Below are positions 1 to 64,000 of a stretch of 64,000 nucleotides of DNA, one piece after another. Source of the stretch: Sphingomonadales bacterium (lineage in GTDB: Bacteria; Pseudomonadota; Alphaproteobacteria; Sphingomonadales; Sphingomonadaceae). Numbering within the stretch: the first letter of the stretch is position 1; every line of letters begins with the position of its first letter. The stretch is taken from the NCBI GenBank assembly GCA_009995225.1, contig JAACPW010000015.1, positions 1 to 64,000 on the forward strand, written 5' to 3'. The notes beneath the pieces were generated by a model. The model was given only the letters and a program-made list of their open reading frames with translations. It did no database searches and had not been told where the DNA came from. The translations under genes and the position numbers were made by a program.

Positions 1-98
1 CAGGCGCCACTCATATCTGGGCGGCATCAGCCCGCTCGCATTCGAGGCCAAGGTGGCATAAAGAGATCGGTGACCGGCGCAAAACCGTTACAAGTCCA
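1..98 (+). mobile_element. Right end of an IS3-like insertion sequence (partial)
   Basis: Frame 2 reads RRHSYLGGISPLAFEAKVA and then a stop at 59-61. This is the typical carboxy end of the OrfB (DDE integrase-type) transposase of IS3-family elements, whose last residues follow an RRHSxLGxxSPxxFE pattern. The bases from about 63 to 98 would be the right terminal repeat, because read on the minus strand they begin with TGGACTTG, which fits the usual TG tip. The rest of the element lies left of the window, so the family call rests on only 19 residues and the exact tip is inferred. Confidence 0.6.
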
Positions 99-103
99 CT
101 GCC

Positions 104-310
104 ATGTCAGAGGGAGCGATAGCCATCATAAACGTGGCGGCAGCCCTCTCGAAGGAGCCCATCACTCTAGATGACCTCATCGAGGAAAATCTTTTCCGTC
201 CGATGGATGACGGACCTTACGCAGGTCAAGACGGTCGGGACTTGATTGATGATGCCCTTGAATGGTGGCGGGTGCAGCTCGATGAGATTGACCGCCGGGC
301 AGCCCCCTAG
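104..310 (+). CDS. Hypothetical 68-residue acidic protein
   Basis: An open frame of 68 residues, rich in Asp and Glu, with no transmembrane segment and no domain I recognise. It begins only a few bases after the inferred tip of the insertion sequence and has no clear ribosome-binding site. The frame stays open upstream through the IS end. It may be the tail of a gene cut by the insertion rather than a complete gene. It lies on the 3' side of tRNA-Thr, a common place for accessory DNA. The function is unknown. Confidence 0.4.
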   Translation: MSEGAIAIINVAAALSKEPITLDDLIEENLFRPMDDGPYAGQDGRDLIDDALEWWRVQLDEIDRRAAP

Positions 311-405
311 GCACGTGAACGGTGTCTATTCGGTGTCTAGCGAATGGCAATCAAGGGAAATCGCGCCATATCGGAAAATAACTACATGAAAAATAACGAT
401 AAAAA

Positions 406-481
<76 letters not shown>

Positions 482-552
482 TGACCGTGTGTGCGCCCTA
501 GCTTTAATTCCCATCGCCCTCAAGAGGCGGAATCACACATGATTATCGCTCC

Positions 553-1437
553 CTAAAGCGCGCCGAATGTCCACCCTTCGGTGCGGGCAATGTCAGGCGT
601 CAGGCCTGGGGGATGCCAAAAGTCCCGGCTCTCATACACCCGCCGCAGCCATGCTGCGGTAAGGAGCGCGTCGGATGAATGGTCATCGATTGCGCCGGTG
701 CCGGCGACCGGCGCTGATCCGATCGCATCCAGCGCATCGTTTAACGCCTCAAAACTTCTCATTTTCGTTGCGGTTCCCGTCACCCCGCCGAGCCGTGCGG
801 CCATCGAGGTGTAGATTTCGGTGATGACCGAGCCTGTGTCAGGCAGCGGATCGACCGGCCAGACCGGTACGCGTCCGCCAAGGCGGTGCAACATCCGCAT
901 GCCCGTAAGGCTCGACTTCCCGACCTGCGCCGCACCGACCAGATTGAAATTGCTGACCGGCCTCACCCCCTGATTGCGCTGCGCCGCCTCAGCACGCCGG
1001 AACCGGCCTTCCCGGGTCGCAGCGCCGGGAAGAAGAAAGCGGTCGCCTTCGTGCCCCTTGCCATGACGGAAGTAGCGTGAGGCTTGCGCGTGTGTGACAA
1101 AGCCTCCGGCTTCCAGATGCGGATCGTCTGCACATAGGGCATCGATCAGGGCCCATAGGCCCCGCGCGTCGGCAGGGCTTTGGTCCCAACCGGGGAAGAA
1201 CGCGCCTGCATCAGCAAATGGCAAGGAAATTCCGAGATCGAGGCCCACCAGCGTCGGCCCTTCAAGGTCGCCCAGCAAAACCAATACTTCGGCGCGTGCC
1301 CAGCCCTTGGGATCGGGCGACGGGAGCAGCATCGGCGGGCCGCCATCGGCCAGCGCAACGGCCAGCGCAATGCCCTTCTGCCGCGCCCCCTTTGCGCCCG
1401 ACCAATCGACGGCCAGGAAGCGGGCAAAGCGGCTCAT
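553..1437 (-). CDS. DUF429-like protein with predicted RNase H fold
   Basis: A 294-residue cytoplasmic protein. It carries the spaced acidic motifs of RNase-H-like DUF429 proteins: AVDWSG near residue 9, GLDLGISLPF near residue 65, an acidic TEIYT segment near residue 205, and DDHSSDALLTAAWL near residue 248. These are where the family places its putative metal-binding acidic residues. The start overlaps the rarA stop by four bases (ATGA), so the two are co-transcribed. Location next to rarA suggests, but does not show, a nucleic-acid role. The family assignment is by motif pattern only. Confidence 0.6.
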   Translation of the reverse strand: MSRFARFLAVDWSGAKGARQKGIALAVALADGGPPMLLPSPDPKGWARAEVLVLLGDLEGPTLVGLDLGISLPFADAGAFFPGWDQSPADARGLWALIDALCADDPHLEAGGFVTHAQASRYFRHGKGHEGDRFLLPGAATREGRFRRAEAAQRNQGVRPVSNFNLVGAAQVGKSSLTGMRMLHRLGGRVPVWPVDPLPDTGSVITEIYTSMAARLGGVTGTATKMRSFEALNDALDAIGSAPVAGTGAIDDHSSDALLTAAWLRRVYESRDFWHPPGLTPDIARTEGWTFGAL

Positions 1438-2747
1438 GCTCGATCCGTTCGCAGCTTATCCCAGTAATCCAGGCGCTTTTTGATCTCGCGTTCGAACCCG
1501 CGTTCGATCGGCGTGTAGAAGGTTTGGGGGGCCAGCGCCTCTGGCCAGTAATCATCGCCGGAAAAGCCCTCGGGCGTGTCATGATCATAGGTGTAGCCCT
1601 GACCGTAGCCCAGGGTCTCCATCAGGCCGGTCGCCGCGTTCACGATGTTCATCGGCGGCATCAGGCTGCCGGTGTCCTTTGCGGATTTCCAGGCGGCTTT
1701 TTGCGCCTTGTAAACGGCGTTCGATTTGGGCGCGGTGGCAAGATACAGGCACGCTTGCGCCAGCGCCAGTTCGCCTTCGGGTGATCCCAGAAAGCGGTAT
1801 GCCTCCATCGCAGCCATGCATTGCGGCAAGGCGTGCGGATCAGCCAGGCCGATGTCCTCAACGGCCATGCGCACCAAGCGCCGTGCCAGAAATAGCGGTT
1901 CTTCACCGGCGGTCAGCATTCGTGCAAGGTAATATAATGCTGCCTGCGGATCGCTGCCGCGCACGGCTTTGTGCAAGGCAGAGATAAGATTGTAATGTCC
2001 GTCGCGGTCCTTGTCATACACGGCCACCCGGCGCTGCAGGAAATTGCCAAGGGCGGCAGGATCGAGAGGGTCGGTCAGCCCAGCGGCATAAAGCGTCTCG
2101 GCCTGGCCCAGCAAAAACCGGCCGTCACCATCGGCCTGAGCGATCAGTGCGGTGCGCGCGTCCGGCGTCACGGGGAGCGCGCCCTCCAGGCCTTCCGCCT
2201 TTGTCAGCAAGGCGTTCAGTGCGGCCTCGTCCAGCCGGTTCAGCACCAGCACCTGCGCGCGGCTCAGAAGGGCGGCATTCAGAGCAAAGCTCGGATTTTC
2301 GGTGGTTGCGCCGACCAGTGTGACCACACCGCGTTCAACATAGGGCAGAAATCCGTCCTGCTGCGCGCGGTTGAAGCGGTGAATCTCGTCCACGAACAAC
2401 AGCGTCTTGCGGCCCGCGCCGGCCATCTTTTCGGCCTCGGCAAAGGCTTTCTTCAAGTCCGCCACGCCGGAAAACACGGCGCTGATTGCTGTAAAACGCA
2501 TCCCCACAGCGTCGGCCAGCAAACGTGCAATACTCGTCTTGCCGGTGCCAGGAGGGCCCCACAGAATGATACTGGCAAGCTTGCCCGCCGCCACCATCCG
2601 TCCGATCGCGCCTTCAGGCCCGGTCAGGTGTTCCTGCCCTACCACTTCGGCAAGGGTTGCCGGGCGCAGCCGATCGGCCAGCGGCGCGTCAGCCGATGGG
2701 GCGACTTGCGGGGGCGCAGATGCATCTTGTCCGAACAGGTCCGTCAT
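1434..2747 (-). CDS. rarA: Replication-associated recombination protein A (AAA+ ATPase RarA/MgsA)
   Basis: RarA is an AAA+ ATPase related to clamp loaders and RuvB that acts at stalled replication forks. The 437-residue length is normal for the family. Walker A GPPGTGKT is at residues 64-71, and Walker B LLFVDEIHRFN, with the family's DEIHRFN signature, is near residue 118. The N-terminal PLADRLRPATLAEVVGQEHL segment is characteristic. The C-terminal half is the MgsA-type oligomerisation region (DIGLADPHALPQCMAAMEAY, with YTYDHD near the end). It is first in a two-gene minus-strand unit with the DUF429-like gene. No LexA box was seen upstream. Confidence 0.95.
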   Translation of the reverse strand: MTDLFGQDASAPPQVAPSADAPLADRLRPATLAEVVGQEHLTGPEGAIGRMVAAGKLASIILWGPPGTGKTSIARLLADAVGMRFTAISAVFSGVADLKKAFAEAEKMAGAGRKTLLFVDEIHRFNRAQQDGFLPYVERGVVTLVGATTENPSFALNAALLSRAQVLVLNRLDEAALNALLTKAEGLEGALPVTPDARTALIAQADGDGRFLLGQAETLYAAGLTDPLDPAALGNFLQRRVAVYDKDRDGHYNLISALHKAVRGSDPQAALYYLARMLTAGEEPLFLARRLVRMAVEDIGLADPHALPQCMAAMEAYRFLGSPEGELALAQACLYLATAPKSNAVYKAQKAAWKSAKDTGSLMPPMNIVNAATGLMETLGYGQGYTYDHDTPEGFSGDDYWPEALAPQTFYTPIERGFEREIKKRLDYWDKLRTDRA

Positions 2748-2810
2748 TCGTCGGGCGTGATAGGCTTGTCGGCGGAAAAGGAAAGATCGGGCAGGTGAAC
2801 CTCTTGCGAA

Positions 2811-2840
2811 GATAGGTCTAAGATATATCTTGGGTGTATC
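2811..2840. promoter_or_regulatory. Dyad-symmetric element upstream of the PadR gene (putative operator)
   Basis: A 12-bp perfect palindrome AAGATATATCTT occupies 2820-2831. Flanking GATA (2811-2814) and TATC (2837-2840) extend the symmetry to an imperfect 30-bp dyad. It sits about 20-50 bp before the PadR start codon, where PadR proteins typically bind to repress their own genes. The operator role is inferred. Confidence 0.55.
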
Positions 2841-2861
2841 GAAATGAGAAGGAGACCTGCA

Positions 2862-3518
2862 ATGACCTGGAACAGATATGGGCGCGGCGGCGGCTGGGAA
2901 AAGTTTGCCGAAACGATGGCAATGATGGCCATGAACGGAAATATGAACTTTGCCGGTTCAAAGTTCGACAAGCCTGGCATGAACCCGCGCTGGCGTGACG
3001 AGGGTGAAGACGGCGAGGATCGCGGTGCCGAAGCCGGTCGTTTTCGGCGCGGGCGCCGGGGGCGGATGTTTGCCTCGGGCGAACTGCGCCTCGCGCTGCT
3101 GGCGTTGATCGCGGACAAGCCCAGCCACGGCTACGAACTCATCAAGGAAATCGAGGAGCTGACCGGGGGCGATTATGCGCCGAGCCCCGGCGCGGTCTAT
3201 CCGACGCTGCAACTGCTCGAGGATGAAGGCGTGATCCAGCAGGCCGAGGCAGAGGGTGCGAAGAAGCCGTTCGCCGCGACCGACACGGGCCGCGAAGAAC
3301 TCGCGACCCGCACCGACGAAGTCGAAGCATTGATGCGCCGTTTGGGGCGCCATGCCACGCGCGCGGAAAATGTCCGCTCCCCGGATCTGTTCCGGGCGAT
3401 GGGCAATCTGGGATCGGTGCTGAAGAACCGCGCCCGCAGCGGCAAGCTTGACGAGCGAACCATCAACGAGATTGTCGACATGATCGACGAGATGGCCAAG
3501 CGCATCGAGCGCCTGTGA
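2862..3518 (+). CDS. PadR-family transcriptional regulator
   Basis: A 218-residue regulator. An unusual 70-residue N-terminal segment, rich in Gly, Met and Arg, precedes a PadR winged helix. The domain runs from GELRLALLALIADKPSHGYE (about residues 73-92) through the wing segment SPGAVYPTLQLLEDEG near residue 115. The C-terminal part is mostly helical, as in PadR dimerisation segments. The start at 2862 was chosen because AAGGAGA lies just upstream. An earlier in-frame ATG at 2844 would put that ribosome site inside the gene. The dyad at 2811-2840 suggests autoregulation. Its other targets are unknown. Confidence 0.85.
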   Translation: MTWNRYGRGGGWEKFAETMAMMAMNGNMNFAGSKFDKPGMNPRWRDEGEDGEDRGAEAGRFRRGRRGRMFASGELRLALLALIADKPSHGYELIKEIEELTGGDYAPSPGAVYPTLQLLEDEGVIQQAEAEGAKKPFAATDTGREELATRTDEVEALMRRLGRHATRAENVRSPDLFRAMGNLGSVLKNRARSGKLDERTINEIVDMIDEMAKRIERL

Positions 3519-3599
3519 GCGCACAGGCCGATTGCGGTTAACCTGCGTTAGGAATACGCTCTTTCCCGTTCGGGTCGCGACGGACGGGGAAGAGCGCGC

Positions 3600-4034
3600 A
3601 TGACAACACCATCGGCTGACACTGCCAAAGCGCCGCTGCACCTTTGGGTGGTGGGGCTGCTGACCTTGGTGTTCAATACGATGGGCATCATCAGCTACAC
3701 CACGACCGCGTTGGGCATGCTTGCCGACATGGGGATGACGCCTGCGCAGATCGCTTTCATGGAAAGCTATCCCACCGTCATTATTGCCTTCTGGGCGTTG
3801 GGGGTATGGGGCGCTTTTGCCGGTTCAGTGCTGATACTGTTGCGTTCGCGCTGGGCGATGACAGCGATGGTGGTCGCTTTGATCGGCCTTGCCGTCATGA
3901 CGCTTTACAATCACCTATTGATCGCGTTGCCTGCCGACATGCAGTCCCCGGCGCTCGACCTCGCGATCTGGGCCGTAACGCTGTTCCTGTTGTTCTATAC
4001 CCGCCGGTTGGCGCAAGCCGGGTTTCTGCGCTGA
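3600..4034 (+). CDS. Small integral membrane protein, function unknown
   Basis: A 144-residue protein with four hydrophobic helices, at about residues 14-38, 55-82, 85-105 and 117-137. Polar loops contain the YTTTALGMLADMGMTPAQI segment. A good Shine-Dalgarno sequence (GGGGAAG) lies seven bases before the start. Similar small four-helix proteins of unknown function are common in Sphingomonadales, often described as sugar transporters without evidence. It is convergent with the glycosyltransferase gene, with only a 13-bp gap. Confidence 0.75.
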   Translation: MTTPSADTAKAPLHLWVVGLLTLVFNTMGIISYTTTALGMLADMGMTPAQIAFMESYPTVIIAFWALGVWGAFAGSVLILLRSRWAMTAMVVALIGLAVMTLYNHLLIALPADMQSPALDLAIWAVTLFLLFYTRRLAQAGFLR

Positions 4035-4047
4035 GCGGGTCGTCGCG

Positions 4048-5244
4048 TCACGCGGCCTTGTCGATGGAAGACCTGCGTCGCTCGCGCTCCCCGATAAGCT
4101 GGACATAGGTGTCGGCGACCACCTGATTGATCGCTTCCCAACTATAATCGCAGGCCCGTGTTTCCCCCGCGGCGCCATGCGCGGTGCGCAGCGCCGGATC
4201 GATGCAATAGGGTGCCAGCGCCGCTGCGAAGGCGGCAGCGTCGCTCTCCTTGCTGCCCGAAGGCGATACGAGGCGCCCGGTGATACCATCGGCGACCAGA
4301 CTGGCGCTGCCCGTGGCGCCTGCGGCAACCACGGGCAGGCCGCTCGCCATCGCTTCCAGAGTGACGTTGCCGAACGTTTCGGTGACGCTGGGGTTGAAAA
4401 ACACATCACCACTGGCGAGCGCCTGCCCCAGCGCCTCGCCCGTCTTGAAACCGGCAAAGATTGCGCCAGGCATATTGGTTTCGAACCAGCCCCTTGCCGG
4501 GCCATCGCCTATCACCAGCACCTTGTGCGGCGCGCCCGCGTCGCGCAGCCGGACGATGGTTTCGGCAAACACATCAAGGCCCTTTTCCATCACCAGCCGG
4601 CCAAGAAAGACAATGGCGACATCCCCGTCTGCAAGGCCCAGATTGCAACGCCATTCGGGATCGCGTCGTGCGGAGGAAAAAATCGTGCGATCCACGCCCC
4701 GGCTCCACAGTCCGATATGGTCATGCATCCGCATCGCCAGCAATTCGTCGATCATCGATTGGGAAGGCGCCACCAGAGCATCGCAACGGTTGTAAAACCG
4801 TCGCAGACCCTTGACGATCAGCGGTTCCAGGAAGGCCATCTTGTAATAGCGCGGATAGGTTTCGAACCGCGTGTGAACGCTGGCAAGCACCGGAACGCCC
4901 TGCGCACGCGCCCAGCGCAGCGCCGCGTGGGCGGCGGGATCCGGCGAGGACAAGTGGACGATGTTCGGGCGGAACGCTTCCAGATCACGCTTAACGGCGG
5001 CGCCAAGGTGAGTGGGCATCCGGTATTCGCCGCGCCCTTTCACCGGCATCGGCACATTGGGCAAGCCGACAAGATCGCCGGTGGGGGCAAAATCGGGGCT
5101 GGCGACTTTGGGCGCATATACCCGCACCGCTGCGCCCTTGGCCAGCAGCGAGCCCACCAGCCGATTGAGTGCCTGGTTGGCCCCGTCGCGGGTGTAATTG
5201 TAGTTGCCGCTGAACAGGGCGATGCGAAGGTCTGAAGTGTGCAT
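4048..5244 (-). CDS. GT4-family glycosyltransferase
   Basis: A 398-residue retaining glycosyltransferase with a GT-B fold. The N-terminal half has the acceptor-side GNYNYTRDGANQALNRLV segment and HTRFETYPRYYK. The C-terminal half carries FLGRLVMEKGLDVFAE and the nucleotide-sugar motif TETFGNVTLEAMASGLPVVA, where the spaced glutamates of the GT4 EX7E signature lie. The sequence resembles GDP-mannose-dependent alpha-mannosyltransferases and glycolipid GT4 enzymes, so a membrane glycolipid is a likely acceptor. No sugar-pathway neighbour confirms this. The gene is divergent from serC, with a gap that holds the serC leader. Confidence 0.85.
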   Translation of the reverse strand: MHTSDLRIALFSGNYNYTRDGANQALNRLVGSLLAKGAAVRVYAPKVASPDFAPTGDLVGLPNVPMPVKGRGEYRMPTHLGAAVKRDLEAFRPNIVHLSSPDPAAHAALRWARAQGVPVLASVHTRFETYPRYYKMAFLEPLIVKGLRRFYNRCDALVAPSQSMIDELLAMRMHDHIGLWSRGVDRTIFSSARRDPEWRCNLGLADGDVAIVFLGRLVMEKGLDVFAETIVRLRDAGAPHKVLVIGDGPARGWFETNMPGAIFAGFKTGEALGQALASGDVFFNPSVTETFGNVTLEAMASGLPVVAAGATGSASLVADGITGRLVSPSGSKESDAAAFAAALAPYCIDPALRTAHGAAGETRACDYSWEAINQVVADTYVQLIGERERRRSSIDKAA

Positions 5245-5344
5245 GGAAACGCCCGTTTAGTGACATTCTCGTCATTTGGCGAGTGGCGCAGATGACCCAA
5301 TTGAACCTTGCGGCAGAACATTCGGTCGTATCCGTGTTATTTCA

Positions 5345-5430
5345 CGTTGACTCTTCTCGGCGCAACTCTAGTGCGGCGAGCGGGCCACGCGGTCCCAACG
5401 CCGCGCGAGCTCTCTGCAAGGAGAGAATAC
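5345..5430 (+). promoter_or_regulatory. Putative serC leader RNA (structured 5' UTR)
   Basis: The segment before serC can form several short hairpins: CGCA/TGCG around 5361-5374, GGGCC/GGTCC around 5382-5395, and TCTCT/AGAGA at 5411-5415 with 5422-5426. The last hairpin encloses the AAGGAG ribosome-binding site of serC. A conserved leader (the serC motif) is known upstream of serC-serA operons in alphaproteobacteria. Position and folding agree with it here, but a covariance-model search was not possible. Confidence 0.5.
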
Positions 5431-6609
5431 ATGACTGAATACACACGCGGGCTCCAGCACGAGCCTACGCACAAGCCTGAACGCCCCTTCTTTTCCTCGG
5501 GCCCCACGGCGAAATTCCCCGGCTGGTCGCTGGACAAGCTCAAAACCGAATCGCTTGGCCGCTCGCACCGTTCGGCGCTGGGCAAGGCGCGGCTGAAGTA
5601 CGCGATCGACCTCAGCCGTGAATTGCTCGGCATTCCCGATGATTATCTGATCGGCATCATGCCCGCATCCGACACCGGCGCGATCGAAGCCGCGATGTGG
5701 GCGATGCTCGACCCGGCGCGCCCGGTCACGGTGGCCGCGTGGGAGAGCTTCGGCAACATCTGGATTCAGGACGCGGTGAAGCAGCTCAAGCTGCCCAACC
5801 TGCAAGTGCTCACTGCCGATTACGGCGAGATCCCCGATCTGACCACCATCCCGCAGCGCAACGATGTCGTGTTCACCTGGAACGGCACCACCAGCGGCGC
5901 GATGATCCCCAACACCGACTGGCTCGAAGCCGGGCGCGAGGGCATCACCATCAACGACGCCACCAGCGCGATCTTCGCGCAGGAAATGGACTGGTCGAAG
6001 CTCGATGCGACGACCTATTCCTGGCAGAAGGTGATGGGCAGCGAAGCGCAGCACGGGATGCTGATCCTCAGCCCCAAGGCGGTCGCCCGGATCGAAAGCT
6101 ACGATCCGCCATGGCCGATGCCCAAGCTGTTCCGCATGAAGAAGGGCAACAAGCTCAACCTCGGCATCTTCGCGGGCGAAACGATCAACACGCCGTCGAT
6201 GCTGGCGACCGAAGATTACATCGCGGCGCTGGAATGGGCCAAGTCGATCGGCGGGCGCAAGGCACTGGTCGAGCGCGCCAATGCCAATGCGGATCTGGTC
6301 AAGGACTGGATCGAGGCGACCCCGTGGCTGCGCAACATGGTGGCCGATCCCGCCCAGCGCACCAACACCGGCGTGTGCATGGTGTTCCAGGGCGACTGGT
6401 ACGACAGCCTCTCGGACGAGGACAAGGCGGGCGTGCCCAAGAAGATCGTCAAGCTGCTTGAGGAACGGGCCGTCGGCTTCGACTTCAACGGCTACCGCGA
6501 TGCGCCGCCGAGCTTGCGCATCTGGTGCGGCTCCACGGTCGAGCAGGAGGACATCAAGCGCCTGCTGCCATGGATCGAATGGGCCTACGAAAAGGTCAAG
6601 AACGGCTGA
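5431..6609 (+). CDS. serC: Phosphoserine transaminase
   Basis: A PLP enzyme that converts 3-phosphohydroxypyruvate and glutamate to phosphoserine, the second step of serine synthesis; it can also act in pyridoxine synthesis. The 392 residues begin at an ATG with AAGGAGAG upstream; the frame is open to 5308 but without support. Visible motifs are FSSGPTAKFPGW near the start, GRSHRS, MPASDTGAIEAAMW, the TWNGTTSGAMIP segment, and YSWQKVMGSEAQHG near residue 196, where the Lys should carry PLP. This is the long alphaproteobacterial form. serA follows. Confidence 0.95.
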   Translation: MTEYTRGLQHEPTHKPERPFFSSGPTAKFPGWSLDKLKTESLGRSHRSALGKARLKYAIDLSRELLGIPDDYLIGIMPASDTGAIEAAMWAMLDPARPVTVAAWESFGNIWIQDAVKQLKLPNLQVLTADYGEIPDLTTIPQRNDVVFTWNGTTSGAMIPNTDWLEAGREGITINDATSAIFAQEMDWSKLDATTYSWQKVMGSEAQHGMLILSPKAVARIESYDPPWPMPKLFRMKKGNKLNLGIFAGETINTPSMLATEDYIAALEWAKSIGGRKALVERANANADLVKDWIEATPWLRNMVADPAQRTNTGVCMVFQGDWYDSLSDEDKAGVPKKIVKLLEERAVGFDFNGYRDAPPSLRIWCGSTVEQEDIKRLLPWIEWAYEKVKNG

Positions 6610-6635
6610 TTTTCGCCGTCTCCGCTTCACTTATC

Positions 6636-6752
6636 CCGTCACCCTGAACTCGATTGTCCTTCGGACAGCGTCGCTTCCAGGGTTCCATTTCTCCCCATCG
6701 AGCTCCGCTTTCGGAGGCTCGATGGATGCTGAAACAAGTTCAGCATGACGAA
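6636..6752. repeat. Palindromic dispersed repeat between serC and serA
   Basis: Outer arms CGTCACCCTGAACTCG (6638-6653) and the near-complement ending in TTCAGCATGACG (up to 6750) match at 13 of 16 bases. An inner hairpin CCATCGAG/CTCGATGG (6695-6725) fills the centre. This resembles the repeated inverted elements spread through sphingomonad genomes. It lies directly before the serA ribosome-binding site and could affect serC-serA read-through. Confidence 0.65.
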
Positions 6753-6764
6753 GGGAAGATTATC

Positions 6765-8351
6765 ATGACCCGTCCCAAAGTTCTCATTTCCGACAAGATG
6801 GACCCCAACGCCGCGCGCATTTTCGAAGAGCGTGGCTGCGATGTCGATGTCATCACCGGCGAAACGCCCGAGCAATTGATCGCCCGCATCGGCGAATACG
6901 AAGGCCTTGCGATCCGCTCTTCGACCAAGGTGACCAAGGCGATCCTCGATGCGGCCACCAACCTCAAGGTGATCGGCCGCGCCGGTATCGGCGTCGACAA
7001 TGTCGATATCCCCTACGCCAGCGCCAAGGGCGTGGTGGTGATGAACACCCCGTTCGGCAACTCGATCACCACCGCCGAACACGCGATTGCGCTGATGTTT
7101 GCGCTCGCCCGGCAAATCCCGGAAGCCAATGCGCAGACGCAAGACGGCAAATGGCCCAAAGCCGGGTTCATGGGCGTCGAACTCACCGCCAAGACGCTCG
7201 GCCTGATCGGCGCGGGCAATATCGGCTCCATCGTGGCGAGCCGCGCGCTCGGCCTCAAGATGAAGGTGATCGCCTATGATCCCTTCCTGACCGAAGAACG
7301 CGCCGTGGAAATGGGCGTCGAAAAGGTCGATCTCGACACGCTGCTGAGCCGCGCCGATTTCGTGACATTGCACACGCCGCTGACCGATGAGACCCGCAAC
7401 ATTCTCAACCGCGAACGGCTTGAAAACGCCAAGAAGGGCATCCGCATCATCAATTGCGCGCGCGGCGGGCTGATTGACGAAGCGGCCTTGAAGGAATGCC
7501 TCGACAGCGGCCAGGTGGCTGGCGCCGCGCTCGACGTGTTCGAGACCGAGCCGCCTGCTGCCGATCATCCGCTGTTCGGCACGAAAAACTTCATCTGCAC
7601 CCCGCACCTGGGCGCATCGACCACCGAAGCGCAGGTCAATGTGGCGTTGCAAGTGGCCGAACAGCTGGCCGATTATCTCGTCAACGGCGGCGTCACCAAT
7701 GCGCTCAACGTGCCGAGCCTGTCTGCCGAGGAAGCCCCCAAGCTGCGGCCCTACATGGCGCTGGCCGAACGGCTGGGAAGCCTCGTGGGCCAACTGGCCC
7801 ATGGCAACCTCACCCACATCAGCATCGAACGCGAAGGCGCCGCATCGGGTCTGAACGGCAAGCCGATCACCGCCGCTGTGCTTTCTGGCTTCATGCACCG
7901 CTATTCGGACACGGTGAACATGGTCAACGCGCCGTTCCTCGCCAAGGAGCGCGGGCTCGATGTCAGCGAAATCCGCCATGACCGCGACGGCGCGTTCAAC
8001 ACGCTGGTGCGTGTGACGGTGGAAACGGCGCAGGGTCCGCGATCGGTGGCAGGCACGTTGTTCGGTGCAGAATCGCCGCGACTGGTCGAAATCTTCGGCA
8101 TCGGGATCGAGGCCGAACTCGCCGGGCATATGCTTTACATCGTCAATGACGACAAGCCGGGCTTCATCGGCCGGATCGGCACGCTGCTGGGCAGCCACGG
8201 CATCAACATCGGCACCTTCAACCTCGGCCGCCGCGACGCGGGCGGGGAGGCGGTTCTGCTGCTGAGCCTGGACGAGCCGCTGACACCCGAGGTCGTGGCC
8301 GAGGCCGAGCGGCTCGACGGTGTGAAGCTGGTCAAGGCTTTGGCATTCTGA
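6765..8351 (+). CDS. serA: D-3-phosphoglycerate dehydrogenase
   Basis: The first enzyme of serine synthesis, oxidising 3-phosphoglycerate with NAD. The 528 residues match the long form: a catalytic/NAD domain, an intervening allosteric substrate-binding domain, and a C-terminal ACT domain (LYIVNDDKPGFIGRIGTLLG) that usually binds serine. The NAD motif GLIGAGNIGS, the catalytic-Arg segment NCARGGLIDEAAL and the His-containing PHLGASTTEAQ are present. The start at 6765 follows AAGGGAAG; an upstream ATG in the same frame lies inside the palindromic repeat and was not used. Repeats flank the gene on both sides. Confidence 0.97.
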   Translation: MTRPKVLISDKMDPNAARIFEERGCDVDVITGETPEQLIARIGEYEGLAIRSSTKVTKAILDAATNLKVIGRAGIGVDNVDIPYASAKGVVVMNTPFGNSITTAEHAIALMFALARQIPEANAQTQDGKWPKAGFMGVELTAKTLGLIGAGNIGSIVASRALGLKMKVIAYDPFLTEERAVEMGVEKVDLDTLLSRADFVTLHTPLTDETRNILNRERLENAKKGIRIINCARGGLIDEAALKECLDSGQVAGAALDVFETEPPAADHPLFGTKNFICTPHLGASTTEAQVNVALQVAEQLADYLVNGGVTNALNVPSLSAEEAPKLRPYMALAERLGSLVGQLAHGNLTHISIEREGAASGLNGKPITAAVLSGFMHRYSDTVNMVNAPFLAKERGLDVSEIRHDRDGAFNTLVRVTVETAQGPRSVAGTLFGAESPRLVEIFGIGIEAELAGHMLYIVNDDKPGFIGRIGTLLGSHGINIGTFNLGRRDAGGEAVLLLSLDEPLTPEVVAEAERLDGVKLVKALAF

Positions 8352-8360
8352 TCGAGATGG

Positions 8361-8444
8361 CGTCGCCCCGGGCTTGACCCGGGGCCGCTATCCGCACAGT
8401 CGGGTGCCGGACGATGGCGATCCCGGGTCAGGCCTGGGATGACG
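8361..8444. repeat. Palindromic dispersed repeat between serA and hisZ
   Basis: The arms CCCCGGGCTTGACCCGGGG (8366-8384) and ATCCCGGGTCAGGCCTGGGAT (8420-8440), with CGTC/GACG at the outside, are near-complements around a short centre. The sequence differs from the repeat on the other side of serA, so at least two repeat families are present. It may also serve as a transcription end for serC-serA. Confidence 0.65.
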
Positions 8445-8455
8445 TGTGAGCAAAA

Positions 8456-9571
8456 ATGACCAAACCCAACGATCTCCTCCCCGAAGGCCTCGAAGACCGG
8501 CTGCCGTCCGAAGCGGCGCGGATTACGGCTGCGATGCGCGCCTGCCTCGATGTGCTGGACGCGCACGGCTATGACCGCGTGCGCCCACCGCTGCTCGAAT
8601 TCGAAGCCTCGCTGGCGGGCCGCATGGCCGGAGCCATCGCAGGCGAAGCGCGGGCGATGTTCCGCTTCGTCGATCCGGCAAGCCTTCGGACGCTGGCGTT
8701 GCGCCAGGACATGACGCCGCAGGTTGGGCGGATTGCTGCCACCAGCCTCAAAACCGCACCGCGCCCGCTGCGGCTTGGCTATTGCGGCGATACGGTGGTG
8801 ATCAAGGCCAGCCAGCTCGACCCGGCGCGTGAACGCCTGCAACTGGGCGCGGAACTGATCGGCGCGGACAGCGTGGCAGCCGCGAGTGAGGTGGTGATGC
8901 TGGCGGTCGAGGCGCTGACCGCAGCGGGCCTTACCGGCATATCGGTCGATTTCACGCTCCCCGATCTGGTCGATACGCTCGCTGAAAAAGCCTTTCCGCT
9001 GGATTTGGAACAGATCGAAGCGGTGCGCCGCGAACTCGATACCAAGGATGCCGGCGGATTGAAGGCTGCCGGCGGCGCGGCCTACCTGCCGCTGCTTTAC
9101 GCCACCGGGCCGTTCGAAACGGCGCTGGCGGCGCTGCGCGATGTGGACGCGGGCGGGGCCCTGAAATCGCGGCTGGACGGATTGGCGCAGATCGCCGCCC
9201 ACATCGGGGATGCCGCGCGCTTCACGCTCGACCCGACCGAGCGGCACGGGTTCGAATACCAGTCATGGTTCGGCTTCACCCTGTATGCCGAAGGCCTGCG
9301 CCACGCGGCAGGGCGGGGCGGCACCTACCGCATTGCCGGAAGTGACGAACCGGCGACCGGCTTTACACTCTACCTTGATCGGCTTGCCGATGCCGCACCT
9401 CAGCCTGAAGCGGCGCGGATGGTGTATCTCCCCCGAGGTCACGACCGTGCCGCAGCGGCGCGGCTGCGCGCCCAAGGCTGGCGCACCGTTGCGCAACTGG
9501 CCGAGGGCGAGGACGCCAGTGCGCTGGGCTGCGGCCATGTGCTCAAAGGCGGTGACGTTCAGGCGCTTTAG
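8456..9571 (+). CDS. hisZ: ATP phosphoribosyltransferase regulatory subunit
   Basis: HisZ is a catalytically inactive histidyl-tRNA synthetase paralogue that, with the short HisG, forms the first enzyme of histidine biosynthesis. The 371 residues show the class II synthetase-like core: LLPEGLEDRLPSEA at the start, RPPLLEFE, MFRFVDPASLRTLALRQDMTPQVGRI, and RLGYCGDTVV. The anticodon-binding domain is missing, as expected for HisZ. hisG is not adjacent in this window. The start has only a weak GTGAGC ribosome site eight bases upstream. Confidence 0.92.
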   Translation: MTKPNDLLPEGLEDRLPSEAARITAAMRACLDVLDAHGYDRVRPPLLEFEASLAGRMAGAIAGEARAMFRFVDPASLRTLALRQDMTPQVGRIAATSLKTAPRPLRLGYCGDTVVIKASQLDPARERLQLGAELIGADSVAAASEVVMLAVEALTAAGLTGISVDFTLPDLVDTLAEKAFPLDLEQIEAVRRELDTKDAGGLKAAGGAAYLPLLYATGPFETALAALRDVDAGGALKSRLDGLAQIAAHIGDAARFTLDPTERHGFEYQSWFGFTLYAEGLRHAAGRGGTYRIAGSDEPATGFTLYLDRLADAAPQPEAARMVYLPRGHDRAAAARLRAQGWRTVAQLAEGEDASALGCGHVLKGGDVQAL

Positions 9572-9592
9572 CCCCGGCGCCGGGAACGGCCA

Positions 9593-10645
9593 TCACCGCA
9601 AAACCTTCCTGAGCCACGCATCCATCACCGGCGTTGCGGGATAATCGGGTTCACCCAGCTTGCGATTGATCTCGGCATGGCCGCGCAGGCCTTCGCCCGG
9701 AAAGCTGCCGATCTCGACCGCCGTGCCCGCGCGTCTCAATGCTTCTGACAGCGCGGCGTTCTGCGCCACCCCATCGGGTCGCAGGACATGAAGCAGCAGG
9801 AACGCAGGCGCGTTGGGCGCGGCAGCGTGGCGTGTTGGCGAAAGCGCCTTCTGCCGCGCCGGATCGGTGCCGAAGGCTTGTTCGTAAGTGCCGGACATGA
9901 AGCGACCGGCCTGCGCCATCTGGAAAGGCACATCATAGGCCGCGCCGTCATTGGGCATCACCCCGTCGATGTCGGCAAAGCTGATGCCAACGGCTTTCAG
10001 ATAACGCTCGTCCGTCCCCACCAGCGCCACCAGATGCGCGCCCGCAGAGTGGCCGGTGAGCACCACGCGGCTGCGGTCGATCCCCAGTTCGTCGGCACGC
10101 TTCAGGAGATGCGCCAGCGCCGCAGCGACATCGGCTGCCTGCTGCTCCACCGCCGCCGCCGGGACAAGGCGGTAATCGATCGAGGCAAAGGCATAGCCCT
10201 GCGCCAGCATATGCCCCGGCATCGCGCGGCCCACCGCATTGCTTTTTGACCCGCGCTTCCACCCGCCGCCGTGGACGAACAGCACCAGCGGTGCGGGCGT
10301 GGCAGCGGCGGGCACCCACAGGTCGAGGGCCTGCAAGGGGTCGCTGCCATAAGACAATGTCTGCGGCGCGATTGCTTGGGCCGCCGCGCCGCCGCGCTCG
10401 CGCCGGTCGCTGTTGCGCGCGTCGATCCGTTGGCGCAGGCTGGCCCGGCACTCATCGGACAGTTCGGAAATCTTGTCGCGCAGGCAGGTTCGCATCTGGC
10501 TGCGGTCGGTCCCGCACAGTTTGACGATTGCGGCACGGCATTGCGGCGCCACCCGCTCGCCGCTGCGGCCTTGCTGGGCGAGGATCGGGCCGGCCAGCAC
10601 AGCGATGGCTCCGGCAGCGATCAGGGCTTTGGTGGCAGTGTTCAT
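9593..10645 (-). CDS. Exported alpha/beta hydrolase with N-terminal Cys-rich repeat
   Basis: A 350-residue secreted carboxylesterase-type hydrolase. Residues 1-23 form a signal peptide ending near ILAQQG. Residues about 33-68 carry four spaced cysteines ([24 protein letters not shown]), the pattern of the Cys-rich FGFR/GLG1 repeat. The hydrolase then shows the oxyanion motif HGGGW, the nucleophile elbow GHSAGAH, and a late RGHAEIN that supplies the histidine. This places it near the hormone-sensitive-lipase-like esterases. The start at 10645 follows AGGGAG; an ATG ten codons upstream lacks a site. It is divergent from purA. The substrate is unknown. Confidence 0.8.
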
Positions 10646-10787
10646 CAGCAGGCTCCCTATCGGCAAATATGCCACGTCAACGCCGCGCGGGCCAAAACCC
10701 TTCGCTCCCGGTGTTCGCGCGCCCTTGCTCTCGCATCACCAACCGCCTAGGCCCCGCGCGATTTTCCAAGCCCGGATAAGGATTGAA

Positions 10788-12077
10788 ATGGCCAACGTCA
10801 CGGTGATCGGCGCCCAGTGGGGCGATGAAGGCAAAGGCAAGATCGTCGACTGGCTCGCCAGCCGCGCCGATGTGGTGGTGCGCTTTCAGGGCGGGCACAA
10901 TGCCGGCCACACGCTGGTGATCGACGGCAAGACCTACAAGCTCAGCCTGCTGCCTTCGGGCATTGTATCGGGCACCTTGTCCGTGATCGGCAACGGCGTG
11001 GTGCTGGATCCCTGGGCCTTGCGGGACGAGGTCAAGAAGGTCGAAGCGCAGGGCGTATCGATCACGGATGATAACCTTGCCGTGGCGGACAACTGCCCGC
11101 TGATCCTGCCGCTGCACCGCGATCTGGACGGCCTGCGCGAAACCGCGGCGGGCAAGGGCAAGATCGGCACCACCGGGCGCGGCATCGGCCCGGCGTATGA
11201 AGACAAGGTCGGCCGCCGCGCGATCCGCGTGTGTGATCTGGCGCATCTCGATACGCTTGATCCCCAGCTAGACCGCCTCTGCGCGCACCACGACGCGTTG
11301 CGCGCGGGCTTCGGCCAACCGCCGGTGGACCGCGCTGCGCTGCTTGAAGAACTGCGCGAAATCGCGCCTTTTGTGCTGCGTTTTGCCCAGCCGGTGTGGA
11401 AGCGGCTCAAGAAGGTGCGCCGCGCGGGCGCCAAGATCCTGTTCGAAGGCGCGCAGGGCGTGCTGCTCGATGTCGATCACGGCACCTATCCCTTCGTCAC
11501 CTCGTCCAACACCGTCAGCGGCACCGCAGCCAGCGGCTCGGGCCTCGGCCCCAATTCGACCGGCTATGTGCTGGGCATCGTCAAGGCCTACACCACCCGC
11601 GTCGGCTCCGGTCCGTTCCCGACCGAACTCGAAGACGAAATCGGGCAAGGGCTCGGCGAGCGCGGCCATGAATTCGGCACCGTCACCGGCCGCAAGCGCC
11701 GCGTCGGCTGGTTCGATGCCGTGCTGGTGCGCCAGTCCTGCGCGATCAGCGGTGTGACGGGTATCGCGCTCACCAAGATCGACGTGCTCGACGGGATGGA
11801 CAAGGTGAAGATCTGCACCGGCTATCGTCTGCACGGCAAGGTCTATGATTACCTGCCAAGTCACGCCGCCGATCAGGCGGCCTGCGAACCGATCTACGAG
11901 GAAATGCCCGGCTGGCACGAAAGCACTGCCGGCGCGCGCTCCTATGCCGATCTGCCGGCCAACGCCATCAAGTATATCCAGCGGATCCAGGAATTGATCG
12001 AATGCCCGGTGGCGCTGGTTTCGACCTCGCCGGAGCGCGATGACACGATCCTGATGCGCGATCCTTTCGTGGATTGA
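10788..12077 (+). CDS. purA: Adenylosuccinate synthetase
   Basis: Joins IMP and aspartate with GTP to make adenylosuccinate, the committed step to AMP. The 429-residue length is standard. [11 protein letters not shown] at residues 8-18 is the P-loop-like GTP segment with the catalytic Asp. GGHNAGHT, with the catalytic His, follows near residue 38. [14 protein letters not shown] and the C-terminal [12 protein letters not shown] and [10 protein letters not shown] motifs are intact. The start at 10788 is fixed by the conserved N-terminus; longer upstream frames overlap the hydrolase gene. The next gene starts just after its stop. Confidence 0.97.
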
Positions 12078-12110
12078 TTGCTGGGGCAGGGGAGGTCTAT
12101 CTTCACGACT

Positions 12111-12665
12111 GTGAAACGCCTCGATCTTCTGCCGCTGATCGCTCTGGCCGCCTGCGCCGCGCCGCCGCTGAAGCATGCCCAGGCGCCGTCTGCGCAACCA
12201 CCGCTGGCGCGCGAAGCGGCCCGGATTGTGCCACAGGCGCGGTTTGCCGGGGTCGATTATCTGATCGTCGACAAGTCCGAACGGCTGATGATCGCCTATG
12301 CGGGGGGGCAGCCGGTGAAGGCGTGGCGGGGCTTGCAATTCGGCGATGCACCGCAGGGCCACAAACAGTTCGAAGGGGATGAACGCACGCCCGAAGGCCG
12401 CTACGTGATCGAAGGCCGCAACCCAGGCAGCGCCTTCCACCTCAGCCTCAAGGTGTCCTACCCCAATGCCGCGGATCGCGCCTTTGCGCGCCAGTTCGGA
12501 CGATCGCCCGGCGGCGACATCTTTCTGCATGGACAGCCCAACGCCCTGCCCACGGGCCGCGTTCCGGGTGACTGGACCGATGGATGCATCGCCTTCTCAA
12601 ATGCGGAGATCGAGGAGTTGTGGCGGATCGTGCCTGATGGAACGGTTATTGAGATCCGGCCCTGA
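12111..12665 (+). CDS. L,D-transpeptidase (YkuD-like) lipoprotein
   Basis: A 184-residue envelope protein. The N-terminal KRLDLLPLIALAACAAPP has a lipobox-like LAAC, so it is probably lipidated. The catalytic region resembles YkuD/ErfK enzymes: ERTPEGRYVIEG, a conserved histidine in FLHGQPN, and the cysteine in DGCIAFSNAEIEEL, which corresponds to the family's SxGCxR(M/A)xNxD motif in a diverged form. Such enzymes make 3-3 cross-links or attach proteins to peptidoglycan. GTG at 12111 follows GGGGAGG, though 13 bases away. A TTG at 12078, directly after purA, is possible but would bury the lipobox. Confidence 0.75.
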   Translation: MKRLDLLPLIALAACAAPPLKHAQAPSAQPPLAREAARIVPQARFAGVDYLIVDKSERLMIAYAGGQPVKAWRGLQFGDAPQGHKQFEGDERTPEGRYVIEGRNPGSAFHLSLKVSYPNAADRAFARQFGRSPGGDIFLHGQPNALPTGRVPGDWTDGCIAFSNAEIEELWRIVPDGTVIEIRP

Positions 12666-12678
12666 TACGCAGATTTAC

Positions 12679-12711
12679 TTGACCTGATCTTCTTTTGTTC
12701 TATTCTCGTTC
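12679..12711 (+). promoter_or_regulatory. Predicted promoter with a LexA box
   Basis: TTGACC (12679-12684) and TATTCT (12701-12706) form a sigma70-type promoter with a 16-bp spacer. GTTC-TATTCTC-GTTC (12697-12711) is an exact match to the alphaproteobacterial LexA operator GTTC-N7-GTTC and covers the -10 element. LexA bound here would block transcription of the downstream regulator gene. Binding is inferred from sequence. Confidence 0.7.
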
Positions 12712-12733
12712 CAACATTGTTGGAGTCGAGTCG

Positions 12734-13729
12734 ATGCTGACCAATGCTTCCCCCGGTGCTGATTTTTCTTATGAGATCGCCGATGATGGCGCGGGCCTGC
12801 CTGCGCGCGTCGCGATTTTCGCCGAAGATGAAGGTTTGCGTGGACAGGTCGGCGCAGACCTTGGCGGGGCGGGGTTCCGCAGCATCGATGGCGGTTCGTT
12901 ACGTGAGCTGCTCGATGGGCCGATTGCCCTGCTGGGCGATGTGGTGGTGGTCGATTCCCCGGCAACGGGCTCACGCGGGATTGACGGGATGATGCTGGCG
13001 GGGCTGGCGCGGCTCGATATGCGGGTGGCGCGGTCCGGTGCAAAGTTGATCGTGGCGACCAATCTCGATGGGCTCGATGATGTGTTTGCGGTGTTCGATC
13101 AGTCGAACCCCCAGATCCTCGTGTCGCCCAGCCGCGCTGAACGCGTGATCGCCGTTGGGCGCGCAATGGGTGAAGCAGGCGCGGCGCGGTTGCGTGAAAT
13201 GGGTGAGGAAGACCGGGTGGCGTTGCTGCGCCTTTCGCAACAGGTGGAGGCCATCGCAAGCTCGCTTGATCGGATTGGCCAGGCACCAGCCTTGAGCACG
13301 CCGGCGCTAAGCGAATTCAAGCGTGATTATCGCGGGCCGGAATCTGCGTTTGCAGGCAATTTCGGGTCTGCGGGCACGCCGCTGCCCGATCCCCAGGTCG
13401 TGCGCCAGATCATCGCCAACCGGCAGGCTCGCAGCCGGTTCTTCGATTCGGCGCTGTTCGGCGATCCTGCGTGGGACATGCTGCTTGATCTGACCGCCGC
13501 ACAGGGTGAAGGCGCGCAGGTTTCGGTCACATCGCTGTGCATTGCTGCTGGCGTTCCGGCGACCACTGCGCTGCGCTGGCTCACTCAGATGGTGGAATCC
13601 GGCATTTTCAGGCGCGTCCCCGATCCGGCCGACCGTCGCCGCGCTTTCATCGCGCTGAGCGACAAGGCTGTTGCGGCCATGGCAGGCTATTTCGCCAGCC
13701 TGCGGACACCGGTGTTTCAGACCGCCTAG
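12734..13729 (+). CDS. MarR-type regulator with N-terminal receiver-like domain
   Basis: A 331-residue regulator. Residues about 25-140 look like a degenerate receiver domain: alternating strands and helices with ARVAIFAEDEGLR, VVVVDSP and a LIVATNLDGLDD segment, but no clear phospho-acceptor set. Residues about 215-325 form a winged helix of MarR type: VSVTSLCIAAGVPATTALRW as the helix-turn-helix, FRRVPDPADRRRAFIALS as the wing with its DxRR motif. The LexA box over its promoter predicts induction by DNA damage. Target genes are unknown. Its stop codon shares bases with the convergent siroheme synthase gene. Confidence 0.8.
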   Translation: MLTNASPGADFSYEIADDGAGLPARVAIFAEDEGLRGQVGADLGGAGFRSIDGGSLRELLDGPIALLGDVVVVDSPATGSRGIDGMMLAGLARLDMRVARSGAKLIVATNLDGLDDVFAVFDQSNPQILVSPSRAERVIAVGRAMGEAGAARLREMGEEDRVALLRLSQQVEAIASSLDRIGQAPALSTPALSEFKRDYRGPESAFAGNFGSAGTPLPDPQVVRQIIANRQARSRFFDSALFGDPAWDMLLDLTAAQGEGAQVSVTSLCIAAGVPATTALRWLTQMVESGIFRRVPDPADRRRAFIALSDKAVAAMAGYFASLRTPVFQTA

Positions 13730-14640
13730 GCCGCAGCCTCGGGCCGCCATCGTAGGATCAGGGTGAGGTCAACCGTGGGTGGCGAAGCGGCCTGATGGCC
13801 CGGTTCAGCCTTGCCTGTTCCAGATGGGGTTTTGCGCGCTTCAGGTGCCGCGTTGGCCCCGCTAGAACCCGCCTTGACCCCGTCCAGACCTGCAACTTGA
13901 TCGCGCAAGGGTTCACGCACCGCATCGGCCCGTGCGCGGGCCAGAATGGCCGGCGGAACAGGGCCATCGATCAAAAGGACATCCGCCTCGCCCAGCAACC
14001 GCGCCTGGCGCAGCGTCAGGTCTTCAGGGTCTTCGCTGGTGAGCGTGAGCGTATAGGTCGCGCCAGAAACGGGCCGCGTCGCGCCCGCAAGCCAGTCGTT
14101 AACCGCTTCATAAGAAGAGGAATTGAAGGGATCAAGCATGCCTCCTTCGCGCAAAGCGGTATCCACCGCCCGTCGTCGATCAGCGCCATCGGGGAAGGCC
14201 TGCCTCAAGGCTGGCCGCGCCGCTTCCAAGGCCTTGGCGAGCCGACCCAGTGTGGCGGGCAACACCCGTTCCAGCCGCAGCCGGACGTGCTTTGCCAACC
14301 CGGCCGAAGCGCCGCCTGTGCCGATCGCCACCAGCAGCGGGTCGCGATCCAGAATGGAGGGCGTTGTAAAGTCGCACAATTCCGGCCGGTCGACAACATT
14401 GACCAGCATCCCCGCACAGCGCGCATTGATCGCCGCGACTTCGCAAGCGCGGGCATCGTCATAGGCAATGAAGGCGATCCGCACGCCTTCATCCACCGCG
14501 CGCGCCAATTCATCGATGATCACGCCGCCGGCCCGTTCGACCAGTCGCCGCTTGGGCTCCGCTGCCGGGCCATCGCCGAGCACCAGCACGCTTTGTCCGG
14601 CAATCTGGTGAAACAAGGGCAGGCTGGCGATGGTGATCAT
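13726..14640 (-). CDS. Siroheme synthase N-domain (precorrin-2 dehydrogenase/ferrochelatase) with SUMT remnant
   Basis: A 304-residue CysG-like protein. The N-terminal NAD-binding segment VLVLGDGPAAEPKRRLVE and IGTGGASAGLAKHVR define the bifunctional precorrin-2 dehydrogenase/sirohydrochlorin ferrochelatase. From about residue 190, YTLTLTSEDPEDLTLRQARL and ADVLLIDG align with the first 55 residues of a uroporphyrinogen-III methyltransferase. The SAM motif GAGPGD is replaced and the rest of that domain is absent. The final 60 residues are a low-complexity tail. Methylation therefore needs a separate CobA-type enzyme. It is last in the argH-lysA unit. Confidence 0.85.
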   Translation of the reverse strand: MITIASLPLFHQIAGQSVLVLGDGPAAEPKRRLVERAGGVIIDELARAVDEGVRIAFIAYDDARACEVAAINARCAGMLVNVVDRPELCDFTTPSILDRDPLLVAIGTGGASAGLAKHVRLRLERVLPATLGRLAKALEAARPALRQAFPDGADRRRAVDTALREGGMLDPFNSSSYEAVNDWLAGATRPVSGATYTLTLTSEDPEDLTLRQARLLGEADVLLIDGPVPPAILARARADAVREPLRDQVAGLDGVKAGSSGANAAPEARKTPSGTGKAEPGHQAASPPTVDLTLILRWRPEAAA

Positions 14641-14658
14641 GATCGGCCCATCAACCGC

Positions 14659-15918
14659 TCAGGCGAGCCATTCCGGCACGCGTTCGGCATCCATGATCGC
14701 GCCCGCTTCAATCCGGTCGGCAACCACCGCGAACTTGTCGCCATCGACCAGCACCTCGGCCACAAACCCCCGCGAATTGTAGGACGACGCCATGGTCGCG
14801 CCATAAGCGCCCGCGGTGCGAAACACCGCCAGCGCGCCCGCTTCCAACCCGTCGCATTCGCGGCCCATGGCGAAGGTATCGCCGGTTTCACAGATGGGCC
14901 CGACGATATTCGCAGTCATCCGCGCGCCTGTCGGCGTGACCGCTTCGAAGTGATGGTAGGCACCGTACAGCGCAGGCCGCGCCAGATCGTTCATTGCGGC
15001 ATCGACGATCACGAAGGGGTCCTTGATCCCGCGCTTCACCCGCACCACCCGGGTCAGCAACACGCCGGCATTGCCTGCGATGACGCGGCCGGGCTCGAAG
15101 ATCAGCTTCACGCCCCAATCCTTCGTCACCCGCGCGACCATCGCGCCATATTCTGCCGGAGCGGGCAGTACTTCGCCCACGCGATACGGCACGCCCAGCC
15201 CACCGCCCAGATCGACATGGGTGATGGTATGGCCCGCGCCGCGCAGCGCCGTTACCAGAGCGCCAAGTTTCCCGAAGGCCGTTTCCAGAGGGGCAAGATC
15301 GGCCAACTGGCTTCCGATATGCACCGCGACGCCGCGCAGGTTCACCCCCGGCAGGCTGGCCAGCGCGCCGAAGATCTGCCCGGCTTCGCTGATCGGCACG
15401 CCGAACTTGTTATCGGCCTTGCCGGTCGAGATCTTGTCGTGCGTGCCGGCATCGACATCGGGATTGATCCGCAAGGTGCACTGCGCCGTCAGCCCGCGTT
15501 CGGCGGCAATCGCGGCCAGTTCGATGCCTTCTTCCTCGCTCTCGATATTGAATTGGCCAATGCCTGCGTCCAGCGCGGCGACCATTTCGGCGGCGGTCTT
15601 GCCGACCCCTGAAAAGACGATCATGTCCGGCGCGATCCCGGCGGCCAGAGCGCGGCGCATTTCGCCCACGGATACCACATCGGCGCCCATACCTTGCCGC
15701 CCCAGCACCTTGAGCACCGCCAGATTGGGGTTCGATTTCACCGCAAAAGCGATCAGTTTGTCCGGCACGGCGTCCAGCGCCTCGCGGAACACGCGGGCGT
15801 GGCGTTCCAGCGTGGCGCGTGAATAGACGTACACCGGCGTGCCAACCGCCTCTGCGATCTGCGGCAAAGGGAAATTCTCGGCGTGCATCACGCCGTCAAG
15901 ATAGGCAAAGTGGTCCAT
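14659..15918 (-). CDS. lysA: Diaminopimelate decarboxylase
   Basis: The last step of lysine synthesis, a PLP-dependent decarboxylation of meso-diaminopimelate. The 419 residues show the alanine-racemase-fold barrel with the PLP lysine in FAVKSNPN (near residue 61), GADVVSVGE, NIESEEE, HIGSQ, GGGLGVPY and EPGRVIAGNAG. The C-terminal domain has GPICETGD, with the catalytic cysteine contributed across the dimer. It is transcribed with the small lipoprotein gene 11 bp upstream and siroheme synthase 18 bp downstream. Confidence 0.96.
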   Translation of the reverse strand: MDHFAYLDGVMHAENFPLPQIAEAVGTPVYVYSRATLERHARVFREALDAVPDKLIAFAVKSNPNLAVLKVLGRQGMGADVVSVGEMRRALAAGIAPDMIVFSGVGKTAAEMVAALDAGIGQFNIESEEEGIELAAIAAERGLTAQCTLRINPDVDAGTHDKISTGKADNKFGVPISEAGQIFGALASLPGVNLRGVAVHIGSQLADLAPLETAFGKLGALVTALRGAGHTITHVDLGGGLGVPYRVGEVLPAPAEYGAMVARVTKDWGVKLIFEPGRVIAGNAGVLLTRVVRVKRGIKDPFVIVDAAMNDLARPALYGAYHHFEAVTPTGARMTANIVGPICETGDTFAMGRECDGLEAGALAVFRTAGAYGATMASSYNSRGFVAEVLVDGDKFAVVADRIEAGAIMDAERVPEWLA

Positions 15919-15929
15919 CGTTTTCGCTT

Positions 15930-16169
15930 CTATTCGGGCGGCAGGTCGAAGGGATCGTCTTCGCGCTCTTCCGAGCGACGTCGCAATTCCACGCTGCGTT
16001 CGGGCGCAGCCAGAGCATCGCGGCGAAGCAGGTCATCCGCTGTCGGCGTGTCCGCTGCACCGTAAGGCGTATCGGGCAGGCTTGCGCCTACAGGCGGGGT
16101 CAGGGGGGATTGCGACCCGCACGCCGAGAGCAAGGCCGCCATTCCCATTGCAGCGAGTCTTCGCATCAT
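15930..16169 (-). CDS. Small lipoprotein between argH and lysA (LptM-like candidate)
   Basis: A 79-residue lipoprotein. A short signal ends in the lipobox LLSACG, and the mature part is Pro-, Asp- and Arg-rich and probably disordered. Small lipoproteins just before lysA are common in proteobacteria. Many belong to the LptM (YifL) family, which helps mature the LPS translocon; position and size fit, but sequence support is limited to the lipobox region. The first ATG overlaps the argH stop (ATGA). The second ATG at 16166 has better spacing to GGAGG and may be the real start. Confidence 0.65.
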
Positions 16170-17578
16170 TCCTCCATGCCCAGCGCATGTGCGGCGCGAG
16201 CGACTTGCAAACGGACCTGTTCAGGCGCGGTTCCTCCATAAGAGGCGCGCGCTGCGACAGATGCATCGACGGAAAGTGCAGCATAAACGCTTTCGTCGAT
16301 CCGCGCATCAATCGCCTGAAGATCGGAAAGGGACAACTGATCAAGCGCAACCTTGCGCGATTCCGCCAGTTTTACCGCCGCGCCCGTAATGTGATGCGCC
16401 TCGCGGAAGGGAATGTCTGCGGCCCGCACCAGCCAATCGGCAAGGTCGGTCGCGGTGGCATAGCCCATTTCTGCAGCGGCGCGCATCCGGTCCGTGTGGA
16501 ATGTGGCACCCGCGATCATGCCCGTCATGGCCGCAATCGAAAGCGCCATCAGGCTGGCGGCTTCGAACACGGGTGGCTTATCGTCCTGCATATCTTTGGA
16601 ATAGGCTAGCGGCAGGCCTTTCATGGTGATCATCAGGCTGGTCAGCGCGCCGATAACCCGGCCAGAGTGGCCGCGCACCAGTTCGGCGGCATCGGGGTTC
16701 TTCTTTTGCGGCATGATCGACGAGCCGGTCGAAAGGCTGTCGGGCAGGCGGATGAAACCAAAGGGCTGGCTCGCCCACAGAATCAGTTCTTCGGCCAGCC
16801 GGGACAGATGCAGCGCGGTGGCCGAGCAGCACCACAGGAAATCGAGCGCGAAATCGCGGTCGGACACAGCGTCGAGGGAATTGGCCGTGGGCTTGGCGAA
16901 CCCGAGCGCGGCAGCAGTCGCCTCGCGGTCGATCGGAAAACCGGTGCCAGCCAGCGCCGCGCTGCCCAGCGGGCACTCGTTCATCCGGGTGGTGGCATCG
17001 GCGATCCGGGCGCGGTCCCGCCGGAACATCTCGTAATAGGCCATCAGGTGATGGCCCAGCGTGACCGGCTGTGCGGTTTGCAGGTGGGTGAAGCCGGGCA
17101 TGATGCTGTCCGCGTGCTCACCAGCACGGGTAACAAGAGCGCGCTGCAAGGCCGCCAACCCTTGATCCATCTGCGCGGCCGCATCGCGCACCCACAGACG
17201 AAAGTCGGTCGCCACCTGGTCATTGCGACTGCGCGCCGTGTGCAGACGCCCGGCCACTGGCCCGATCAGTTCGGCGAGCCGCGCTTCGGTGGTCATGTGA
17301 ATGTCTTCGCGGTCCCAATCTTCGGGCACGCCGTCGCGTTCATATTCGGCGGCAACCGCGTCGAGGCCGTTGGCGATTACCAGCGCATCTTCCGCCGCGA
17401 TGATCCCGGTGGTGCCCAGCATCGCCACGTGCGCCTTGGACGCGGCGATATCCTGCCGCCACAGGGCTTTGTCGAACGGGATCGAGGCGTTGATTTCGCG
17501 CATGATCGCGCTAGGGCCGTCAGCGAAGCGCCCGCCCCACATGGCGTTGGTTGCAGCCCCTGTTACGGAGCCCGTCAT
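16166..17578 (-). CDS. argH: Argininosuccinate lyase
   Basis: The final enzyme of arginine synthesis, cleaving argininosuccinate to arginine and fumarate. The 470 residues show MWGGRF near the start, [25 protein letters not shown] with the catalytic His, and the fumarase-superfamily signature [12 protein letters not shown], which supplies the catalytic serine. The start is uncertain. ATG 17578 is used here; ATG 17596 (starting MSDDRD) and ATG at MWGGRF (about 17544) are alternatives. Using 17578, its start codon overlaps the divergent tlpA-like start codon by two bases. Confidence 0.93.
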
Positions 17579-18149
17579 GTCCCGATCATCGCTCATCCTG
17601 GCTTTACCGCTCCTGCTGCTGGCGGGCTGCGATAGGGCGGACGAGCCCCCGGCGCAACCGGTTGAGGGCGAAGCGACCACGCCTACGCCCATGCCCACGG
17701 GTGCGGTGGTCCGAACCTTTGCTGGCACGGCCTTGCCTGCGATGCAATTTGCCGATCCGCAGCGGGCAACCCTTGATCTGGCCACACAGGACGGTCCTGT
17801 GCTGATCAACCTGTGGGCCACATGGTGCGCGCCATGCGTCAAGGAAATGCCGCAGCTCGATGCGCTGGCCGGTGAACTCGAGGGCGAGGTGCGCGTCCTG
17901 ACCATCAGTCAGGATGTACGCGGAGCCGATGTGGTCACGCCGTTCTTCGCCAAGAACAGCTTCACGCGGCTCGAACCCTGGCTCGATCCCGATGCCGATT
18001 TGTCCGCGCAGTTCACGCCCGAAGGCGTTCTACCGCTGACGATCCTGTTCGATGCGGCGGGCAAGGAAGTGTTGCGTGTGCAAGGCGGGTACGACTGGGG
18101 AACGCCCGCCGCCGCCGCGCTGGTGCGCGACAGCCTGGCCGCGCGCTGA
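17577..18149 (+). CDS. TlpA-like thioredoxin-fold lipoprotein
   Basis: A 190-residue envelope protein with an N-terminal signal and lipobox LLLAGC, then a Pro/Thr-rich linker and a thioredoxin-like domain. The redox motif WCAPC (in [16 protein letters not shown]) and the cis-proline region [14 protein letters not shown] are present. Relatives act in cytochrome c maturation or periplasmic disulfide reduction. GGAG lies six bases before the ATG. It is divergent from argH with overlapping start codons and convergent with psd, with a two-base gap. Confidence 0.88.
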
Positions 18150-18151
18150 AC

Positions 18152-19000
18152 TCAGGCGGTCAGGCGCTGCGCAATGGCCTGACCCATGCGGAGGGTATCG
18201 CCGGGTTTGAAGCCATCGAGCCAGGCGACGCGGCCAGGTTCGAACAATAGCACCACCGTTGAGCCGAGATAGAACCGGCCCATTTCCTCTCCCGCGACAA
18301 AATTGTGGCCCATGCCGCTGAAGTCTTCATGCACCGGCACGGCGGCATGGGTGCGGAAGGTATTGGGCCACACCGTGTCGATCCCTGCGACAATCATCGC
18401 GCCCACCATCACGCTGGCAAAATGCCCGTCCGGTCCGTCAAAGCGGCAGGACAGCCGCTCGTTGCGGGCGAACAGCCGGTCGACGCCGCCCGCAGTCGCG
18501 ACATTGACCGAATAAAGATCGCCCGGAATGTAACTGGTTGCTGCCAGTGTGCCGGTCGCAGGCATGTGGACGCGGTGGTAATCCTTGGGGCTGAGGTAGA
18601 TTGTCATGAACTGACCGCCTTCGAACCGCGCGGCCTCGGCCGCGCTGCACGCGAGGATTTCTGCCACGCTGTAATCGCGGCCCTTGGCCTGAATGATGCG
18701 TCCCCCTGCGATCGGCCCCAATTGGCTGACCGCGCCATCGGCGGGCGAAAGGATGAAGTGGCTGCTATCGGCCAGCGGCCTTGCGCCGGGTTTCAGCTCG
18801 CGCGTGAAAAAATCGTTGAAGCTGGCAAACTCCCCGATGCAACGCGCAGCCTCGGACAGATCGACGTCGAACGCCGCAACGAAACGCCGGATCAGCCGGT
18901 CGCGCAGCCACGGCTGCTGGCTTGCCGCAAGCCTCCCGGCAAAGCGCGACAGCGCGTGTTGCGGGACGATATGTTGAAGCGCGATGAAGGCTGAGGACAT
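18152..19000 (-). CDS. psd: Phosphatidylserine decarboxylase proenzyme
   Basis: Makes phosphatidylethanolamine from phosphatidylserine; a membrane-associated pyruvoyl enzyme. The 282-residue length fits the larger bacterial type. The self-cleavage motif LGST lies at residues 245-248, where Ser247 would become the pyruvoyl group. Other motifs are SPADGAVSQLG, FMTIYLSPKDYHRVHMPATG with the active histidine, and the GAMIVAGI segment. No phosphatidylserine synthase gene is adjacent. The convergent tlpA-like gene ends two bases away. Confidence 0.95.
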   Translation of the reverse strand: MSSAFIALQHIVPQHALSRFAGRLAASQQPWLRDRLIRRFVAAFDVDLSEAARCIGEFASFNDFFTRELKPGARPLADSSHFILSPADGAVSQLGPIAGGRIIQAKGRDYSVAEILACSAAEAARFEGGQFMTIYLSPKDYHRVHMPATGTLAATSYIPGDLYSVNVATAGGVDRLFARNERLSCRFDGPDGHFASVMVGAMIVAGIDTVWPNTFRTHAAVPVHEDFSGMGHNFVAGEEMGRFYLGSTVVLLFEPGRVAWLDGFKPGDTLRMGQAIAQRLTA

Positions 19001-19166
19001 GGGCGCGCTTGTGTCAGGCTGCGGTCAGCGGTGCAAGCGTCACGCGGTTAGCGCCGACCAGGTTTGGGAACGGGGCGTGGGCGCTTGCGGATCAATGGCC
19101 TGCAGACCATGTGCGAACCACACCTGTTCGCGGGAAACCTATTTCAGTCGTATGTGACCGAAAAAA

Positions 19167-19242
19167 TGGTGGGCGGTAACGGGCTCGAACCGCTGACCCT
19201 CTCGGTGTAAACGAGATGCTCTACCAACTGAGCTAACCGCCC
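19167..19242 (-). tRNA. tRNA-Val (anticodon TAC)
   Basis: A complete 76-nt tRNA on the minus strand. The acceptor stem is GGGCGGT/ACCGCCC, the D arm GCTCAGTTGGTAGAGC, and the anticodon stem TCTCG/CGAGA with loop TTTACAC (anticodon TAC, reading GTA). The T arm carries GGTTCGAGCCC and the CCA end is encoded at 19167-19169. Confidence 0.95.
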
Positions 19243-19366
19243 CACGGCGCGTGGTGATGCGGATTTAGCGGCGAACGCGCGGCGGTCAAGCGGCCTTTGG
19301 CGGTTTGCCCGCAACCCAGCGATGATGCTAAGCGGATATCGTCCAGAGTGGCCCGAGGCATCCGCG

Positions 19367-19951
19367 ATGATTGAAACGCAGCTTAACGACGGCACTCCGG
19401 TGTACATCCGCCGCGTCCGCCCTGAAGACGAACAACGTTTGCGCGATGGGATTGCGCAGCTTTCACCGCAATCGCGCTATCTGCGGTTCTTTTCCGGCAT
19501 GCGCGAGGCGCCGCCGCAGGTTCTGGCTGCGCTGGTGCGCGCAGACGGGCATGATCACATCGCCTGGGGCGCGCTGCGATCTGACCTGCCCGGCACTCCG
19601 GCCCTGGGCGTAGTTCATGCCTTTCGCGATGCCGACGATCCGGAAACGGCAGAGTTTTCTGTCGCGGTTGTCGATGCATACCACGGGCGCGGCCTGGCAA
19701 GGTTGCTGACGGCGGTGCTGCTGCTGGATTGCGCGCGCGAAGGTTTGACCCAGTTCGCGGTTCACATCCTGCCTGAAAACCGCCCGGCGCTGGCGCTGGC
19801 CCGTTCGCTGGGTGCCGCAGGCGTCGGGTACGAGGCGGGGGTATCCTTGCTGGAGATCGATATCGCCGAGGCGCTGGTGGCGCTGCGGGCAGAGCCGGAT
19901 GTGCCGGGGTTGGCCGCAGTCTTCGCACAATTCGCCGCTGCGGCGGGCTAG
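19367..19951 (+). CDS. GNAT-family N-acetyltransferase
   Basis: A 194-residue acetyltransferase of the GNAT fold. The N-terminal IRRVRPEDEQRLRDGIAQLS resembles the single GNAT domain found in protein-lysine acetyltransferases of the Pat type. FSVAVVDAYHGRGLARLL is motif A, with the acetyl-CoA pyrophosphate loop HGRGLA. ILPENRPALALARSLG is motif B. The start is uncertain: ATG 19367 gives the expected N-terminus, while ATG 19322 adds 15 poorly conserved residues. The substrate is unknown. Confidence 0.8.
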   Translation: MIETQLNDGTPVYIRRVRPEDEQRLRDGIAQLSPQSRYLRFFSGMREAPPQVLAALVRADGHDHIAWGALRSDLPGTPALGVVHAFRDADDPETAEFSVAVVDAYHGRGLARLLTAVLLLDCAREGLTQFAVHILPENRPALALARSLGAAGVGYEAGVSLLEIDIAEALVALRAEPDVPGLAAVFAQFAAAAG

Positions 19952-19984
19952 GCGTACTCGGCGTCAGCGGCTAGGGCGCGGGGC

Positions 19985-20971
19985 ATGACACTCCCTCGCA
20001 TCCTCGTGCTTGGCACCGGCGGCACGATTGCCGGCGCAGGCAGCGGGGCGACCGGAGCGGCCTACCGCCCCGGCGACCTCGCGCTCGGCACGCTGATCGC
20101 GCATCTCGATGCGCTGAATCTGGCGGCGGAACTGGTTCCGCAGGACATCGCGCAAATTGGATCGCAGGATATCGGTTGGACGCAATGGCGCGCGCTTCAT
20201 GCGGCCTGCGTGGCGGCGATCGCTGATCCGGCGGTGGATGGAATCATCATCACGCATGGCACCGATACCGCCGAGGAAACCGGATACCTTCTCGATCTGA
20301 CGCTGCCGACTGCCAAACCCATCGTGCTGGTCGGTGCGATGCGGGCGGCAGATGCTGTGGGCGCTGATGGAATGCGCAACTTTGCCAATGCGGTAAGGGT
20401 GGTGAGTGATCGGGAGTCATGCGGGCGCGGCGTGATGCTGGTCATGGGCGACGCGGTGCTCGCCGCGCGCGATGCCCGCAAAGCCGCAACCTCGGCGATT
20501 GACGCCTTCCGCACCTTTCCGCGCGGGCCATTGGCGCGGGTGATGCCAGCCACCCTCGACTGGTTCGGCCCGCCGCATCGGCGAAACGAAGGCGCGCGCT
20601 ATGCTTTCCCGCAGGCTCTGCCGCGTGTCGCGATCCTGACCGCAGGTGCCGGGATGGACGCCGCGCCGGTCGAGGCGCTGCTCGGGATTGGCTGCAAGGG
20701 CGTGGTGCTCGCCGGGATGGGGCAGGGCAACGCTCCGGCCAGCGTCCTCGCCGCCCTGTCCCGCGCGGCGGCGCGCGGCGTGCAGGTGGTGCGTTCGGCC
20801 CGTGTGGATGAAGGCATCGTGGACCGCAATGTCGAGGTTGATGACGACGCGCTGGGCCTGGTGGCCGCCCGCGCGCTCGGCCCGGCCAAGGCGCGGATAC
20901 TGCTGATGGTGCTGATCGCGAACGGAATGACCGATGCGGCGCACATACAGGCGGCGTTTGATGGGGGGTGA
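19985..20971 (+). CDS. L-asparaginase
   Basis: Hydrolyses asparagine to aspartate and ammonia. The 328 residues show both signature segments: VLGTGGTIAGAG near residue 8, with the nucleophilic threonine, and IITHGTDTAEETGYLL near residue 86, with the second catalytic Thr-Asp pair. The C-terminal half has GIGCKGVVLAGMGQGNAP, usual in the type I/II family. No signal peptide is visible, so a cytoplasmic enzyme is likely. It ends just before the surface-protein operon, which is convergent with it. Confidence 0.92.
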   Translation: MTLPRILVLGTGGTIAGAGSGATGAAYRPGDLALGTLIAHLDALNLAAELVPQDIAQIGSQDIGWTQWRALHAACVAAIADPAVDGIIITHGTDTAEETGYLLDLTLPTAKPIVLVGAMRAADAVGADGMRNFANAVRVVSDRESCGRGVMLVMGDAVLAARDARKAATSAIDAFRTFPRGPLARVMPATLDWFGPPHRRNEGARYAFPQALPRVAILTAGAGMDAAPVEALLGIGCKGVVLAGMGQGNAPASVLAALSRAAARGVQVVRSARVDEGIVDRNVEVDDDALGLVAARALGPAKARILLMVLIANGMTDAAHIQAAFDGG

Positions 20972-21030
20972 GGGGATCCGGCGTTTTGGGAAACCTCGCG
21001 AAAAGCTGCCCTTCGTCTATCCACAAGGCG

Positions 21031-24000
21031 TCAATTGATCCGTGCGCGGATCTGCACCGAGAACTGAGCCCCGGAGGTGCCCTTGGGAAGGCTCCCTTTG
21101 GGATTGAGGCATACGTGGCGCACCTGTGCGTCGTAGCCGACGGCGGGGGTATAGTTGCAATCGGCAAAGGACGCCGGGGCCGCCGCAGCATTGGAAAAGC
21201 GCAGGTCGGTGGCAGGCGTGAACGTAAGCATGGGCGTGCCGCTATTGAACCCGGCGACCCCTCCCAGCAGCGGCGTGCCGGCGTTGAAGAAGGTGATGGC
21301 CGGATCGATCGCGATGGCCACAAATACCGAATCCGGGTCGGTGCTGCCGGTGCCGCCATTGCTGATTGTGGCGGTGAGAAGCACGTCGTTGCCGGGGACA
21401 AAGAAGGCAGCGTCGGCGGGCGGGTCGAACAGCTGAGACGTCATCGCCACCGTCAGCGCGGCGATCCCATCGGCGGTGGCGACGGCGGAAAACTCCGAAG
21501 TGATGTCCCGCTCCCCGGCCGCAGTTCGCCGCGTGGTGGTGGCGGAGATGGCCTCGCCAATGCTGACCGGTTCGAGCGTGGTAAGCGTGCCGGTATAGCG
21601 TTGCGCGCTGCCGAAATGGCTGATGTCGACATGGCCGAGGTAGCGTTCGCCCTCGCCAAAGCCGCTGGGATCGGCGGCGCTGCTGGCGAAGAATTCGATG
21701 CGGTAGCCGTTGGCGGCGGCGGGCGCGTCGAGGGTGAAGGCGTAGCCCAATTGGTTCGTGCCCTTCACGACGGCGCGGATAGCGTCGGGGAAGTTCAACA
21801 GATCATTCGGCCCGTTGTCGCCATCGCCGGGGTCATTCGGCGTGACGCCGTCTGCTCCAAGATCAATGCCCAGACCGGTGTTGGCAAATATCCGGTTGGC
21901 GCCAATCGCAGCCGGCGCCGCGCCTCGCACACCCACGCCGTACCCCCCGGTGTTGCGGATCGTGTTGCCGATGATCTGTGCGCTGCCTGCCGCCATATCC
22001 AGATCGATTCCGGCATTCGCGCCAAAGGCAATGATATTGCCTTCGCCAGCGCCGTTGCCGCCGATGACCAAACCGGAAAGTGAACTGCCGCCCCCGATCT
22101 GGATCAGGGGTTCGATATTGGCAGAGGTGATCGCGCTCGTCCCGTCCGCGCCCATGCCGATGCTGTTCCCGCGGATCGTGACGCCGGAGCCTGTCGAAGC
22201 CCACAAGGCGATCAGCGACGCATCATGTCCGCCGATGACATTGTCCAGAATCGACAGATTGGTGATCGTTGCATTGATGACCACAATCGCGTCGCGGTTG
22301 AACGGGTCTGCGCGCACGCCATTGGCCACCGCCGAATTGCCGCTGGCGTCCGTTCCGATATAATTGCCGATGATGGTGACATCCGTGATCGGACCATCGG
22401 CCGCCTCGATAGCCGTAAGGCCGTTGCGAGCGATGACATTGCGGCCGCCCGCAGTGCCATCACCGATCACGAGATTGCTCACATTCCTGACGAATATGCC
22501 GCGTTCCTGATTCTCAAAGGTGGCGCCGGTGATCGTCACTGCGCCGATGGTGTTGCCCAGAACGGCAACATTGCTCGATCCGTCGATCACGGCGATGCCG
22601 GAAGCGCCGTTCCCGCCGATGACATTGCCCAGCGTTGTGGCATCGCCGCCAAGAGTGACGCCATTGGCTGCGGTCAGCCGAATCCCGTCCTGGCCTGCGC
22701 GGGCGATCACATTGCCGCGAATGAAGACATTGGGCGTGTTGCCGAGCGACAGGCCTTGTTCCGTGCCGGTGATGTGATTGCCTTCGCTTGCAGCAGTGCC
22801 ACCAATCAGCACGTTGGCAATGCTGCCTGCAGCAAAGCGAATGCCGTCGCCGCCATTGCGCATCAGTGCGGACAGATCGCGGGTGAAGCCGATGATATTG
22901 CGCTGGATGCGGATCTGGCCATCCGAGGGAGATATCTGATCGTCACTTTCGAGTGCAATTGCGCCCGAGCCACTGTTTCCTGAAATCAGATTGCGGGTGA
23001 TGTCGCGCCACGTGGCGATACCGAAGAAATTGTTGATCCCGCCACCTGCGTTGGCCCTTGCCGACATGCCAGCCGGGTCAGTGCCGATGAAATTGCCGCG
23101 AATTGCGGTGTTGGTGCTGCCCTGTTCGGTTAACACCCCGACGATGGAATTGGCGGAAATCACGTTGCCCTGGCCTGCATCGAGCCCTCCGATCACCACG
23201 CCGGCCCCCTTGGCCACGACGCCGCGCGTATTGCCGCTGCTGGTGCCATTGGGGAGCAGACCCAGATAATTGCACTGGATTGTGGCTGCGTTGCTGCTTG
23301 CTTGCGCGATGATGGCGTTGTCGAAGCCGGTCAGGGACAAGCCTCTGATGGTCTGGTTGCTGCCGCTCAGCAGCAAGCCGTTGAACCCTCCGCCGCGCAC
23401 ATTCACGCGCAAGTCGTGCCCGCTGCCCGCCCACAAGTCGCGGCACTGGGTGCCCGCCTGCGTCGTGCCGTCGATCACCGTGTCGTTGTCGGTCAGGTTC
23501 GGCAGGGTTGTCGACAGCGTTATGGTGTGCGGCCCTGCGCCGGGGATGGCAAAGGTAATGGTGTCGGCGCCGGGATTGCTGTTGGCGAACTGGATCGCAT
23601 CGCGCAGCGATCCGCTGCCTGAATCATTGGTGTTGGTGACGATCAGCGGATCCGCCGGTCGGAGCGCGAACAGGCCTAAGGTCCATCGCCCAAAAAGGGC
23701 AAATGCGTAGCTCATCGTGGTGCTACCGTTCACCCCGGTCCGCGTGCTTGCGGCTCCGATAACGTCTGCCAAATTCACCACGTTCCAGCGGCTCGTCTGC
23801 CCGCTTCCCGTTATAGCGGAAATGACCTCGTCATTGGCCGCCAGCGTCGCCACCACCAACTGATCGGACGCGCTGGCAACGCTGGCCGAGGCGCTGAACG
23901 CGCCGGTGCCGCTGGTCAAGGTCGAGGCGGCGATCGGGCTGGTCTGGCTGACATTGGCAAAGGATATCGCGCCAACGACCACCGCCGCGCTTCTAGTCAG

Positions 24001-24423
24001 ATTGACGACCACCTGATTGGTCCCGCTCGCCGGGGCGACCCTGCCCCAGACGTCGAGCGTTGCGCCTCCGCCCGCATCAGTGACCCGGCCAAGAAAGGTC
24101 AGCGCCTGCCCGGCATAGGTGACAGAGGCAACAATCGCGTCATCGCGCTCGATTGCGACCGACACGATCAGGTAACGGTTGGTGCCGGTGCCGACCGTGT
24201 GGTTGAACGCGATGGTGCCGGAGGCCGCTTGGAGTGCGGTCGCCGGATCGACGCTGATGCTCTGCGCCGCGACACGGTCCGCACAGCCCAGCACGATCAG
24301 AAGCCCGCATAGCCATAGGCTGACCATCCGAAGCCATCGCGGCAATGCCCGCTCCCCGTTGGACGGCGCTATTGCCCCCGATCCGGCGCGATGCGCGGTT
24401 TGTCCGAAAATGCGGAGCATCAT
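21031..24423 (-). CDS. Exported parallel beta-helix protein with DUF11-type C-terminus (cassette gene 5)
   Basis: A 1,130-residue predicted surface or secreted protein. A late signal-like helix covers residues 33-53 (MVSLWLCGLLIVLG then RVAAQS). Residues about 54-235 form a beta-rich domain. Then NTNDSGSGSLRDAIQFANSN starts a long region of parallel beta-helix repeats (NxIGGNxA, IRGNxI and VxIxGNxIG patterns) to about residue 830. The last 150 residues look like a DUF11-type immunoglobulin-like module. No enzyme active site or Walker motif is evident. ATG 24423 overlaps the stop of the giant barrel protein (ATGA), so the two are translationally coupled. The exact role is unknown. Confidence 0.85.
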   Translation of the reverse strand: MMLRIFGQTAHRAGSGAIAPSNGERALPRWLRMVSLWLCGLLIVLGCADRVAAQSISVDPATALQAASGTIAFNHTVGTGTNRYLIVSVAIERDDAIVASVTYAGQALTFLGRVTDAGGGATLDVWGRVAPASGTNQVVVNLTRSAAVVVGAISFANVSQTSPIAASTLTSGTGAFSASASVASASDQLVVATLAANDEVISAITGSGQTSRWNVVNLADVIGAASTRTGVNGSTTMSYAFALFGRWTLGLFALRPADPLIVTNTNDSGSGSLRDAIQFANSNPGADTITFAIPGAGPHTITLSTTLPNLTDNDTVIDGTTQAGTQCRDLWAGSGHDLRVNVRGGGFNGLLLSGSNQTIRGLSLTGFDNAIIAQASSNAATIQCNYLGLLPNGTSSGNTRGVVAKGAGVVIGGLDAGQGNVISANSIVGVLTEQGSTNTAIRGNFIGTDPAGMSARANAGGGINNFFGIATWRDITRNLISGNSGSGAIALESDDQISPSDGQIRIQRNIIGFTRDLSALMRNGGDGIRFAAGSIANVLIGGTAASEGNHITGTEQGLSLGNTPNVFIRGNVIARAGQDGIRLTAANGVTLGGDATTLGNVIGGNGASGIAVIDGSSNVAVLGNTIGAVTITGATFENQERGIFVRNVSNLVIGDGTAGGRNVIARNGLTAIEAADGPITDVTIIGNYIGTDASGNSAVANGVRADPFNRDAIVVINATITNLSILDNVIGGHDASLIALWASTGSGVTIRGNSIGMGADGTSAITSANIEPLIQIGGGSSLSGLVIGGNGAGEGNIIAFGANAGIDLDMAAGSAQIIGNTIRNTGGYGVGVRGAAPAAIGANRIFANTGLGIDLGADGVTPNDPGDGDNGPNDLLNFPDAIRAVVKGTNQLGYAFTLDAPAAANGYRIEFFASSAADPSGFGEGERYLGHVDISHFGSAQRYTGTLTTLEPVSIGEAISATTTRRTAAGERDITSEFSAVATADGIAALTVAMTSQLFDPPADAAFFVPGNDVLLTATISNGGTGSTDPDSVFVAIAIDPAITFFNAGTPLLGGVAGFNSGTPMLTFTPATDLRFSNAAAAPASFADCNYTPAVGYDAQVRHVCLNPKGSLPKGTSGAQFSVQIRARIN

Positions 24424-27400
24424 GGCGAGCAGGCTCCTGCGGGTTGGCACCGGGACGCCTCCTGCGGCAACGGGGCCGCTGCACTGCTGTCGCCCAGGCC
24501 CAGCAATTGCGCGCCGAATTTGAACCGGATGCCTGCAAACAGGCCCTGATCCAGCGGGCGGTCGAGACTGAAGTCGGGATCGCGAAAACCCGCAATGTTG
24601 TAGCCGAGGCTCATGAGTGTGCCTCTGGCCACCACGAGGTTCGCCTGTGGGCCGATCGCGTAGCTGTAACTGCCATCGGTCACATTGGCGCGGATGCTGG
24701 CGCTGCCGCCAATATCAAGGGTCGCACTCAGCCCGATCCGCAGATCGAGCCCGGCGAGCGCAGTGAGGCCGGCAAGATCCAGACCCTCCACCCGGTCAAA
24801 CCCGTAGCGCGTGCCCAGGAACAGCCCGATTTCGCTCAGCTCCCCCACGCCGCGCCGCGCGCGAGGGGACCAATTGGCCGAGACGCTTCCCAGCAGCCGC
24901 CGCGAAAGGGCATCGCCGTTCACGGTCAGCGCGGTGCGGCCCACCGGGCCAGCCTGCCCGGCGATCGCCCCGGTCACGGCATCGCTGCGATATTCCGCGC
25001 GGCCGAGGAGTGCGATATCCGAATCATCGGGCCGATATGCGAGGGTGAGAGCCGCGTCGATGATTTCAGCGGAAGCTCCGCCGGGCGCGGTGCTGCGGGT
25101 CCAGATCAGACTGCCGCCAAGCGCCTGTCCCTCGCCAAGCTGACGCAGAACGCCCAAAGTCGCGCCAAAGCGGTCGGCGAATTGCCCGTCGCGATACTCG
25201 GCCCGGCCATTGGCAGCCCAGCGCCCGCTGCGCCATGCGCCGCTGACAGTGACAGCGGTGAAATCTTCAAACAACGTGCGATCCACCCCCAAAGGGCCGC
25301 CATTGCCCGGTGGCTGGCCGGGGTTGATGACCGCATCGGGCGCGGGGGTATCGCCAAGGGTACGGTTGCCATCGAGCGTTGCGTTGAAGCTCAGCGTCGG
25401 CGTTGCATTCAGCGTTTGCGCAAAGCCGAAACCGGCAAACGTGCCGCCGCCCGGTGTATCGCCTGTTGTATTCCGACCGAGCGTGGAGGCAACGCGCGCT
25501 CCCTCCCACGGGGTCATGTCCAGCCCGGCCCGCAAGGTGCGCGCCTTGATCGCGGCACTATCGGCCATTTCATAAGTGCCCGTCAGCCGCACATCGCGCG
25601 CCAGCGCATAACGCAGGCCCAGCCGGTAGCGCGGCGGCAGGTCGAGCGATCCCTCGCCCCCGCTAAGGCCAAAGGACGTATCCCCGCTGATCTCCAGCCG
25701 GTTATCGAACAGGCGTTGGCTGGCGGCGGTCTGCAGCAGTGTCGAAGCGCGGCTTTCTCCGCTCGCCAGCCGGTCATCGAAATGGGCCAGCCCAAGCCGC
25801 GCGTCGGTGGCAGCAGAACGCCACGCCAGTTCCACCTGCCCACCGCGCCGCCGCGCCGCATCGGCAAGGCTTTCGTCCTGCAGCAGGCTGGCGATGCCCG
25901 ACACGGTTTCGCTGAACTGGTAGCGGCTATCGACTCCCAGTTTGCGCCGCCCGGTGTCGGCGAAACTCTGCTGGCCGGTGCCATAGGCGGCCTCGACCTG
26001 ACGGGCATAGGCGACCACATCCAGCTTGCCCGTCTGGTGCTGGAGTTCGGCCAGCCAGGCATGGGCCGTCTTACCAGAGCCTGTGCTCACGCCGACTTCG
26101 GCGCGCGCTTCGCTGGCTGTGCCCAACTGCAGCCGGGTGTCGGCGACTGCGACATGGGTGCGCACGCCATCGCTTTGGTCGGTGATGGCCGTCGTCCCGA
26201 TCCGCACTGCGCCTTCAGCCGGACGCCATTCGGCCCGCACGCCGGCATTGATCGCCCCGCCGCCGACCTTGCCGGTTTCATATTCGATGATGATGATCTG
26301 CGGATTGAGGTCAGCGTCGCGCGTCAGGATCGGCTCGCTGAAGGTGATCGTGCCTGACAGCAGATCGATGGTATAATCGATGAACCGGGTCAGGCTGCGA
26401 GAGGCCACCACCACCTCGGACCGGAACCGGTCGCGCACTTCGATGGTGACGCGTTCGGAATTGGTCACAAGGTCGCGGGTGCCAAGCGGGTAGGGCCCGG
26501 CCAGGCCATTGCCCTGAAACTCGTCGCGCCGGAAGGTGCTGCCGATCTGCGCGCCGAAGGCCTCGGCCCGCACAGCGCCGATCTGCGCGGCGGCGCGAAC
26601 CCCGGTGGCGGTGCGTTGATAGCGGCCAAGGGTGGTCTGATCGAACCCGGTCTGGAAGTCGCCGTACAGCGCAAAGAAGGTCGCGGTTTCGATCCGGACA
26701 TACAGGTTTTCGCGCGTGGCGGCATCGAAACGGCGCTGCGAGGTGTCGCCGAACACCGTGTAATAGGCCGCCGGATCGATCGCGCCGAGCAGCGGCTGGT
26801 CCTCGCGCTGCTTGGCGCTGTCATAGGCGAGGGTGAGCAGATACTTCCCCAACACCCGCCCCTTGGCATAAAGCGCAACGCGGGCGTTGCGGCCAAGGTC
26901 GCTGTCGATATTGTCCCCGCGCTCCATATTGCCAGCGATCGACCGCGCGCCGATGCTGGCTTCGCCAAGGCCGATGATGGTCCATTCGACATCGCCCGGC
27001 ACGACCCATGCCTCGATCTCCTGCCGGCGGCGGATATTCTCATGGGCGAAGTCGAAGGCCATACGCAGCTGGCCACTGACCATGGTGGGGGCAAGCTCGA
27101 TCCGGGCGAGTCCCTCATCGCCCTCGATCTGCCAGCGTGCTGTGGCTTCGCCGATGCCGCTGAGCTGGCGCAACTGTTGTTGTTCAATCTGGGCCGCGCT
27201 TTCAAACGGCGCGTTGAGAGTGAAGCTGCCCGAAAGGCCTTCGCGCACCGGACGGCCATTGCGGTCCGTGATGCGCACCACCACCACCGGCCGCGTGGCC
27301 CCGTCGGCGATCAGCAGCGATTTGTCCGCCACCAGTTCCACCCGCGCAGGCTGCGAGGTGAAAAACACCTCGCGTTCAAGCCGCGCATTCACCCCGCCCA

Positions 27401-29570
27401 GCGAATTGATGATCTCGGCGGCCAGCACGGTCCGTTCGTTCAGCAAGGGAATGCCGCGCCACAGGCTGACGGCGTAGCCGCCGCCGGGAGCCTTCAGGGT
27501 GCCATCGAACGCCAGTGGATCGACAGCCTTGCCATCGGCATAAAGGCGAATGGTCTGCCCGGCGCGGTGCCGCACCGCGACCCTGATCGCAGGAACACGC
27601 GGATTGGCGTCCTGCGCCGGGGTGAGCCAGCCATCCGGGCCATCGCCAAGGGCGAGCCAATCGGTTTCGGCGGGCGCGGGTTTGGGTGTGAGCGGCGCAG
27701 CGAGCGCACCGGCACGCGGGCTGTTAAGCGTCACCGCGTCATCAAGCGGCAGGTCATCCGCCAGCGCGAACCGGGGCGCGGTTTCATCAGCCGCAGCGAC
27801 GGCATGGAAATCTGCGCGGGCCAGCGATCCGCCTTGCCCGGTCACGAACTGCGAACCGGCATCGCCAGCGCTGCGGGTCGAGCGCGAACACTCCGCCAGC
27901 CGTGTGCCCGGAGGCAAGGTGCCGCGCACAACCTGAAGCACGTGCGTGCCGGGCACCACGCCTTCGAACCGATAGCGACCCTGGGCATCGGTGACGGCAA
28001 AGCTGCCATCTTCCATGACCACCCGGACCCCGGCAAGGCCGGACGCGGTGCCCGCCGCCGCGCCGCAATCGCCCAGCGTCGCCCGGCCAATGATCGTCAT
28101 CCGGCCCGCGATGCTATCGCGCTCCACCACCACCGCCGCTTCGGCGCGGGCGCTTCGTCCGACCGTGTCACGGATCACGGCGCGGCTGATGAGCTGGCCT
28201 GCGCCTGAGTCGGCGCGGATAGCGGCACCATAGGTAATCCTGACCGCGCCCGATCCCGGCAGACGTTCGATCGCAATGGCCATGCTGCGCCCGTCGGCCG
28301 CCACGCTGACAATGCCGGGCAGCGGCGGCGCGCCGTCGAACCGCAATGTTGCATCCCGCAATCGCAGGCCGCGCGGCAGATCAATCTCCAGCGTCAGCCT
28401 GTGGCGTTCCTGCACCTCGGGATTGCTCAGCGTGAGGCTGTAGACCAGCGGGTCGCCCGGCTGCGCACGGGGGCGCGATAGGGTGAAGGCGAGGCCGGGC
28501 GCCGCTGCGTCCCGATCGACCGGGATATCAACCTCGACAGGCGCGGCGCTGGCCAGCGCGAAATCACCCCCGAAAGACGCCTCGGACACAGCGAAAGCCG
28601 CGCCGTCCGGGTGGGGTAACGCGGCGAGTTGCGATAGCGGGACCGCCGAAGGCGCGACAAAGTCAGGCGGCGGTTCGATTTCCAGTCGGTATCGCCCCAG
28701 CGGTGCAAGCGGAAACCAGTAGCGGCCCGGCTCCATCGGGTAGACGGTGCCGGCAGCATCGGTCACAGGCGCGCCGCTGACCACCGATGCGGGCCAGCGC
28801 GTCACGCCATCCTCTGCCAACACATCCGCCAGAGCGCCGGTGGCCGCATCGCGCAGGGTAACACGCACGCCTGAAACGGGCGTGGCGGTCTCGCTGTCGA
28901 ACACGATGCCGAAGGGATCGGCAAGGATCATGATGTCGCGGGTGGCCGACGCGCCGTCAGGCATCGCGCTGGCGGTGGCCAGCTTGACCTTGTCGCCTGC
29001 GGCGACCGTCACGGCGCAATCATCGCCCTTTTGCTGCGCGCTCGCCCGGTGGGTGGCGATGCTGCCTGCGAACACGCCGGTGTCCGGCCCGGTCTCGAAA
29101 ATTGTGAGATCAGCGCGCGCGCCGGTGCGGCTGCTGACCGTGATTGCCAGTTGGTCGATTGCCGCCCGGTCGCGGTTGGCCTGCGACGCGGCAAGCGTAA
29201 AGATGATGATCTCGCCCGGACGGAATTGGCTGCTGGCGGTTATGGGGAACGCCTGCACCGCTCCCGGCACGCCGGGTCCGCAGCGCGAGGCAGCTAGCGT
29301 CAGTCTGTCCTCGCTTTCCGGCGCGATGCGGAAGGTTTTGAACTGCGGTGCCGCAGCGATCCGCGTTACCAGGACACGGTTGGACGATGCCTCCTGCCAT
29401 GCGCCCGCCTCATTCCAGCGGGCATAGGCGATATTCTCGATGATCCGGTCAGCGGCGCGGGCGACGGTGGCAAAAGCAGACGCAATCAGAACCAGACAGA
29501 CAAACCAAAGCAGCCGCAGCCGGTTACTGCGATGCCCAAACCCCCGGATCGCCTCTGCCACGGTGTCCAC
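24420..29570 (-). CDS. Giant multi-domain protein with predicted outer-membrane beta-barrel (cassette gene 4)
   Basis: About 1,716 residues. A signal peptide (residues 16-39, ending VARA) is followed by beta-rich domains: an N-terminal module starting DRIIENIAYARW, a segment with GVRVTLRDAATGALADV near residue 235, a DUF11-like module (about 350-485), a carboxypeptidase-regulatory/SdrD-B-like repeat (about 495-560), an invasin-type Ig-like domain (about 740-850), and a C-terminal half (about 860-1690) of alternating strands typical of an outer-membrane barrel. No TonB box or plug domain was recognised. The start is uncertain: GTG 29570 follows the upstream gene by 11 bp; GTG 29561 is possible; an ATG at 29696 would overlap it by 115 bp. 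Confidence 0.8.
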   Translation of the reverse strand: MDTVAEAIRGFGHRSNRLRLLWFVCLVLIASAFATVARAADRIIENIAYARWNEAGAWQEASSNRVLVTRIAAAPQFKTFRIAPESEDRLTLAASRCGPGVPGAVQAFPITASSQFRPGEIIIFTLAASQANRDRAAIDQLAITVSSRTGARADLTIFETGPDTGVFAGSIATHRASAQQKGDDCAVTVAAGDKVKLATASAMPDGASATRDIMILADPFGIVFDSETATPVSGVRVTLRDAATGALADVLAEDGVTRWPASVVSGAPVTDAAGTVYPMEPGRYWFPLAPLGRYRLEIEPPPDFVAPSAVPLSQLAALPHPDGAAFAVSEASFGGDFALASAAPVEVDIPVDRDAAAPGLAFTLSRPRAQPGDPLVYSLTLSNPEVQERHRLTLEIDLPRGLRLRDATLRFDGAPPLPGIVSVAADGRSMAIAIERLPGSGAVRITYGAAIRADSGAGQLISRAVIRDTVGRSARAEAAVVVERDSIAGRMTIIGRATLGDCGAAAGTASGLAGVRVVMEDGSFAVTDAQGRYRFEGVVPGTHVLQVVRGTLPPGTRLAECSRSTRSAGDAGSQFVTGQGGSLARADFHAVAAADETAPRFALADDLPLDDAVTLNSPRAGALAAPLTPKPAPAETDWLALGDGPDGWLTPAQDANPRVPAIRVAVRHRAGQTIRLYADGKAVDPLAFDGTLKAPGGGYAVSLWRGIPLLNERTVLAAEIINSLGGVNARLEREVFFTSQPARVELVADKSLLIADGATRPVVVVRITDRNGRPVREGLSGSFTLNAPFESAAQIEQQQLRQLSGIGEATARWQIEGDEGLARIELAPTMVSGQLRMAFDFAHENIRRRQEIEAWVVPGDVEWTIIGLGEASIGARSIAGNMERGDNIDSDLGRNARVALYAKGRVLGKYLLTLAYDSAKQREDQPLLGAIDPAAYYTVFGDTSQRRFDAATRENLYVRIETATFFALYGDFQTGFDQTTLGRYQRTATGVRAAAQIGAVRAEAFGAQIGSTFRRDEFQGNGLAGPYPLGTRDLVTNSERVTIEVRDRFRSEVVVASRSLTRFIDYTIDLLSGTITFSEPILTRDADLNPQIIIIEYETGKVGGGAINAGVRAEWRPAEGAVRIGTTAITDQSDGVRTHVAVADTRLQLGTASEARAEVGVSTGSGKTAHAWLAELQHQTGKLDVVAYARQVEAAYGTGQQSFADTGRRKLGVDSRYQFSETVSGIASLLQDESLADAARRRGGQVELAWRSAATDARLGLAHFDDRLASGESRASTLLQTAASQRLFDNRLEISGDTSFGLSGGEGSLDLPPRYRLGLRYALARDVRLTGTYEMADSAAIKARTLRAGLDMTPWEGARVASTLGRNTTGDTPGGGTFAGFGFAQTLNATPTLSFNATLDGNRTLGDTPAPDAVINPGQPPGNGGPLGVDRTLFEDFTAVTVSGAWRSGRWAANGRAEYRDGQFADRFGATLGVLRQLGEGQALGGSLIWTRSTAPGGASAEIIDAALTLAYRPDDSDIALLGRAEYRSDAVTGAIAGQAGPVGRTALTVNGDALSRRLLGSVSANWSPRARRGVGELSEIGLFLGTRYGFDRVEGLDLAGLTALAGLDLRIGLSATLDIGGSASIRANVTDGSYSYAIGPQANLVVARGTLMSLGYNIAGFRDPDFSLDRPLDQGLFAGIRFKFGAQLLGLGDSSAAAPLPQEASRCQPAGACSP

Positions 29571-29581
29571 ACAGTCAGCGC

Positions 29582-30610
29582 TCAGTTGATGGTAGCGCGG
29601 AACGCGGCGGTGCGGGTTTGATTGCTGGCAATGTCGTCCAGCGGCGCGGTAATAGTGCGCCCGGCAATGCCGCCCCCCGAACTGCCGCCTGTGCAATTGT
29701 TCGCGCCATCAAGCGTGCCGTTGACGAGAAGGCTGCCGGTCACAAAGGTCAGATCATCTGGCAGAATATCGGTCACCACCACGCTGGACGCAGTGGCGGT
29801 TCCGGCATTGTTGCGAACCGCGACGCAGTATTCGACCGTCGCACCCGGAATCGCCTTGGGATTGGTGGACCCGTTGACGGGGTCATCAAGCACCCGACTG
29901 GTCTTCGTAACTGTCAGATCGGCAGCCGATACGGTGTAACTGCCGCGCGTGGTGAAGACCCCGTCGTTCGCGCTGTCATCAGAGCCCGCGCCATCGGCCA
30001 GCACAGTGTCGGTGCCACCGGTGTTGGCGCCGGATGTGGCTGTCAGCACCCCGCCTTGGGCCCCGGGCGTATTGCCAGCATGGGCGGTCGCGGACAGGAA
30101 CAGGTTGGCGACATCGCCATTGGCCCGGTCCAAGGAAATGTTGCTCACGACAAACACCCGCACTGTGGTGTCTTCCGCGATTTCGTCGATCAGCGCGGTT
30201 GCAGCGTCGCCTGCGTCATACACGCCGTTGCCATTATCGACGTAGATCGTGACGCTGTCAGCGTCGAAATCATCCCCGCCCGAGGCCTGCGTCACGGCCA
30301 GCACGATATCGATGGTGTCATTCGAAAGGATGGTGACGTCAAACGCGATCACCGCCCCGTTCTGTCCGGGCGCGACCGTAGTGGTCGTATCGGGAACGCG
30401 GGCGACCACCAGATTGACCTTGCGATCGACTGTAAACAGATCGGATGCGGTCTCCTTGGTCTGCTGGACTCCGGCCACCTGATAATCGACCGTCGCGGTA
30501 TTGGTAATCACAGTGCCGGCGCGCGTGCCTTCGGCGCGGACAGGCGCGGTTTGGACGGCAATGATCGCACTTGCAGCCAGCAGCGCGGTCCATTTTGAAC
30601 GGCGTGTCAT
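29582..30610 (-). CDS. Exported DUF11-type protein (cassette gene 3)
   Basis: A 342-residue exported protein. The signal peptide ends near APVRAEG. The mature part starts TRAGTVITNTATVDYQVAG, the typical opening of this DUF11-type group, and has two immunoglobulin-like modules. The second module (from ADLTVTKTSRVLDDPVNGS) is a canonical DUF11 repeat with VVVTDILPDDLTFV. The acidic motif YVDNGNGVYDAGD near residue 130 resembles a calcium-binding loop. ATG 30610 has GGAG nine bases upstream; the ATG five codons earlier has poor spacing. It is followed 11 bp later by the giant barrel gene. Confidence 0.85.
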   Translation of the reverse strand: MTRRSKWTALLAASAIIAVQTAPVRAEGTRAGTVITNTATVDYQVAGVQQTKETASDLFTVDRKVNLVVARVPDTTTTVAPGQNGAVIAFDVTILSNDTIDIVLAVTQASGGDDFDADSVTIYVDNGNGVYDAGDAATALIDEIAEDTTVRVFVVSNISLDRANGDVANLFLSATAHAGNTPGAQGGVLTATSGANTGGTDTVLADGAGSDDSANDGVFTTRGSYTVSAADLTVTKTSRVLDDPVNGSTNPKAIPGATVEYCVAVRNNAGTATASSVVVTDILPDDLTFVTGSLLVNGTLDGANNCTGGSSGGGIAGRTITAPLDDIASNQTRTAAFRATIN

Positions 30611-30650
30611 CTTGGTTGGCTCCATCCCTCACCGTCGACAGCGAACGCCA

Positions 30651-31145
<495 letters not shown>

Positions 31146-31155
31146 GGTGAGGCTC

Positions 31156-32145
31156 CTATTCCTCGATCAGGACGGCGAAGGTGACGGTTCTTGAAGTCCC
31201 GCCCGGCACAGTGCCCAGCGTCACGGCGATGCCGGCAGGCGATGCCTCGCCCGGATCGTCACCCACCGCATCGGTCAACGGCGCGCTATCGAGGTTGAGG
31301 GAGCCGGGTACGTAACGGGTGCCAGCGGGAATGGCATCGGAAATGACCAGGGTATCGACGGGCGCGGAGCCGCTGACAGACGCGGAAATGCCATAGGTGA
31401 TGGTCGCGCCCGGAGCGGCGGTTGATCCGCCAAACGGATCGCTGACCGATGCCCACTTGACCAGCGTGACTGTGCTGGCGCTGCCGACCATCTGACCCGT
31501 GGCGGTGGCCATGCCGCCGCCAGCGCCGGCCATCGCATCAGCGCCGTTATCGCCTGCGCCTGCGAACACGGTGCCGGGTGCGCCAGAGCCGGTCGTAGTG
31601 CGTGCGATCAGATTGAGCGCGCTTTGCGCCCCATCGCCGATCCCGGTGGGCACGGTGACAATGACGAACACCCGCTGCGCGGCGCCCGCAGGCAGGGTTG
31701 CGGTGGTGCTGGGCGCGGGCAGCACCGCATCCACGCCCGGATCATACACCCCGTTGTCATTTGTATCGACCGCGATGCTATCGCGCGTGGCATCGAAGGC
31801 GTTGCCGGGCACGGCGGTCACAACCTCAAGCACAACCGCCTCTGGCCCGTTGCCGCTATTGCTGACAAGAAAGGCGAGAACGGCCGGCCCGCTGCGGACC
31901 GGGACGGGCCCTGCATCGAGCGAGGCCGCCGCCACGCTCAGCAATTCATCCACCCTGACCTGCACCGTATTCGAACTGACAGTGCGCGCCACGCCGCCTT
32001 CGTCATATGTCGCCTCGGCGGTGGTCTCGATCAGCGTGCCTGCCGGCACCGGACTGGCGGCGGCGGGATGTCCCGCAAGCAGCACAGCGGCGCCAAGGCC
32101 GAAGCATGACGCGGAAGAGAACAAGGTGAACACGCGGCTAAGCAT
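31156..32145 (-). CDS. Exported DUF11-type protein (cassette gene 1)
   Basis: A 329-residue exported protein and the first gene of the five-gene unit. A signal peptide ends near HPAAASP. The mature part starts VPAGTLIETTAEATYDEGG, the same opening as cassette genes 3 and 4. It contains the acidic motif VDTNDNGVYDPGVDAVL near residue 125. A second immunoglobulin-like module near residues 235-329 holds LVISDAIPAGTRYVPGSL. ATG 32145 is preferred over a TTG seven codons earlier. Ten bases separate its stop from cassette gene 2. It may be a structural paralogue of gene 3. Confidence 0.82.
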   Translation of the reverse strand: MLSRVFTLFSSASCFGLGAAVLLAGHPAAASPVPAGTLIETTAEATYDEGGVARTVSSNTVQVRVDELLSVAAASLDAGPVPVRSGPAVLAFLVSNSGNGPEAVVLEVVTAVPGNAFDATRDSIAVDTNDNGVYDPGVDAVLPAPSTTATLPAGAAQRVFVIVTVPTGIGDGAQSALNLIARTTTGSGAPGTVFAGAGDNGADAMAGAGGGMATATGQMVGSASTVTLVKWASVSDPFGGSTAAPGATITYGISASVSGSAPVDTLVISDAIPAGTRYVPGSLNLDSAPLTDAVGDDPGEASPAGIAVTLGTVPGGTSRTVTFAVLIEE

Positions 32146-32506
32146 GCCTGCTCGATAGTCCCGCAAGCGTATCGCTTTGCCGTAGGCGGGGCTAAGAGCT
32201 TCTGCTTAGGCCGTCCCCTGCGCCCGTCCTGCCCCCGCTGCTGCTATTGGGCGCCACGGGTAAAGGGCAGGCCGAAGCTGGAGCCGGAGCGCCGCTCGGG
32301 ACCCCCTCTCCCAACCCTCTCCCACAAGGGGAGAGGGCCAAGGCAATAAGCCACCCGGCTTCGGTCATTCCCAGCAGCACGGCGCACGCCTAATACCGGA
32401 CGGGCAGCTTCGGAGAGGTTCCTGCCAAAAGCAGAAATTCAGCTATCGCCCTCGTTGCTGCCAAATCAGGTGACTGCTATCTGATTGGAAATGCGGAGGT
32501 AGGGCG
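32146..32506. other. Intergenic region upstream of the five-gene cassette
   Basis: This 361-bp gap between divergent genes must hold the cassette promoter (minus strand) and the promoter of the small membrane-protein gene (plus strand). I could not fix either by eye. It holds one hairpin repeat (32315-32337) and no convincing open frame. Confidence 0.5.
32315..32337. repeat. Hairpin repeat CCCTCTCCC/GGGAGAGGG
   Basis: The arms 32315-32323 and 32329-32337 are perfectly complementary over nine bases with a five-base loop. A partial copy of one arm lies just before it. This type of element is widely dispersed in GC-rich proteobacterial genomes. There is no T-tract, so it is not a normal intrinsic terminator. 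Confidence 0.6.
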
Positions 32507-32800
32507 ATGACTTTTGGGCTTGGCATAGAGTTTGCGTTTATCGCGTTCTGCCAGATTACGCTAGTCATGGGCTTGGCTTACTTGGCTATCGGGCGATGGG
32601 TTCAGGGGAGGGTTCGCGCATGTGTCTCGGCGGCTATCGCTGCCGCCTATATCCTCGGTCGTGTTCAGCAAGATATGGCTGAAACTGAATGGGATGCCTT
32701 CTCCAATCCGAAGGTATTGATCGTACTACTGACTTATATCGCGACGATCCTGCTTTTCGCGCTGCGAACGGATAGAGCCGAGCAGCCGGCGACGCCGTAG
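32507..32800 (+). CDS. Small membrane protein, unknown function
   Basis: A 97-residue protein with three hydrophobic segments, at about 5-28, 36-52 and 68-86, and short polar ends. A strong GGAGG ribosome site lies a few bases upstream of the ATG. Base composition is visibly lower in GC than the flanking genes, with codons such as TTT, ATA and TTA that neighbours avoid, suggesting late acquisition. No family was recognised and no neighbour suggests a role. Confidence 0.55.
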   Translation: MTFGLGIEFAFIAFCQITLVMGLAYLAIGRWVQGRVRACVSAAIAAAYILGRVQQDMAETEWDAFSNPKVLIVLLTYIATILLFALRTDRAEQPATP

Positions 32801-33120
32801 ATGCGTCCCTAAAATGGGCAAAAAACCACCCAATTCCAGCCATCCGAAAACGGCAACCGCAAGCCTGAAAGCCGCCATTCCCGCCTCTCGGCCCGCAGCG
32901 CCTCCTTTCCTACCCGGCTTGACGATGGCAGTCTGGGCCGATGATCGTGCGGTCCGCTCCCTATCCGTTTCGGCGCGCAGCCAGGATCGCAGACCGCCCC
33001 GAAGCCTGCGTCGCGCCGTCTTCGGGGCGGGTTTTTGGTTTCAGGACAGTGTCTCATGTGTCTCCAACATTCAGGAACCGCGATGGATTGCTGAATGTCA
33101 GGACGCCGCGACGCGATGAA
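32801..33120. other. Gene-free region with one terminator
   Basis: A 320-bp stretch. It contains a strong rho-independent terminator at 32994-33036. I see no supported open frame. The terminator could end transcription of the small membrane-protein gene or of an unseen small RNA. Confidence 0.5.
32994..33036 (+). terminator. Rho-independent terminator
   Basis: CCGCCCCGAAG (32994-33004) pairs perfectly with CTTCGGGGCGG (33020-33030) over 11 bases around a 15-nt loop. GTTTTTGG follows directly, giving a T-tract in the plus direction. Confidence 0.75.
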
Positions 33121-34233
33121 TCACCCCCAGGGGGTGACCAGATACTTCTCGCCGGTCTTCATCTGGCGATAATCGGTGATCGCGTCCTTCTCCAGCATCT
33201 CTTCGAGTGTCACCTTGGCCTTGTAATGGCTGGCAAAGGTGGTGGTGAGGTTCGCCTGCACCCGGCCGCGCATCCGGCCAACGGTCTCCATGCCGGCGCG
33301 TTGCAGGAACGGCGTCAGCAACCATCCGGCGATGCTCCATTGCAGCCCGTAAGACGGTGTCAGGATCGTGTTGGACAGATCAAGCCGGCCATAGATGTAC
33401 ATCTTCTTCTGCTGGTTCGAACCGTAGCGCGAAAATTCGCCCATCTGGGATGCTGCGACCTGTTCCATCGCCTTGAGCACGCTGTCGGACGCCTTGCCGC
33501 CGCCGATCGGATCGAAGCCGAGGAAGGCACCGGTTTCGGCAATCGCGGCGCGCAGGTCGGCCATGTAGGTGTCAGCCGACGAGTTCACCACATGGGTCGC
33601 GCCTTGCGACTTGAGCAGTTCGACATGCTCGTCCTTGCGCACGATGTTGACCAGCTTCATCCCGTCCTCGATGCAGATGCGGTTGAGCATCTGGCCCAGG
33701 TTGGACGCGGCGGCGAGGTGGACGATGGCGGAGTGACCCTCCATCTTGGCCGTTTCGACAAAGCCGAGCGCCGTCATCGGGTTGACGAAGCTCGACGCGC
33801 CGGTTTCGCACGAATGCTCGCCCAGCGGCAGGCACATCATCGCATCGGCAAGGGCATATTGCGAAAAGGCGCTGCCCGGAACGCAGGCAACGCGCTGACC
33901 CATCAGCGCCTTGGCCATGTCGCCATCACCCGTGGCGATCACCGTGCCGGCGCCTTCGTTACCGGCAGGCAGACGCTGGCCATGGCGGCCGCGGTTTCCG
34001 CTCAGGAACGGTTCGGGCATCTGCGCGACGATTTTGCCGGGGGTGTATTGGGCACTGTCGAAATCGGCGGCACTGGTCAGGATTGCCAGATCCGAAGGGT
34101 TGATCGGTGCGGCTTCCATCTTGACCAGCACCTGATTGCCGGTGGGCGCGGGAAACTGGCTTTCGGCCACCTCCAGCGTCAGCTTGCCGTCGGCGGTGAG
34201 GGTGGTGAACAGTTGCTTTCCGGTGGTGGTCAT
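33121..34233 (-). CDS. Zinc-binding-dehydrogenase-like NAD(P) oxidoreductase (MDR superfamily)
   Basis: A 370-residue medium-chain dehydrogenase/reductase. The N-terminal domain shows [18 protein letters not shown] and [10 protein letters not shown], the GroES-like fold of quinone-reductase-type MDR enzymes. The nucleotide-binding part has [15 protein letters not shown], a diverged GxGxxG loop, and [16 protein letters not shown]. No zinc-binding cysteine cluster is visible, so a zinc-free enoyl or quinone reductase is more likely. Its start is near the truA stop, overlapping by four bases. The substrate is unknown. Confidence 0.82.
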
Positions 34234-34991
34234 TGTGTTTCCTCTCGTGAATCCGGGTAGGTCGCCTCGACGAAGTAGAGGCCGTGGGGGGGTGCGTTAA
34301 GCCCTAAAGCGGTGCGGTCGCGTGCAGCCAGCGCCTCGGCCATCCGGGTTTCGGGCCAGGCGCCAGTGCCCACCAGCTTGAGGCACCCTACCATTGATCG
34401 CACTTGATGATGCAGAAAGGATCGGGCCGCCGCGTGAATCTGAATCTCGTCCCCGCTCCGTTCGACAGCAAGCAGATCGAGCGACTTGACCGGGTCGGGG
34501 GCCTGACAATGCACCGAACGGAACGTGGTAAAGTCATGCCGCCCCACAAGCGCCTGTGCGGCGCGGTGCATCGCTTCGGCGTCCAGCGGCCGTGCGACAT
34601 GCCACGCCCGGTCACGCTGCAGCGCCAGAAGCCCACGGCGATTGATGATCCGGTAGAGGTAGCGCCGCCCGGTGCACGAAAAGCGTGCGTGCCAATCGTC
34701 CGGCACCACCTCGCAGGCAGTGACAGCGATCGGATCGGGCCTGAGATGCGCGTTGATTGCGCCCATCAGGCGAAAGGGGGCAAGGTCCTTTGCGAGATCG
34801 ACATGGCTGCGCATCGCCAAAGCGTGCACGCCGGCATCGGTGCGTCCGGCGGAGTGGAGCACGCATGTCTCCCCGGTGATCCGGTGCAGCGCGTCCTCAA
34901 CCGCCTGCTGCACGCTCGGCCCGTTGGACTGGCGTTGCAGCCCGCGAAATGGCGTGCCGTCGAATTCGAGGGTGAGAGCGTAGCGGGTCAA
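34230..34991 (-). CDS. truA: tRNA pseudouridine(38-40) synthase
   Basis: Makes pseudouridine at positions 38-40 of tRNA anticodon arms. The 253 residues begin at TTG 34991, which overlaps the fmt stop as TTGA. The conserved N-terminus [19 protein letters not shown] fits this start, and no ATG is available. The catalytic aspartate lies in [22 protein letters not shown] and [13 protein letters not shown] are further family motifs. It is translated with fmt, a common pairing in alphaproteobacteria. Confidence 0.94.
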
Positions 34992-35893
34992 GCCAGGACG
35001 GTCCCAGCCGCGACCGCCCGTCCGCGCAGGAACTCCGCGCGGTCCAGCACCGGCTTGCCCGCGCGTTGCAGGCGCAAGGGCCGGATCGCGCCGACATTGC
35101 AAGCGATGGTCAGGTCGTCATCGAGCAGCGTTCCGGGCGCGCCCGAAACGTCCACCACCTCGGCCAAGAGCAGCTTCACGCGTTCGCCCTCAAGCTCGAA
35201 CCAGGCCCCCGGGAAGGGGGCGAGGCCGCGCACCTTGCGTTCGATCTCCCCGGCGGGCGCGCCCCAGTCGATCCGGGCTTCGGCCTTGTCGATCTTCGGC
35301 GCATATATCGCCGCACTGTCATCCTGCACCTCGGGGGGGAACCCGGAGGGATTTGACAGCACCTCCACCATCGCCGCGCCGCCGACTGCGCCCAATTCCG
35401 CGAACAGATCGCCCGTCGTCTTGCGGGCCACCGGCACCGTGACCTTGTGCAGCATCGGCCCGGTGTCGAGGCCGGCTTCCATCTGCATGATCGTAACGCC
35501 CGTCTCGGCATCGCCCGCCATCACCGCGCGGTGGATGGGCGCCGCCCCGCGCCAGCGCGGCAGCAGGCTCGCGTGGATGTTCAGGCAGCCGTGAGCAGGC
35601 GCATCGAGCACCGCCTGCGGCAGGATCAGGCCATAGGCGGCAACCACCGCCACGTTCGCATTCAACGCCGCGAAATCGGCCTGCGCCTCGGCGTTCCGCA
35701 GGGACACCGGAGAACGCACCGGCGCGCCCATCCGTTCGGCCTCGACCTGAACCGGGGAGGGCGCCAGCTTCTTGCCCCGGCCCGCCGGGCGCGGCGGCTG
35801 GGTGTAGACGCAGGCGATCTCGTGCCCCGCCTCATGCAGCGCGCGCAGCGCCGGCACCGCGAAACCGGGCGTCCCCATGAAGATGATGCGCAT
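34988..35893 (-). CDS. fmt: Methionyl-tRNA formyltransferase
   Basis: Adds the formyl group to initiator Met-tRNA. The 301 residues show [16 protein letters not shown] at the start and the formyltransferase signature [21 protein letters not shown], with the catalytic Asn-His pair. The C-terminal OB-like domain is a little diverged. fmt is divergent from recR with a 53-bp gap; peptide deformylase is just beyond recR, so both formyl-handling enzymes sit together. truA follows through a TTGA overlap. Confidence 0.96.
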
Positions 35894-35946
35894 AAGCTTT
35901 GCCCGCGGCCTTTGTGAAGCGATGCGCAGCCCCTATCTGTCGGACC

Positions 35947-36543
35947 ATGGCATCGCAAGAGATCGAAGCGTTGAGTTCCGCACTGGCCCGCCTACCCGGC
36001 CTGGGCCCGCGATCGGCCCGCCGCGCCGTGCTGTGGCTGGTCAAGCACCGCGAAAGCGCGCTGCCTGCGTTGCTCGAAGCCTTGGCGGGCGTCGCCGAGA
36101 CGCTGGTGGAATGCCAGACCTGCGGCAATGTCGACACCAGCGACCCCTGCGCCATCTGCACCGACCCGCGCCGCGATGCGGGCTCATTATGCGTGGTGGA
36201 AGAAGTATCGGACGTGTGGGCGCTGGACCGCGCGCGCCTGTTTCCGGGCCGCTATCATGTGCTGGGTGGCAGGCTGTCGGCGCTGGACGGCATTGCGCCC
36301 GACAACCTCAACATCACCAGCCTGCTGGCCCGTGTGGAGGCGGGCGGGATCGACGAGGTGGTCCTTGCGATGAACGCCACGCTCGAAGGCCAGACCACCG
36401 CGCATTACATTGCCGAAAGGCTGGGCGAGTTCCCGATACGCGTCACGCAACTGGCCCACGGCCTGCCAGTCGGCGGCGAGCTGGATTACCTTGACGAAGG
36501 CACGCTTGCTCAGGCCCTTCGCGCACGGAGGCCGGTCGGATAG
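35947..36543 (+). CDS. recR: Recombination protein RecR
   Basis: RecR works with RecF and RecO to load RecA at single-stranded gaps. The 198 residues show the HhH segment [20 protein letters not shown], the zinc finger [16 protein letters not shown], and the Toprim segment with [14 protein letters not shown] and [20 protein letters not shown] 35947 matches the conserved N-terminus; longer in-frame extensions run into the fmt promoter. recR is often next to a dnaX/YbaB pair, but they are absent here. Confidence 0.96.
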
Positions 36544-36589
36544 CACGCGGCGCGTTGAAATCCGTGTCGCCCACGCCTAGATAGCGCGC

Positions 36590-37162
36590 ATGGCTATCCG
36601 CGAAATCCTTGAAGTGCCGGACCCCCGGCTGAAAACCGTCTCGACCCCTGTCGAACCGCAAGAGTTCAATGCCGAGCTGCGCACGCTCGTCGAAGACATG
36701 TTCGAAACGATGTATGATGCCCCCGGCATCGGCCTTGCCGCGATCCAGGTGGGCGTGCCCAAGCGGGTGCTGGTCATCGATCTGCAGCCCGATGATCCGG
36801 ATGCCGATCCGGTCGAATGCAGCCATGACGGGCACAAGCACACCCATCCGGCAACCAAGAAGGTGCCGCGTGTGTTCATCAATCCGGTGATCCTCGACCC
36901 TGCGGATGAATTGTCGATCTATCAGGAGGGCTGTCTTTCGGTCCCCGAGATCTACGCCGATGTCGAACGGCCGGCGACGTGCCGCGTGCAGTATCAGGAT
37001 CTCGACGGTAACACCCACGAAGAGGCGCTCGACGGGCTGATGGCGACCTGCCTCCAGCACGAAATGGACCACCTCGAAGGCATCCTGTTTATCGACCATC
37101 TGAGCCGATTGAAGAAGGCGATGGCGCTCAAGAAGTTGAAAAAGATCCGTCAGGCGGCGTGA
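36590..37162 (+). CDS. def: Peptide deformylase
   Basis: Removes the N-formyl group from new proteins; a metalloprotease, usually iron-dependent. The three family motifs are intact: GIGLAAIQVG, EGCLSVPE with the metal-binding Cys, and QHEMDHLEG with the two metal-binding His and the catalytic Glu. The 190 residues include a His-rich insertion (CSHDGHKHTHPATKK near residue 83) that is common in sphingomonads. A hairpin with no T-tract follows the stop. Confidence 0.96.
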   Translation: MAIREILEVPDPRLKTVSTPVEPQEFNAELRTLVEDMFETMYDAPGIGLAAIQVGVPKRVLVIDLQPDDPDADPVECSHDGHKHTHPATKKVPRVFINPVILDPADELSIYQEGCLSVPEIYADVERPATCRVQYQDLDGNTHEEALDGLMATCLQHEMDHLEGILFIDHLSRLKKAMALKKLKKIRQAA

Positions 37163-37171
37163 TGATGCAAC

Positions 37172-37195
37172 CCCCTCGCCATGGTGGCGAGAGGG
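37172..37195. terminator. Hairpin between convergent def and copper-storage-like gene
   Basis: CTCGCCA (37175-37181) and TGGCGAG (37185-37191) pair around a TGG loop, with CCC/GGG extending the stem through a one-base bulge. There is no clear T-tract, so use as a bidirectional terminator is only suggested by its position between convergent genes. Confidence 0.4.
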
Positions 37196-37207
37196 CGCAG
37201 CATTATC

Positions 37208-37606
37208 TCAGGCAGCCTGCCTCATACCATTGAGCGCCTTCAGGCAATCATGGGCACATTCCCGGCACATTTGCGCGCAGCGGCGGCAATGATCGTTGTC
37301 GTGCTTGGCGCATTCTTCGATACACTGCTCGCACGCGGTAATGCAGGCACGAAGCTGTGCCTCGATCACCGCAACATTCCCGGCAGTCCGGCGGGTCGCG
37401 ACGCGATAGGTCGCCGTGCAGATGTCCGAACAATCCATGCAAAGGCGAATACAGGCGCGCACATCGCCTTCTTCGGCTGAACAGGCGTCTGCGCAACTGT
37501 TGCAAATTGCCGCACAATACATCGCATGACGCACCGCCTCTCCCAGCGCTTCATTGAAATCCGCCCCGACATCCGGGTGTTCTTGGATCATCTTGATGAT
37601 GGACAT
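37208..37606 (-). CDS. Four-helix-bundle copper-storage-like protein (DUF326/Csp)
   Basis: A 132-residue protein with 17 cysteines in CxxxC and CxxC spacing along predicted helices, for example MYCAAICNSCADAC, CIRLCMDCSDIC, CITACEQCIEEC and CRRCAQMCRECAHDC. This is the pattern of Csp copper-storage proteins, which line a four-helix bundle with Cys and bind many Cu(I) ions. No signal peptide is present, so it resembles cytosolic Csp3. A strong AAGGAG ribosome site precedes the ATG. No copper pump or CueR-type regulator gene is adjacent. Confidence 0.85.
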   Translation of the reverse strand: MSIIKMIQEHPDVGADFNEALGEAVRHAMYCAAICNSCADACSAEEGDVRACIRLCMDCSDICTATYRVATRRTAGNVAVIEAQLRACITACEQCIEECAKHDNDHCRRCAQMCRECAHDCLKALNGMRQAA

Positions 37607-37677
37607 AGGCTTTTCTCCTTGAGCTTACTGAACCCTCGCAACCGGCCGATTGTTCCGTTTTTGTGGAAAACGGGGGC

Positions 37678-37707
37678 TTGGCTGACAGAAATGTTCGGCC
37701 TATGTTC
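37678..37707 (+). promoter_or_regulatory. Predicted rmuC promoter with LexA box
   Basis: TTGGCT (37678-37683) and TATGTT (37701-37706) form a promoter with a 17-bp spacer. GTTC-GGCCTAT-GTTC (37693-37707) exactly matches the alphaproteobacterial LexA operator and covers the -10 element. The expected transcription start, six to seven bases after the -10, falls on the ATG at 37713. Confidence 0.7.
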
Positions 37708-37712
37708 CCATG

Positions 37713-39329
37713 ATGAACGAAACAATCTTTGCTGTCACAATGCTGGTTGCGGGTTTGCTGGCGGGCGTTTTTGCCGGTTGGTTTCTGGCGTCCCGTCCCA
37801 TCGCCGACCTGCGGGCACGTCTGGCGGAGGCCGACAGGATTGCCGGCGAGCAAGAGGCTGAATTCAAGCGCGCGGTTACCGAACTGGGCGAAGCGCGGAT
37901 CGAGGTTGCCGGGTTGAAAGAACGGGCAGGGCAGGCGGATGGTTTGCTGACGCGGCTTGATGCCGTTCAGGCTGACCGCGCGGCGCTGGCCGAACGGCTG
38001 GCTGCAGTAGAAAGCACTGCGACCGAGCGCGAACAGTCATTGGCCGAACGCGCCCAACAAGTAGCAGGTCTGGCGCAAAGGCTTGAAGGTGCGCAAGATC
38101 GGTTTCGAGATGTAAGTATAGAACTTGAACGGGAGCGCAGTGAGCGCACCGAGCGGGAGCGATCGACGGCGGCACTGATCGAGGACCGCGAGAAACAGTT
38201 CGAGAAAGAATTGAAACGTCTGCAGGAAACTGAAGACAAGTTGCAGGCAAAATTCAACGAGATCGGCGAAAAGATGCTTGAGGGCGCGCGATCCAAGTTT
38301 CTTGAGGGTGCGCAAGCCCACCTCGCCGCTTTGAGTAAGGAGAGCCTTGCCGAATTGGAGAGAAAGGTTGGGCCGGTCGGAGATACACTCGAACGTTATC
38401 GCTTGCGCGTGGAGGAACTCGAAAAGAATCGCACTGAAGCTTATCACCAGCTTCAAGGTATCATTGGAGAGGTGAAGGCTGGTCAGCGAGAGGTTATTGA
38501 CGGAGCCAATCGCATCACGACCTCTTTGCGGGGGGCAACAAAAGCGCGTGGTGATTGGGGTGAGTTGCAGCTTGCCAACTTGCTCGAAAGCTGCGGGCTT
38601 TATGATAAAGCCGATTTTGACTTCCAGCTCAATGTGAAAGACGCTGACGGGAACAACCTGCGTCCCGATGCAGTCATAAAAATTCCTGGTGCGCGTTGTC
38701 TGGTTGTCGATGTGAAGAATGTGTTTAATTCGTATCAGGCAGCCAATGAAGCCATAACCGAGGAAGAGCGGCAGACGCTGCTAAAGACCCATGCGCGGGA
38801 AATTCGAGGGCATATCGACGATTTATCAGGCAAGCGTTATCAGGATTACGTTCCCGGCTCGGCAGATTTCGTGGTCATGTTCGTGCCCGGAGAGCATGTT
38901 CTGTATGCCGCATTGACGCAAGATGGCGGGCTACTCGACTATGCGCTCAAACGTCAAATCGTACTGTCCAGCCCGCTGAACTTCATGTCGATCGCGCTCA
39001 CCGTTTCGACTGTCTGGCGTCAGGCCGGGGTTCAGGCTGATGCTCAGGAAATTGCGTTGCTTGGTAAGCAGCTTTACGATCGGCTTGGCGTCGTCGCGGG
39101 ACACTTGGCTGCTCTGCGCAAAAGTCTAAACTCGACAAACCAGCATTTTGACAAGCTTGTAGGCAGCTTCGACACTAACTTGCGCCGTGCCGGTGAACGA
39201 TTCGAGGAATTGAACCTCGATACGAGTGCGCAGGAACTGACTGAGGCGCTCCCGATCGGACACACTCCGCGTGCGCTCGCAAATTTCGCAGAAGCCGTTG
39301 ATCTTCGCGACGGCGCTCAGGCGGAATAG
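37713..39329 (+). CDS. rmuC: DNA recombination protein RmuC
   Basis: RmuC limits inversion and rearrangement at inverted repeats and is thought to be a membrane-anchored nuclease. The 538 residues have an N-terminal membrane helix (about residues 5-27), a long coiled coil (about 30-240) and the RmuC nuclease-like domain with GDWGELQLANLLESCGL, a PDAVIKIP segment and the LVVDVKNVFNSY motif. Base composition is lower in GC than adjacent genes, mostly in the coiled-coil and C-terminal parts. The promoter predicts a transcript starting at or next to this ATG; ATG 37710 is also possible. There is no Shine-Dalgarno sequence. Confidence 0.92.
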   Translation: MNETIFAVTMLVAGLLAGVFAGWFLASRPIADLRARLAEADRIAGEQEAEFKRAVTELGEARIEVAGLKERAGQADGLLTRLDAVQADRAALAERLAAVESTATEREQSLAERAQQVAGLAQRLEGAQDRFRDVSIELERERSERTERERSTAALIEDREKQFEKELKRLQETEDKLQAKFNEIGEKMLEGARSKFLEGAQAHLAALSKESLAELERKVGPVGDTLERYRLRVEELEKNRTEAYHQLQGIIGEVKAGQREVIDGANRITTSLRGATKARGDWGELQLANLLESCGLYDKADFDFQLNVKDADGNNLRPDAVIKIPGARCLVVDVKNVFNSYQAANEAITEEERQTLLKTHAREIRGHIDDLSGKRYQDYVPGSADFVVMFVPGEHVLYAALTQDGGLLDYALKRQIVLSSPLNFMSIALTVSTVWRQAGVQADAQEIALLGKQLYDRLGVVAGHLAALRKSLNSTNQHFDKLVGSFDTNLRRAGERFEELNLDTSAQELTEALPIGHTPRALANFAEAVDLRDGAQAE

Positions 39330-40175
39330 CTACTCCTCCAACCCTGCCAAAACTTCGTAAGCCAGCACTGCTCCTGCTACCGCTGCGTTCAGGGAATCCG
39401 CCCGCCCCCGCATGGGCATGGTCACGCGCAGGTCACACGCCAGTTCGTAATCCGCCGGCAGACCTTGCGATTCGTTGCCCACAAGAATGAAGCACGGCGC
39501 TGCATACGTCGCCTCGCGATAGGGCACCGCGTCGCGCAAGGACGCGGCGACCAATTGGCCCCCATGCTCCTTGGAGCCGCCGCGCAGCCATGGCAGAAAC
39601 TCCTCCCACCGTGCTTGCGCAAGGCCCACGGTGAAGATCGCGCCCATGCTCGCACGCACGGCTTCGGCGCTGAAGGGATCGGCGCAATCGTCAATCAGGA
39701 TTAGCCCGCCTGCGCCGACAGCGTCGCAGGTGCGCAGCATGGTGCCAAGGTTGCCGGGATCGCGCAGCGCCTGCGCGACCAGCCAGATTGGCGCGGCCTT
39801 GCGATCCAGAGTGGTGAGAGCGGTGTCCCATTCGTCAAACACCCCCGCGACGCTTTGCGGATTGTCCTTGCCGGTGATCTTGGAAAGAATGTCGGGCGCG
39901 GTCGCAATGACCTCTCCGCCTGACGCGATGACGTCGGCCTCCAATTGCCCGAGCAGTGCGTGTTCGCGCCCTTCGGCCATCACCAGCGTGCGCGGCACCC
40001 GACCCGAGGCACGCGCATCTTCGAGCAGCCGCAGACCCTCGACCAGAAACTGTCCCGCACGCTTGCGATGCTTCTTGTCGCGCAAGCTGCGCAGATATTT
40101 GACGGTGGGGTTGGAATACCCGGTGATGTGCTTGCGCATGGATAACGCGCTGACGGTTTCAGCCGCCTGCGTCAA
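39330..40175 (-). CDS. TrmH-family (SpoU) RNA 2'-O-methyltransferase
   Basis: A 281-residue SPOUT-fold methyltransferase. The N-terminal substrate-binding part has NPTVKYLRSLRDKKHRKR. The C-terminal knot has the three SpoU motifs: DPGNLGTMLRTCDAVGAGGL, ILVGNESQGL and PMRGRADSLNAAVAGAVLAYE. Members modify rRNA (RlmB-like) or tRNA; which one cannot be said here. Its start overlaps the ptsH stop as ATGA, so it is transcribed with the PTS genes. Confidence 0.88.
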   Translation of the reverse strand: MTQAAETVSALSMRKHITGYSNPTVKYLRSLRDKKHRKRAGQFLVEGLRLLEDARASGRVPRTLVMAEGREHALLGQLEADVIASGGEVIATAPDILSKITGKDNPQSVAGVFDEWDTALTTLDRKAAPIWLVAQALRDPGNLGTMLRTCDAVGAGGLILIDDCADPFSAEAVRASMGAIFTVGLAQARWEEFLPWLRGGSKEHGGQLVAASLRDAVPYREATYAAPCFILVGNESQGLPADYELACDLRVTMPMRGRADSLNAAVAGAVLAYEVLAGLEE

Positions 40176-40450
40176 TCCTCCCCGAAGCCGCCCGCAATCA
40201 GCGCGATCAGATCGGCCAGCACCGCGTCTGCGCCATCACCCTCGACCACAACCTCGACGCTGTCACCTTTGGCTGCGCCCAGCATCATCAGTCCGAGAAT
40301 CGAGCCACCGGCCGCACTGTGCGGGCCTTTGGTGACGGTAACCGTCATGCCATCGGACAGTGCAGCGACCGCGCCGACAAACTTGGCGCTCGCCCGGGCG
40401 TGCAAGCCTCGGCGATTGACGATGGTGACACTTTGCCGTGCTTCTTCCAC
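40172..40450 (-). CDS. ptsH: HPr phosphocarrier protein (regulatory PTS)
   Basis: A 92-residue HPr. The EI-phosphorylated histidine is in RRGLHARAS, at about position 15. The regulatory serine for HPr kinase is in GGSILGLMML, at about position 48. Both acceptors are present, so it can be phosphorylated by enzyme I and by the HprK encoded three genes upstream. Enzyme I is not in this window. In alphaproteobacteria such HPr proteins mostly regulate rather than carry sugars. The gene overlaps the methyltransferase gene by four bases. Confidence 0.94.
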   Translation of the reverse strand: MEEARQSVTIVNRRGLHARASAKFVGAVAALSDGMTVTVTKGPHSAAGGSILGLMMLGAAKGDSVEVVVEGDGADAVLADLIALIAGGFGED

Positions 40451-40465
40451 GCCCCGACCCTGCTC

Positions 40466-40894
40466 TTACGCTTTGGCCCGGGCCGGCGGGGCGGCAACCT
40501 GACCCAGAAGCTCGCTTGCAATGGTGATGTAATTGCGGCCTGCGGCCTGTGCTGCGTGAACTGCGGCGGTGACATCCATCGCCTTTCGCGCACCTGCGAG
40601 GCGGATGAGCATCGGCAGATTGATCCCCGCTATGACTTCAACCTGGCCCGCTTCAAGCAGCGAGATCGCCAGATTGGATGGCGTGCCGCCAAACAGGTCA
40701 GTCAGGATGATGACACCATTGCCTTTATCCACTGACCCAATCGCGTCCGCTATGTCGGCGCGGCGTTGCTCCATATCGTCATTGGGGCCGATGCAGACGG
40801 TGACGATCCCGTCCTGCGGCCCGACCACATGTTCCATGGCCTCGACAAACTGGTCCGCGAGGCGGCCATGGGTTACCAGGATCAAACCGATCAT
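40466..40894 (-). CDS. PTS EIIA component of the mannose family
   Basis: A 142-residue EIIA-Man-like protein. The active histidine is at the N-terminus (VTHGRLADQFVEA), followed by ILTDLFGGTPSNLAISLL and GINLPMLIRL, which are family motifs. In alphaproteobacteria it receives phosphate from HPr and has a regulatory role without any sugar permease; no EIIB, EIIC or EIID is present here. It is 15 bp before ptsH and 106 bp after rapZ. Confidence 0.9.
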   Translation of the reverse strand: MIGLILVTHGRLADQFVEAMEHVVGPQDGIVTVCIGPNDDMEQRRADIADAIGSVDKGNGVIILTDLFGGTPSNLAISLLEAGQVEVIAGINLPMLIRLAGARKAMDVTAAVHAAQAAGRNYITIASELLGQVAAPPARAKA

Positions 40895-41000
40895 GCGAAA
40901 ATAGGGATCCGTTAACTGCGAGCCGACGAGGTGGCTTACGCGTTTCTATCGTGAGGGACAATGCGATTACGTCATGCCGCCCAATTGCCGAAGACTGGCG

Positions 41001-41915
41001 CTAGCGACGATCCCGTTCAATGGTATCGGCCGCGCGCGAACCCAGATTGCGGTGTCTGACAGTGGGCGAAAATCCTGCGCTGCGCAAGGCCTGAGCCATC
41101 CGCTCGGTGGTGTAGACCGATCGGTGTCTCCCACCGGTACAACCAAAGGCCACGTGGACATATGGCTTGCCCTGCGCGGCATAGCGCGGAAGCAGCAGCA
41201 GCAGCAGATCGCGAATCCGGTTGAACGCCTCGGCAAAGGCCGGATCGCGCGCAATATGGTCACCGACAGCGGCGTCCTGCCCGGTCTGCTCGCGCAAGGT
41301 CGGTACCCAATGCGGATTGTCGAGAAAGCGCATGTCGAAAACCAGATCGGCCAGCGGCGGCATCCCGCGCGCAAAGCCGAAGCTGGAAAGGGTCAGCGTC
41401 AGCGCCGGATCGCCTGCGGTCGGCACAAATAATTCGCGAATCCGGGATTGCAGATCATTGCTCGACATCACCGTGGTGTCGATCATCACCTCCGCCCAGC
41501 GCCGCAGCGGTTCAAGCAACTCGCGCTCGGAAGCGATACCTTCCATCACGGGGCGCCCGTCTGCCATTGGGTGGCGGCGGCGCGTCTCGTTGAAACGGCG
41601 CTCCAACTCGCCTCCGGCGCAGTCGAGAAACAAGAAGGTCAGCGCGATATCGGGCCTCGCCGCGAGGTCTTTGACCAGCGCGATGATGGCCGCCGTCACA
41701 AAGCCGCGGGTGCGCGAATCAAACCCGATGGCAAGCGGGCCGCGCGCGTCATCCGGCGCAGTGACCAGGCTTTTCAGCATCCGCACCGGGAAATTGTCGA
41801 TCGTTTCCCAGCCAAGATCTTCCAGCACCGCAAGCGTGGTCGATTTGCCCGCGCCGGAAAGGCCGGTGACAAGGAGCAATTCGCGTTGGGCTGGCATGGC
41901 TTGGGACCCGGTCAT
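41001..41915 (-). CDS. rapZ: RNase adapter RapZ (YvcJ-like P-loop protein)
   Basis: A 304-residue nucleotide-binding protein. Walker A is GLSGAGKST near residue 18. The C-terminal domain has HVAFGCTGGRHRSVYTTERMA, the RapZ signature for binding small metabolites such as glucosamine-6-phosphate in enterobacteria. In Escherichia coli it directs RNase E to a regulatory RNA; whether that role exists in alphaproteobacteria is not established. It lies between hprK and the EIIA gene, as in other proteobacterial PTS clusters. Its start overlaps the hprK stop (ATGA at 41912-41915). Confidence 0.92.
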   Translation of the reverse strand: MTGSQAMPAQRELLLVTGLSGAGKSTTLAVLEDLGWETIDNFPVRMLKSLVTAPDDARGPLAIGFDSRTRGFVTAAIIALVKDLAARPDIALTFLFLDCAGGELERRFNETRRRHPMADGRPVMEGIASERELLEPLRRWAEVMIDTTVMSSNDLQSRIRELFVPTAGDPALTLTLSSFGFARGMPPLADLVFDMRFLDNPHWVPTLREQTGQDAAVGDHIARDPAFAEAFNRIRDLLLLLLPRYAAQGKPYVHVAFGCTGGRHRSVYTTERMAQALRSAGFSPTVRHRNLGSRAADTIERDRR

Positions 41916-42397
41916 GCCTTGTTATCTGGCGCGTCTGTGGGGCAAAGGGAAGCCGGTTTGAATGCAAGGCCATGCACCGCGAGGGCCCATTCAGCCCGCA
42001 GGCCCGCCACCGTGGTGCCCGGATCGAAAGGCAGCACCGGCACCGCGATGCCAGCGATCGTGCGCCGCACGATGGGCGTGGCCGGGAGGCGTTCCGGCGC
42101 TGGCCCGCCCAGGGTGAGGATCAGTGCAACCGGGGCAGGCTCGGCGAGATCGTGTCGCACAAGGCCCACGCCGCGCACTTCCAGCAGGCCCGCGATGTTC
42201 GGGGGTGGAGTGGCGATCAGGCACTTGCCCTGAACTGTCAGTGTGACCCCGTCATCACCGATCAGACCGGCCCCGCGATCAAGCAGCGCCAATGCAAGGC
42301 TGGATTTTCCACTGCCCGGCGGCCCTTCGATCAGCACCGCACGGCCCGAGATGGCCACCGCACTTGCCTGAAGCACCAACGGCATAGGCGCGCTCAT
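41912..42397 (-). CDS. hprK: Short-form HPr kinase/phosphorylase
   Basis: A 161-residue protein equal to the C-terminal kinase domain of HprK. The normal N-terminal domain is absent, as is usual in alphaproteobacteria. Walker A GPPGSGKSS lies near residue 28, the catalytic acidic segment is LIGDDGVTL, and EVRGVGLVR matches the HprK signature. It adds and removes phosphate on HPr serine. It begins within the stop of the histidine kinase gene (ATGA), which indicates translational coupling and confirms the start. Confidence 0.92.
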   Translation of the reverse strand: MSAPMPLVLQASAVAISGRAVLIEGPPGSGKSSLALALLDRGAGLIGDDGVTLTVQGKCLIATPPPNIAGLLEVRGVGLVRHDLAEPAPVALILTLGGPAPERLPATPIVRRTIAGIAVPVLPFDPGTTVAGLRAEWALAVHGLAFKPASLCPTDAPDNKA

Positions 42398-43953
42398 GAT
42401 GCAGCGGGCAGGCGCAACCGCAAACATGCTCCCGGCGCGTCATCAGGTCGGCTTTCAGCACTGAGCGTGCCATCATGTGCTTCGGCAATGGCCCGCCCAA
42501 TCGCAAGACCCAGGCCGGAATGATTGCCGAAGCTTTCACCCTCCGGCCGGTCGGAATGGAAGCGCCGGAAAACGTCTTCGCGTCGTTCAGGCGCGATGCC
42601 GGGGCCTGCGTCGCAGATGTCGGTCACGATGCAGCGCTCGAAACGGCGGATCGAGACATTGATCACGCCGTCGGCGGGCGAGAAGGAAACGGCATTATCG
42701 ATCAGATTTTCGGCCACCCGTTCCAATTGCGTTGGCACGCCCATGACCTTGTAGCTGCCCGGCGCGGTATCGAGAATGATCTGCCGCCCCCCGTTCATCC
42801 CTCGATCCTCGCGGCTGCGGACGAGATTTACGAAAAGTTCGGCCAGATCAACGCGTTCCAGCGTTGCGCGGCTGATTTCGGCATCAACCCGGCTTGCGGT
42901 GGCGATTTCTGTGACAAGGCGGTCGATCCGGCGCACATCATGGGTGGCAATCTGGATCAGTTCCGCCCGCAGGTCCGGATCATCGACGCGCGGCAGCGTG
43001 TCGATTGCGCTGCGCAAGCTGGCGAGCGGGTTCTTGATTTCATGAGCGACGTCGGCGGCAAAGGTATCGACCGCGTCTATCCGTTGCCGGAGCGCCCCGG
43101 TCATGTCCGAGACCGCGCGGGCGAGCAGTCCGATCTCGTCGCTGCGCTGGGGAAGCCGCGGCACCTCGACTTCACGATCGCGCCCCTGCTTCACCCGCAC
43201 GGCGGCGCGCGCAAGCAGGCGCAGCGGCGTCACGATCGTACGCGCCAGAAACAGCGACAGCAGCGCCGAAGCGGCCATGACCAGCAGCATTGCAATGAAG
43301 AGGGTAGAGCGCGCTGCCCGCACGCTCTCGGTAATGTCGACCGCGTTGCGCACGGTCAGCACCGTGGCACCCTGCAACCCCACCGGGACGGCCGCCGTGA
43401 TGACCGGTGTGCCATCAGTCCAGTCATAAAGGCGCACCTGACTAAGGCCGAGTTCGCGCGCACGGGCAAGTTCGGGCCAGGCATCGGCCTCTTGCGCCTC
43501 GGGTTCGACATAGTCCTGCACGGCCTCTGCGCTGACGATGGTATCGACTGTGCGGTCGATCCAGCGGGCAAGGCGTTGTTCCCAATCATCATCATTGATG
43601 TCGTTGAAACGGAAGGCGGGCTCGGCAAGGGCGAAGCTGTCGGCAGTCAGCTTGCCCTCGATATCGAACAGTCGCAGGCGCATCCGCTGTTCCTTGCCGA
43701 TCTGGACAAGCAGTGCCTCCTGACGCTGGCGTGTGGCCCCCGCGAGCGCCTCGGCGGTAATCTGCGCCTCGATCCGGGCAAGTTTGAAACGTTCGTTGAT
43801 CAACTGCGTTCGATAGGTGTCGAGGTAGAACAAGCCCCCGCCCAGGATCAGCAACGGCAGGATGTTGACCACCAGAATACGCGCCGTCAGCGCGAATCGG
43901 CCGGTTGTGATTGGCTGTTCGCTATTGACGCTGGCGCGCGCGCCTTCAGTCAT
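42394..43953 (-). CDS. chvG: ChvG-type sensor histidine kinase
   Basis: A 519-residue membrane sensor. There are two membrane helices (about residues 22-42 and 225-250) around a large periplasmic sensor domain. A HAMP linker is followed by the histidine site [16 protein letters not shown] and an ATP-binding domain ([14 protein letters not shown], then DAGPGIAPE and [14 protein letters not shown]). ChvG senses acid or envelope stress in alphaproteobacteria and acts through ChvI. The start overlaps the chvI stop by eight bases. The gene sits between chvI and hprK, the classic order in this class. Confidence 0.92.
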
Positions 43954-44749
43954 CGGTGAAGCTGTAACCTGCGCCATAAAGCGTTTCAATTCCATCGAAA
44001 GCCGGGTCGACAAGCTTGAACTTGCGCCGCATCCGTTTGATGTGGCTGTCGACTGTCCGATCATCCACGAAGACATCGTCGGGATAGGCAGCGTCCATCA
44101 GTTGGTTGCGGCTTTTGATGACGCCGGGACGGATCGCGAGCGCTTCGAGGATCAGGAACTCCGTCACCGTAAGGCTCACGGTTTGCGCGTCCCATCTCAC
44201 CTGATGCCGCGCCGGGTCCATGAAAAGACGTCCGCGGGTGAGTGTGGCGGGCGCTGGCTCGGGCAACGCGTCGGGATTGGTGCCGGCGGCCAGCGGCTCG
44301 GCCCGGCGCAGGATCGCGCGGATGCGGGCGATCAACAGGCGCAAGCTGAACGGCTTGGCGATATAGTCATCTGCGCCCAATTCCAGCCCGGCTTCCTCGT
44401 CGCTTTCATCGTCCTTGCTGGTGAGGAAAATGACCGGCAGCGGCGAATGCGCGCGCAGGCGGCGCAGCAATTCAAGCCCGTCCATATTGGGCATTTTGAT
44501 GTCGAACACGGCCAGGTCGGGCGGATTGTCGAGCAAGGCCTTCAGTGCGGTATGGCCGTCAGAATAAAGCCGCGTAGCAAAGCCTTCCGCCTGGAGTGCG
44601 ATCGACACGGTGGTCAGGATGTTGCGATCATCATCCACAAGCGCGATCTGGTGCTTGCGCGTTTCCCCATCGGCATGCTCGGCGAGCGACGATGACGGCG
44701 CATGTGGCGTCGCGGGCGACGCAGCCGGTTCGGTGATGCTGTCGGACAT
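43946..44749 (-). CDS. chvI: ChvI-type response regulator
   Basis: A 267-residue OmpR-family regulator. An N-terminal extension (about 30 residues) precedes the receiver, which has VDDDRNIL, the phospho-acceptor Asp in [11 protein letters not shown], and FLTSKD. The winged helix shows [20 protein letters not shown] and [20 protein letters not shown], near the C-terminus. ATG 44749 follows GGAGAAAGGA; an earlier ATG 11 codons upstream is possible. It is divergent from pckA, a known member of the ChvI regulon in some alphaproteobacteria. Confidence 0.92.
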
Positions 44750-45067
44750 GGTTTCAATCCTTTCTCCCCCGGCGTTCTCCATCGGACAGGCGGTAGCGCC
44801 AACCCGCCCTGACCGCAATGCCAGCCAACGACGTCAAGGCTGTCAGGGGTTGCGTTCAGGCGCGTCGGACGCAAGCCGAACGGCGAATGACAGCACAAGG
44901 GGCCGGGGGCGATCCGATGCACAAGCGAAAGCGGCCCAAGGTTGCATACGTATGCGCAGGTGCTACGGGGTGACCCACAAGGGATGGGATTCGATGGCTC
45001 CCGCCGGCCCGTCTCTGCTGATTTGATCACTCCCGCCTATCTTGCTGCTGCCCCGCCCAGGAGACGT
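44750..45067. other. Divergent chvI/pckA control region
   Basis: A 318-bp gap with no supported gene. It must hold the promoters of chvI (minus) and pckA (plus). It contains a 12-bp perfect palindrome at 44944-44955. I could not assign a clear -35/-10 pair by eye. Confidence 0.6.
44944..44955. promoter_or_regulatory. Perfect palindrome upstream of pckA (candidate operator)
   Basis: GCATACGTATGC is its own reverse complement and lies 113 bp before the pckA start codon, in the divergent control region. A repressor or activator site is plausible, but no family is assigned. Confidence 0.35.
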
Positions 45068-46684
45068 ATGTTGACCTCGCTCGCAACCCCGCTGTCCGCC
45101 CAGAACCTTTCCACCCGTGCGCGCCTTCACGCCAATCTTGGCACCGCCGCATTGGTTGAACATGCGCTGGCCAAAGGCGAAGGCAAGCTGACCAAACACG
45201 GCGCTCTGCTGGTCGATACCGGCCGGTTCACCGGGCGCAGCGTCAAGGACAAGTATATCGTCCGCGACGCCGAAACCGAAGGCACGATCAACTGGGGGAC
45301 AGTCAACCAGCCGATGAGCCCGGAGCATTTCGCCGCGCTCAAGGCCGATTTCCTGAAGGAACTCGAAGGGCAAGACGAGCTGTACGTGGCCGACCTGTTC
45401 GGCGGATCGCAACCCGAATACCGCGTCAATGTGCGCGTCATCAACCAGATGGTATGGCACAACCTGTTCATCCGCACGCTGCTGGTGCGCCCGACGGCTG
45501 AAGAACTCAGCGACTTCGTCCCCGAATACACGATTATCAATCTGCCCAGCTTCAAGGCCGACCCGGAGCGCCACGGCTGCCGGAGCGACACGGTGATCGC
45601 GGTCAGCTTCACCGAAAAGCTGATTCTGATCGGCAACACCGAATATTCGGGCGAGATGAAGAAGGGCGTGTTCGGCCTGCTCAATTACCTTCTGCCTGCG
45701 CAGGGCGTGATGCCGATGCATTGCAGCGCCAATGTCGGCAAGGATGGCAAATCCGCGATCTTCTTCGGCCTTTCGGGCACCGGCAAGACCACGTTGTCAG
45801 CCGACGCCAGCCGCACGCTGATCGGCGATGACGAGCATGGCTGGTCGGACACAGCGGTCTTCAACTTCGAAGGCGGCTGCTATGCCAAGATGATCAACCT
45901 GTCGGCCGAAGGCGAGCCGGAGATTTACGCCACCACGCAGATGTTCGGCACGATCCTCGAGAACGTGACGATGGACCCGGCCACGCGCGAACTCGATTTC
46001 ACCGACGGCAGCAAGACCGAGAACACCCGCGGCGCCTATCCCATTGAGTTCATCCCAAACACGTCGGAAAAGAACCTCGGCCCCGCGCCTTCAAACGTGA
46101 TCATGCTGACTGCCGATGCCTTTGGCGTGCTGCCTCCGATCGCACGGCTGACGGCGGATCAGGCGATGTATTACTTCCTGTCAGGCTACACCGCCAAGGT
46201 CGCCGGCACCGAAATCGGCGTGACCGAGCCCGAAGCCACCTTCAGCACATGTTTCGGCGCGGCCTTTATGCCGCGTCATCCCAGCGTTTACGGCAACCTT
46301 CTGAAAGAACGGATCGGCAAAGGGAATGTCGCATGCTGGCTGGTCAACACCGGCTGGACCGGGGGCAAGTATGGCACCGGCAGCCGGATGCCGATCAAGG
46401 CCACCCGCGCGCTGCTCAACGCGGTGCTCGATGGCAACATGGACGATGTCGAGTTCCGCAAGGATCCCAATTTCGGCTTCGACGTGCCGGTGCATGTGCC
46501 GGTGCTGGCCGAGGCCGGGATCGACCAGACCATCCTCGACCCGCGCAGCACCTGGGCCGAACCGAGCGAATATGATGCGACCGCAAAGAAGCTGGTCGAA
46601 TTGTTCATTGCCAACTTCACGCAGTTTGAAGCCTATGTCGATGACGGCGTTCTGCAAGCAGCGCCGTCACCTGTCGCTGCCTGA
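45068..46684 (+). CDS. pckA: Phosphoenolpyruvate carboxykinase (ATP)
   Basis: Turns oxaloacetate to phosphoenolpyruvate with ATP, the entry to gluconeogenesis. The 538 residues match the ATP-type family. Motifs are RSVKDKYIV near the start, MHCSANVG, the P-loop [11 protein letters not shown], the acidic segment [16 protein letters not shown] with the catalytic residues, and NTGWTGG. ATG 45068 follows AGGAG. Upstream lies divergent chvI; a strong terminator (46713-46749) ends the transcript. Confidence 0.97.
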
Positions 46685-46712
46685 GCCGCGCCATACAAGT
46701 TGGAGAGGGAGA

Positions 46713-46749
46713 AGCCCCGCCCGGCGTAAGATCGGAGCGGGGCTTTTTC
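46713..46749 (+). terminator. Rho-independent terminator of pckA
   Basis: AGCCCCGC (46713-46720) pairs with GCGGGGCT (46737-46744) around a 16-base loop and is followed by a run of T residues. Confidence 0.85.
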
Positions 46750-46809
46750 GTTGAAATGGCCTAACGCTGTCGGACCGTTCGGTACGAACCGAGTCGGAGG
46801 AGACACACC

Positions 46810-47133
46810 ATGAGCATTCTTGATGGTATTCTGAAGAACATCGGCGGAGCGCCGGACGATGTGGTGAACCTTGCGGCCAAGATCGGGATCGATCCGGCGA
46901 TGGTCGAACAGGCGATTGCGGCGCTCGGCAAGACACACACCATGGACGGCGACACAGTCACGCTGGCAGCGGAGAAGACCGGGATGAGCCCGGACATTCT
47001 CAATCAGATCGTCACCGCGATTGGCGGCGAAGGATCTTTGGCGAACTTTGCGTCGATGCTGGACCGGGACGGTGACGGCAATCCGGTCAATGACATCATG
47101 GGCATGGCCAAGGGTCTGTTCGGCAAGAGCTAA
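46810..47133 (+). CDS. Hypothetical 107-residue protein
   Basis: A 107-residue soluble protein with a good ribosome site (GGAGGAG). The sequence is mostly helical with the pattern VNLAAKIGIDPAMVEQAI and DILNQIVTAIGG, and a Ca-loop-like DRDGDGNPVNDI near residue 86. This resembles small proteins of the DUF937/YidB group, which are usually about this size, but I cannot confirm the family. It is monocistronic after the pckA terminator. Confidence 0.7.
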   Translation: MSILDGILKNIGGAPDDVVNLAAKIGIDPAMVEQAIAALGKTHTMDGDTVTLAAEKTGMSPDILNQIVTAIGGEGSLANFASMLDRDGDGNPVNDIMGMAKGLFGKS

Positions 47134-47178
47134 GCCGCGCAGGCCGATTGAACAGGCGGCGGGTTCGCACGATTGCGC

Positions 47179-48819
47179 CTACCCGCCGTCGCCTTCATCA
47201 TCCTCATCACTCTCGGTCGCTTCGGGATCGAAACCGTTGGCCACAAACTGCCGGCCTTCTGGCACGTCCGCCAACTGGCTGATCAAATTGCGCGCAGCCT
47301 CTGCGCGTTTGCCGCCATGCGGATCCGCTGCAACCGGTGCGAGCAGATAGCGCGCCAGACCGCTTTCGCCTTCCGCGGCTTTCAACAACGCCACTTCAAT
47401 CGCCAATGTCTGATCGAACGGGGCCAGTACGCTTGCACGTTCGATCGCGTGGCGCGCGCCTTCGGGCGGGCTTTCGCCGCGCCGGGTGAAGCTGCGATAG
47501 TAGTAGATCAGCGGCTGGGTGTGATCGGTTTCGATCGCGTTCAAAGCTTCGAAAGGGCGCATTGCGGCAGCGAAAGCGGCATCTTTGTCCGCTTCAGCGG
47601 CTGCCTTGCGGAACAGGGCATAGCCGTGCTGGACATAGGCGTTCAGCGCCCCCGGATCGGTCGCGATCGCAGCCTCAGCCGCCGCGATGGCGGCATCATC
47701 ATTGCCGGCATCATATTCTGCCTCGGCCAACGCTGCCAGCACAGCACCATCGCGGGGGTGTCGTTCAGCGATTTTGCGCGCTTCGGACACCAGCGTGGCG
47801 GCCTTTTCTTCGTCGACGCCGCGCTTTGAACGCATGATCACGGGCATCATCGCGGCGTGCCCATCACTGATCGCGTTGACCGTGACTTGGCCAATACGAA
47901 TGTCCTGCGCGGCAAACCGCATCCCGGCCATGCTGCGCTGCCGCGCATAATCGTCAAGTTCACGTTCAAGCGCTTCCAAGTCGCCGAAAATCTGCTGTCC
48001 TGCGGAAAGGCTTTCCGTGCCGGATGCGACCGCTTGCCAATACTTCACCAGTTGGCCCGACCGCGCCGGGTTGAACCGCAGATAATGGTAAAGCAGCCAG
48101 CTGCGCCCGTAAAAGGCATCATAGCGTGACCCGCGATTCTTGCGGTAGGCTTCGTAATCAAGCAGCTCGGTCACCGACACGGGCGCGGCTTGGCTGATTT
48201 CCCAGGCGCGTTCATTGTTGGGCAGGCCCAGATCAACCGAGCCATCGGGGTTGAAGCGCGCGGAGGAGAAATATTCAGCCGCACCCTCGCTCAACCAGCG
48301 GGGCATGGCGTGGCGGGCGGAGCCGATCAGGAAGTGGTGGCCGTATTCATGAAGCAATGTACCCATTTCTGCGGGCACGCTGTTCGTCCCGCCGCTCCGT
48401 TTGCGCCGGGTGCCGATGGCGCCTCGTCCGCCATCGACGGCACGGATGCGAACATTGGGTACAAAGGCGACCGAGCCATTGGCCCGCGGGATGTAGAAGC
48501 CGCCGACAAATGATCGCGGGCTGCCATAGATATTGCGCAACTCCTCGACACTGCCGACCAAATACACTGTGAGCCGATTGGAAGGGCTGGGCACCGGCAC
48601 CCGGCGGCCGCTCTCCAACTCCATCGCCACATGATAGCGTTCAAGCTGCCGCGCAAATTCGGCGAGGTCTTCTGCACGCGAGTCGGCGTAAATGACGAAG
48701 CGATCGCTTTCGGCCTTGTGCCACGCTGCCAGTGCCGGATGGGCCATCATCAGCAGCACTGCGGCTGTACCCATCGGGACGTGTGCCCGAACCAACGTAC
48801 GAAACAGATTGCGAACCAT
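47179..48819 (-). CDS. Exported DUF1570-like zinc peptidase with TPR-like C-terminus
   Basis: A 546-residue exported protein. A signal peptide covers about residues 1-32 (ends HPALAA). The N-terminal domain holds LLHEYGHHFL near residue 165, an HExxH zinc motif, with ESEGAAEYFSS-like LSEGAAEYFSS as the downstream glutamate motif; this fits gluzincin-type DUF1570 peptidases. From about residue 330 the sequence has TPR-like helices (AALAEAEYDAGNDDAAIAAA, AIATDPGALNAYVQHGYALF). The last 20 residues are acidic. ATG 48819 is preferred; GTG 48855 is possible. The substrate is unknown. Confidence 0.75.
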   Translation of the reverse strand: MVRNLFRTLVRAHVPMGTAAVLLMMAHPALAAWHKAESDRFVIYADSRAEDLAEFARQLERYHVAMELESGRRVPVPSPSNRLTVYLVGSVEELRNIYGSPRSFVGGFYIPRANGSVAFVPNVRIRAVDGGRGAIGTRRKRSGGTNSVPAEMGTLLHEYGHHFLIGSARHAMPRWLSEGAAEYFSSARFNPDGSVDLGLPNNERAWEISQAAPVSVTELLDYEAYRKNRGSRYDAFYGRSWLLYHYLRFNPARSGQLVKYWQAVASGTESLSAGQQIFGDLEALERELDDYARQRSMAGMRFAAQDIRIGQVTVNAISDGHAAMMPVIMRSKRGVDEEKAATLVSEARKIAERHPRDGAVLAALAEAEYDAGNDDAAIAAAEAAIATDPGALNAYVQHGYALFRKAAAEADKDAAFAAAMRPFEALNAIETDHTQPLIYYYRSFTRRGESPPEGARHAIERASVLAPFDQTLAIEVALLKAAEGESGLARYLLAPVAADPHGGKRAEAARNLISQLADVPEGRQFVANGFDPEATESDEDDEGDGG

Positions 48820-48913
48820 GTCTTGCGTGACCCTCCGCTGCTCTTTTCTCAGCACCCAAGGTTACGGATTTTATCGTGTATGGCCAGCCCTTTGCTGCGT
48901 GAAGGCGCAATTT

Positions 48914-50551
48914 TTAAGGCGATTGCCGGCGTGACTCATCCAGATATTGCCAGATGCGGCTGACCACCACCGACCCTTCGCCCACCGCGCTCGCCACGCG
49001 CTTGACCGAATGGGCCCGCACATCGCCGACTGCGAAGATGCCGGGTGCGGTGGTGGCGTAATCATCGGCCTGTCCAGCCGCAGCGCCCGTCAGCACGAAG
49101 CCCTTCTCATCGGTTTCGGCCAGGCCTGAAAGCCAGCCGGTGTTGGGTGCCGCGCCGATCATGATGAACAGCGCGCGGGTATCGATCCGGCGCTCGCTCT
49201 GATGCGTCTTCAGCGTAATTGCTTCGAGCCAGGTGTCGCCGTGAAGCGCGGTGACTTCGGAATGATAGTGGATGGTGATGCGCGGGTCTGCCTCCAGCCG
49301 TTGCGAAAGGTAGCTCGACATCGACGCCGCCAGACTGCTGCCGCGCACCACCAGGTGCACATGGCCCGCCGCACGGCTCAGGAACATCGCCGCTTGCCCT
49401 GCCGAATTGCCGCCGCCGATCACCACGGCGTCGGTTCTGGCGCAGAAGCGTGCTTCCATCTCGGTGGCCGAATAAAAGACGCCAGCGCCCTCCAGCTCTT
49501 CCAGATGATCGAGCGGCAGGCGGCGATATTGCACGCCTGTCGCGACCAGCACGGCGCGGGCGCACAGTTCATCCGATCCGTTGTTATCCCCGTCCAGGGT
49601 CACGCAATAGGCCCCGTCCTCGCGCCGCGAAACGCTTTCGACCCGGCGGGGCATGACGAAGCGGGTGCCGAACTTCATCGCCTGCACCTGCCCCCGCCAG
49701 GTCAGGTCGGTGCCGCTGATGCCGGTGGGAAAGCCCATGTAATTTTCGATCCGGCTGGATGTGCCCGCTTGCCCGCCGACGGCGGTATCTTCCACCACCA
49801 ACGCCTGAATTCCTTCTGATCCGGCATAGACCGCCGCCGCGACGCCCGCAGGCCCACCGCCGACGATCAGCAGATCATAGGTGCGCTGCGAACAGATATC
49901 GAGATCGAGGCCCAGATATTGCGCCACCTTGCGCGGGGTGGGATCGTCCAACTTCGTGTCCCTACCGAGGATAACCGCCGGTTCGTGCCCGATCAGGCTG
50001 CACACCTGCACGGTTTCGGCATCGCGGCCGTCCATGTCATAGCTCTGGAACGGGATGCGATTGCGCGACAGGAAGCGTTCGACCGCCTGCACCGCCGCAT
50101 TACGGTCCGCGCCGATGACCTTCACCGCGCTGTTTTTCAGCTCGTATTGCTTGCGGCGGCGGGCTGCGAAAACGGTGATGATGTGATCGCTGAGTTCGGG
50201 CACGCGGCTCATCAGGTCGAGCATGGCGGTGCGCGGCGCCTCGATCACACGGGTATCGACCGCGGCGCGCATCCTGAGGTAATTGGTGGCCCCGTTCAGA
50301 AACCCGATCTCGCCCATGAATTGTGTGGGGCCAAGGCTGGCGGGCAGCAGGCGTTCATCGGTATAAGGATCGACCACCTCGACCTCGCCTTCGACCACGT
50401 AGACGAAGCGGTCCAGCGGCTCGCCCATGTCCATGACGATGGAGCCGGCAGGGTAGAACTTCTCCCCGCCGATGGCGCAGATGGCATCGACGTGGTCCTG
50501 CGCCAGCGGCACCCGGCGCATGGTTTCGAGGTCTTGTCCCAAAGTCTCCAT
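48914..50551 (-). CDS. cNMP-binding sensor fused to thioredoxin-reductase-like FAD enzyme
   Basis: A 545-residue fusion. Residues about 15-130 form a cyclic-nucleotide-binding domain (GSIVMDMGEPLDRFVYVVEG and LGPTQFMGEIGFL). Residues about 140-210 look like a glutaredoxin-like or thiol-fold domain without a CxxC. From about 222 is a flavoprotein of thioredoxin-reductase type: LLIVGGGPAGVAAAVYA, VGGQAGTSSRIENYMGF, the NADPH segment VVIGGGNSAGQAAMFL and the late FAVGDVRAHSVKRVASAVGEG. The redox CxxC of thioredoxin reductase is missing in the NADPH region. It likely reduces ferredoxin or another partner. An AGGAGGG site precedes the ATG. Confidence 0.85.
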   Translation of the reverse strand: METLGQDLETMRRVPLAQDHVDAICAIGGEKFYPAGSIVMDMGEPLDRFVYVVEGEVEVVDPYTDERLLPASLGPTQFMGEIGFLNGATNYLRMRAAVDTRVIEAPRTAMLDLMSRVPELSDHIITVFAARRRKQYELKNSAVKVIGADRNAAVQAVERFLSRNRIPFQSYDMDGRDAETVQVCSLIGHEPAVILGRDTKLDDPTPRKVAQYLGLDLDICSQRTYDLLIVGGGPAGVAAAVYAGSEGIQALVVEDTAVGGQAGTSSRIENYMGFPTGISGTDLTWRGQVQAMKFGTRFVMPRRVESVSRREDGAYCVTLDGDNNGSDELCARAVLVATGVQYRRLPLDHLEELEGAGVFYSATEMEARFCARTDAVVIGGGNSAGQAAMFLSRAAGHVHLVVRGSSLAASMSSYLSQRLEADPRITIHYHSEVTALHGDTWLEAITLKTHQSERRIDTRALFIMIGAAPNTGWLSGLAETDEKGFVLTGAAAGQADDYATTAPGIFAVGDVRAHSVKRVASAVGEGSVVVSRIWQYLDESRRQSP

Positions 50552-50647
50552 GCGGCCCTCCTGCGTTGCAAAGATGGCAACATGGGGTCAGACGCAGGCC
50601 TTTGCAATTCGCCCGTCCCTGCCGTGTGGCAGGGACGGTTTGGCGGT

Positions 50648-52507
50648 TCAGCCCTTGGCGCTGGCGATGTAGCGGCTGACGGTGTTGGCCATGACCGAAA
50701 GCGGCGCATTGCCGCCAAGGACCAGCGCGGTGTTGAAGGCGCGGAAATCGTACTGGTCGCCCAATTCGTTTTGTGCCCGCTCACGTTGGCGCAGGATCTG
50801 GCTGTGGCCGATCTTGTAGCCGCAGGCCTGACCCGGCCAGCTGCAATAGCGGTCAACCTCGGAGGCGACTTCCTCGACCTTGGAACCGTTGCGTTCGACG
50901 AAGAACTGGCGGCCCTGTTCGCGGGTCCACTGCTTGGAATGGAGTCCGGTATCGACCACCAACCGGCAGGCGCGGAAGGCGAGGCTTTGCAGGAAGCCCA
51001 GCCGCCCGACTTCAAAGCCCTCGTAGGCACCAAGCTCGTCGGCGATCTGTTCGGCATAGAGCGCCCAGCCTTCGGAAAAGGCGTTGAAGGCGAGGATCGA
51101 GCGGATCAGCGGCAGGCGGTTGCTGAACTCGCCTTCCCACACGTGGCCCGGAATGCTCTCGTGGAACGTGAGATCGGCCAGATCATACCTGCGGTGCAGA
51201 TCGGTGGTGCGCAAGTTGATCCAGAAACGCCCCGGAATGCTGCCGTCCTTGCTGCCTGCCCCGCCGTAAGCGCCCGGCGCGCCGGGTTCTTCGGACAGGG
51301 GCAGGCGCACCACTTCCAGCCGCGGATTGACCACCTGCGTGAAGGCGCGCGGCATCTGCGCCTTGATCCACGCAAGGCGTTCATCGATGAAGGCGAAGAT
51401 TTCCTTGCGGCCCGGATCGCCTTGCGCAAACTGATATCGCGGGTCTTCGGCCAGACCCCGCATCCGTTCGCCCACGCTGCCCTTGGAGTAGCCGATCTTG
51501 CGCAGGATCGGGTTCATCTGGGCGTGGAGTTCGTCCAGTTCGGCAAGGCCCTGACGGTGGATTTCGTCGGGCGTCAGATTGGTGGTGGTCGATGCCCCCA
51601 GCGCCCAGGCGTAATATTCCTCACCCATCGGCTGCGCCGCAATGCCGGCCGCATCCTTCGCTTGGGCGCGCTGGGTCTTGAGTTCAGCCAGCTGGCGTTC
51701 GAGCGCCGGAACGATCCCGCGCGCGGCAATCTGGGCCGCTTGGGGCGCGGCAGATTTGGCACCGGCAAGGTCGGAGGTTTCGAGCGGCCCGGCATAGCTT
51801 GCCTTGGCCTCGGCAAGGCTCGCCTGCATCTGGGCGATCGCCTTGTCGAGAAGGAAAGCAGGCGGCACCACGCCCATGCCGCGCGCTGCCTCGATCCGCT
51901 CGCGTTCCCCGTCGAGGATCGCGGGGACTTCCATCAGCCGATCGAGATAGGGGCCGACATCGTCGGCGGTGGCCAAGGGCTGCGTCGAACTGAAGAAGCG
52001 CGGCATATCGATGTAAGCGCCGACATTCTGGATCACGACGTAAGGCGCATTGCGCCAGCTGCCGACCGCGACATCCCCATAGGGCAGGGCCATGCCTTCG
52101 ACCGCGCGGGAAAAGGCCGTTTCGATCACTTCGAAACCGATCTGCTGATCACTGGTCAGGCCGTCCTGGGGATAGGCGCGCACTTCGGCGACCATATCCT
52201 TGAGGCTGGCGGCATAGGCTGCGCGTCCGGCCTCTCCGGGTGTGCCGAAGGTGGACCGCCACGCAGCGTATTTGCCGGTGTCCACGCCAAGCCCGGTGGC
52301 GCGGCCCGGTTCGTGGGCGAGCATCCGGTAGGCGATCTGTTCAAGCTTGGTATCTGCGGCGTTGGCCGCCGCGCTGCCGGACGGCAAGCCGGGCGCGATG
52401 GATTCGGGCCGGGATGCTGCGCAGGCGGGCAGAAGGGCAATGGCAGAAACGCCGCCAAGCCCGGCGAGGGCCTGACGGCGGGTGAAATCAGTGTTAGTCT
52501 CTCTCAT
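50648..52507 (-). CDS. DUF885 lipoprotein (putative peptidase)
   Basis: A 619-residue exported protein. FTRRQALAGLGG at the start is a twin-arginine signal, and LLPACAA is a lipobox, so it is likely a Tat-exported lipoprotein. The DUF885 domain fills the rest; HESIPGHVWEG near residue 445 supplies the HExxxH-type zinc motif, with SEGWALYAEQ following. Relatives are M32-like carboxypeptidases or of unknown specificity. ATG 52507 follows GGGGG; an ATG nine codons upstream has no site. It is followed by the fusion flavoprotein gene on the same strand, after a gap. Confidence 0.86.
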   Translation of the reverse strand: MRETNTDFTRRQALAGLGGVSAIALLPACAASRPESIAPGLPSGSAAANAADTKLEQIAYRMLAHEPGRATGLGVDTGKYAAWRSTFGTPGEAGRAAYAASLKDMVAEVRAYPQDGLTSDQQIGFEVIETAFSRAVEGMALPYGDVAVGSWRNAPYVVIQNVGAYIDMPRFFSSTQPLATADDVGPYLDRLMEVPAILDGERERIEAARGMGVVPPAFLLDKAIAQMQASLAEAKASYAGPLETSDLAGAKSAAPQAAQIAARGIVPALERQLAELKTQRAQAKDAAGIAAQPMGEEYYAWALGASTTTNLTPDEIHRQGLAELDELHAQMNPILRKIGYSKGSVGERMRGLAEDPRYQFAQGDPGRKEIFAFIDERLAWIKAQMPRAFTQVVNPRLEVVRLPLSEEPGAPGAYGGAGSKDGSIPGRFWINLRTTDLHRRYDLADLTFHESIPGHVWEGEFSNRLPLIRSILAFNAFSEGWALYAEQIADELGAYEGFEVGRLGFLQSLAFRACRLVVDTGLHSKQWTREQGRQFFVERNGSKVEEVASEVDRYCSWPGQACGYKIGHSQILRQRERAQNELGDQYDFRAFNTALVLGGNAPLSVMANTVSRYIASAKG

Positions 52508-52553
52508 ACCCCCGGTGTGGCGGGGTGCCATCAACGTGTCAATTGCACGAGGC

Positions 52554-52937
52554 TCAATCCTTGAGCATCCCGCCGACCTTGCCGCCTTCCAGCGCCAGCA
52601 GGTTCATCACGGCATGATGCAACGCGATATTCTGTTCGGCGGTGCCTTCGTAATCGGTCATGCCGAGTTCGCCTGCCAATTCCTTGCGGTTGGCATAGCT
52701 GGGATCGATGCCGACCAGTTTCATCAGATCGACGATGGATGTTTGCCAATTGTATTTGTCAGCTTCGGACATGGCGGCGATGCGCTGCGCCATCTCGGCT
52801 TCGCTGATAGCCGTATCGGCGGGGGCTGCGGACTGCGCAGCCGGGCGCTGAGCGGGCGAAGGCGCGGCAACGGCCGGTTTTGCGTCGACCTCGTCCTTGC
52901 CGAAAACCGCATTCTTGATCGAAGCGAAAATACCCAT
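52554..52937 (-). CDS. DUF3597-family protein
   Basis: A 127-residue protein. A short N-terminal MGIFASIKNAVFG segment and a Pro/Ala-rich linker precede a helical domain with YNWQTSIVDLMKLVGIDPSY, NRKELAGELG and NIALHHAVMNLLALEGG, the DUF3597 pattern. The domain has no known function but is sometimes fused to LysM. ATG 52937 has GGAGG at ideal spacing; the preceding ATG is too close. Gene order suggests co-transcription with the DUF885 gene. Confidence 0.85.
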   Translation of the reverse strand: MGIFASIKNAVFGKDEVDAKPAVAAPSPAQRPAAQSAAPADTAISEAEMAQRIAAMSEADKYNWQTSIVDLMKLVGIDPSYANRKELAGELGMTDYEGTAEQNIALHHAVMNLLALEGGKVGGMLKD

Positions 52938-53020
52938 CATAGCCTCCCTGTTACATTACAGCTCACAACCGAATATGGACGCGCAATGTTCCGCTTGCGG
53001 GACGAGCAGAGGGCATTCGT

Positions 53021-53233
53021 TTGACCGATATCGTGCTTTCGATCGTGATGATGGCCGCGCTGGCACTGGCGGCAGGGGCGATTGTCTTGTGGCGCCGCAC
53101 CGGGCTGGTAAAACAGCCCGCCCTGATGGTGTTGCTCGCCGTGATCGCGGTTGTGAACGTGCTGATCTGGACCGTCCCGAACAGCACAGGTGAGGCCCCG
53201 ATCGAGCAGTTGAAGGCCGCCGGAGAAGGGTAA
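53021..53233 (+). CDS. Small membrane protein, unknown function
   Basis: A 70-residue protein with two hydrophobic helices (about 4-24 and 32-52). It starts with TTG; I see no better start. It lies on the opposite strand from both neighbours. Similar tiny membrane proteins occur near DUF3597 genes in sphingomonads, but no function is known. Coding status is moderate. Confidence 0.55.
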   Translation: MTDIVLSIVMMAALALAAGAIVLWRRTGLVKQPALMVLLAVIAVVNVLIWTVPNSTGEAPIEQLKAAGEG

Positions 53234-53263
53234 AAACCCCCCTCCGGCAGGGCCATGCGATCC

Positions 53264-53920
53264 TTATTTGATCGGGCAATCGGGCGAGAGCCGGAAATCC
53301 AGATAATTGTCCACCGACCGCATCAATTCTTCCATCTCGTTTTCGAAGAAGTGATTGGCGCGGGGGATTTCTTCGTGGTGGATCGTGATGTGCTTCTGGG
53401 TGCGCAGCTTGTCTACCAGCTTTTGCACCGCATTGGGCTGAACCACCGTATCAGCCGCGCCCTGCACGAAGATGCCGCTGGCAGGGCAGGGGGCCAGGAA
53501 GCTAAAATCATACATGTTGGCCGGCGGCGCGACCGAGATGAAGCCGCGCACTTCGGGGCGGCGCATCAGCAATTGCATACCGATCAGCGCGCCAAAGCTG
53601 TAGCCTGCGATCCAGGTGCTCTGCGCTTCGGGGTGAATGGATTGCACCCAGTCGAGCGCCGAAGCCGCGTCGGACAGCTCGCCGATGCCGGAATCAAACG
53701 ACCCCTGCGACCGGCCCACGCCGCGGAAATTGAAACGCAGGGTGGCAAAGCCTCGGTCGGCAAAGGTCTTGTAGAGCCGCTGCACGATCCGGTCGTTCAT
53801 GGTGCCGCCGCCTTCAGGGTGCGGGTGCAAAATCATCGCCACCGGTGCACGCGGACGCGGCGGGGGCGAGAAACGACCTTCAAGACGGCCTTCAGGGCCG
53901 GGAAAGATGACTGAGGGCAT
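53264..53920 (-). CDS. Alpha/beta hydrolase
   Basis: A 218-residue soluble hydrolase. HPHPEGGGTMNDRI is the oxyanion region, GYSFGALIGMQLL the nucleophile elbow with Ser, and the histidine lies in IPRANHFFENEM. LRFNFRGVGRSQGSF is typical of the YciA/YheT-like dienelactone-hydrolase group. The start at 53920 is the best ATG, though the ribosome site is weak; a longer frame upstream overlaps the cysteine desulfurase gene. The substrate is unknown. Confidence 0.82.
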   Translation of the reverse strand: MPSVIFPGPEGRLEGRFSPPPRPRAPVAMILHPHPEGGGTMNDRIVQRLYKTFADRGFATLRFNFRGVGRSQGSFDSGIGELSDAASALDWVQSIHPEAQSTWIAGYSFGALIGMQLLMRRPEVRGFISVAPPANMYDFSFLAPCPASGIFVQGAADTVVQPNAVQKLVDKLRTQKHITIHHEEIPRANHFFENEMEELMRSVDNYLDFRLSPDCPIK

Positions 53921-54028
53921 CGGGCAAACCTTGCGAATGAGGAGCCGCACCACGCCGGGTGGCGCGTGCGAAAGCGGCCTGTATATAAGGTGCAACGCAA
54001 TTTTCGCAATTACTTGTGAGACTATCCC

Positions 54029-55093
54029 ATTCCAGACCGCATCTACCTCGACCACGCAGCCACCTCGCCCCTGCGTCCTGAAGCCCACGCGGCGATGGCG
54101 GAGGGTTTTGGGCTGTGGGCCAACCCCTCCAGCCCCCACGCGGAGGGGCGTAAGGCAAAGGCCGCGCTGGAGGATGCGCGCGAGCGGATCAAGGCGGCAT
54201 TGGGGTGGAGCGGGGAGCTGATCTTTACGAGCGGGGCAAGCGAGGCGCTGTGGATTGCGCTGAACCGGTCGAAAGCCACGCGCAGGATTGTCAGCGCGGT
54301 CGAGCATGACGCGGTGTTCCGGGCTGCGCCGGATGCCGAGGTGGTGGCGATTGACCCCGATGCTGACCTTGAAGGGGATCTGGATTTCACAAGACTTCGA
54401 GAGCTTCTCTCGGCATCCGGGCGGTCGCTATTGGCGGTGCAGCATGTCAACTCTGAAACGGGTTTTGACCATTATTGGAGCAAACGGCCCGGACACAGAG
54501 CCCTCACGGACGAGACTGGTGCGCTCTTGCTGGCAGACTGTTCGCAAAGTGCTGGCAAATATCCTCTGCCAGATGCGGACATGATTGTCGTTTCTGCGCA
54601 CAAGTTCGGCGGACCGATTGGCATTGGTGCACTTCTGGTTCGTGACTTCAATCTGCTCGAACCCGCCGGTGGCCATGAGCGCGGTTATCGTCAAGGCACC
54701 GAAAATTTGCCGGGAGCGATGTCGATGGCGACGGCGATAGCGTTGGGCGGAGTCGAACGCTGGCCGACATCCTTTGAACAGCGCGACGAGTTTCGCAGGC
54801 GTTTGGAGGTGAACGGGACGATTATCAGCCCTGGCGGCTGGTCGGATTGGATTATCGCCGTCGCTCACCCCACCATCAGCGCCCAAGCTCTCCTCATCCG
54901 CCTCGACGCCATGGGCTTTGCCGTCTCGGCGGGGAGCGCCTGTTCTTCCGGCACGCTCAAGAAAAGCCGGGTGCTCGATGCGTTTGGCGTTCCCGATGAC
55001 GTCGCCGCGCGCACGATCCGGGTGAGTTTGGGGTGGAACACCACGGCGGAAGAACTGGACCGCTTCGCGGCGGCTTGGGCATCGCTTGTCTGA
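54029..55093 (+). CDS. Cysteine desulfurase-like protein (class V aminotransferase), non-canonical start
   Basis: A NifS/IscS-like PLP enzyme of about 354 residues. The conserved N-terminus RIYLDHAATSPL lies upstream of the first ATG (54095), and the frame closes at a stop at 54017-54019. Between them no ATG, GTG or TTG is in frame; ATT at 54029 is the most likely start, with GTGAG eight bases before it. PLP lysine is in VVSAHKFGGP, and the active-site cysteine in SAGSACSSGTLKKSRVL. Full-length IscS proteins have about 400 residues; this is the shorter alphaproteobacterial form. A second desulfurase and a ferredoxin follow. Confidence 0.82.
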   Translation: MPDRIYLDHAATSPLRPEAHAAMAEGFGLWANPSSPHAEGRKAKAALEDARERIKAALGWSGELIFTSGASEALWIALNRSKATRRIVSAVEHDAVFRAAPDAEVVAIDPDADLEGDLDFTRLRELLSASGRSLLAVQHVNSETGFDHYWSKRPGHRALTDETGALLLADCSQSAGKYPLPDADMIVVSAHKFGGPIGIGALLVRDFNLLEPAGGHERGYRQGTENLPGAMSMATAIALGGVERWPTSFEQRDEFRRRLEVNGTIISPGGWSDWIIAVAHPTISAQALLIRLDAMGFAVSAGSACSSGTLKKSRVLDAFGVPDDVAARTIRVSLGWNTTAEELDRFAAAWASLV

Positions 55094-55100
55094 CCCAAAT

Positions 55101-55190
55101 TCGTTCGTCCTGAGCTTGTCGAAGGGCTGTCTCCCTTGGTGGCTCTAGGGAAAGGAGGAAAGCCGTGCTTCGACAAGCTCAACACGAACG
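55101..55190. repeat. Palindromic dispersed repeat between the desulfurase genes
   Basis: TTCGTTCGTCCTGAGCTTGT begins one arm and its complement, ending AACACGAACG, ends the other, with CTTCGACAAGCTC at 55169-55181 as the matching part. The arms match nearly perfectly over about 22 bases. It is a third repeat family, distinct from those around serA. Confidence 0.65.
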
Positions 55191-55208
55191 GGTAAAGGGC
55201 GGAGCACA

Positions 55209-56306
55209 ATGATTTACCTCGATTACCAAGCCACCACGCCCCTCGCGCCCGAAGCGCGCGAGGCGATGCTGCGCTGGCTGGGCGGGCCGGACAGCGACAC
55301 CTTCGGCAACCCGCACTCTCCCCACCGCATGGGCCGCATGGCCGCCGCAGCGGTGGAGACCGCGCGCGAACGGGTCGCGGCGCTGCTGCCCGAAGGCGGG
55401 CAGGTGGTCTTCACCTCCGGCGCGACCGAAGCGATCAACATGGTGCTGCTGGGCACACCGGGCGATGTCATCACCTTCGCAACCGAACATGCCGCCGTGC
55501 TCGATTGCCAGCGGGCTGTCGAAGCGCAGGGTCGGCGCTTTACCGTGCTACCCGTCACACCCGATGGCCGGGCTGATCTGGACGCGCTGCAGGCGGCGAT
55601 TACACCGCAGACCGGCCTTGTCGCGGTTATGGCCATCAACAATGAAATTGGCGTCCGCAATCCGCTTGGCGCGGTCGTCGCTTGCGCGCGGCAGGTGGGG
55701 GCCAGAGTGCTGGTCGACGCGGTCCAGGCCTATGGCCGGGTGCCCGTAGAGGTAGCCGCCGACTACATCGCGGTTTCGGGCCATAAATGCCACGGCCCCA
55801 AGGGTATCGGCGCGCTGTGGATCGCAGGCGACGCCAGACCACCGCTCGCCTTGGTTCACGGCGGCGGACAGGAGGCCAGCCTGCGGTCAGGCACTCTCTC
55901 GCCCGCCCTTTGCGCAGGCTTTGGCGCAGCCGCTCAGCTTGCGGAAGAGAGCTTTTCGGAGCAATTGTTTCACGTGGAACATTTGTGGAACGTAGCGCGC
56001 AATGCGTTTGCGGACTGGGAATTGAATGGCAGTGCGGTAGATCGCTGGAAAGGCAATCTCAATATTCGGCGCGAAGGGTTGGATGTTGCCCGGCTTATGA
56101 GCGATTGTCGCCAGATTATGTTCTCTGCGGGAAGCGCCTGCGCCAGCGGGTCAGGCCGCACCAGCCATGTGCTCAAAGCGATCGGGCTGACGAACGCTCA
56201 GGCAAAGTCCTCTATCCGCCTCGGTTTCGGACGCTATACGACAGCACAGGACATTGAAACCGCAGCGGCGTTAATCATCGCCGCCGCCAGGGAGCAGAGC
56301 CTTTGA
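55209..56306 (+). CDS. Cysteine desulfurase
   Basis: A 365-residue NifS/IscS-like PLP enzyme that takes sulfur from cysteine for iron-sulfur clusters or tRNA thiolation. The N-terminus MIYLDYQATTPL is standard. The PLP lysine lies in VSGHKCHGPKGIGALW and the active cysteine in SAGSACASGSGRTSHVL. ATG 55209 follows GGAG-like sequence. It ends inside the ferredoxin start (TTGA). The two adjacent paralogues are only moderately alike, so they are old or acquired separately. No iscU or sufE gene is adjacent. Confidence 0.93.
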   Translation: MIYLDYQATTPLAPEAREAMLRWLGGPDSDTFGNPHSPHRMGRMAAAAVETARERVAALLPEGGQVVFTSGATEAINMVLLGTPGDVITFATEHAAVLDCQRAVEAQGRRFTVLPVTPDGRADLDALQAAITPQTGLVAVMAINNEIGVRNPLGAVVACARQVGARVLVDAVQAYGRVPVEVAADYIAVSGHKCHGPKGIGALWIAGDARPPLALVHGGGQEASLRSGTLSPALCAGFGAAAQLAEESFSEQLFHVEHLWNVARNAFADWELNGSAVDRWKGNLNIRREGLDVARLMSDCRQIMFSAGSACASGSGRTSHVLKAIGLTNAQAKSSIRLGFGRYTTAQDIETAAALIIAAAREQSL

Positions 56307-56638
56307 GCATCACCGTCACCTTTATCGATCCACGCGGGAATCCGGTCACAGCAGTGGCTGAACCGGGCGATAATCTCTTGCGCTTAGGGCAGGCGGCAGG
56401 GTTGCCACTGGAAGGCACGTGTGAGGGTCAGATGGCGTGTTCGACCTGCCACGTGATCGTTGCCGGCGACTGGTTCGACCGCTTGGCCGCAGCATCGGAG
56501 GAGGAGGAAGACATGCTTGATTTTGCCGCGGGGGTGCGACGCACCAGCCGGCTTTCGTGCCAGATCGACCTGACCGGTGATATGGACGGTATGACTGTCA
56601 GCGTTCCGCCCGAAACCAGCGACGCGCGGAGAATGTAG
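56303..56638 (+). CDS. [2Fe-2S] ferredoxin (adrenodoxin type)
   Basis: A 111-residue ferredoxin. The cluster motif CEGQMACSTCHV gives three cysteines, and the fourth is in RLSCQIDLT. SEEEEDMLDF between them is an acidic partner-binding segment typical of the ISC-type ferredoxin. TTG 56303 overlaps the desulfurase stop (TTGA), which indicates translational coupling. With the desulfurases this forms a small sulfur/iron-sulfur unit. Confidence 0.92.
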   Translation: MSITVTFIDPRGNPVTAVAEPGDNLLRLGQAAGLPLEGTCEGQMACSTCHVIVAGDWFDRLAAASEEEEDMLDFAAGVRRTSRLSCQIDLTGDMDGMTVSVPPETSDARRM

Positions 56639-56938
56639 GGTTCAGAACGCGGGCGAGGTGAGAGCAAGGCATCAAATCCCGCCGCTACGCCGATGCCGCG
56701 CAGTGCTGGGCGGCAAAGGAAAAGGCAGTGGCGACGAGGATGAACCCCGTCGCCAAAACCTTAGATAGCCATTCCGTATCCAGCTTTCCAAACAGCGCAT
56801 TGAAACCATGCGCGATGCCGACCCTCACTGTCCATAATCGTGAGATTATCGGCTAATTCAAGACGCCTTTGGCAACGGCAGCGCGCTGTTCGGCCAGCCC
56901 GCATTTGTCAGCAGGCTTCGTCATGCCGGTTCAGCCTG
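56639..56938. other. Gap with one possible small ORF
   Basis: A 300-bp region between the ferredoxin and PfpI-like genes. Only one candidate gene, the 47-codon minus-strand frame at 56685-56828, is seen. No clear terminator or promoter was recognised. Confidence 0.5.
56685..56828 (-). CDS. Possible 47-residue membrane peptide
   Basis: A GTG-started frame reading about 47 residues, with a hydrophobic stretch (VLATGFILVATAFSFAA) near its C-terminus and a short charged N-terminus. It is the only meaningful open frame in the gap. There is no strong ribosome-binding site, so coding status is uncertain. Confidence 0.3.
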   Translation of the reverse strand: MRVGIAHGFNALFGKLDTEWLSKVLATGFILVATAFSFAAQHCAASA

Positions 56939-57472
56939 TCAGGCAGGTACTTCCATATTGAGCGCCGCCATCAGGGCTTCGGTGAAGGCGGGGATGTCAT
57001 CCGGGTTGCGGCTGGTGATGAGGTTGCCGTCAATCGCGACCTCGCGGTCAACCACCGCTGCGCCCGCGTTGGCAAGGTCGGTGCGGATCGAGGGCCAGCT
57101 TGTGACGGTCCGGCCTTCGATCAAATCCGCTTCAGCCAGCAGCCAAGGTGCGTGACAGATCGCGGCAATCGGCTTTCCCGCTGCGTCGAATGCGCGGACC
57201 ATGTCGATCACCTTGCTTTCGGCGCGGAGGATATCGGGGTTCATCTGACCACCGGGAAGCAGCAGGGCGTCATAATCTTCAACCGATACGTCACCGATGA
57301 CCTTGTCCACGCCGATGCTGTCACCCCAGTCCTTCTGGTCCCAGCCGCGAATTTCGCCTGTCTTAAGGCTGGCAATGGTGATTTGCGCGCCAGCGTTCAT
57401 CAGCATTTCACGGGGTTTCATCAGTTCCGACTGCTCGAAACCGTCGGTGGCAATAATTAAAACGCGTTGCAT
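56939..57472 (-). CDS. DJ-1/PfpI-family protein
   Basis: A 177-residue protein of the class I glutamine-amidotransferase-like fold. The nucleophile elbow is AAICHAPWLL, where Cys is the catalytic residue and His follows. Asp/Glu motifs ATDGFEQSE and LLPGGQMNPDILR are family signatures. Members act as glyoxalases, deglycases or intracellular proteases. ATG 57472 follows AGGAG; longer frames upstream would need a less likely start. Function here is not resolved. Confidence 0.88.
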   Translation of the reverse strand: MQRVLIIATDGFEQSELMKPREMLMNAGAQITIASLKTGEIRGWDQKDWGDSIGVDKVIGDVSVEDYDALLLPGGQMNPDILRAESKVIDMVRAFDAAGKPIAAICHAPWLLAEADLIEGRTVTSWPSIRTDLANAGAAVVDREVAIDGNLITSRNPDDIPAFTEALMAALNMEVPA

Positions 57473-57625
57473 AAGGGGTCTCCTTTGGACAGGGTATGCC
57501 ATGACTAGCCAACGCAAGACGTAATGTTCCACCGGGCAGGACAAGGCGGCAGGCGTGCACGATAGGCCGCTTTCCCTGTGGAAACCCCTCTCCCGGCCCG
57601 CCCGCAGGATTGCTAGACAGACATC

Positions 57626-59935
57626 ATGACCGATCCCGTCACCACCGCTGCCCCTGACGACGGCTTCGACGCCATCGTCGATGCGCCCTTCGATGCCGCC
57701 CTGTCAGAGCGTTATCTGGTCTATGCGCTGTCGACGATCACTGCGCGATCATTGCCCGACCTGCGTGACGGCCTGAAGCCGGTTCACCGCCGCCTGCTGT
57801 GGGGGATGCGGCAACTTCGCGTGACACCGGACAGCGCCTTCAAGAAATGCGCCCGTGTGGTGGGCGACGTGATGGGCAAGTATCACCCCCACGGCAATCT
57901 GGCGCTCTATGACGCGCTGGTGCGCCTCGCCCAGCCGTTCATGCTGCGCTATCCGCTGATCGAGGGGCAGGGCAATTTCGGCAATATCGACGGGGATAAT
58001 GCCGCGGCGGATCGCTATACCGAATGCCGCCTGACGCGCACCGCGATGGAGCTGATGGCGGGGCTGGATGAAGGCACGGTCGATTTCATCCCGACCTACA
58101 ATAATGAAGAAGAAGAGCCGGTTATCTTCCCCGGCCTGTTCCCCAATCTGCTGGCCAATGGCGCCAGCGGGATTGCCGTTGGCATGGCGACCAGCATTCC
58201 CAGCCACAACGTCGCGGAAATCGTCGATGCCACGCTGGAACTGATCGACAACCCTTCGGTGACGCACGAACGGTTGATGGAGCTGTTCCACGGCCCCGAT
58301 TTTGCCACGGGCGGGCAGGTGGTCGATAGCGCGGCAGCCATAACCGAAGCCTACCGCACCGGGCGCGGGTCGTTCCGCCTGCGGGGACGGTTCCACGCGC
58401 CCGAGGCCAAGGATGCGGATGACATCGCTGCGGGGATCGAGCGGCTGGGTGCGGGACAGTGGCAGCTGGTTATTTCGGAAATCCCCTATCAGGTGCCCAA
58501 GGGCAAGCTGATCGAACAGATCGCCGCCGCCATTGCCGATCGCAAACTGCCGATCCTGGAAGATGTGCGCGACGAAAGCGACGAGGCGATCCGCATCGTG
58601 ATCGTGCCCAAAAGCCGCAACGTCGATCCCGAGCTTCTGAAGGAGAGCCTCTACAAGCTCACCGATCTGGAGACGCGGTTCAGCCTCAATCTCAACGTCC
58701 TGGATGAACGGCCCGGCTTTGGCCGCACGCCAATGGTCATGGGGCTGAAGGAGCTGCTGGAAAGCTGGACCTTTGCCCAGATCGACATTCTCCAGCGCCG
58801 CTCGCGCCACCGGCTGGCGCAGATCGCGCGGCGGCTGGAACTGGTGCGCGGCTACATCATTGCCTACCTCAACCTTGACCGGGTGATCGCGATCATCCGC
58901 GCCGAGGATGAGCCCAAGCCGGTGCTGATCGCCGAATTCGAGCTGACCGATGTGCAGGCCGAGGCGATCCTCAATATGCGGCTGCGGTCCTTGCGCAAGC
59001 TGGAAGAAATGCAGCTGCGCAAGGAGCAGGACGCTTTGCTGGCGGAAGAAGCCGAATTGCAGGCCTTGCTCGACAGTCCAGCCAAGCAGCGCGCCCGGCT
59101 GAAGCGCGATCTGCGCGCTTTGCGCAAATCCTATGCCGAAGACACGCCGCTCGGACGCCGCCGCACCCTGATTGCCGAAGCTGCGGCAACGGTAGCGTTT
59201 TCGATGGATGCGATGATCGAAAAGGCGCCCGTCACGGTAATTCTGAGCCAGAAGGGCTGGATCCGCGCGGCCAGCGGCCATGTGCCGCTGGATCAGGAGT
59301 TCAAATACAAGGAGGGCGATGCGCTCGCCTTCATTCTCCACGCGCAGACGACCGACAAGCTGCTGCTGGCGGCGTCCGACGGGCGGTTCTTCACTTTAGG
59401 CTGCGACAAGCTGCCCGGTGCGCGCGGTTTCGGCGATCCGGTGCGCACGATGGTCGATCTGGAAAGCGACGCCAATATCAGCGCAATGATGGTGCATCGT
59501 CCAGACGGACGGCTGCTGCTCGCCTCCAGCCACGGCAAGGGTTTCGTGGCGGAGATGAACGATCTGCTGGCTGAAACCCGCAAGGGGCGGCAGGTGGTCA
59601 ATCTGAAGGATGGCGCTGTCCTCAGGGTCATACGCCCGATTGGCGAGAGCCACGATCACGTCGCGGTGGTGGGCGACAACCGCAAGCTGGTGGTGTTCAA
59701 CCTTGAAGAAATGCCCGTGATGACCCGCGGGCAGGGCGTGCAGTTGCAACGTTACCGCGATGGCGGAATGTCCGACGCCACCACCTTCGTGCTGGCCGAC
59801 GGCCTTAGCTGGCAGATGGGCGGATCGGGCGAGCGAACCCGCACCGAAACCGAAATCCGGATGTGGAAGGTGGCGCGCGGGGCTGCCGGGCGGATGCCGC
59901 CGCAGGGCTTCCCGAAGGACAACCTGTTCGACTAA
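57626..59935 (+). CDS. parC: DNA topoisomerase IV subunit A
   Basis: Decatenates chromosomes with ParE. The 769 residues include the breakage-reunion domain with LPDLRDGLKPVHRR, the active tyrosine in AADRYTECRL, and GQGNFGNIDGD. A coiled coil (near residues 400-480) is followed by the C-terminal pinwheel-like domain with GRQVVNLKDGAVL. The quinolone-determining region reads KYHPHGNLALYDAL instead of the common HPHGDxAxYDAL, so both residues at E. coli Asp79-Ser80 are changed. It ends by sharing bases with the cca stop. Confidence 0.95.
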   Translation: MTDPVTTAAPDDGFDAIVDAPFDAALSERYLVYALSTITARSLPDLRDGLKPVHRRLLWGMRQLRVTPDSAFKKCARVVGDVMGKYHPHGNLALYDALVRLAQPFMLRYPLIEGQGNFGNIDGDNAAADRYTECRLTRTAMELMAGLDEGTVDFIPTYNNEEEEPVIFPGLFPNLLANGASGIAVGMATSIPSHNVAEIVDATLELIDNPSVTHERLMELFHGPDFATGGQVVDSAAAITEAYRTGRGSFRLRGRFHAPEAKDADDIAAGIERLGAGQWQLVISEIPYQVPKGKLIEQIAAAIADRKLPILEDVRDESDEAIRIVIVPKSRNVDPELLKESLYKLTDLETRFSLNLNVLDERPGFGRTPMVMGLKELLESWTFAQIDILQRRSRHRLAQIARRLELVRGYIIAYLNLDRVIAIIRAEDEPKPVLIAEFELTDVQAEAILNMRLRSLRKLEEMQLRKEQDALLAEEAELQALLDSPAKQRARLKRDLRALRKSYAEDTPLGRRRTLIAEAAATVAFSMDAMIEKAPVTVILSQKGWIRAASGHVPLDQEFKYKEGDALAFILHAQTTDKLLLAASDGRFFTLGCDKLPGARGFGDPVRTMVDLESDANISAMMVHRPDGRLLLASSHGKGFVAEMNDLLAETRKGRQVVNLKDGAVLRVIRPIGESHDHVAVVGDNRKLVVFNLEEMPVMTRGQGVQLQRYRDGGMSDATTFVLADGLSWQMGGSGERTRTETEIRMWKVARGAAGRMPPQGFPKDNLFD

Positions 59936-61125
59936 TCGAAGTTGAAGGCGCTGGTGCCCAGTTCCTCGGCCAGCATCTGGTTGACCCGGTCGGTGCCGGG
60001 GAAACCCTCGGCCAGCCAGCGCGCTTCTATCTTATGGAGCAGCCGCGCCACGTCAGGCCCGGCGGTAATCCCGCGCGCGACAATCGCGCCGCCTTTCAGC
60101 GGGAACACCGGCACGCTCCACCCATCAAGCACGCGTGCATCCGCGGCTGTCAGCAACAGCCGGTCGATCGCCAGTTGCAGGCCAAGGCAGTAGGCCAGCA
60201 CCTTGGGGTCGGCGGCATCGCCTGCTCCGCGCTCTGCGGCGCCGACCAATCGGGAACGCTGGGCTTTCGATAGACGCAGGCGTGCGGCAACCGTTTCGGC
60301 AACCTCGGACGAGGGCGGCAGCAGCGCGGCAAGACGGCGCACCGGATCGGGGGCGATGCCTTGCGCGCTTTCGGCCGCCACAAGCCGGGCAAGCGCGGCG
60401 AGATGGGCCTTGCAGGTTTCCGGCAGGATAATGCCCAGCACGCCGCGCGCTTTCATCCGCGCAAGCGTGGCATGGGGGTCGGGCAGGGCGAGCAGATTGA
60501 GCAGTTCCGCTGCAATCCGTTCCCGGCTGAGACCCTTCAGCGTATGGGCAAGATCGGCGCAGGCATCCTCTGCCTGTTCGTCCAGCGCCGCGCCGAAGCG
60601 CGTCTGGAAACGATAATAGCGCAGGATGCGCAGGTGGTCTTCGGCAATCCGCTGCCGCGCATCCCCGATGAACCGCACGCGGCCTGCGCGCAGATCATCG
60701 AGCCCGCCGAAATAGTCCTGAATTGCCAGCGTTTCCGGATGGGCATAGAGCGCGTTGATGGTGAAATCGCGCCGGGCAGCATCCTCGCGCCAGTCCTGTG
60801 CGAAGGCGATGGTGGCGCGCCGCCCGTCGGTTGCCACATCGCGGCGCAGCGTGGTGACTTCGATGGGGCCGTCCTTGAGGATTGCGGTGACGGTACCGTG
60901 GTCGATCCCCGTTGGCACGGTGCGGATCCCGGCACGCTTGCAGGCCGCGATCACCTCTTCGGGGAGCAGCAGGGTCGCGCAATCGACATCGTGGACGGGA
61001 ACGCCCAGCAAGCCATCGCGCACCGCGCCGCCAACCCAACGGATATTCTCCGCGCCAAGCGCCGCTGTCAGCGCGGCGAGGCCTGCGCGGCGGGTCCAGT
61101 CGGCGTCCCGCAGGTCATGCAGCAT
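59932..61125 (-). CDS. cca: CCA tRNA nucleotidyltransferase
   Basis: Adds or repairs the CCA end of tRNA. The 397 residues include the nucleotidyltransferase signature with RWVGGAVRDGLLG and VHDVDCATL, RRDFTINALYAH, the EDHLRILRYYRFQTRFGA segment for template recognition, and helical neck/tail domains. ATG 61125 overlaps the Nudix gene by 11 bases. The stop overlaps the convergent parC stop. The 76-nt tRNAs seen in this window encode CCA, so a repair role fits. Confidence 0.94.
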   Translation of the reverse strand: MLHDLRDADWTRRAGLAALTAALGAENIRWVGGAVRDGLLGVPVHDVDCATLLLPEEVIAACKRAGIRTVPTGIDHGTVTAILKDGPIEVTTLRRDVATDGRRATIAFAQDWREDAARRDFTINALYAHPETLAIQDYFGGLDDLRAGRVRFIGDARQRIAEDHLRILRYYRFQTRFGAALDEQAEDACADLAHTLKGLSRERIAAELLNLLALPDPHATLARMKARGVLGIILPETCKAHLAALARLVAAESAQGIAPDPVRRLAALLPPSSEVAETVAARLRLSKAQRSRLVGAAERGAGDAADPKVLAYCLGLQLAIDRLLLTAADARVLDGWSVPVFPLKGGAIVARGITAGPDVARLLHKIEARWLAEGFPGTDRVNQMLAEELGTSAFNFD

Positions 61126-61741
61126 CGCGCAAAGCCTCCAGCGTAATCCGCCGCGACAGGTTGGCGAGGATCGCCGCGGTGACTCCCCAGATACGGTAGC
61201 CCTGCCACTCCATCTCCAGATAGCGGCGGTTCGCCCCGCGCCAGAACACCTCGTTGGTGGTCCAGCTTGCCGGATCGAGCAAGCGGGTGAGCGGTGCTTC
61301 GAACCAGGCTTCGACTTCGGCGGGGCTGGGGACAAGCGGCAGGCCGGGCGGGACCACGCCCACCACGGGCGTTACCAGAAAGCCGGTGCCTGTGTGATAG
61401 ATGTCGCTGGTGCCGATGACGCGAACCGCCTCACGCGGCAGGGCGAGCTCCTCCTCCGCCTCGCGCAGGGCCGCAGTGATCGCATCTTCGCCCGGATCGA
61501 TCTTGCCGCCGGGAAAGGCGACCTGCCCCGGATGATCGCGCATGGCACGGGGGCGCTGAGTCAGTATCACCTGCGGATCATGGTACACGTCCGTAATCGC
61601 GATCAGCACGGCAGCGGGCGTTGCACGCCCATCGCGGGCAAATTGCGCATCGCTCAGCAAATCGGGGACGGCGCGCGCGTGGCCATCGGCAAAGGCCCGC
61701 GCAAGCCTGTCGTGGATGCTGGCAGCAGGCAGCGACGTCAT
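61115..61741 (-). CDS. Nudix hydrolase (CoA pyrophosphatase-like)
   Basis: A 208-residue Nudix enzyme. The Nudix box is GGKIDPGEDAITAALREAEEEL, with the REAEEE core that binds metal. LTQRPRAMRDHPGQVAFPGG just upstream is the UPF0035-type segment of CoA and NADH pyrophosphatases such as NudL. It is translated with DUF1285 (ATGA overlap) and cca, as is common in alphaproteobacteria. Confidence 0.88.
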   Translation of the reverse strand: MTSLPAASIHDRLARAFADGHARAVPDLLSDAQFARDGRATPAAVLIAITDVYHDPQVILTQRPRAMRDHPGQVAFPGGKIDPGEDAITAALREAEEELALPREAVRVIGTSDIYHTGTGFLVTPVVGVVPPGLPLVPSPAEVEAWFEAPLTRLLDPASWTTNEVFWRGANRRYLEMEWQGYRIWGVTAAILANLSRRITLEALRDAA

Positions 61742-62292
61742 GGCAGGAGGCGGAAGGTCGCGCCCTTGCTGGCGATCTGCCAGCCATTCTTGTCCGCGCC
61801 TTCTGCCAAAGCGATCTCGGCCAGTTGCGTCCAGGTCGAGCGGTTGAGGCGCGCTTCGCAGCCACGCCGGACGTGCAGGTACAGCGCAGGGTTTTCTGGA
61901 TCGCCGGTTGCGCGAAGGGCATGATTCGTACCCGCGATCACAAGATCATCGGTGTTGAGCCGAAAGGCCAGTGCGTCATCCGCTCGCACGCAGTCTGTGG
62001 CGATAAAGCACGCATCTTCCACTTCGATGCTGAGCTTTTCGAACGGGGTGACGAGCCAGTGATGGCCTTCAGCGTCTCGGGTAAGCAGGCCCGCGAACGC
62101 GCGCACCATCGCTTCGCGCCGGATTTCTCCGCCCTCGTGGAACCACGTTCCGTCTGCGGCGATGCGCATATGGCTCTCACCGATTTGCTGCGGCGCCCAG
62201 CCTTCGACCGGCGGCAGTTTGCGCTGCTCCACCAGATCGGCGATCTGGGCGAGGGTCAGGCTGGCGAGATAGGGGGGCGGTTCGTACGGCAT
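61738..62292 (-). CDS. DUF1285-family protein
   Basis: A 184-residue soluble protein with the DUF1285 pattern: MRIAADGTWFHEGGEIRREAM, GHHWLVTPFEKLSIEVEDA, and LNRSTWTQLAEIAL. The structure of a family member is known and is a two-domain beta fold, but the function is not. Its stop overlaps the Nudix start by four bases, and it begins 40 bp after the GNAT gene. The family is usually located next to Nudix/cca genes. Confidence 0.88.
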   Translation of the reverse strand: MPYEPPPYLASLTLAQIADLVEQRKLPPVEGWAPQQIGESHMRIAADGTWFHEGGEIRREAMVRAFAGLLTRDAEGHHWLVTPFEKLSIEVEDACFIATDCVRADDALAFRLNTDDLVIAGTNHALRATGDPENPALYLHVRRGCEARLNRSTWTQLAEIALAEGADKNGWQIASKGATFRLLP

Positions 62293-62332
62293 TGCAAGAC
62301 CGATGGCAGATGATGAGCGGAAGGTGAAGAGG

Positions 62333-62863
62333 CTAACCTTCCCACGGCCCCAGCATCCCTTCGGACGGCATCGCGGCTACTGCCGTACCGCGGGCCAGCA
62401 GGCGGTGCGATTCAAAAGGTCCGGGGCAGCGCCACCCGCCTGTCATCGCTGCCGAGAAACCCCAGCGGCCATAATAATCCACGTCTCCGATCAGCACCTG
62501 CGGCAGGGATGGCCCGCCACCTGAAGCAAGGCGGGCGTCCTCGGCGATCATCGCGCTCATCAGGCCAACGCCGAAGCCTTCGCCCTGCCGTTCAGGCACC
62601 ACAGCGACAGGCCCGACCATCACCAGAGGTACCTGACCCTGCTTTGTCTGCAAGGCGACCGGCCAGCACTGGATCGTGGCGACGAGCATCTCGTTTTCGT
62701 CCAGCGCAGCAAGGCTCAGGCCCGGTAGCCAGTCCATGCCCTGCCGGATGCGATATGCCGTGCGTGCATGGCGATCCGGGCCGAACGCGCGGTCGAGCAC
62801 TGCCTCGATCATGGCAGGCTCGACCGCTTCCAGCGGGATCAGCGTCGCCGTGGCGGTTGCCAT
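62333..62863 (-). CDS. GNAT-family N-acetyltransferase
   Basis: A 176-residue acetyltransferase. PVAVVPERQGEGFGVGLMSAMI is motif A, with the acetyl-CoA loop ERQGEGFG. YYGRWGFSAAMTGGW is a motif usual in YhbS-type GNAT proteins. The start codon shares a base with the stop of the PQQ-type dehydrogenase (TGATG), so the two are co-transcribed. The substrate is unknown. Confidence 0.86.
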   Translation of the reverse strand: MATATATLIPLEAVEPAMIEAVLDRAFGPDRHARTAYRIRQGMDWLPGLSLAALDENEMLVATIQCWPVALQTKQGQVPLVMVGPVAVVPERQGEGFGVGLMSAMIAEDARLASGGGPSLPQVLIGDVDYYGRWGFSAAMTGGWRCPGPFESHRLLARGTAVAAMPSEGMLGPWEG

Positions 62864-64000
62864 CAGCGGGCGGTGAGCTTCATCAGCTTGGCGCCTTTGC
62901 CGTCCTCGGCAATGTAGATGGCGCCATCAGGGCCTTCGGCAATGGCCCGCAGGCGCTTTTCAAAGCCGTAACGCTTCATCTCGCGCGCGCCTTCGCCTTC
63001 GATCGCGACGTCGATCAGTGCCTTGGTCTTGAGACCCGGCATCAAGGCATGGCCCTTCCACGCGGAGAACATATCGCCGGTGTAGATCAGCATATCGCCC
63101 GGCGCGATCACCGGGGTCCAGAACGCGGCGGGCTGGGCAAAGCCGTCATCCGCGCTGTGATCGGGGATCGGATCGCCATCATAATGTTCGCCGTTGGAAC
63201 GGACCGGCCAGCCGTAATTGGCCGCGCGTTGGACGAGGTTGAGTTCATCCCCGCCTGCCGGGCCATGTTCGACTTCCCACAAGCGGCCCTGCGCGTCCCA
63301 GTCCATGCCGAGGATGTTGCGGTGTCCCCATGACCAGATCTGTGCGGTTTCCTGACCCTTGGCGGCCAGCGGATTGCCCGCAGCCGGGGTTCCGTCGAGA
63401 TTGAGCCGCACGATCGTGCCCAGCGTGTTGGTGGTGTCCTGCGCAGGCTCCATCTTCTGCCGGTCACCGCTGGCGACAAACAGATATTTGCCGTCGGGCG
63501 AGATCGCAAGGCGGTGCGAATAGTGACCGCGGCCGGACACCTTGGGGGTCTGACGCCAGATCACGCTGAGGCCTTCGATCGTGCAAGCGTTGGGCTCGGC
63601 GCAAACAAGCGTACCCTTGCCGACCACTGCGCCGGCGGTGTCAGCCTCACCGAATTCCGCCCAGCTGAGATAGATGGTGCGGCTTTGGAGCGTAGCCGCG
63701 GCCTCGGCCGGCAGGAAGGCGACGTCGCCCAAGCCGCCTTGGCCAGCATAGGCCACTTCGGGCACGCCGCTGACCGTCCTGACAGTTCCGCTGGTGGTAT
63801 CGACGAACTTCAGGGTGCCGGCCTTTTCGGTCACGAAGAGCATTTGCGTGCCGGGCGCAAAGGCCATGGCCCACGGTTCCTCGAAGGTGGCAACCTCGCT
63901 CGACCGGAACGGCGTGGCGGGGCCGGTGGTTGCCGAAATCTCGTTCGATGTCTGCGCGGTTTCCCCCGTTTCGGCATTGACGCAGCTTGCCAGCATCAGC
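62863..64000 (-). CDS. PQQ-dependent aldose sugar dehydrogenase-like lipoprotein (5' end cut by window)
   Basis: A beta-propeller protein, at least 377 residues in view. FEEPWAMAFAPGTQMLFVTE, GGLGDVAFLP, SHRLAISPDGKYLFVASGD, WSWGHRNILGMDW and EVEHGPAGGDELNLV are the PQQ/soluble glucose-dehydrogenase signatures (YliI-like). The visible beginning reads LMLASCVN, a lipobox, so the true start with its signal peptide lies beyond 64,000. It would be periplasmic or outer-membrane anchored. The GNAT gene follows with a one-base overlap. Confidence 0.88.
   Translation of the reverse strand, partial: LMLASCVNAETGETAQTSNEISATTGPATPFRSSEVATFEEPWAMAFAPGTQMLFVTEKAGTLKFVDTTSGTVRTVSGVPEVAYAGQGGLGDVAFLPAEAAATLQSRTIYLSWAEFGEADTAGAVVGKGTLVCAEPNACTIEGLSVIWRQTPKVSGRGHYSHRLAISPDGKYLFVASGDRQKMEPAQDTTNTLGTIVRLNLDGTPAAGNPLAAKGQETAQIWSWGHRNILGMDWDAQGRLWEVEHGPAGGDELNLVQRAANYGWPVRSNGEHYDGDPIPDHSADDGFAQPAAFWTPVIAPGDMLIYTGDMFSAWKGHALMPGLKTKALIDVAIEGEGAREMKRYGFEKRLRAIAEGPDGAIYIAEDGKGAKLMKLTAR

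What the first reader, a model, noticed from the sequence alone, without database searches (positions are those of the whole stretch)
21031..32145. Five-gene operon of exported DUF11, beta-helix and giant outer-membrane-barrel proteins
Five genes lie on one strand with gaps of 10, 40 and 11 bases and one ATGA overlap, and all five products have signal sequences. Three small immunoglobulin-like proteins come first, then a 1,716-residue protein with DUF11, SdrD-B-like and Ig-like modules and a long barrel-like C-terminus, then a 1,130-residue beta-helix protein. Three of them share the same mature opening (xNxAxxxY...xSNxVxV). DUF11 modules and right-handed beta-helices are known; their combination in one coupled operon around a huge barrel is not a standard secretion or adhesion system I can name. 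Inference: the barrel protein anchors or displays the small modules and the beta-helix protein at the cell surface.
Basis: partly seen in the sequence, partly recalled or inferred. Interest (0 to 1): 0.78.

Follow-up and report, generated by a model that had tools for sequence, protein, structure and literature searches.

The report
Putative self-linking surface fibre system
Five neighbouring genes, kept together in many related bacteria, appear to build a surface fibre whose protein parts complete one another's folds, and may bond covalently, head to tail on a very large outer-membrane barrel; no such assembly was found described in the papers searched.

Summary
Five exported proteins (A, B, C, D, E) lie on one strand at 21031-32145. 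In 105 of 105 distinct D loci with enough upstream sequence the order is A-B-C-D. A second copy, 44-53% identical in A-D, lies elsewhere in this genome with a different E. D ends in a predicted barrel of about 30 or more strands.

Two new results point to a mechanism. (1) The variable E 'cargo' keeps one C-terminal DUF11-like domain. Its profile matches 48 of 48 family genomes with a strong D match and 0 of 101 others; often the cargo lies far from D. (2) The C-terminal DUF11 domains of A, B, C and E stop short of the full fold, and the missing 'tail' is what the mature N-termini of A, C and D resemble. In the solved DUF11 domain the tail carries the Asn that bonds to a Lys. Here Lys+Asp are conserved in the truncated domains of A, C and E, and Asn in the tails of A, C and D.

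Best reading: subunits complete, and probably covalently link, each other head to tail, on D. No complex was modelled and no bond observed; three earlier sequence tests of the tail were weak or negative.

The parts
31156..32145 (-). gene A (329 aa): N-terminal DUF11-like tail, middle domain, truncated C-terminal DUF11-like domain
31945..32043 (-). A mature N-terminal 'tail' (residues 35-67); the Asn position is Thr in this copy
   Evidence: rank 6 of 614 windows; Asn in 103 of 111 A proteins
30651..31145 (-). gene B (164 aa), one truncated DUF11-like domain, no tail; the Asp position is Asn in 99 of 109 relatives
   Evidence: (best N-terminal window rank 455)
29582..30610 (-). gene C (342 aa): tail, Ig-like domain, truncated C-terminal DUF11 domain with Lys236 and Asp281
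30431..30523 (-). C N-terminal tail hairpin (residues 30-60) with conserved Asn37
29585..29923 (-). C truncated C-terminal DUF11 domain (residues 230-342; Lys236 at 29903-29905, Asp281 at 29768-29770)
24420..29570 (-). gene D (1,716 aa), putative outer-membrane barrel platform
29367..29450 (-). D N-terminal tail (residues 41-68) with conserved Asn46
   Evidence: Asn46 invariant in 17 rows; rank 27 of 614; Asn in 108 of 110
28095..28514 (-). D internal complete DUF11 domain (residues 353-492), the control: Lys, Asp and Asn in one chain in nearly all relatives; the window copy keeps Asp but has lost Lys and Asn
   Evidence: (PDB 9ifr, E 2e-5)
24501..26702 (-). D predicted beta-barrel (residues about 957-1690)
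   Evidence: (mean pLDDT 75, pTM 0.72)
21031..24423 (-). gene E (1,130 aa), variable cargo, here a right-handed beta-helix protein; start overlaps the stop of D (ATGA)
22465..23004 (-). E region matched by Pfam Beta_helix and NosD (residues 474-653)
21034..21462 (-). E conserved C-terminal domain (residues 988-1130); the Lys and Asp positions are Met and Ile in this copy

Best explanation
The five genes encode an outer-membrane assembly that displays a cargo protein on a fibre. D is the platform: a C-terminal barrel of about 30 or more strands in the outer membrane with a long modular N-terminal part whose first element is a two-strand DUF11 'tail'. A, B and C are stalk or adaptor subunits and E is the exchangeable adhesin-like cargo. 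The C-terminal DUF11 domain of A, B, C and E ends before the last strands of the fold; the tails at the mature N-termini of A, C and D supply them, so subunits join head to tail and the chain is anchored on D. B and E have no tail and so can sit only at the tail-free end of a chain. Because the truncated domains of A, C and E keep Lys and Asp and the tails keep Asn, most joints are predicted to become covalent Lys-Asn isopeptide bonds without a sortase. Cargo genes elsewhere in the genome carry the same C-terminal domain and use the same platform. Shown: gene order, cargo domain, co-occurrence, truncation against the DUF11 profile, residue conservation; predicted: the barrel. Inferred: docking, bond formation, export through the barrel, adhesion as the role. 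In the window copy E has lost Lys and Asp and A has lost the tail Asn, so only joints from the C-terminal domain of A or C to the tail of C or D could be covalent there.
For: Order A-B-C-D in 105 of 105 distinct loci with 3.2 kb or more upstream. E with the shared C-terminal domain next to D in 83 of 100 loci with 2.6 kb or more downstream (77 same strand, 51 of them with a 4-base overlap; 6 convergent). Cargo-domain profile in 48 of 149 family genomes, exactly those with a strong D match (E 1e-200 or better); 46 of the 48 have a match distinct from gene C (read by eye). Of 30 loci, 21 are of cargo type and all 21 end 0-1 residue after the domain. Pfam DUF11 matches of A, B and C stop at profile position 83-84 of 114. 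With a profile made here the tail is reached in 115 of 115 internal D domains but in 0 of 106 A, 10 of 111 C and 5 of 60 B domains. Profile-profile slide of the tail over 614 overlapping windows: ranks 1-42 are all the D internal tail (control) or N-terminal windows of A, C and D; first other window rank 43; B N-terminus rank 455. Lys/Asp: A 108 and 109 of 111, C 110 and 110 of 111, E both in 81 of 86; tail Asn: A 103 of 111, C 107 of 111, D 108 of 110. The solved DUF11 domain 9IFR has the bond Lys715-Asn806 with Asp748 and nine strands in one chain (PMC12617251, section 2.4 read) and aligns to the internal D domain with Lys, Asp and Asn in register. Barrel model. E proteins carry CshA_NR2, SpaA, P-domain, laminin-G and beta-helix domains.
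Against: Three earlier tests of the tail were weak or negative: hhalign of the N-termini against the D internal domain (P 0.19-0.33), a single-sequence HMM scan (median best scores 0.6 bits for A and 1.7 for C), and fused-chain Pfam scores (+0.2 to +4.3 bits with window C, one control +1.7; with the second copy the DUF11 score fell in all three fusions). In the slide the C match spans only 12 of 37 columns, against 35 for A and 27 for D. The AF2 monomer of C is confident through its mature part, so nothing in it demands a partner. No complex could be predicted. In E C-terminal domains the home-made profile reached the tail region in 13 of 29, which I read as misalignment of long forms but did not prove. 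The window's own E and A lack key residues. 17 of 100 loci have no cargo next to D. Outside the main set, two of three further same-family loci (L215, L216) have A-C-D with no match to B, so B is not strictly needed. A terminal Asn or Asp could be an in-chain acceptor in A and C.
Confidence: 0.55

Rival explanations
1. The C-terminal domain of E (and of A, B, C) is a sorting signal docking non-covalently on D or its partners; there is no strand exchange and no isopeptide bond, and Lys/Asp/Asn are kept for folding.
For: Co-occurrence of the cargo domain with D is explained as well; C folds confidently as a monomer; window E works, if it works, without Lys and Asp.
Against: Does not explain why these domains stop before the tail while internal D domains keep it, why the N-termini of A, C and D resemble that tail, or why Asn is kept in tails that have no DUF11 core before them in the chain.
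Confidence: 0.27
2. D is a giant autotransporter-like protein whose N-terminal part is itself the displayed stalk; A, B, C and E are separately exported matrix or adhesin proteins that merely share an operon.
For: D has an N-terminal modular part and a C-terminal barrel, as classical autotransporters have (recalled); the barrel resembles no one solved barrel clearly.
Against: Conserved order A-B-C-D and presence of the cargo domain only in genomes with D argue for one machine; no autotransporter family matched D.
Confidence: 0.1
3. The bond is intramolecular: the last residue of A or C (often Asn or Asp) is the acceptor for the Lys of the same domain, and the N-terminal tail is only structural.
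For: The last residue is Asn or Asp in 80 of 111 A and 87 of 111 C proteins.
Against: It is Asn or Asp in only 26 of 86 E and 0 of 109 B; in 9IFR the Asn lies in the tail after the strand at which these chains stop.
Confidence: 0.08

Closest known systems
DUF11 / CLIPPER domain (PF01345; PDB 9IFR, PMC12617251: passages and section 2.4 read)
   Same: Same domain family; the internal domain of D aligns to 9IFR with Lys, Asp and Asn in register; found in stalks of surface adhesins, also of Gram-negative bacteria (passages).
   Different: There the bond is within one chain; here Lys+Asp and Asn are on different chains or at opposite ends of one chain.
Chaperone-usher pili (FimD, PapC; donor-strand complementation)
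   Different: No usher family matched D, no chaperone family matched the five proteins, a two-strand tail, predicted covalent joints; the structural Z ties with LptD (12.5).
Archaeal threads (Saci_0406, PMC9715654: passages read)
   Same: Head-to-tail donor-strand filament with a proposed inter-subunit isopeptide bond.
   Different: Bond between an N-terminal alpha-amino group and Asn of subunits n+2 and n; archaeal, so no outer membrane; no DUF11 mentioned.
Archaeal bundling pili (AbpX, PDB 9rhp and 9sj2)
   Same: The best two PDB sequence matches of the cargo domain, weak (E 0.038 and 0.14); donor-strand filament (recalled).
   Different: Archaeal, match not significant, no barrel.
Type 9 secretion (SprA with C-terminal-domain cargo)
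   Same: Works like it: a C-terminal domain marks several cargos encoded apart from the machine; very large barrel (SprA is among the Foldseek matches).
   Different: No T9SS family found for D or the cargo and no such PDB sequence; only weak fold-level matches.
SlpA / S-layer deinoxanthin-binding complex of Deinococcus
   Same: Top Foldseek match of the D barrel region (7zgx, E 1.4e-7, TM 0.22-0.24).
   Different: TM far below that of a shared overall fold; operon partners were not compared.

Membership tests
DUF11 / CLIPPER domain proteins | Match to PF01345 over the curated cut-off | tested here: met
   C 31.3 bits against 24.6; A and B are below it
DUF11 / CLIPPER intramolecular isopeptide domain | Lys, Asp and Asn within one complete domain | tested here: not met
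   C-terminal domains of A, C and E have Lys and Asp but end before the Asn-bearing tail; met for the internal domain of nearly all D relatives, not for the window D
Chaperone-usher pili | Usher family barrel by sequence | tested here: not met
   No usher family among Pfam matches of D up to E 1
Chaperone-usher pili | Dedicated periplasmic chaperone gene in the cluster | tested here: inconclusive
   None of the five proteins matched a chaperone family and no flanking ORF family recurred in more than 15 of 115 loci; B was not modelled
Chaperone-usher pili | Usher-like barrel fold | tested here: inconclusive
Classical autotransporters (type V) | Autotransporter barrel family at the C-terminus | tested here: not met
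   No such family for D (Pfam, E up to 1; NCBIfam, E up to 0.1)
Type 9 secretion system | T9SS barrel and sorting-domain families by sequence | tested here: not met
   None (five window proteins; 49 E proteins)
Donor-strand complemented filaments | Strand of one subunit completes the fold of the next | not testable with these tools
   Needs a complex structure; indirect support

The most novel reading that the evidence does not exclude
A natural split isopeptide domain used as a sortase-free ligation system: each subunit's C-terminal domain (Lys, Asp) captures and covalently bonds the Asn-bearing N-terminal tail of the next subunit or of an outer-membrane barrel of 30 or more strands, so a covalent fibre with exchangeable cargo, encoded next to the platform or anywhere in the genome, is built on Gram-negative cells.
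Probability: 0.45. Interest if true: 0.93.

Novelty: categorically new. Interest (0 to 1): 0.85.

Why it matters
If right, it is an outer-membrane assembly system, conserved in Sphingomonadales and with relatives in other classes of the phylum, with its own cargo tag, so that many 'DUF11 domain-containing proteins' of unknown role become recognisable clients. It would also be a natural counterpart of laboratory tag/catcher protein ligation and would show how Gram-negative bacteria could make covalent surface fibres without a sortase. Even if the bond is wrong, the platform-cargo pairing and the giant barrel are directly testable.

Tried and rejected
Tail test by pairwise hhalign against the internal D domain: right register for A but not significant. 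Tail test by single-sequence HMM: not significant for A and C; best hits lay at the N-terminus in 64 of 111 A and 68 of 111 C; the internal D domain reached up to 20 bits. Fused-chain Pfam scores: window C +4.3 (C tail), +4.2 (D tail), +0.2 (A tail), controls -1.1 and +1.7 bits; with the second copy DUF11 scores fell by 1.4 to 4.2 bits while DUF7933 rose by 1.0 to 5.0 bits. These made me hold the idea as weak until the profile slide and the Lys/Asp/Asn counts. The slide windows overlap, its profile holds 17 rows of D and 77 of near-locus proteins, and its P values are not corrected for 614 windows.

Idea that the tail belongs to the following domain, so that nothing is truncated: rejected as less likely because the crystallised domain 9IFR includes Asn806 and a final strand after it in the same domain, and because structural matches of C place one domain at 65-229 and the C-terminal domain at 230-342 with the hairpin 34-60 before both; no coordinates could be inspected.

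Idea of a single known barrel family: not supported; the Foldseek and VIA-align lists mix SlpA, LptD, FimD, MtrB and porins with low TM or tied Z. Sequence profiles of D found only DUF11-type or weak PDB matches, and that of C one chance-level match.

Literature: 11 papers, listing only; DUF11 and Sphingomonadales, none; 5 papers, listing only; AgmC, one unrelated; DUF11 and donor strand, one: PMC11952670, passages read; capped listings of 12, 12 and 15 papers; 9IFR: PMC12617251, passages and section 2.4 read; AbpX: only PMC11952670 of use. PMC9715654: passages read. No description of this five-gene system was seen in these searches; subscription journals are mostly not held.

Phage records: no D match at 1e-10. 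Flanking genes: the most frequent ORF family occurs in 15 of 115 loci, so no sixth conserved gene was found.
Full report
What is there. Five genes on the minus strand at 21031-32145 encode exported proteins A (329 aa), B (164), C (342), D (1,716) and E (1,130), with gaps of 10, 40 and 11 bases and an ATGA overlap.

A second copy. The same genome holds a second A-B-C-D-E set on another contig (L005 6582-16315). A, B, C and D are 50, 44, 45 and 51-53% identical to the window copies, but E shares only its last 140 or so residues (31% identity) with the window E.

Conservation. D was found at E 1e-10 in 53 of 149 genomes of the family; 48 of these have a strong match (E 1e-200 or better; in a few the gene is cut by contig ends), five have only short weak or fragmentary matches (G052, G098, G102, G107, G148). 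A profile of D matched 48 of 196 genomes of the order at 1e-10, 10 of 289 of the class and 55 of 398 of the phylum at 1e-8; these samples overlap, include the own genome and same-family genomes, and count distant relatives. One search kept the best 80 of 583 confirmed places; these are mostly Erythrobacteraceae, Novosphingobium and other Sphingomonadales. In 122 loci (window, second copy, 40 and 80; all chosen for having D) I searched for A, B and C upstream of D. After removing 7 duplicates, 115 remain; 105 have at least 3.2 kb upstream of D and all 105 read A-B-C-D; the other 10 have less upstream sequence, 6 of them without the full set (L085, L088, L092, L123, L130, L138), 1 (L120) with a disordered reading, and 3 with A-B-C-D. 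Among 20 more loci (three of them, L214-L216, from the same family, the rest from elsewhere in the class or phylum and unnamed): L199 and L214 keep A-B-C-D-E, L200 has E-A-B-C-D, L203-L205 have B and two C-like genes before D, L201, L202, L210 and L211 keep part of the set, and L215 and L216 have A-C-D without a match to B. Several other distant loci hold a two-gene variant, a protein of about 700 to 2,800 aa followed by a 1,100-1,430-aa barrel protein.

E is a cargo. E is the variable gene. A profile of its C-terminal domain finds it next to D in 83 of 100 distinct loci with at least 2.6 kb downstream: 77 on the same strand, 51 of them with a 4-base overlap, 6 convergent, 17 with none. Of 49 E proteins scanned (of 86 collected), Pfam matched DUF11 in 31, P_proprotein in 15, SpaA_3 in 9, CshA_NR2 in 4, Laminin_G_3 in 2 and Beta_helix in 1, the window's own; NCBIfam matched TIGR01451 in 42 and an AgmC N-terminal model in 2. 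Such domains are typical of surface adhesins (general knowledge).

Machine and cargo go together. The cargo-domain profile (A5; 27 E rows and 2 C rows) was run on 26 chosen genomes: the own genome, 11 with D but no E directly downstream of it, and 14 without D. The 12 with D all matched, each with at least one match that is not gene C; 0 of 14 without D matched. On the 149 family genomes (same handles) it matched 48, exactly those with a strong D match, and none of the other 101. Because the profile also finds gene C of the module, I read the match table by eye for matches that reach the profile's end outside gene C: 46 of 48 genomes have one; the exceptions are G025, a 380-contig assembly with two partial matches, and G037, where D lies at a contig end. 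By the same reading 24 of the 48 have such a match on another contig or far from D (a few of these in fragmented assemblies). Of the 30 loci fetched, 21 are of cargo type (L219-L237, L244, L246) and all 21 end 0 or 1 residue after the domain; the other 9 are gene C. Genomes of one family are not independent, so no P value is given.

The truncated domain. Pfam's DUF11 profile has 114 positions; the matches in A, B and C, which lie at their C-termini, stop at 83-84. With a complete-domain profile made here, the tail region is reached in 115 of 115 internal domains of D, 99 of 135 internal domains of E and 103 of 130 of other proteins, but in 0 of 106 A, 5 of 60 B and 10 of 111 C domains; for E C-terminal domains it is 13 of 29, which I attribute to long inserts being pulled into the tail, without having proved it.

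The tail at the N-termini. A profile of the tail from 115 complete domains (77 from near loci other than A-D, 21 from far loci, 17 from D) was compared with 614 forty-column windows of the A, B, C and D alignments. Ranks 1-42 are all either the internal D tail (14 windows, a control that is partly circular) or N-terminal windows of A (best rank 6, P 8e-5, 35 columns aligned), C (rank 11, P 3e-4, 12 columns) and D (rank 27, P 7e-4, 27 columns). The first other window is rank 43 (P 0.02); the best N-terminal window of B is rank 455. Earlier tests were weak or negative and are told under Tried and rejected.

The split residues. In the crystal structure of a DUF11 domain (9IFR) Lys715 is bonded to Asn806, presumably with Asp748 as catalyst, and the fold has nine strands, the last after the Asn (PMC12617251 section 2.4). 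The internal D domain aligns to it with Lys, Asp and Asn in register; by my count the aligned Asp is one residue off the printed number, which I could not resolve. Counts over distinct sequences: internal D domain Lys 108, Asp 110, Asn 108 of 110 (the window D is one of those without Lys and Asn). Truncated domains: A Lys 108 and Asp 109 of 111; C Lys 110 and Asp 110 of 111; E both in 81 of 86; B has Lys in 57 and Arg in 30 of 109 and Asn at the Asp position in 99 of 109. Tails: Asn in 103 of 111 A (4 gaps, 3 Ser, 1 Thr, the window), 107 of 111 C (4 gaps), 108 of 110 D (1 gap, 1 Gln). So the three residues are kept, but Lys+Asp sit in domains that end before the Asn, and the Asn sits at N-termini. 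In tandem DUF11 arrays the tail follows its core directly, so an N-terminal tail has no core of its own before it in the chain; this is the argument for pairing between subunits.

Mechanism proposed. Subunits exported to the periplasm join by their tails entering the C-terminal domain of another subunit; Lys and Asn then bond where both are present. A and C can extend a chain, B and E can only be at its tail-free end, and D, which has a tail, anchors it. The barrel may also be the exit. Which side the N-terminal part of D faces, the subunit order and the chain length are unknown.

Compared with the known. It works like chaperone-usher pili and like type 9 secretion in having a large barrel and, respectively, incomplete Ig subunits or C-terminally tagged cargo, but no family of either was found by sequence. 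Archaeal threads have donor strands and a proposed inter-subunit isopeptide bond of another chemistry (PMC9715654, passages). The cargo domain's best PDB sequence matches are archaeal bundling pilins, not significant. On the one annotated relative that I opened, an Acinetobacter haemolyticus plasmid (28% identity over 60% of D), D and several neighbours are called 'DUF11 domain-containing protein' and an OmpA-family gene follows D.

Scores. The module and its cargo pairing are well supported; strand exchange and covalent bonding are inferences from conservation. I rate the best explanation 0.55 and interest 0.85. The parts (DUF11, beta-helix, barrel) are known kinds; the way they appear to be combined is what I rate as new.

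Noticed in passing
window 21034-24423, 31945-32043 and 28095-28514: The window's own E has lost both Lys and Asp of the cargo domain, its A has lost the tail Asn and its internal D domain has lost Lys and Asn, while in the second copy E keeps Lys and Asp and A keeps the tail Asn; the window copy may be a drifting paralogue.
   Followed up: partly
L005 1816-5079 and 16340-18556: The second copy lies beside a 1,087-aa protein that looks like a DNA methylase of a restriction system, with a molybdenum-dehydrogenase-like gene on the other side (by eye, not scanned).
   Followed up: no
L057 9657-15290: Three consecutive cargo genes with the same C-terminal domain, convergent to D, all lacking the Lys and Asp.
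   Followed up: partly
L058 12646-13619 (same contig as L121): Gene A is split into two overlapping ORFs of 146 and 178 aa; left as found.
   Followed up: no
L157-L163, L166-L169, L206, L207, L209, L218; plasmid hits H3-H7: Distant relatives of the D barrel core are often preceded by a protein of about 700 to 2,800 aa, a two-gene variant; relatives of the barrel core also lie on Sinorhizobium, Devosia, Eleftheria and Pacificitalea plasmids.
   Followed up: partly
L215 and L216: Two same-family loci with A-C-D but no match to B.
   Followed up: no
L108: A MAG labelled Woeseia carries an Erythrobacter-like cassette with an E that looks close to that of L054; possibly a binning error.
   Followed up: no
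A4 members: Two cargo proteins match the NCBIfam model of the N-terminus of the gliding-motility protein AgmC.
   Followed up: no
G148:C31:826-1493: Only short D fragments with stop codons were matched in this genome, which has no cargo-domain match: consistent with joint loss.
   Followed up: no
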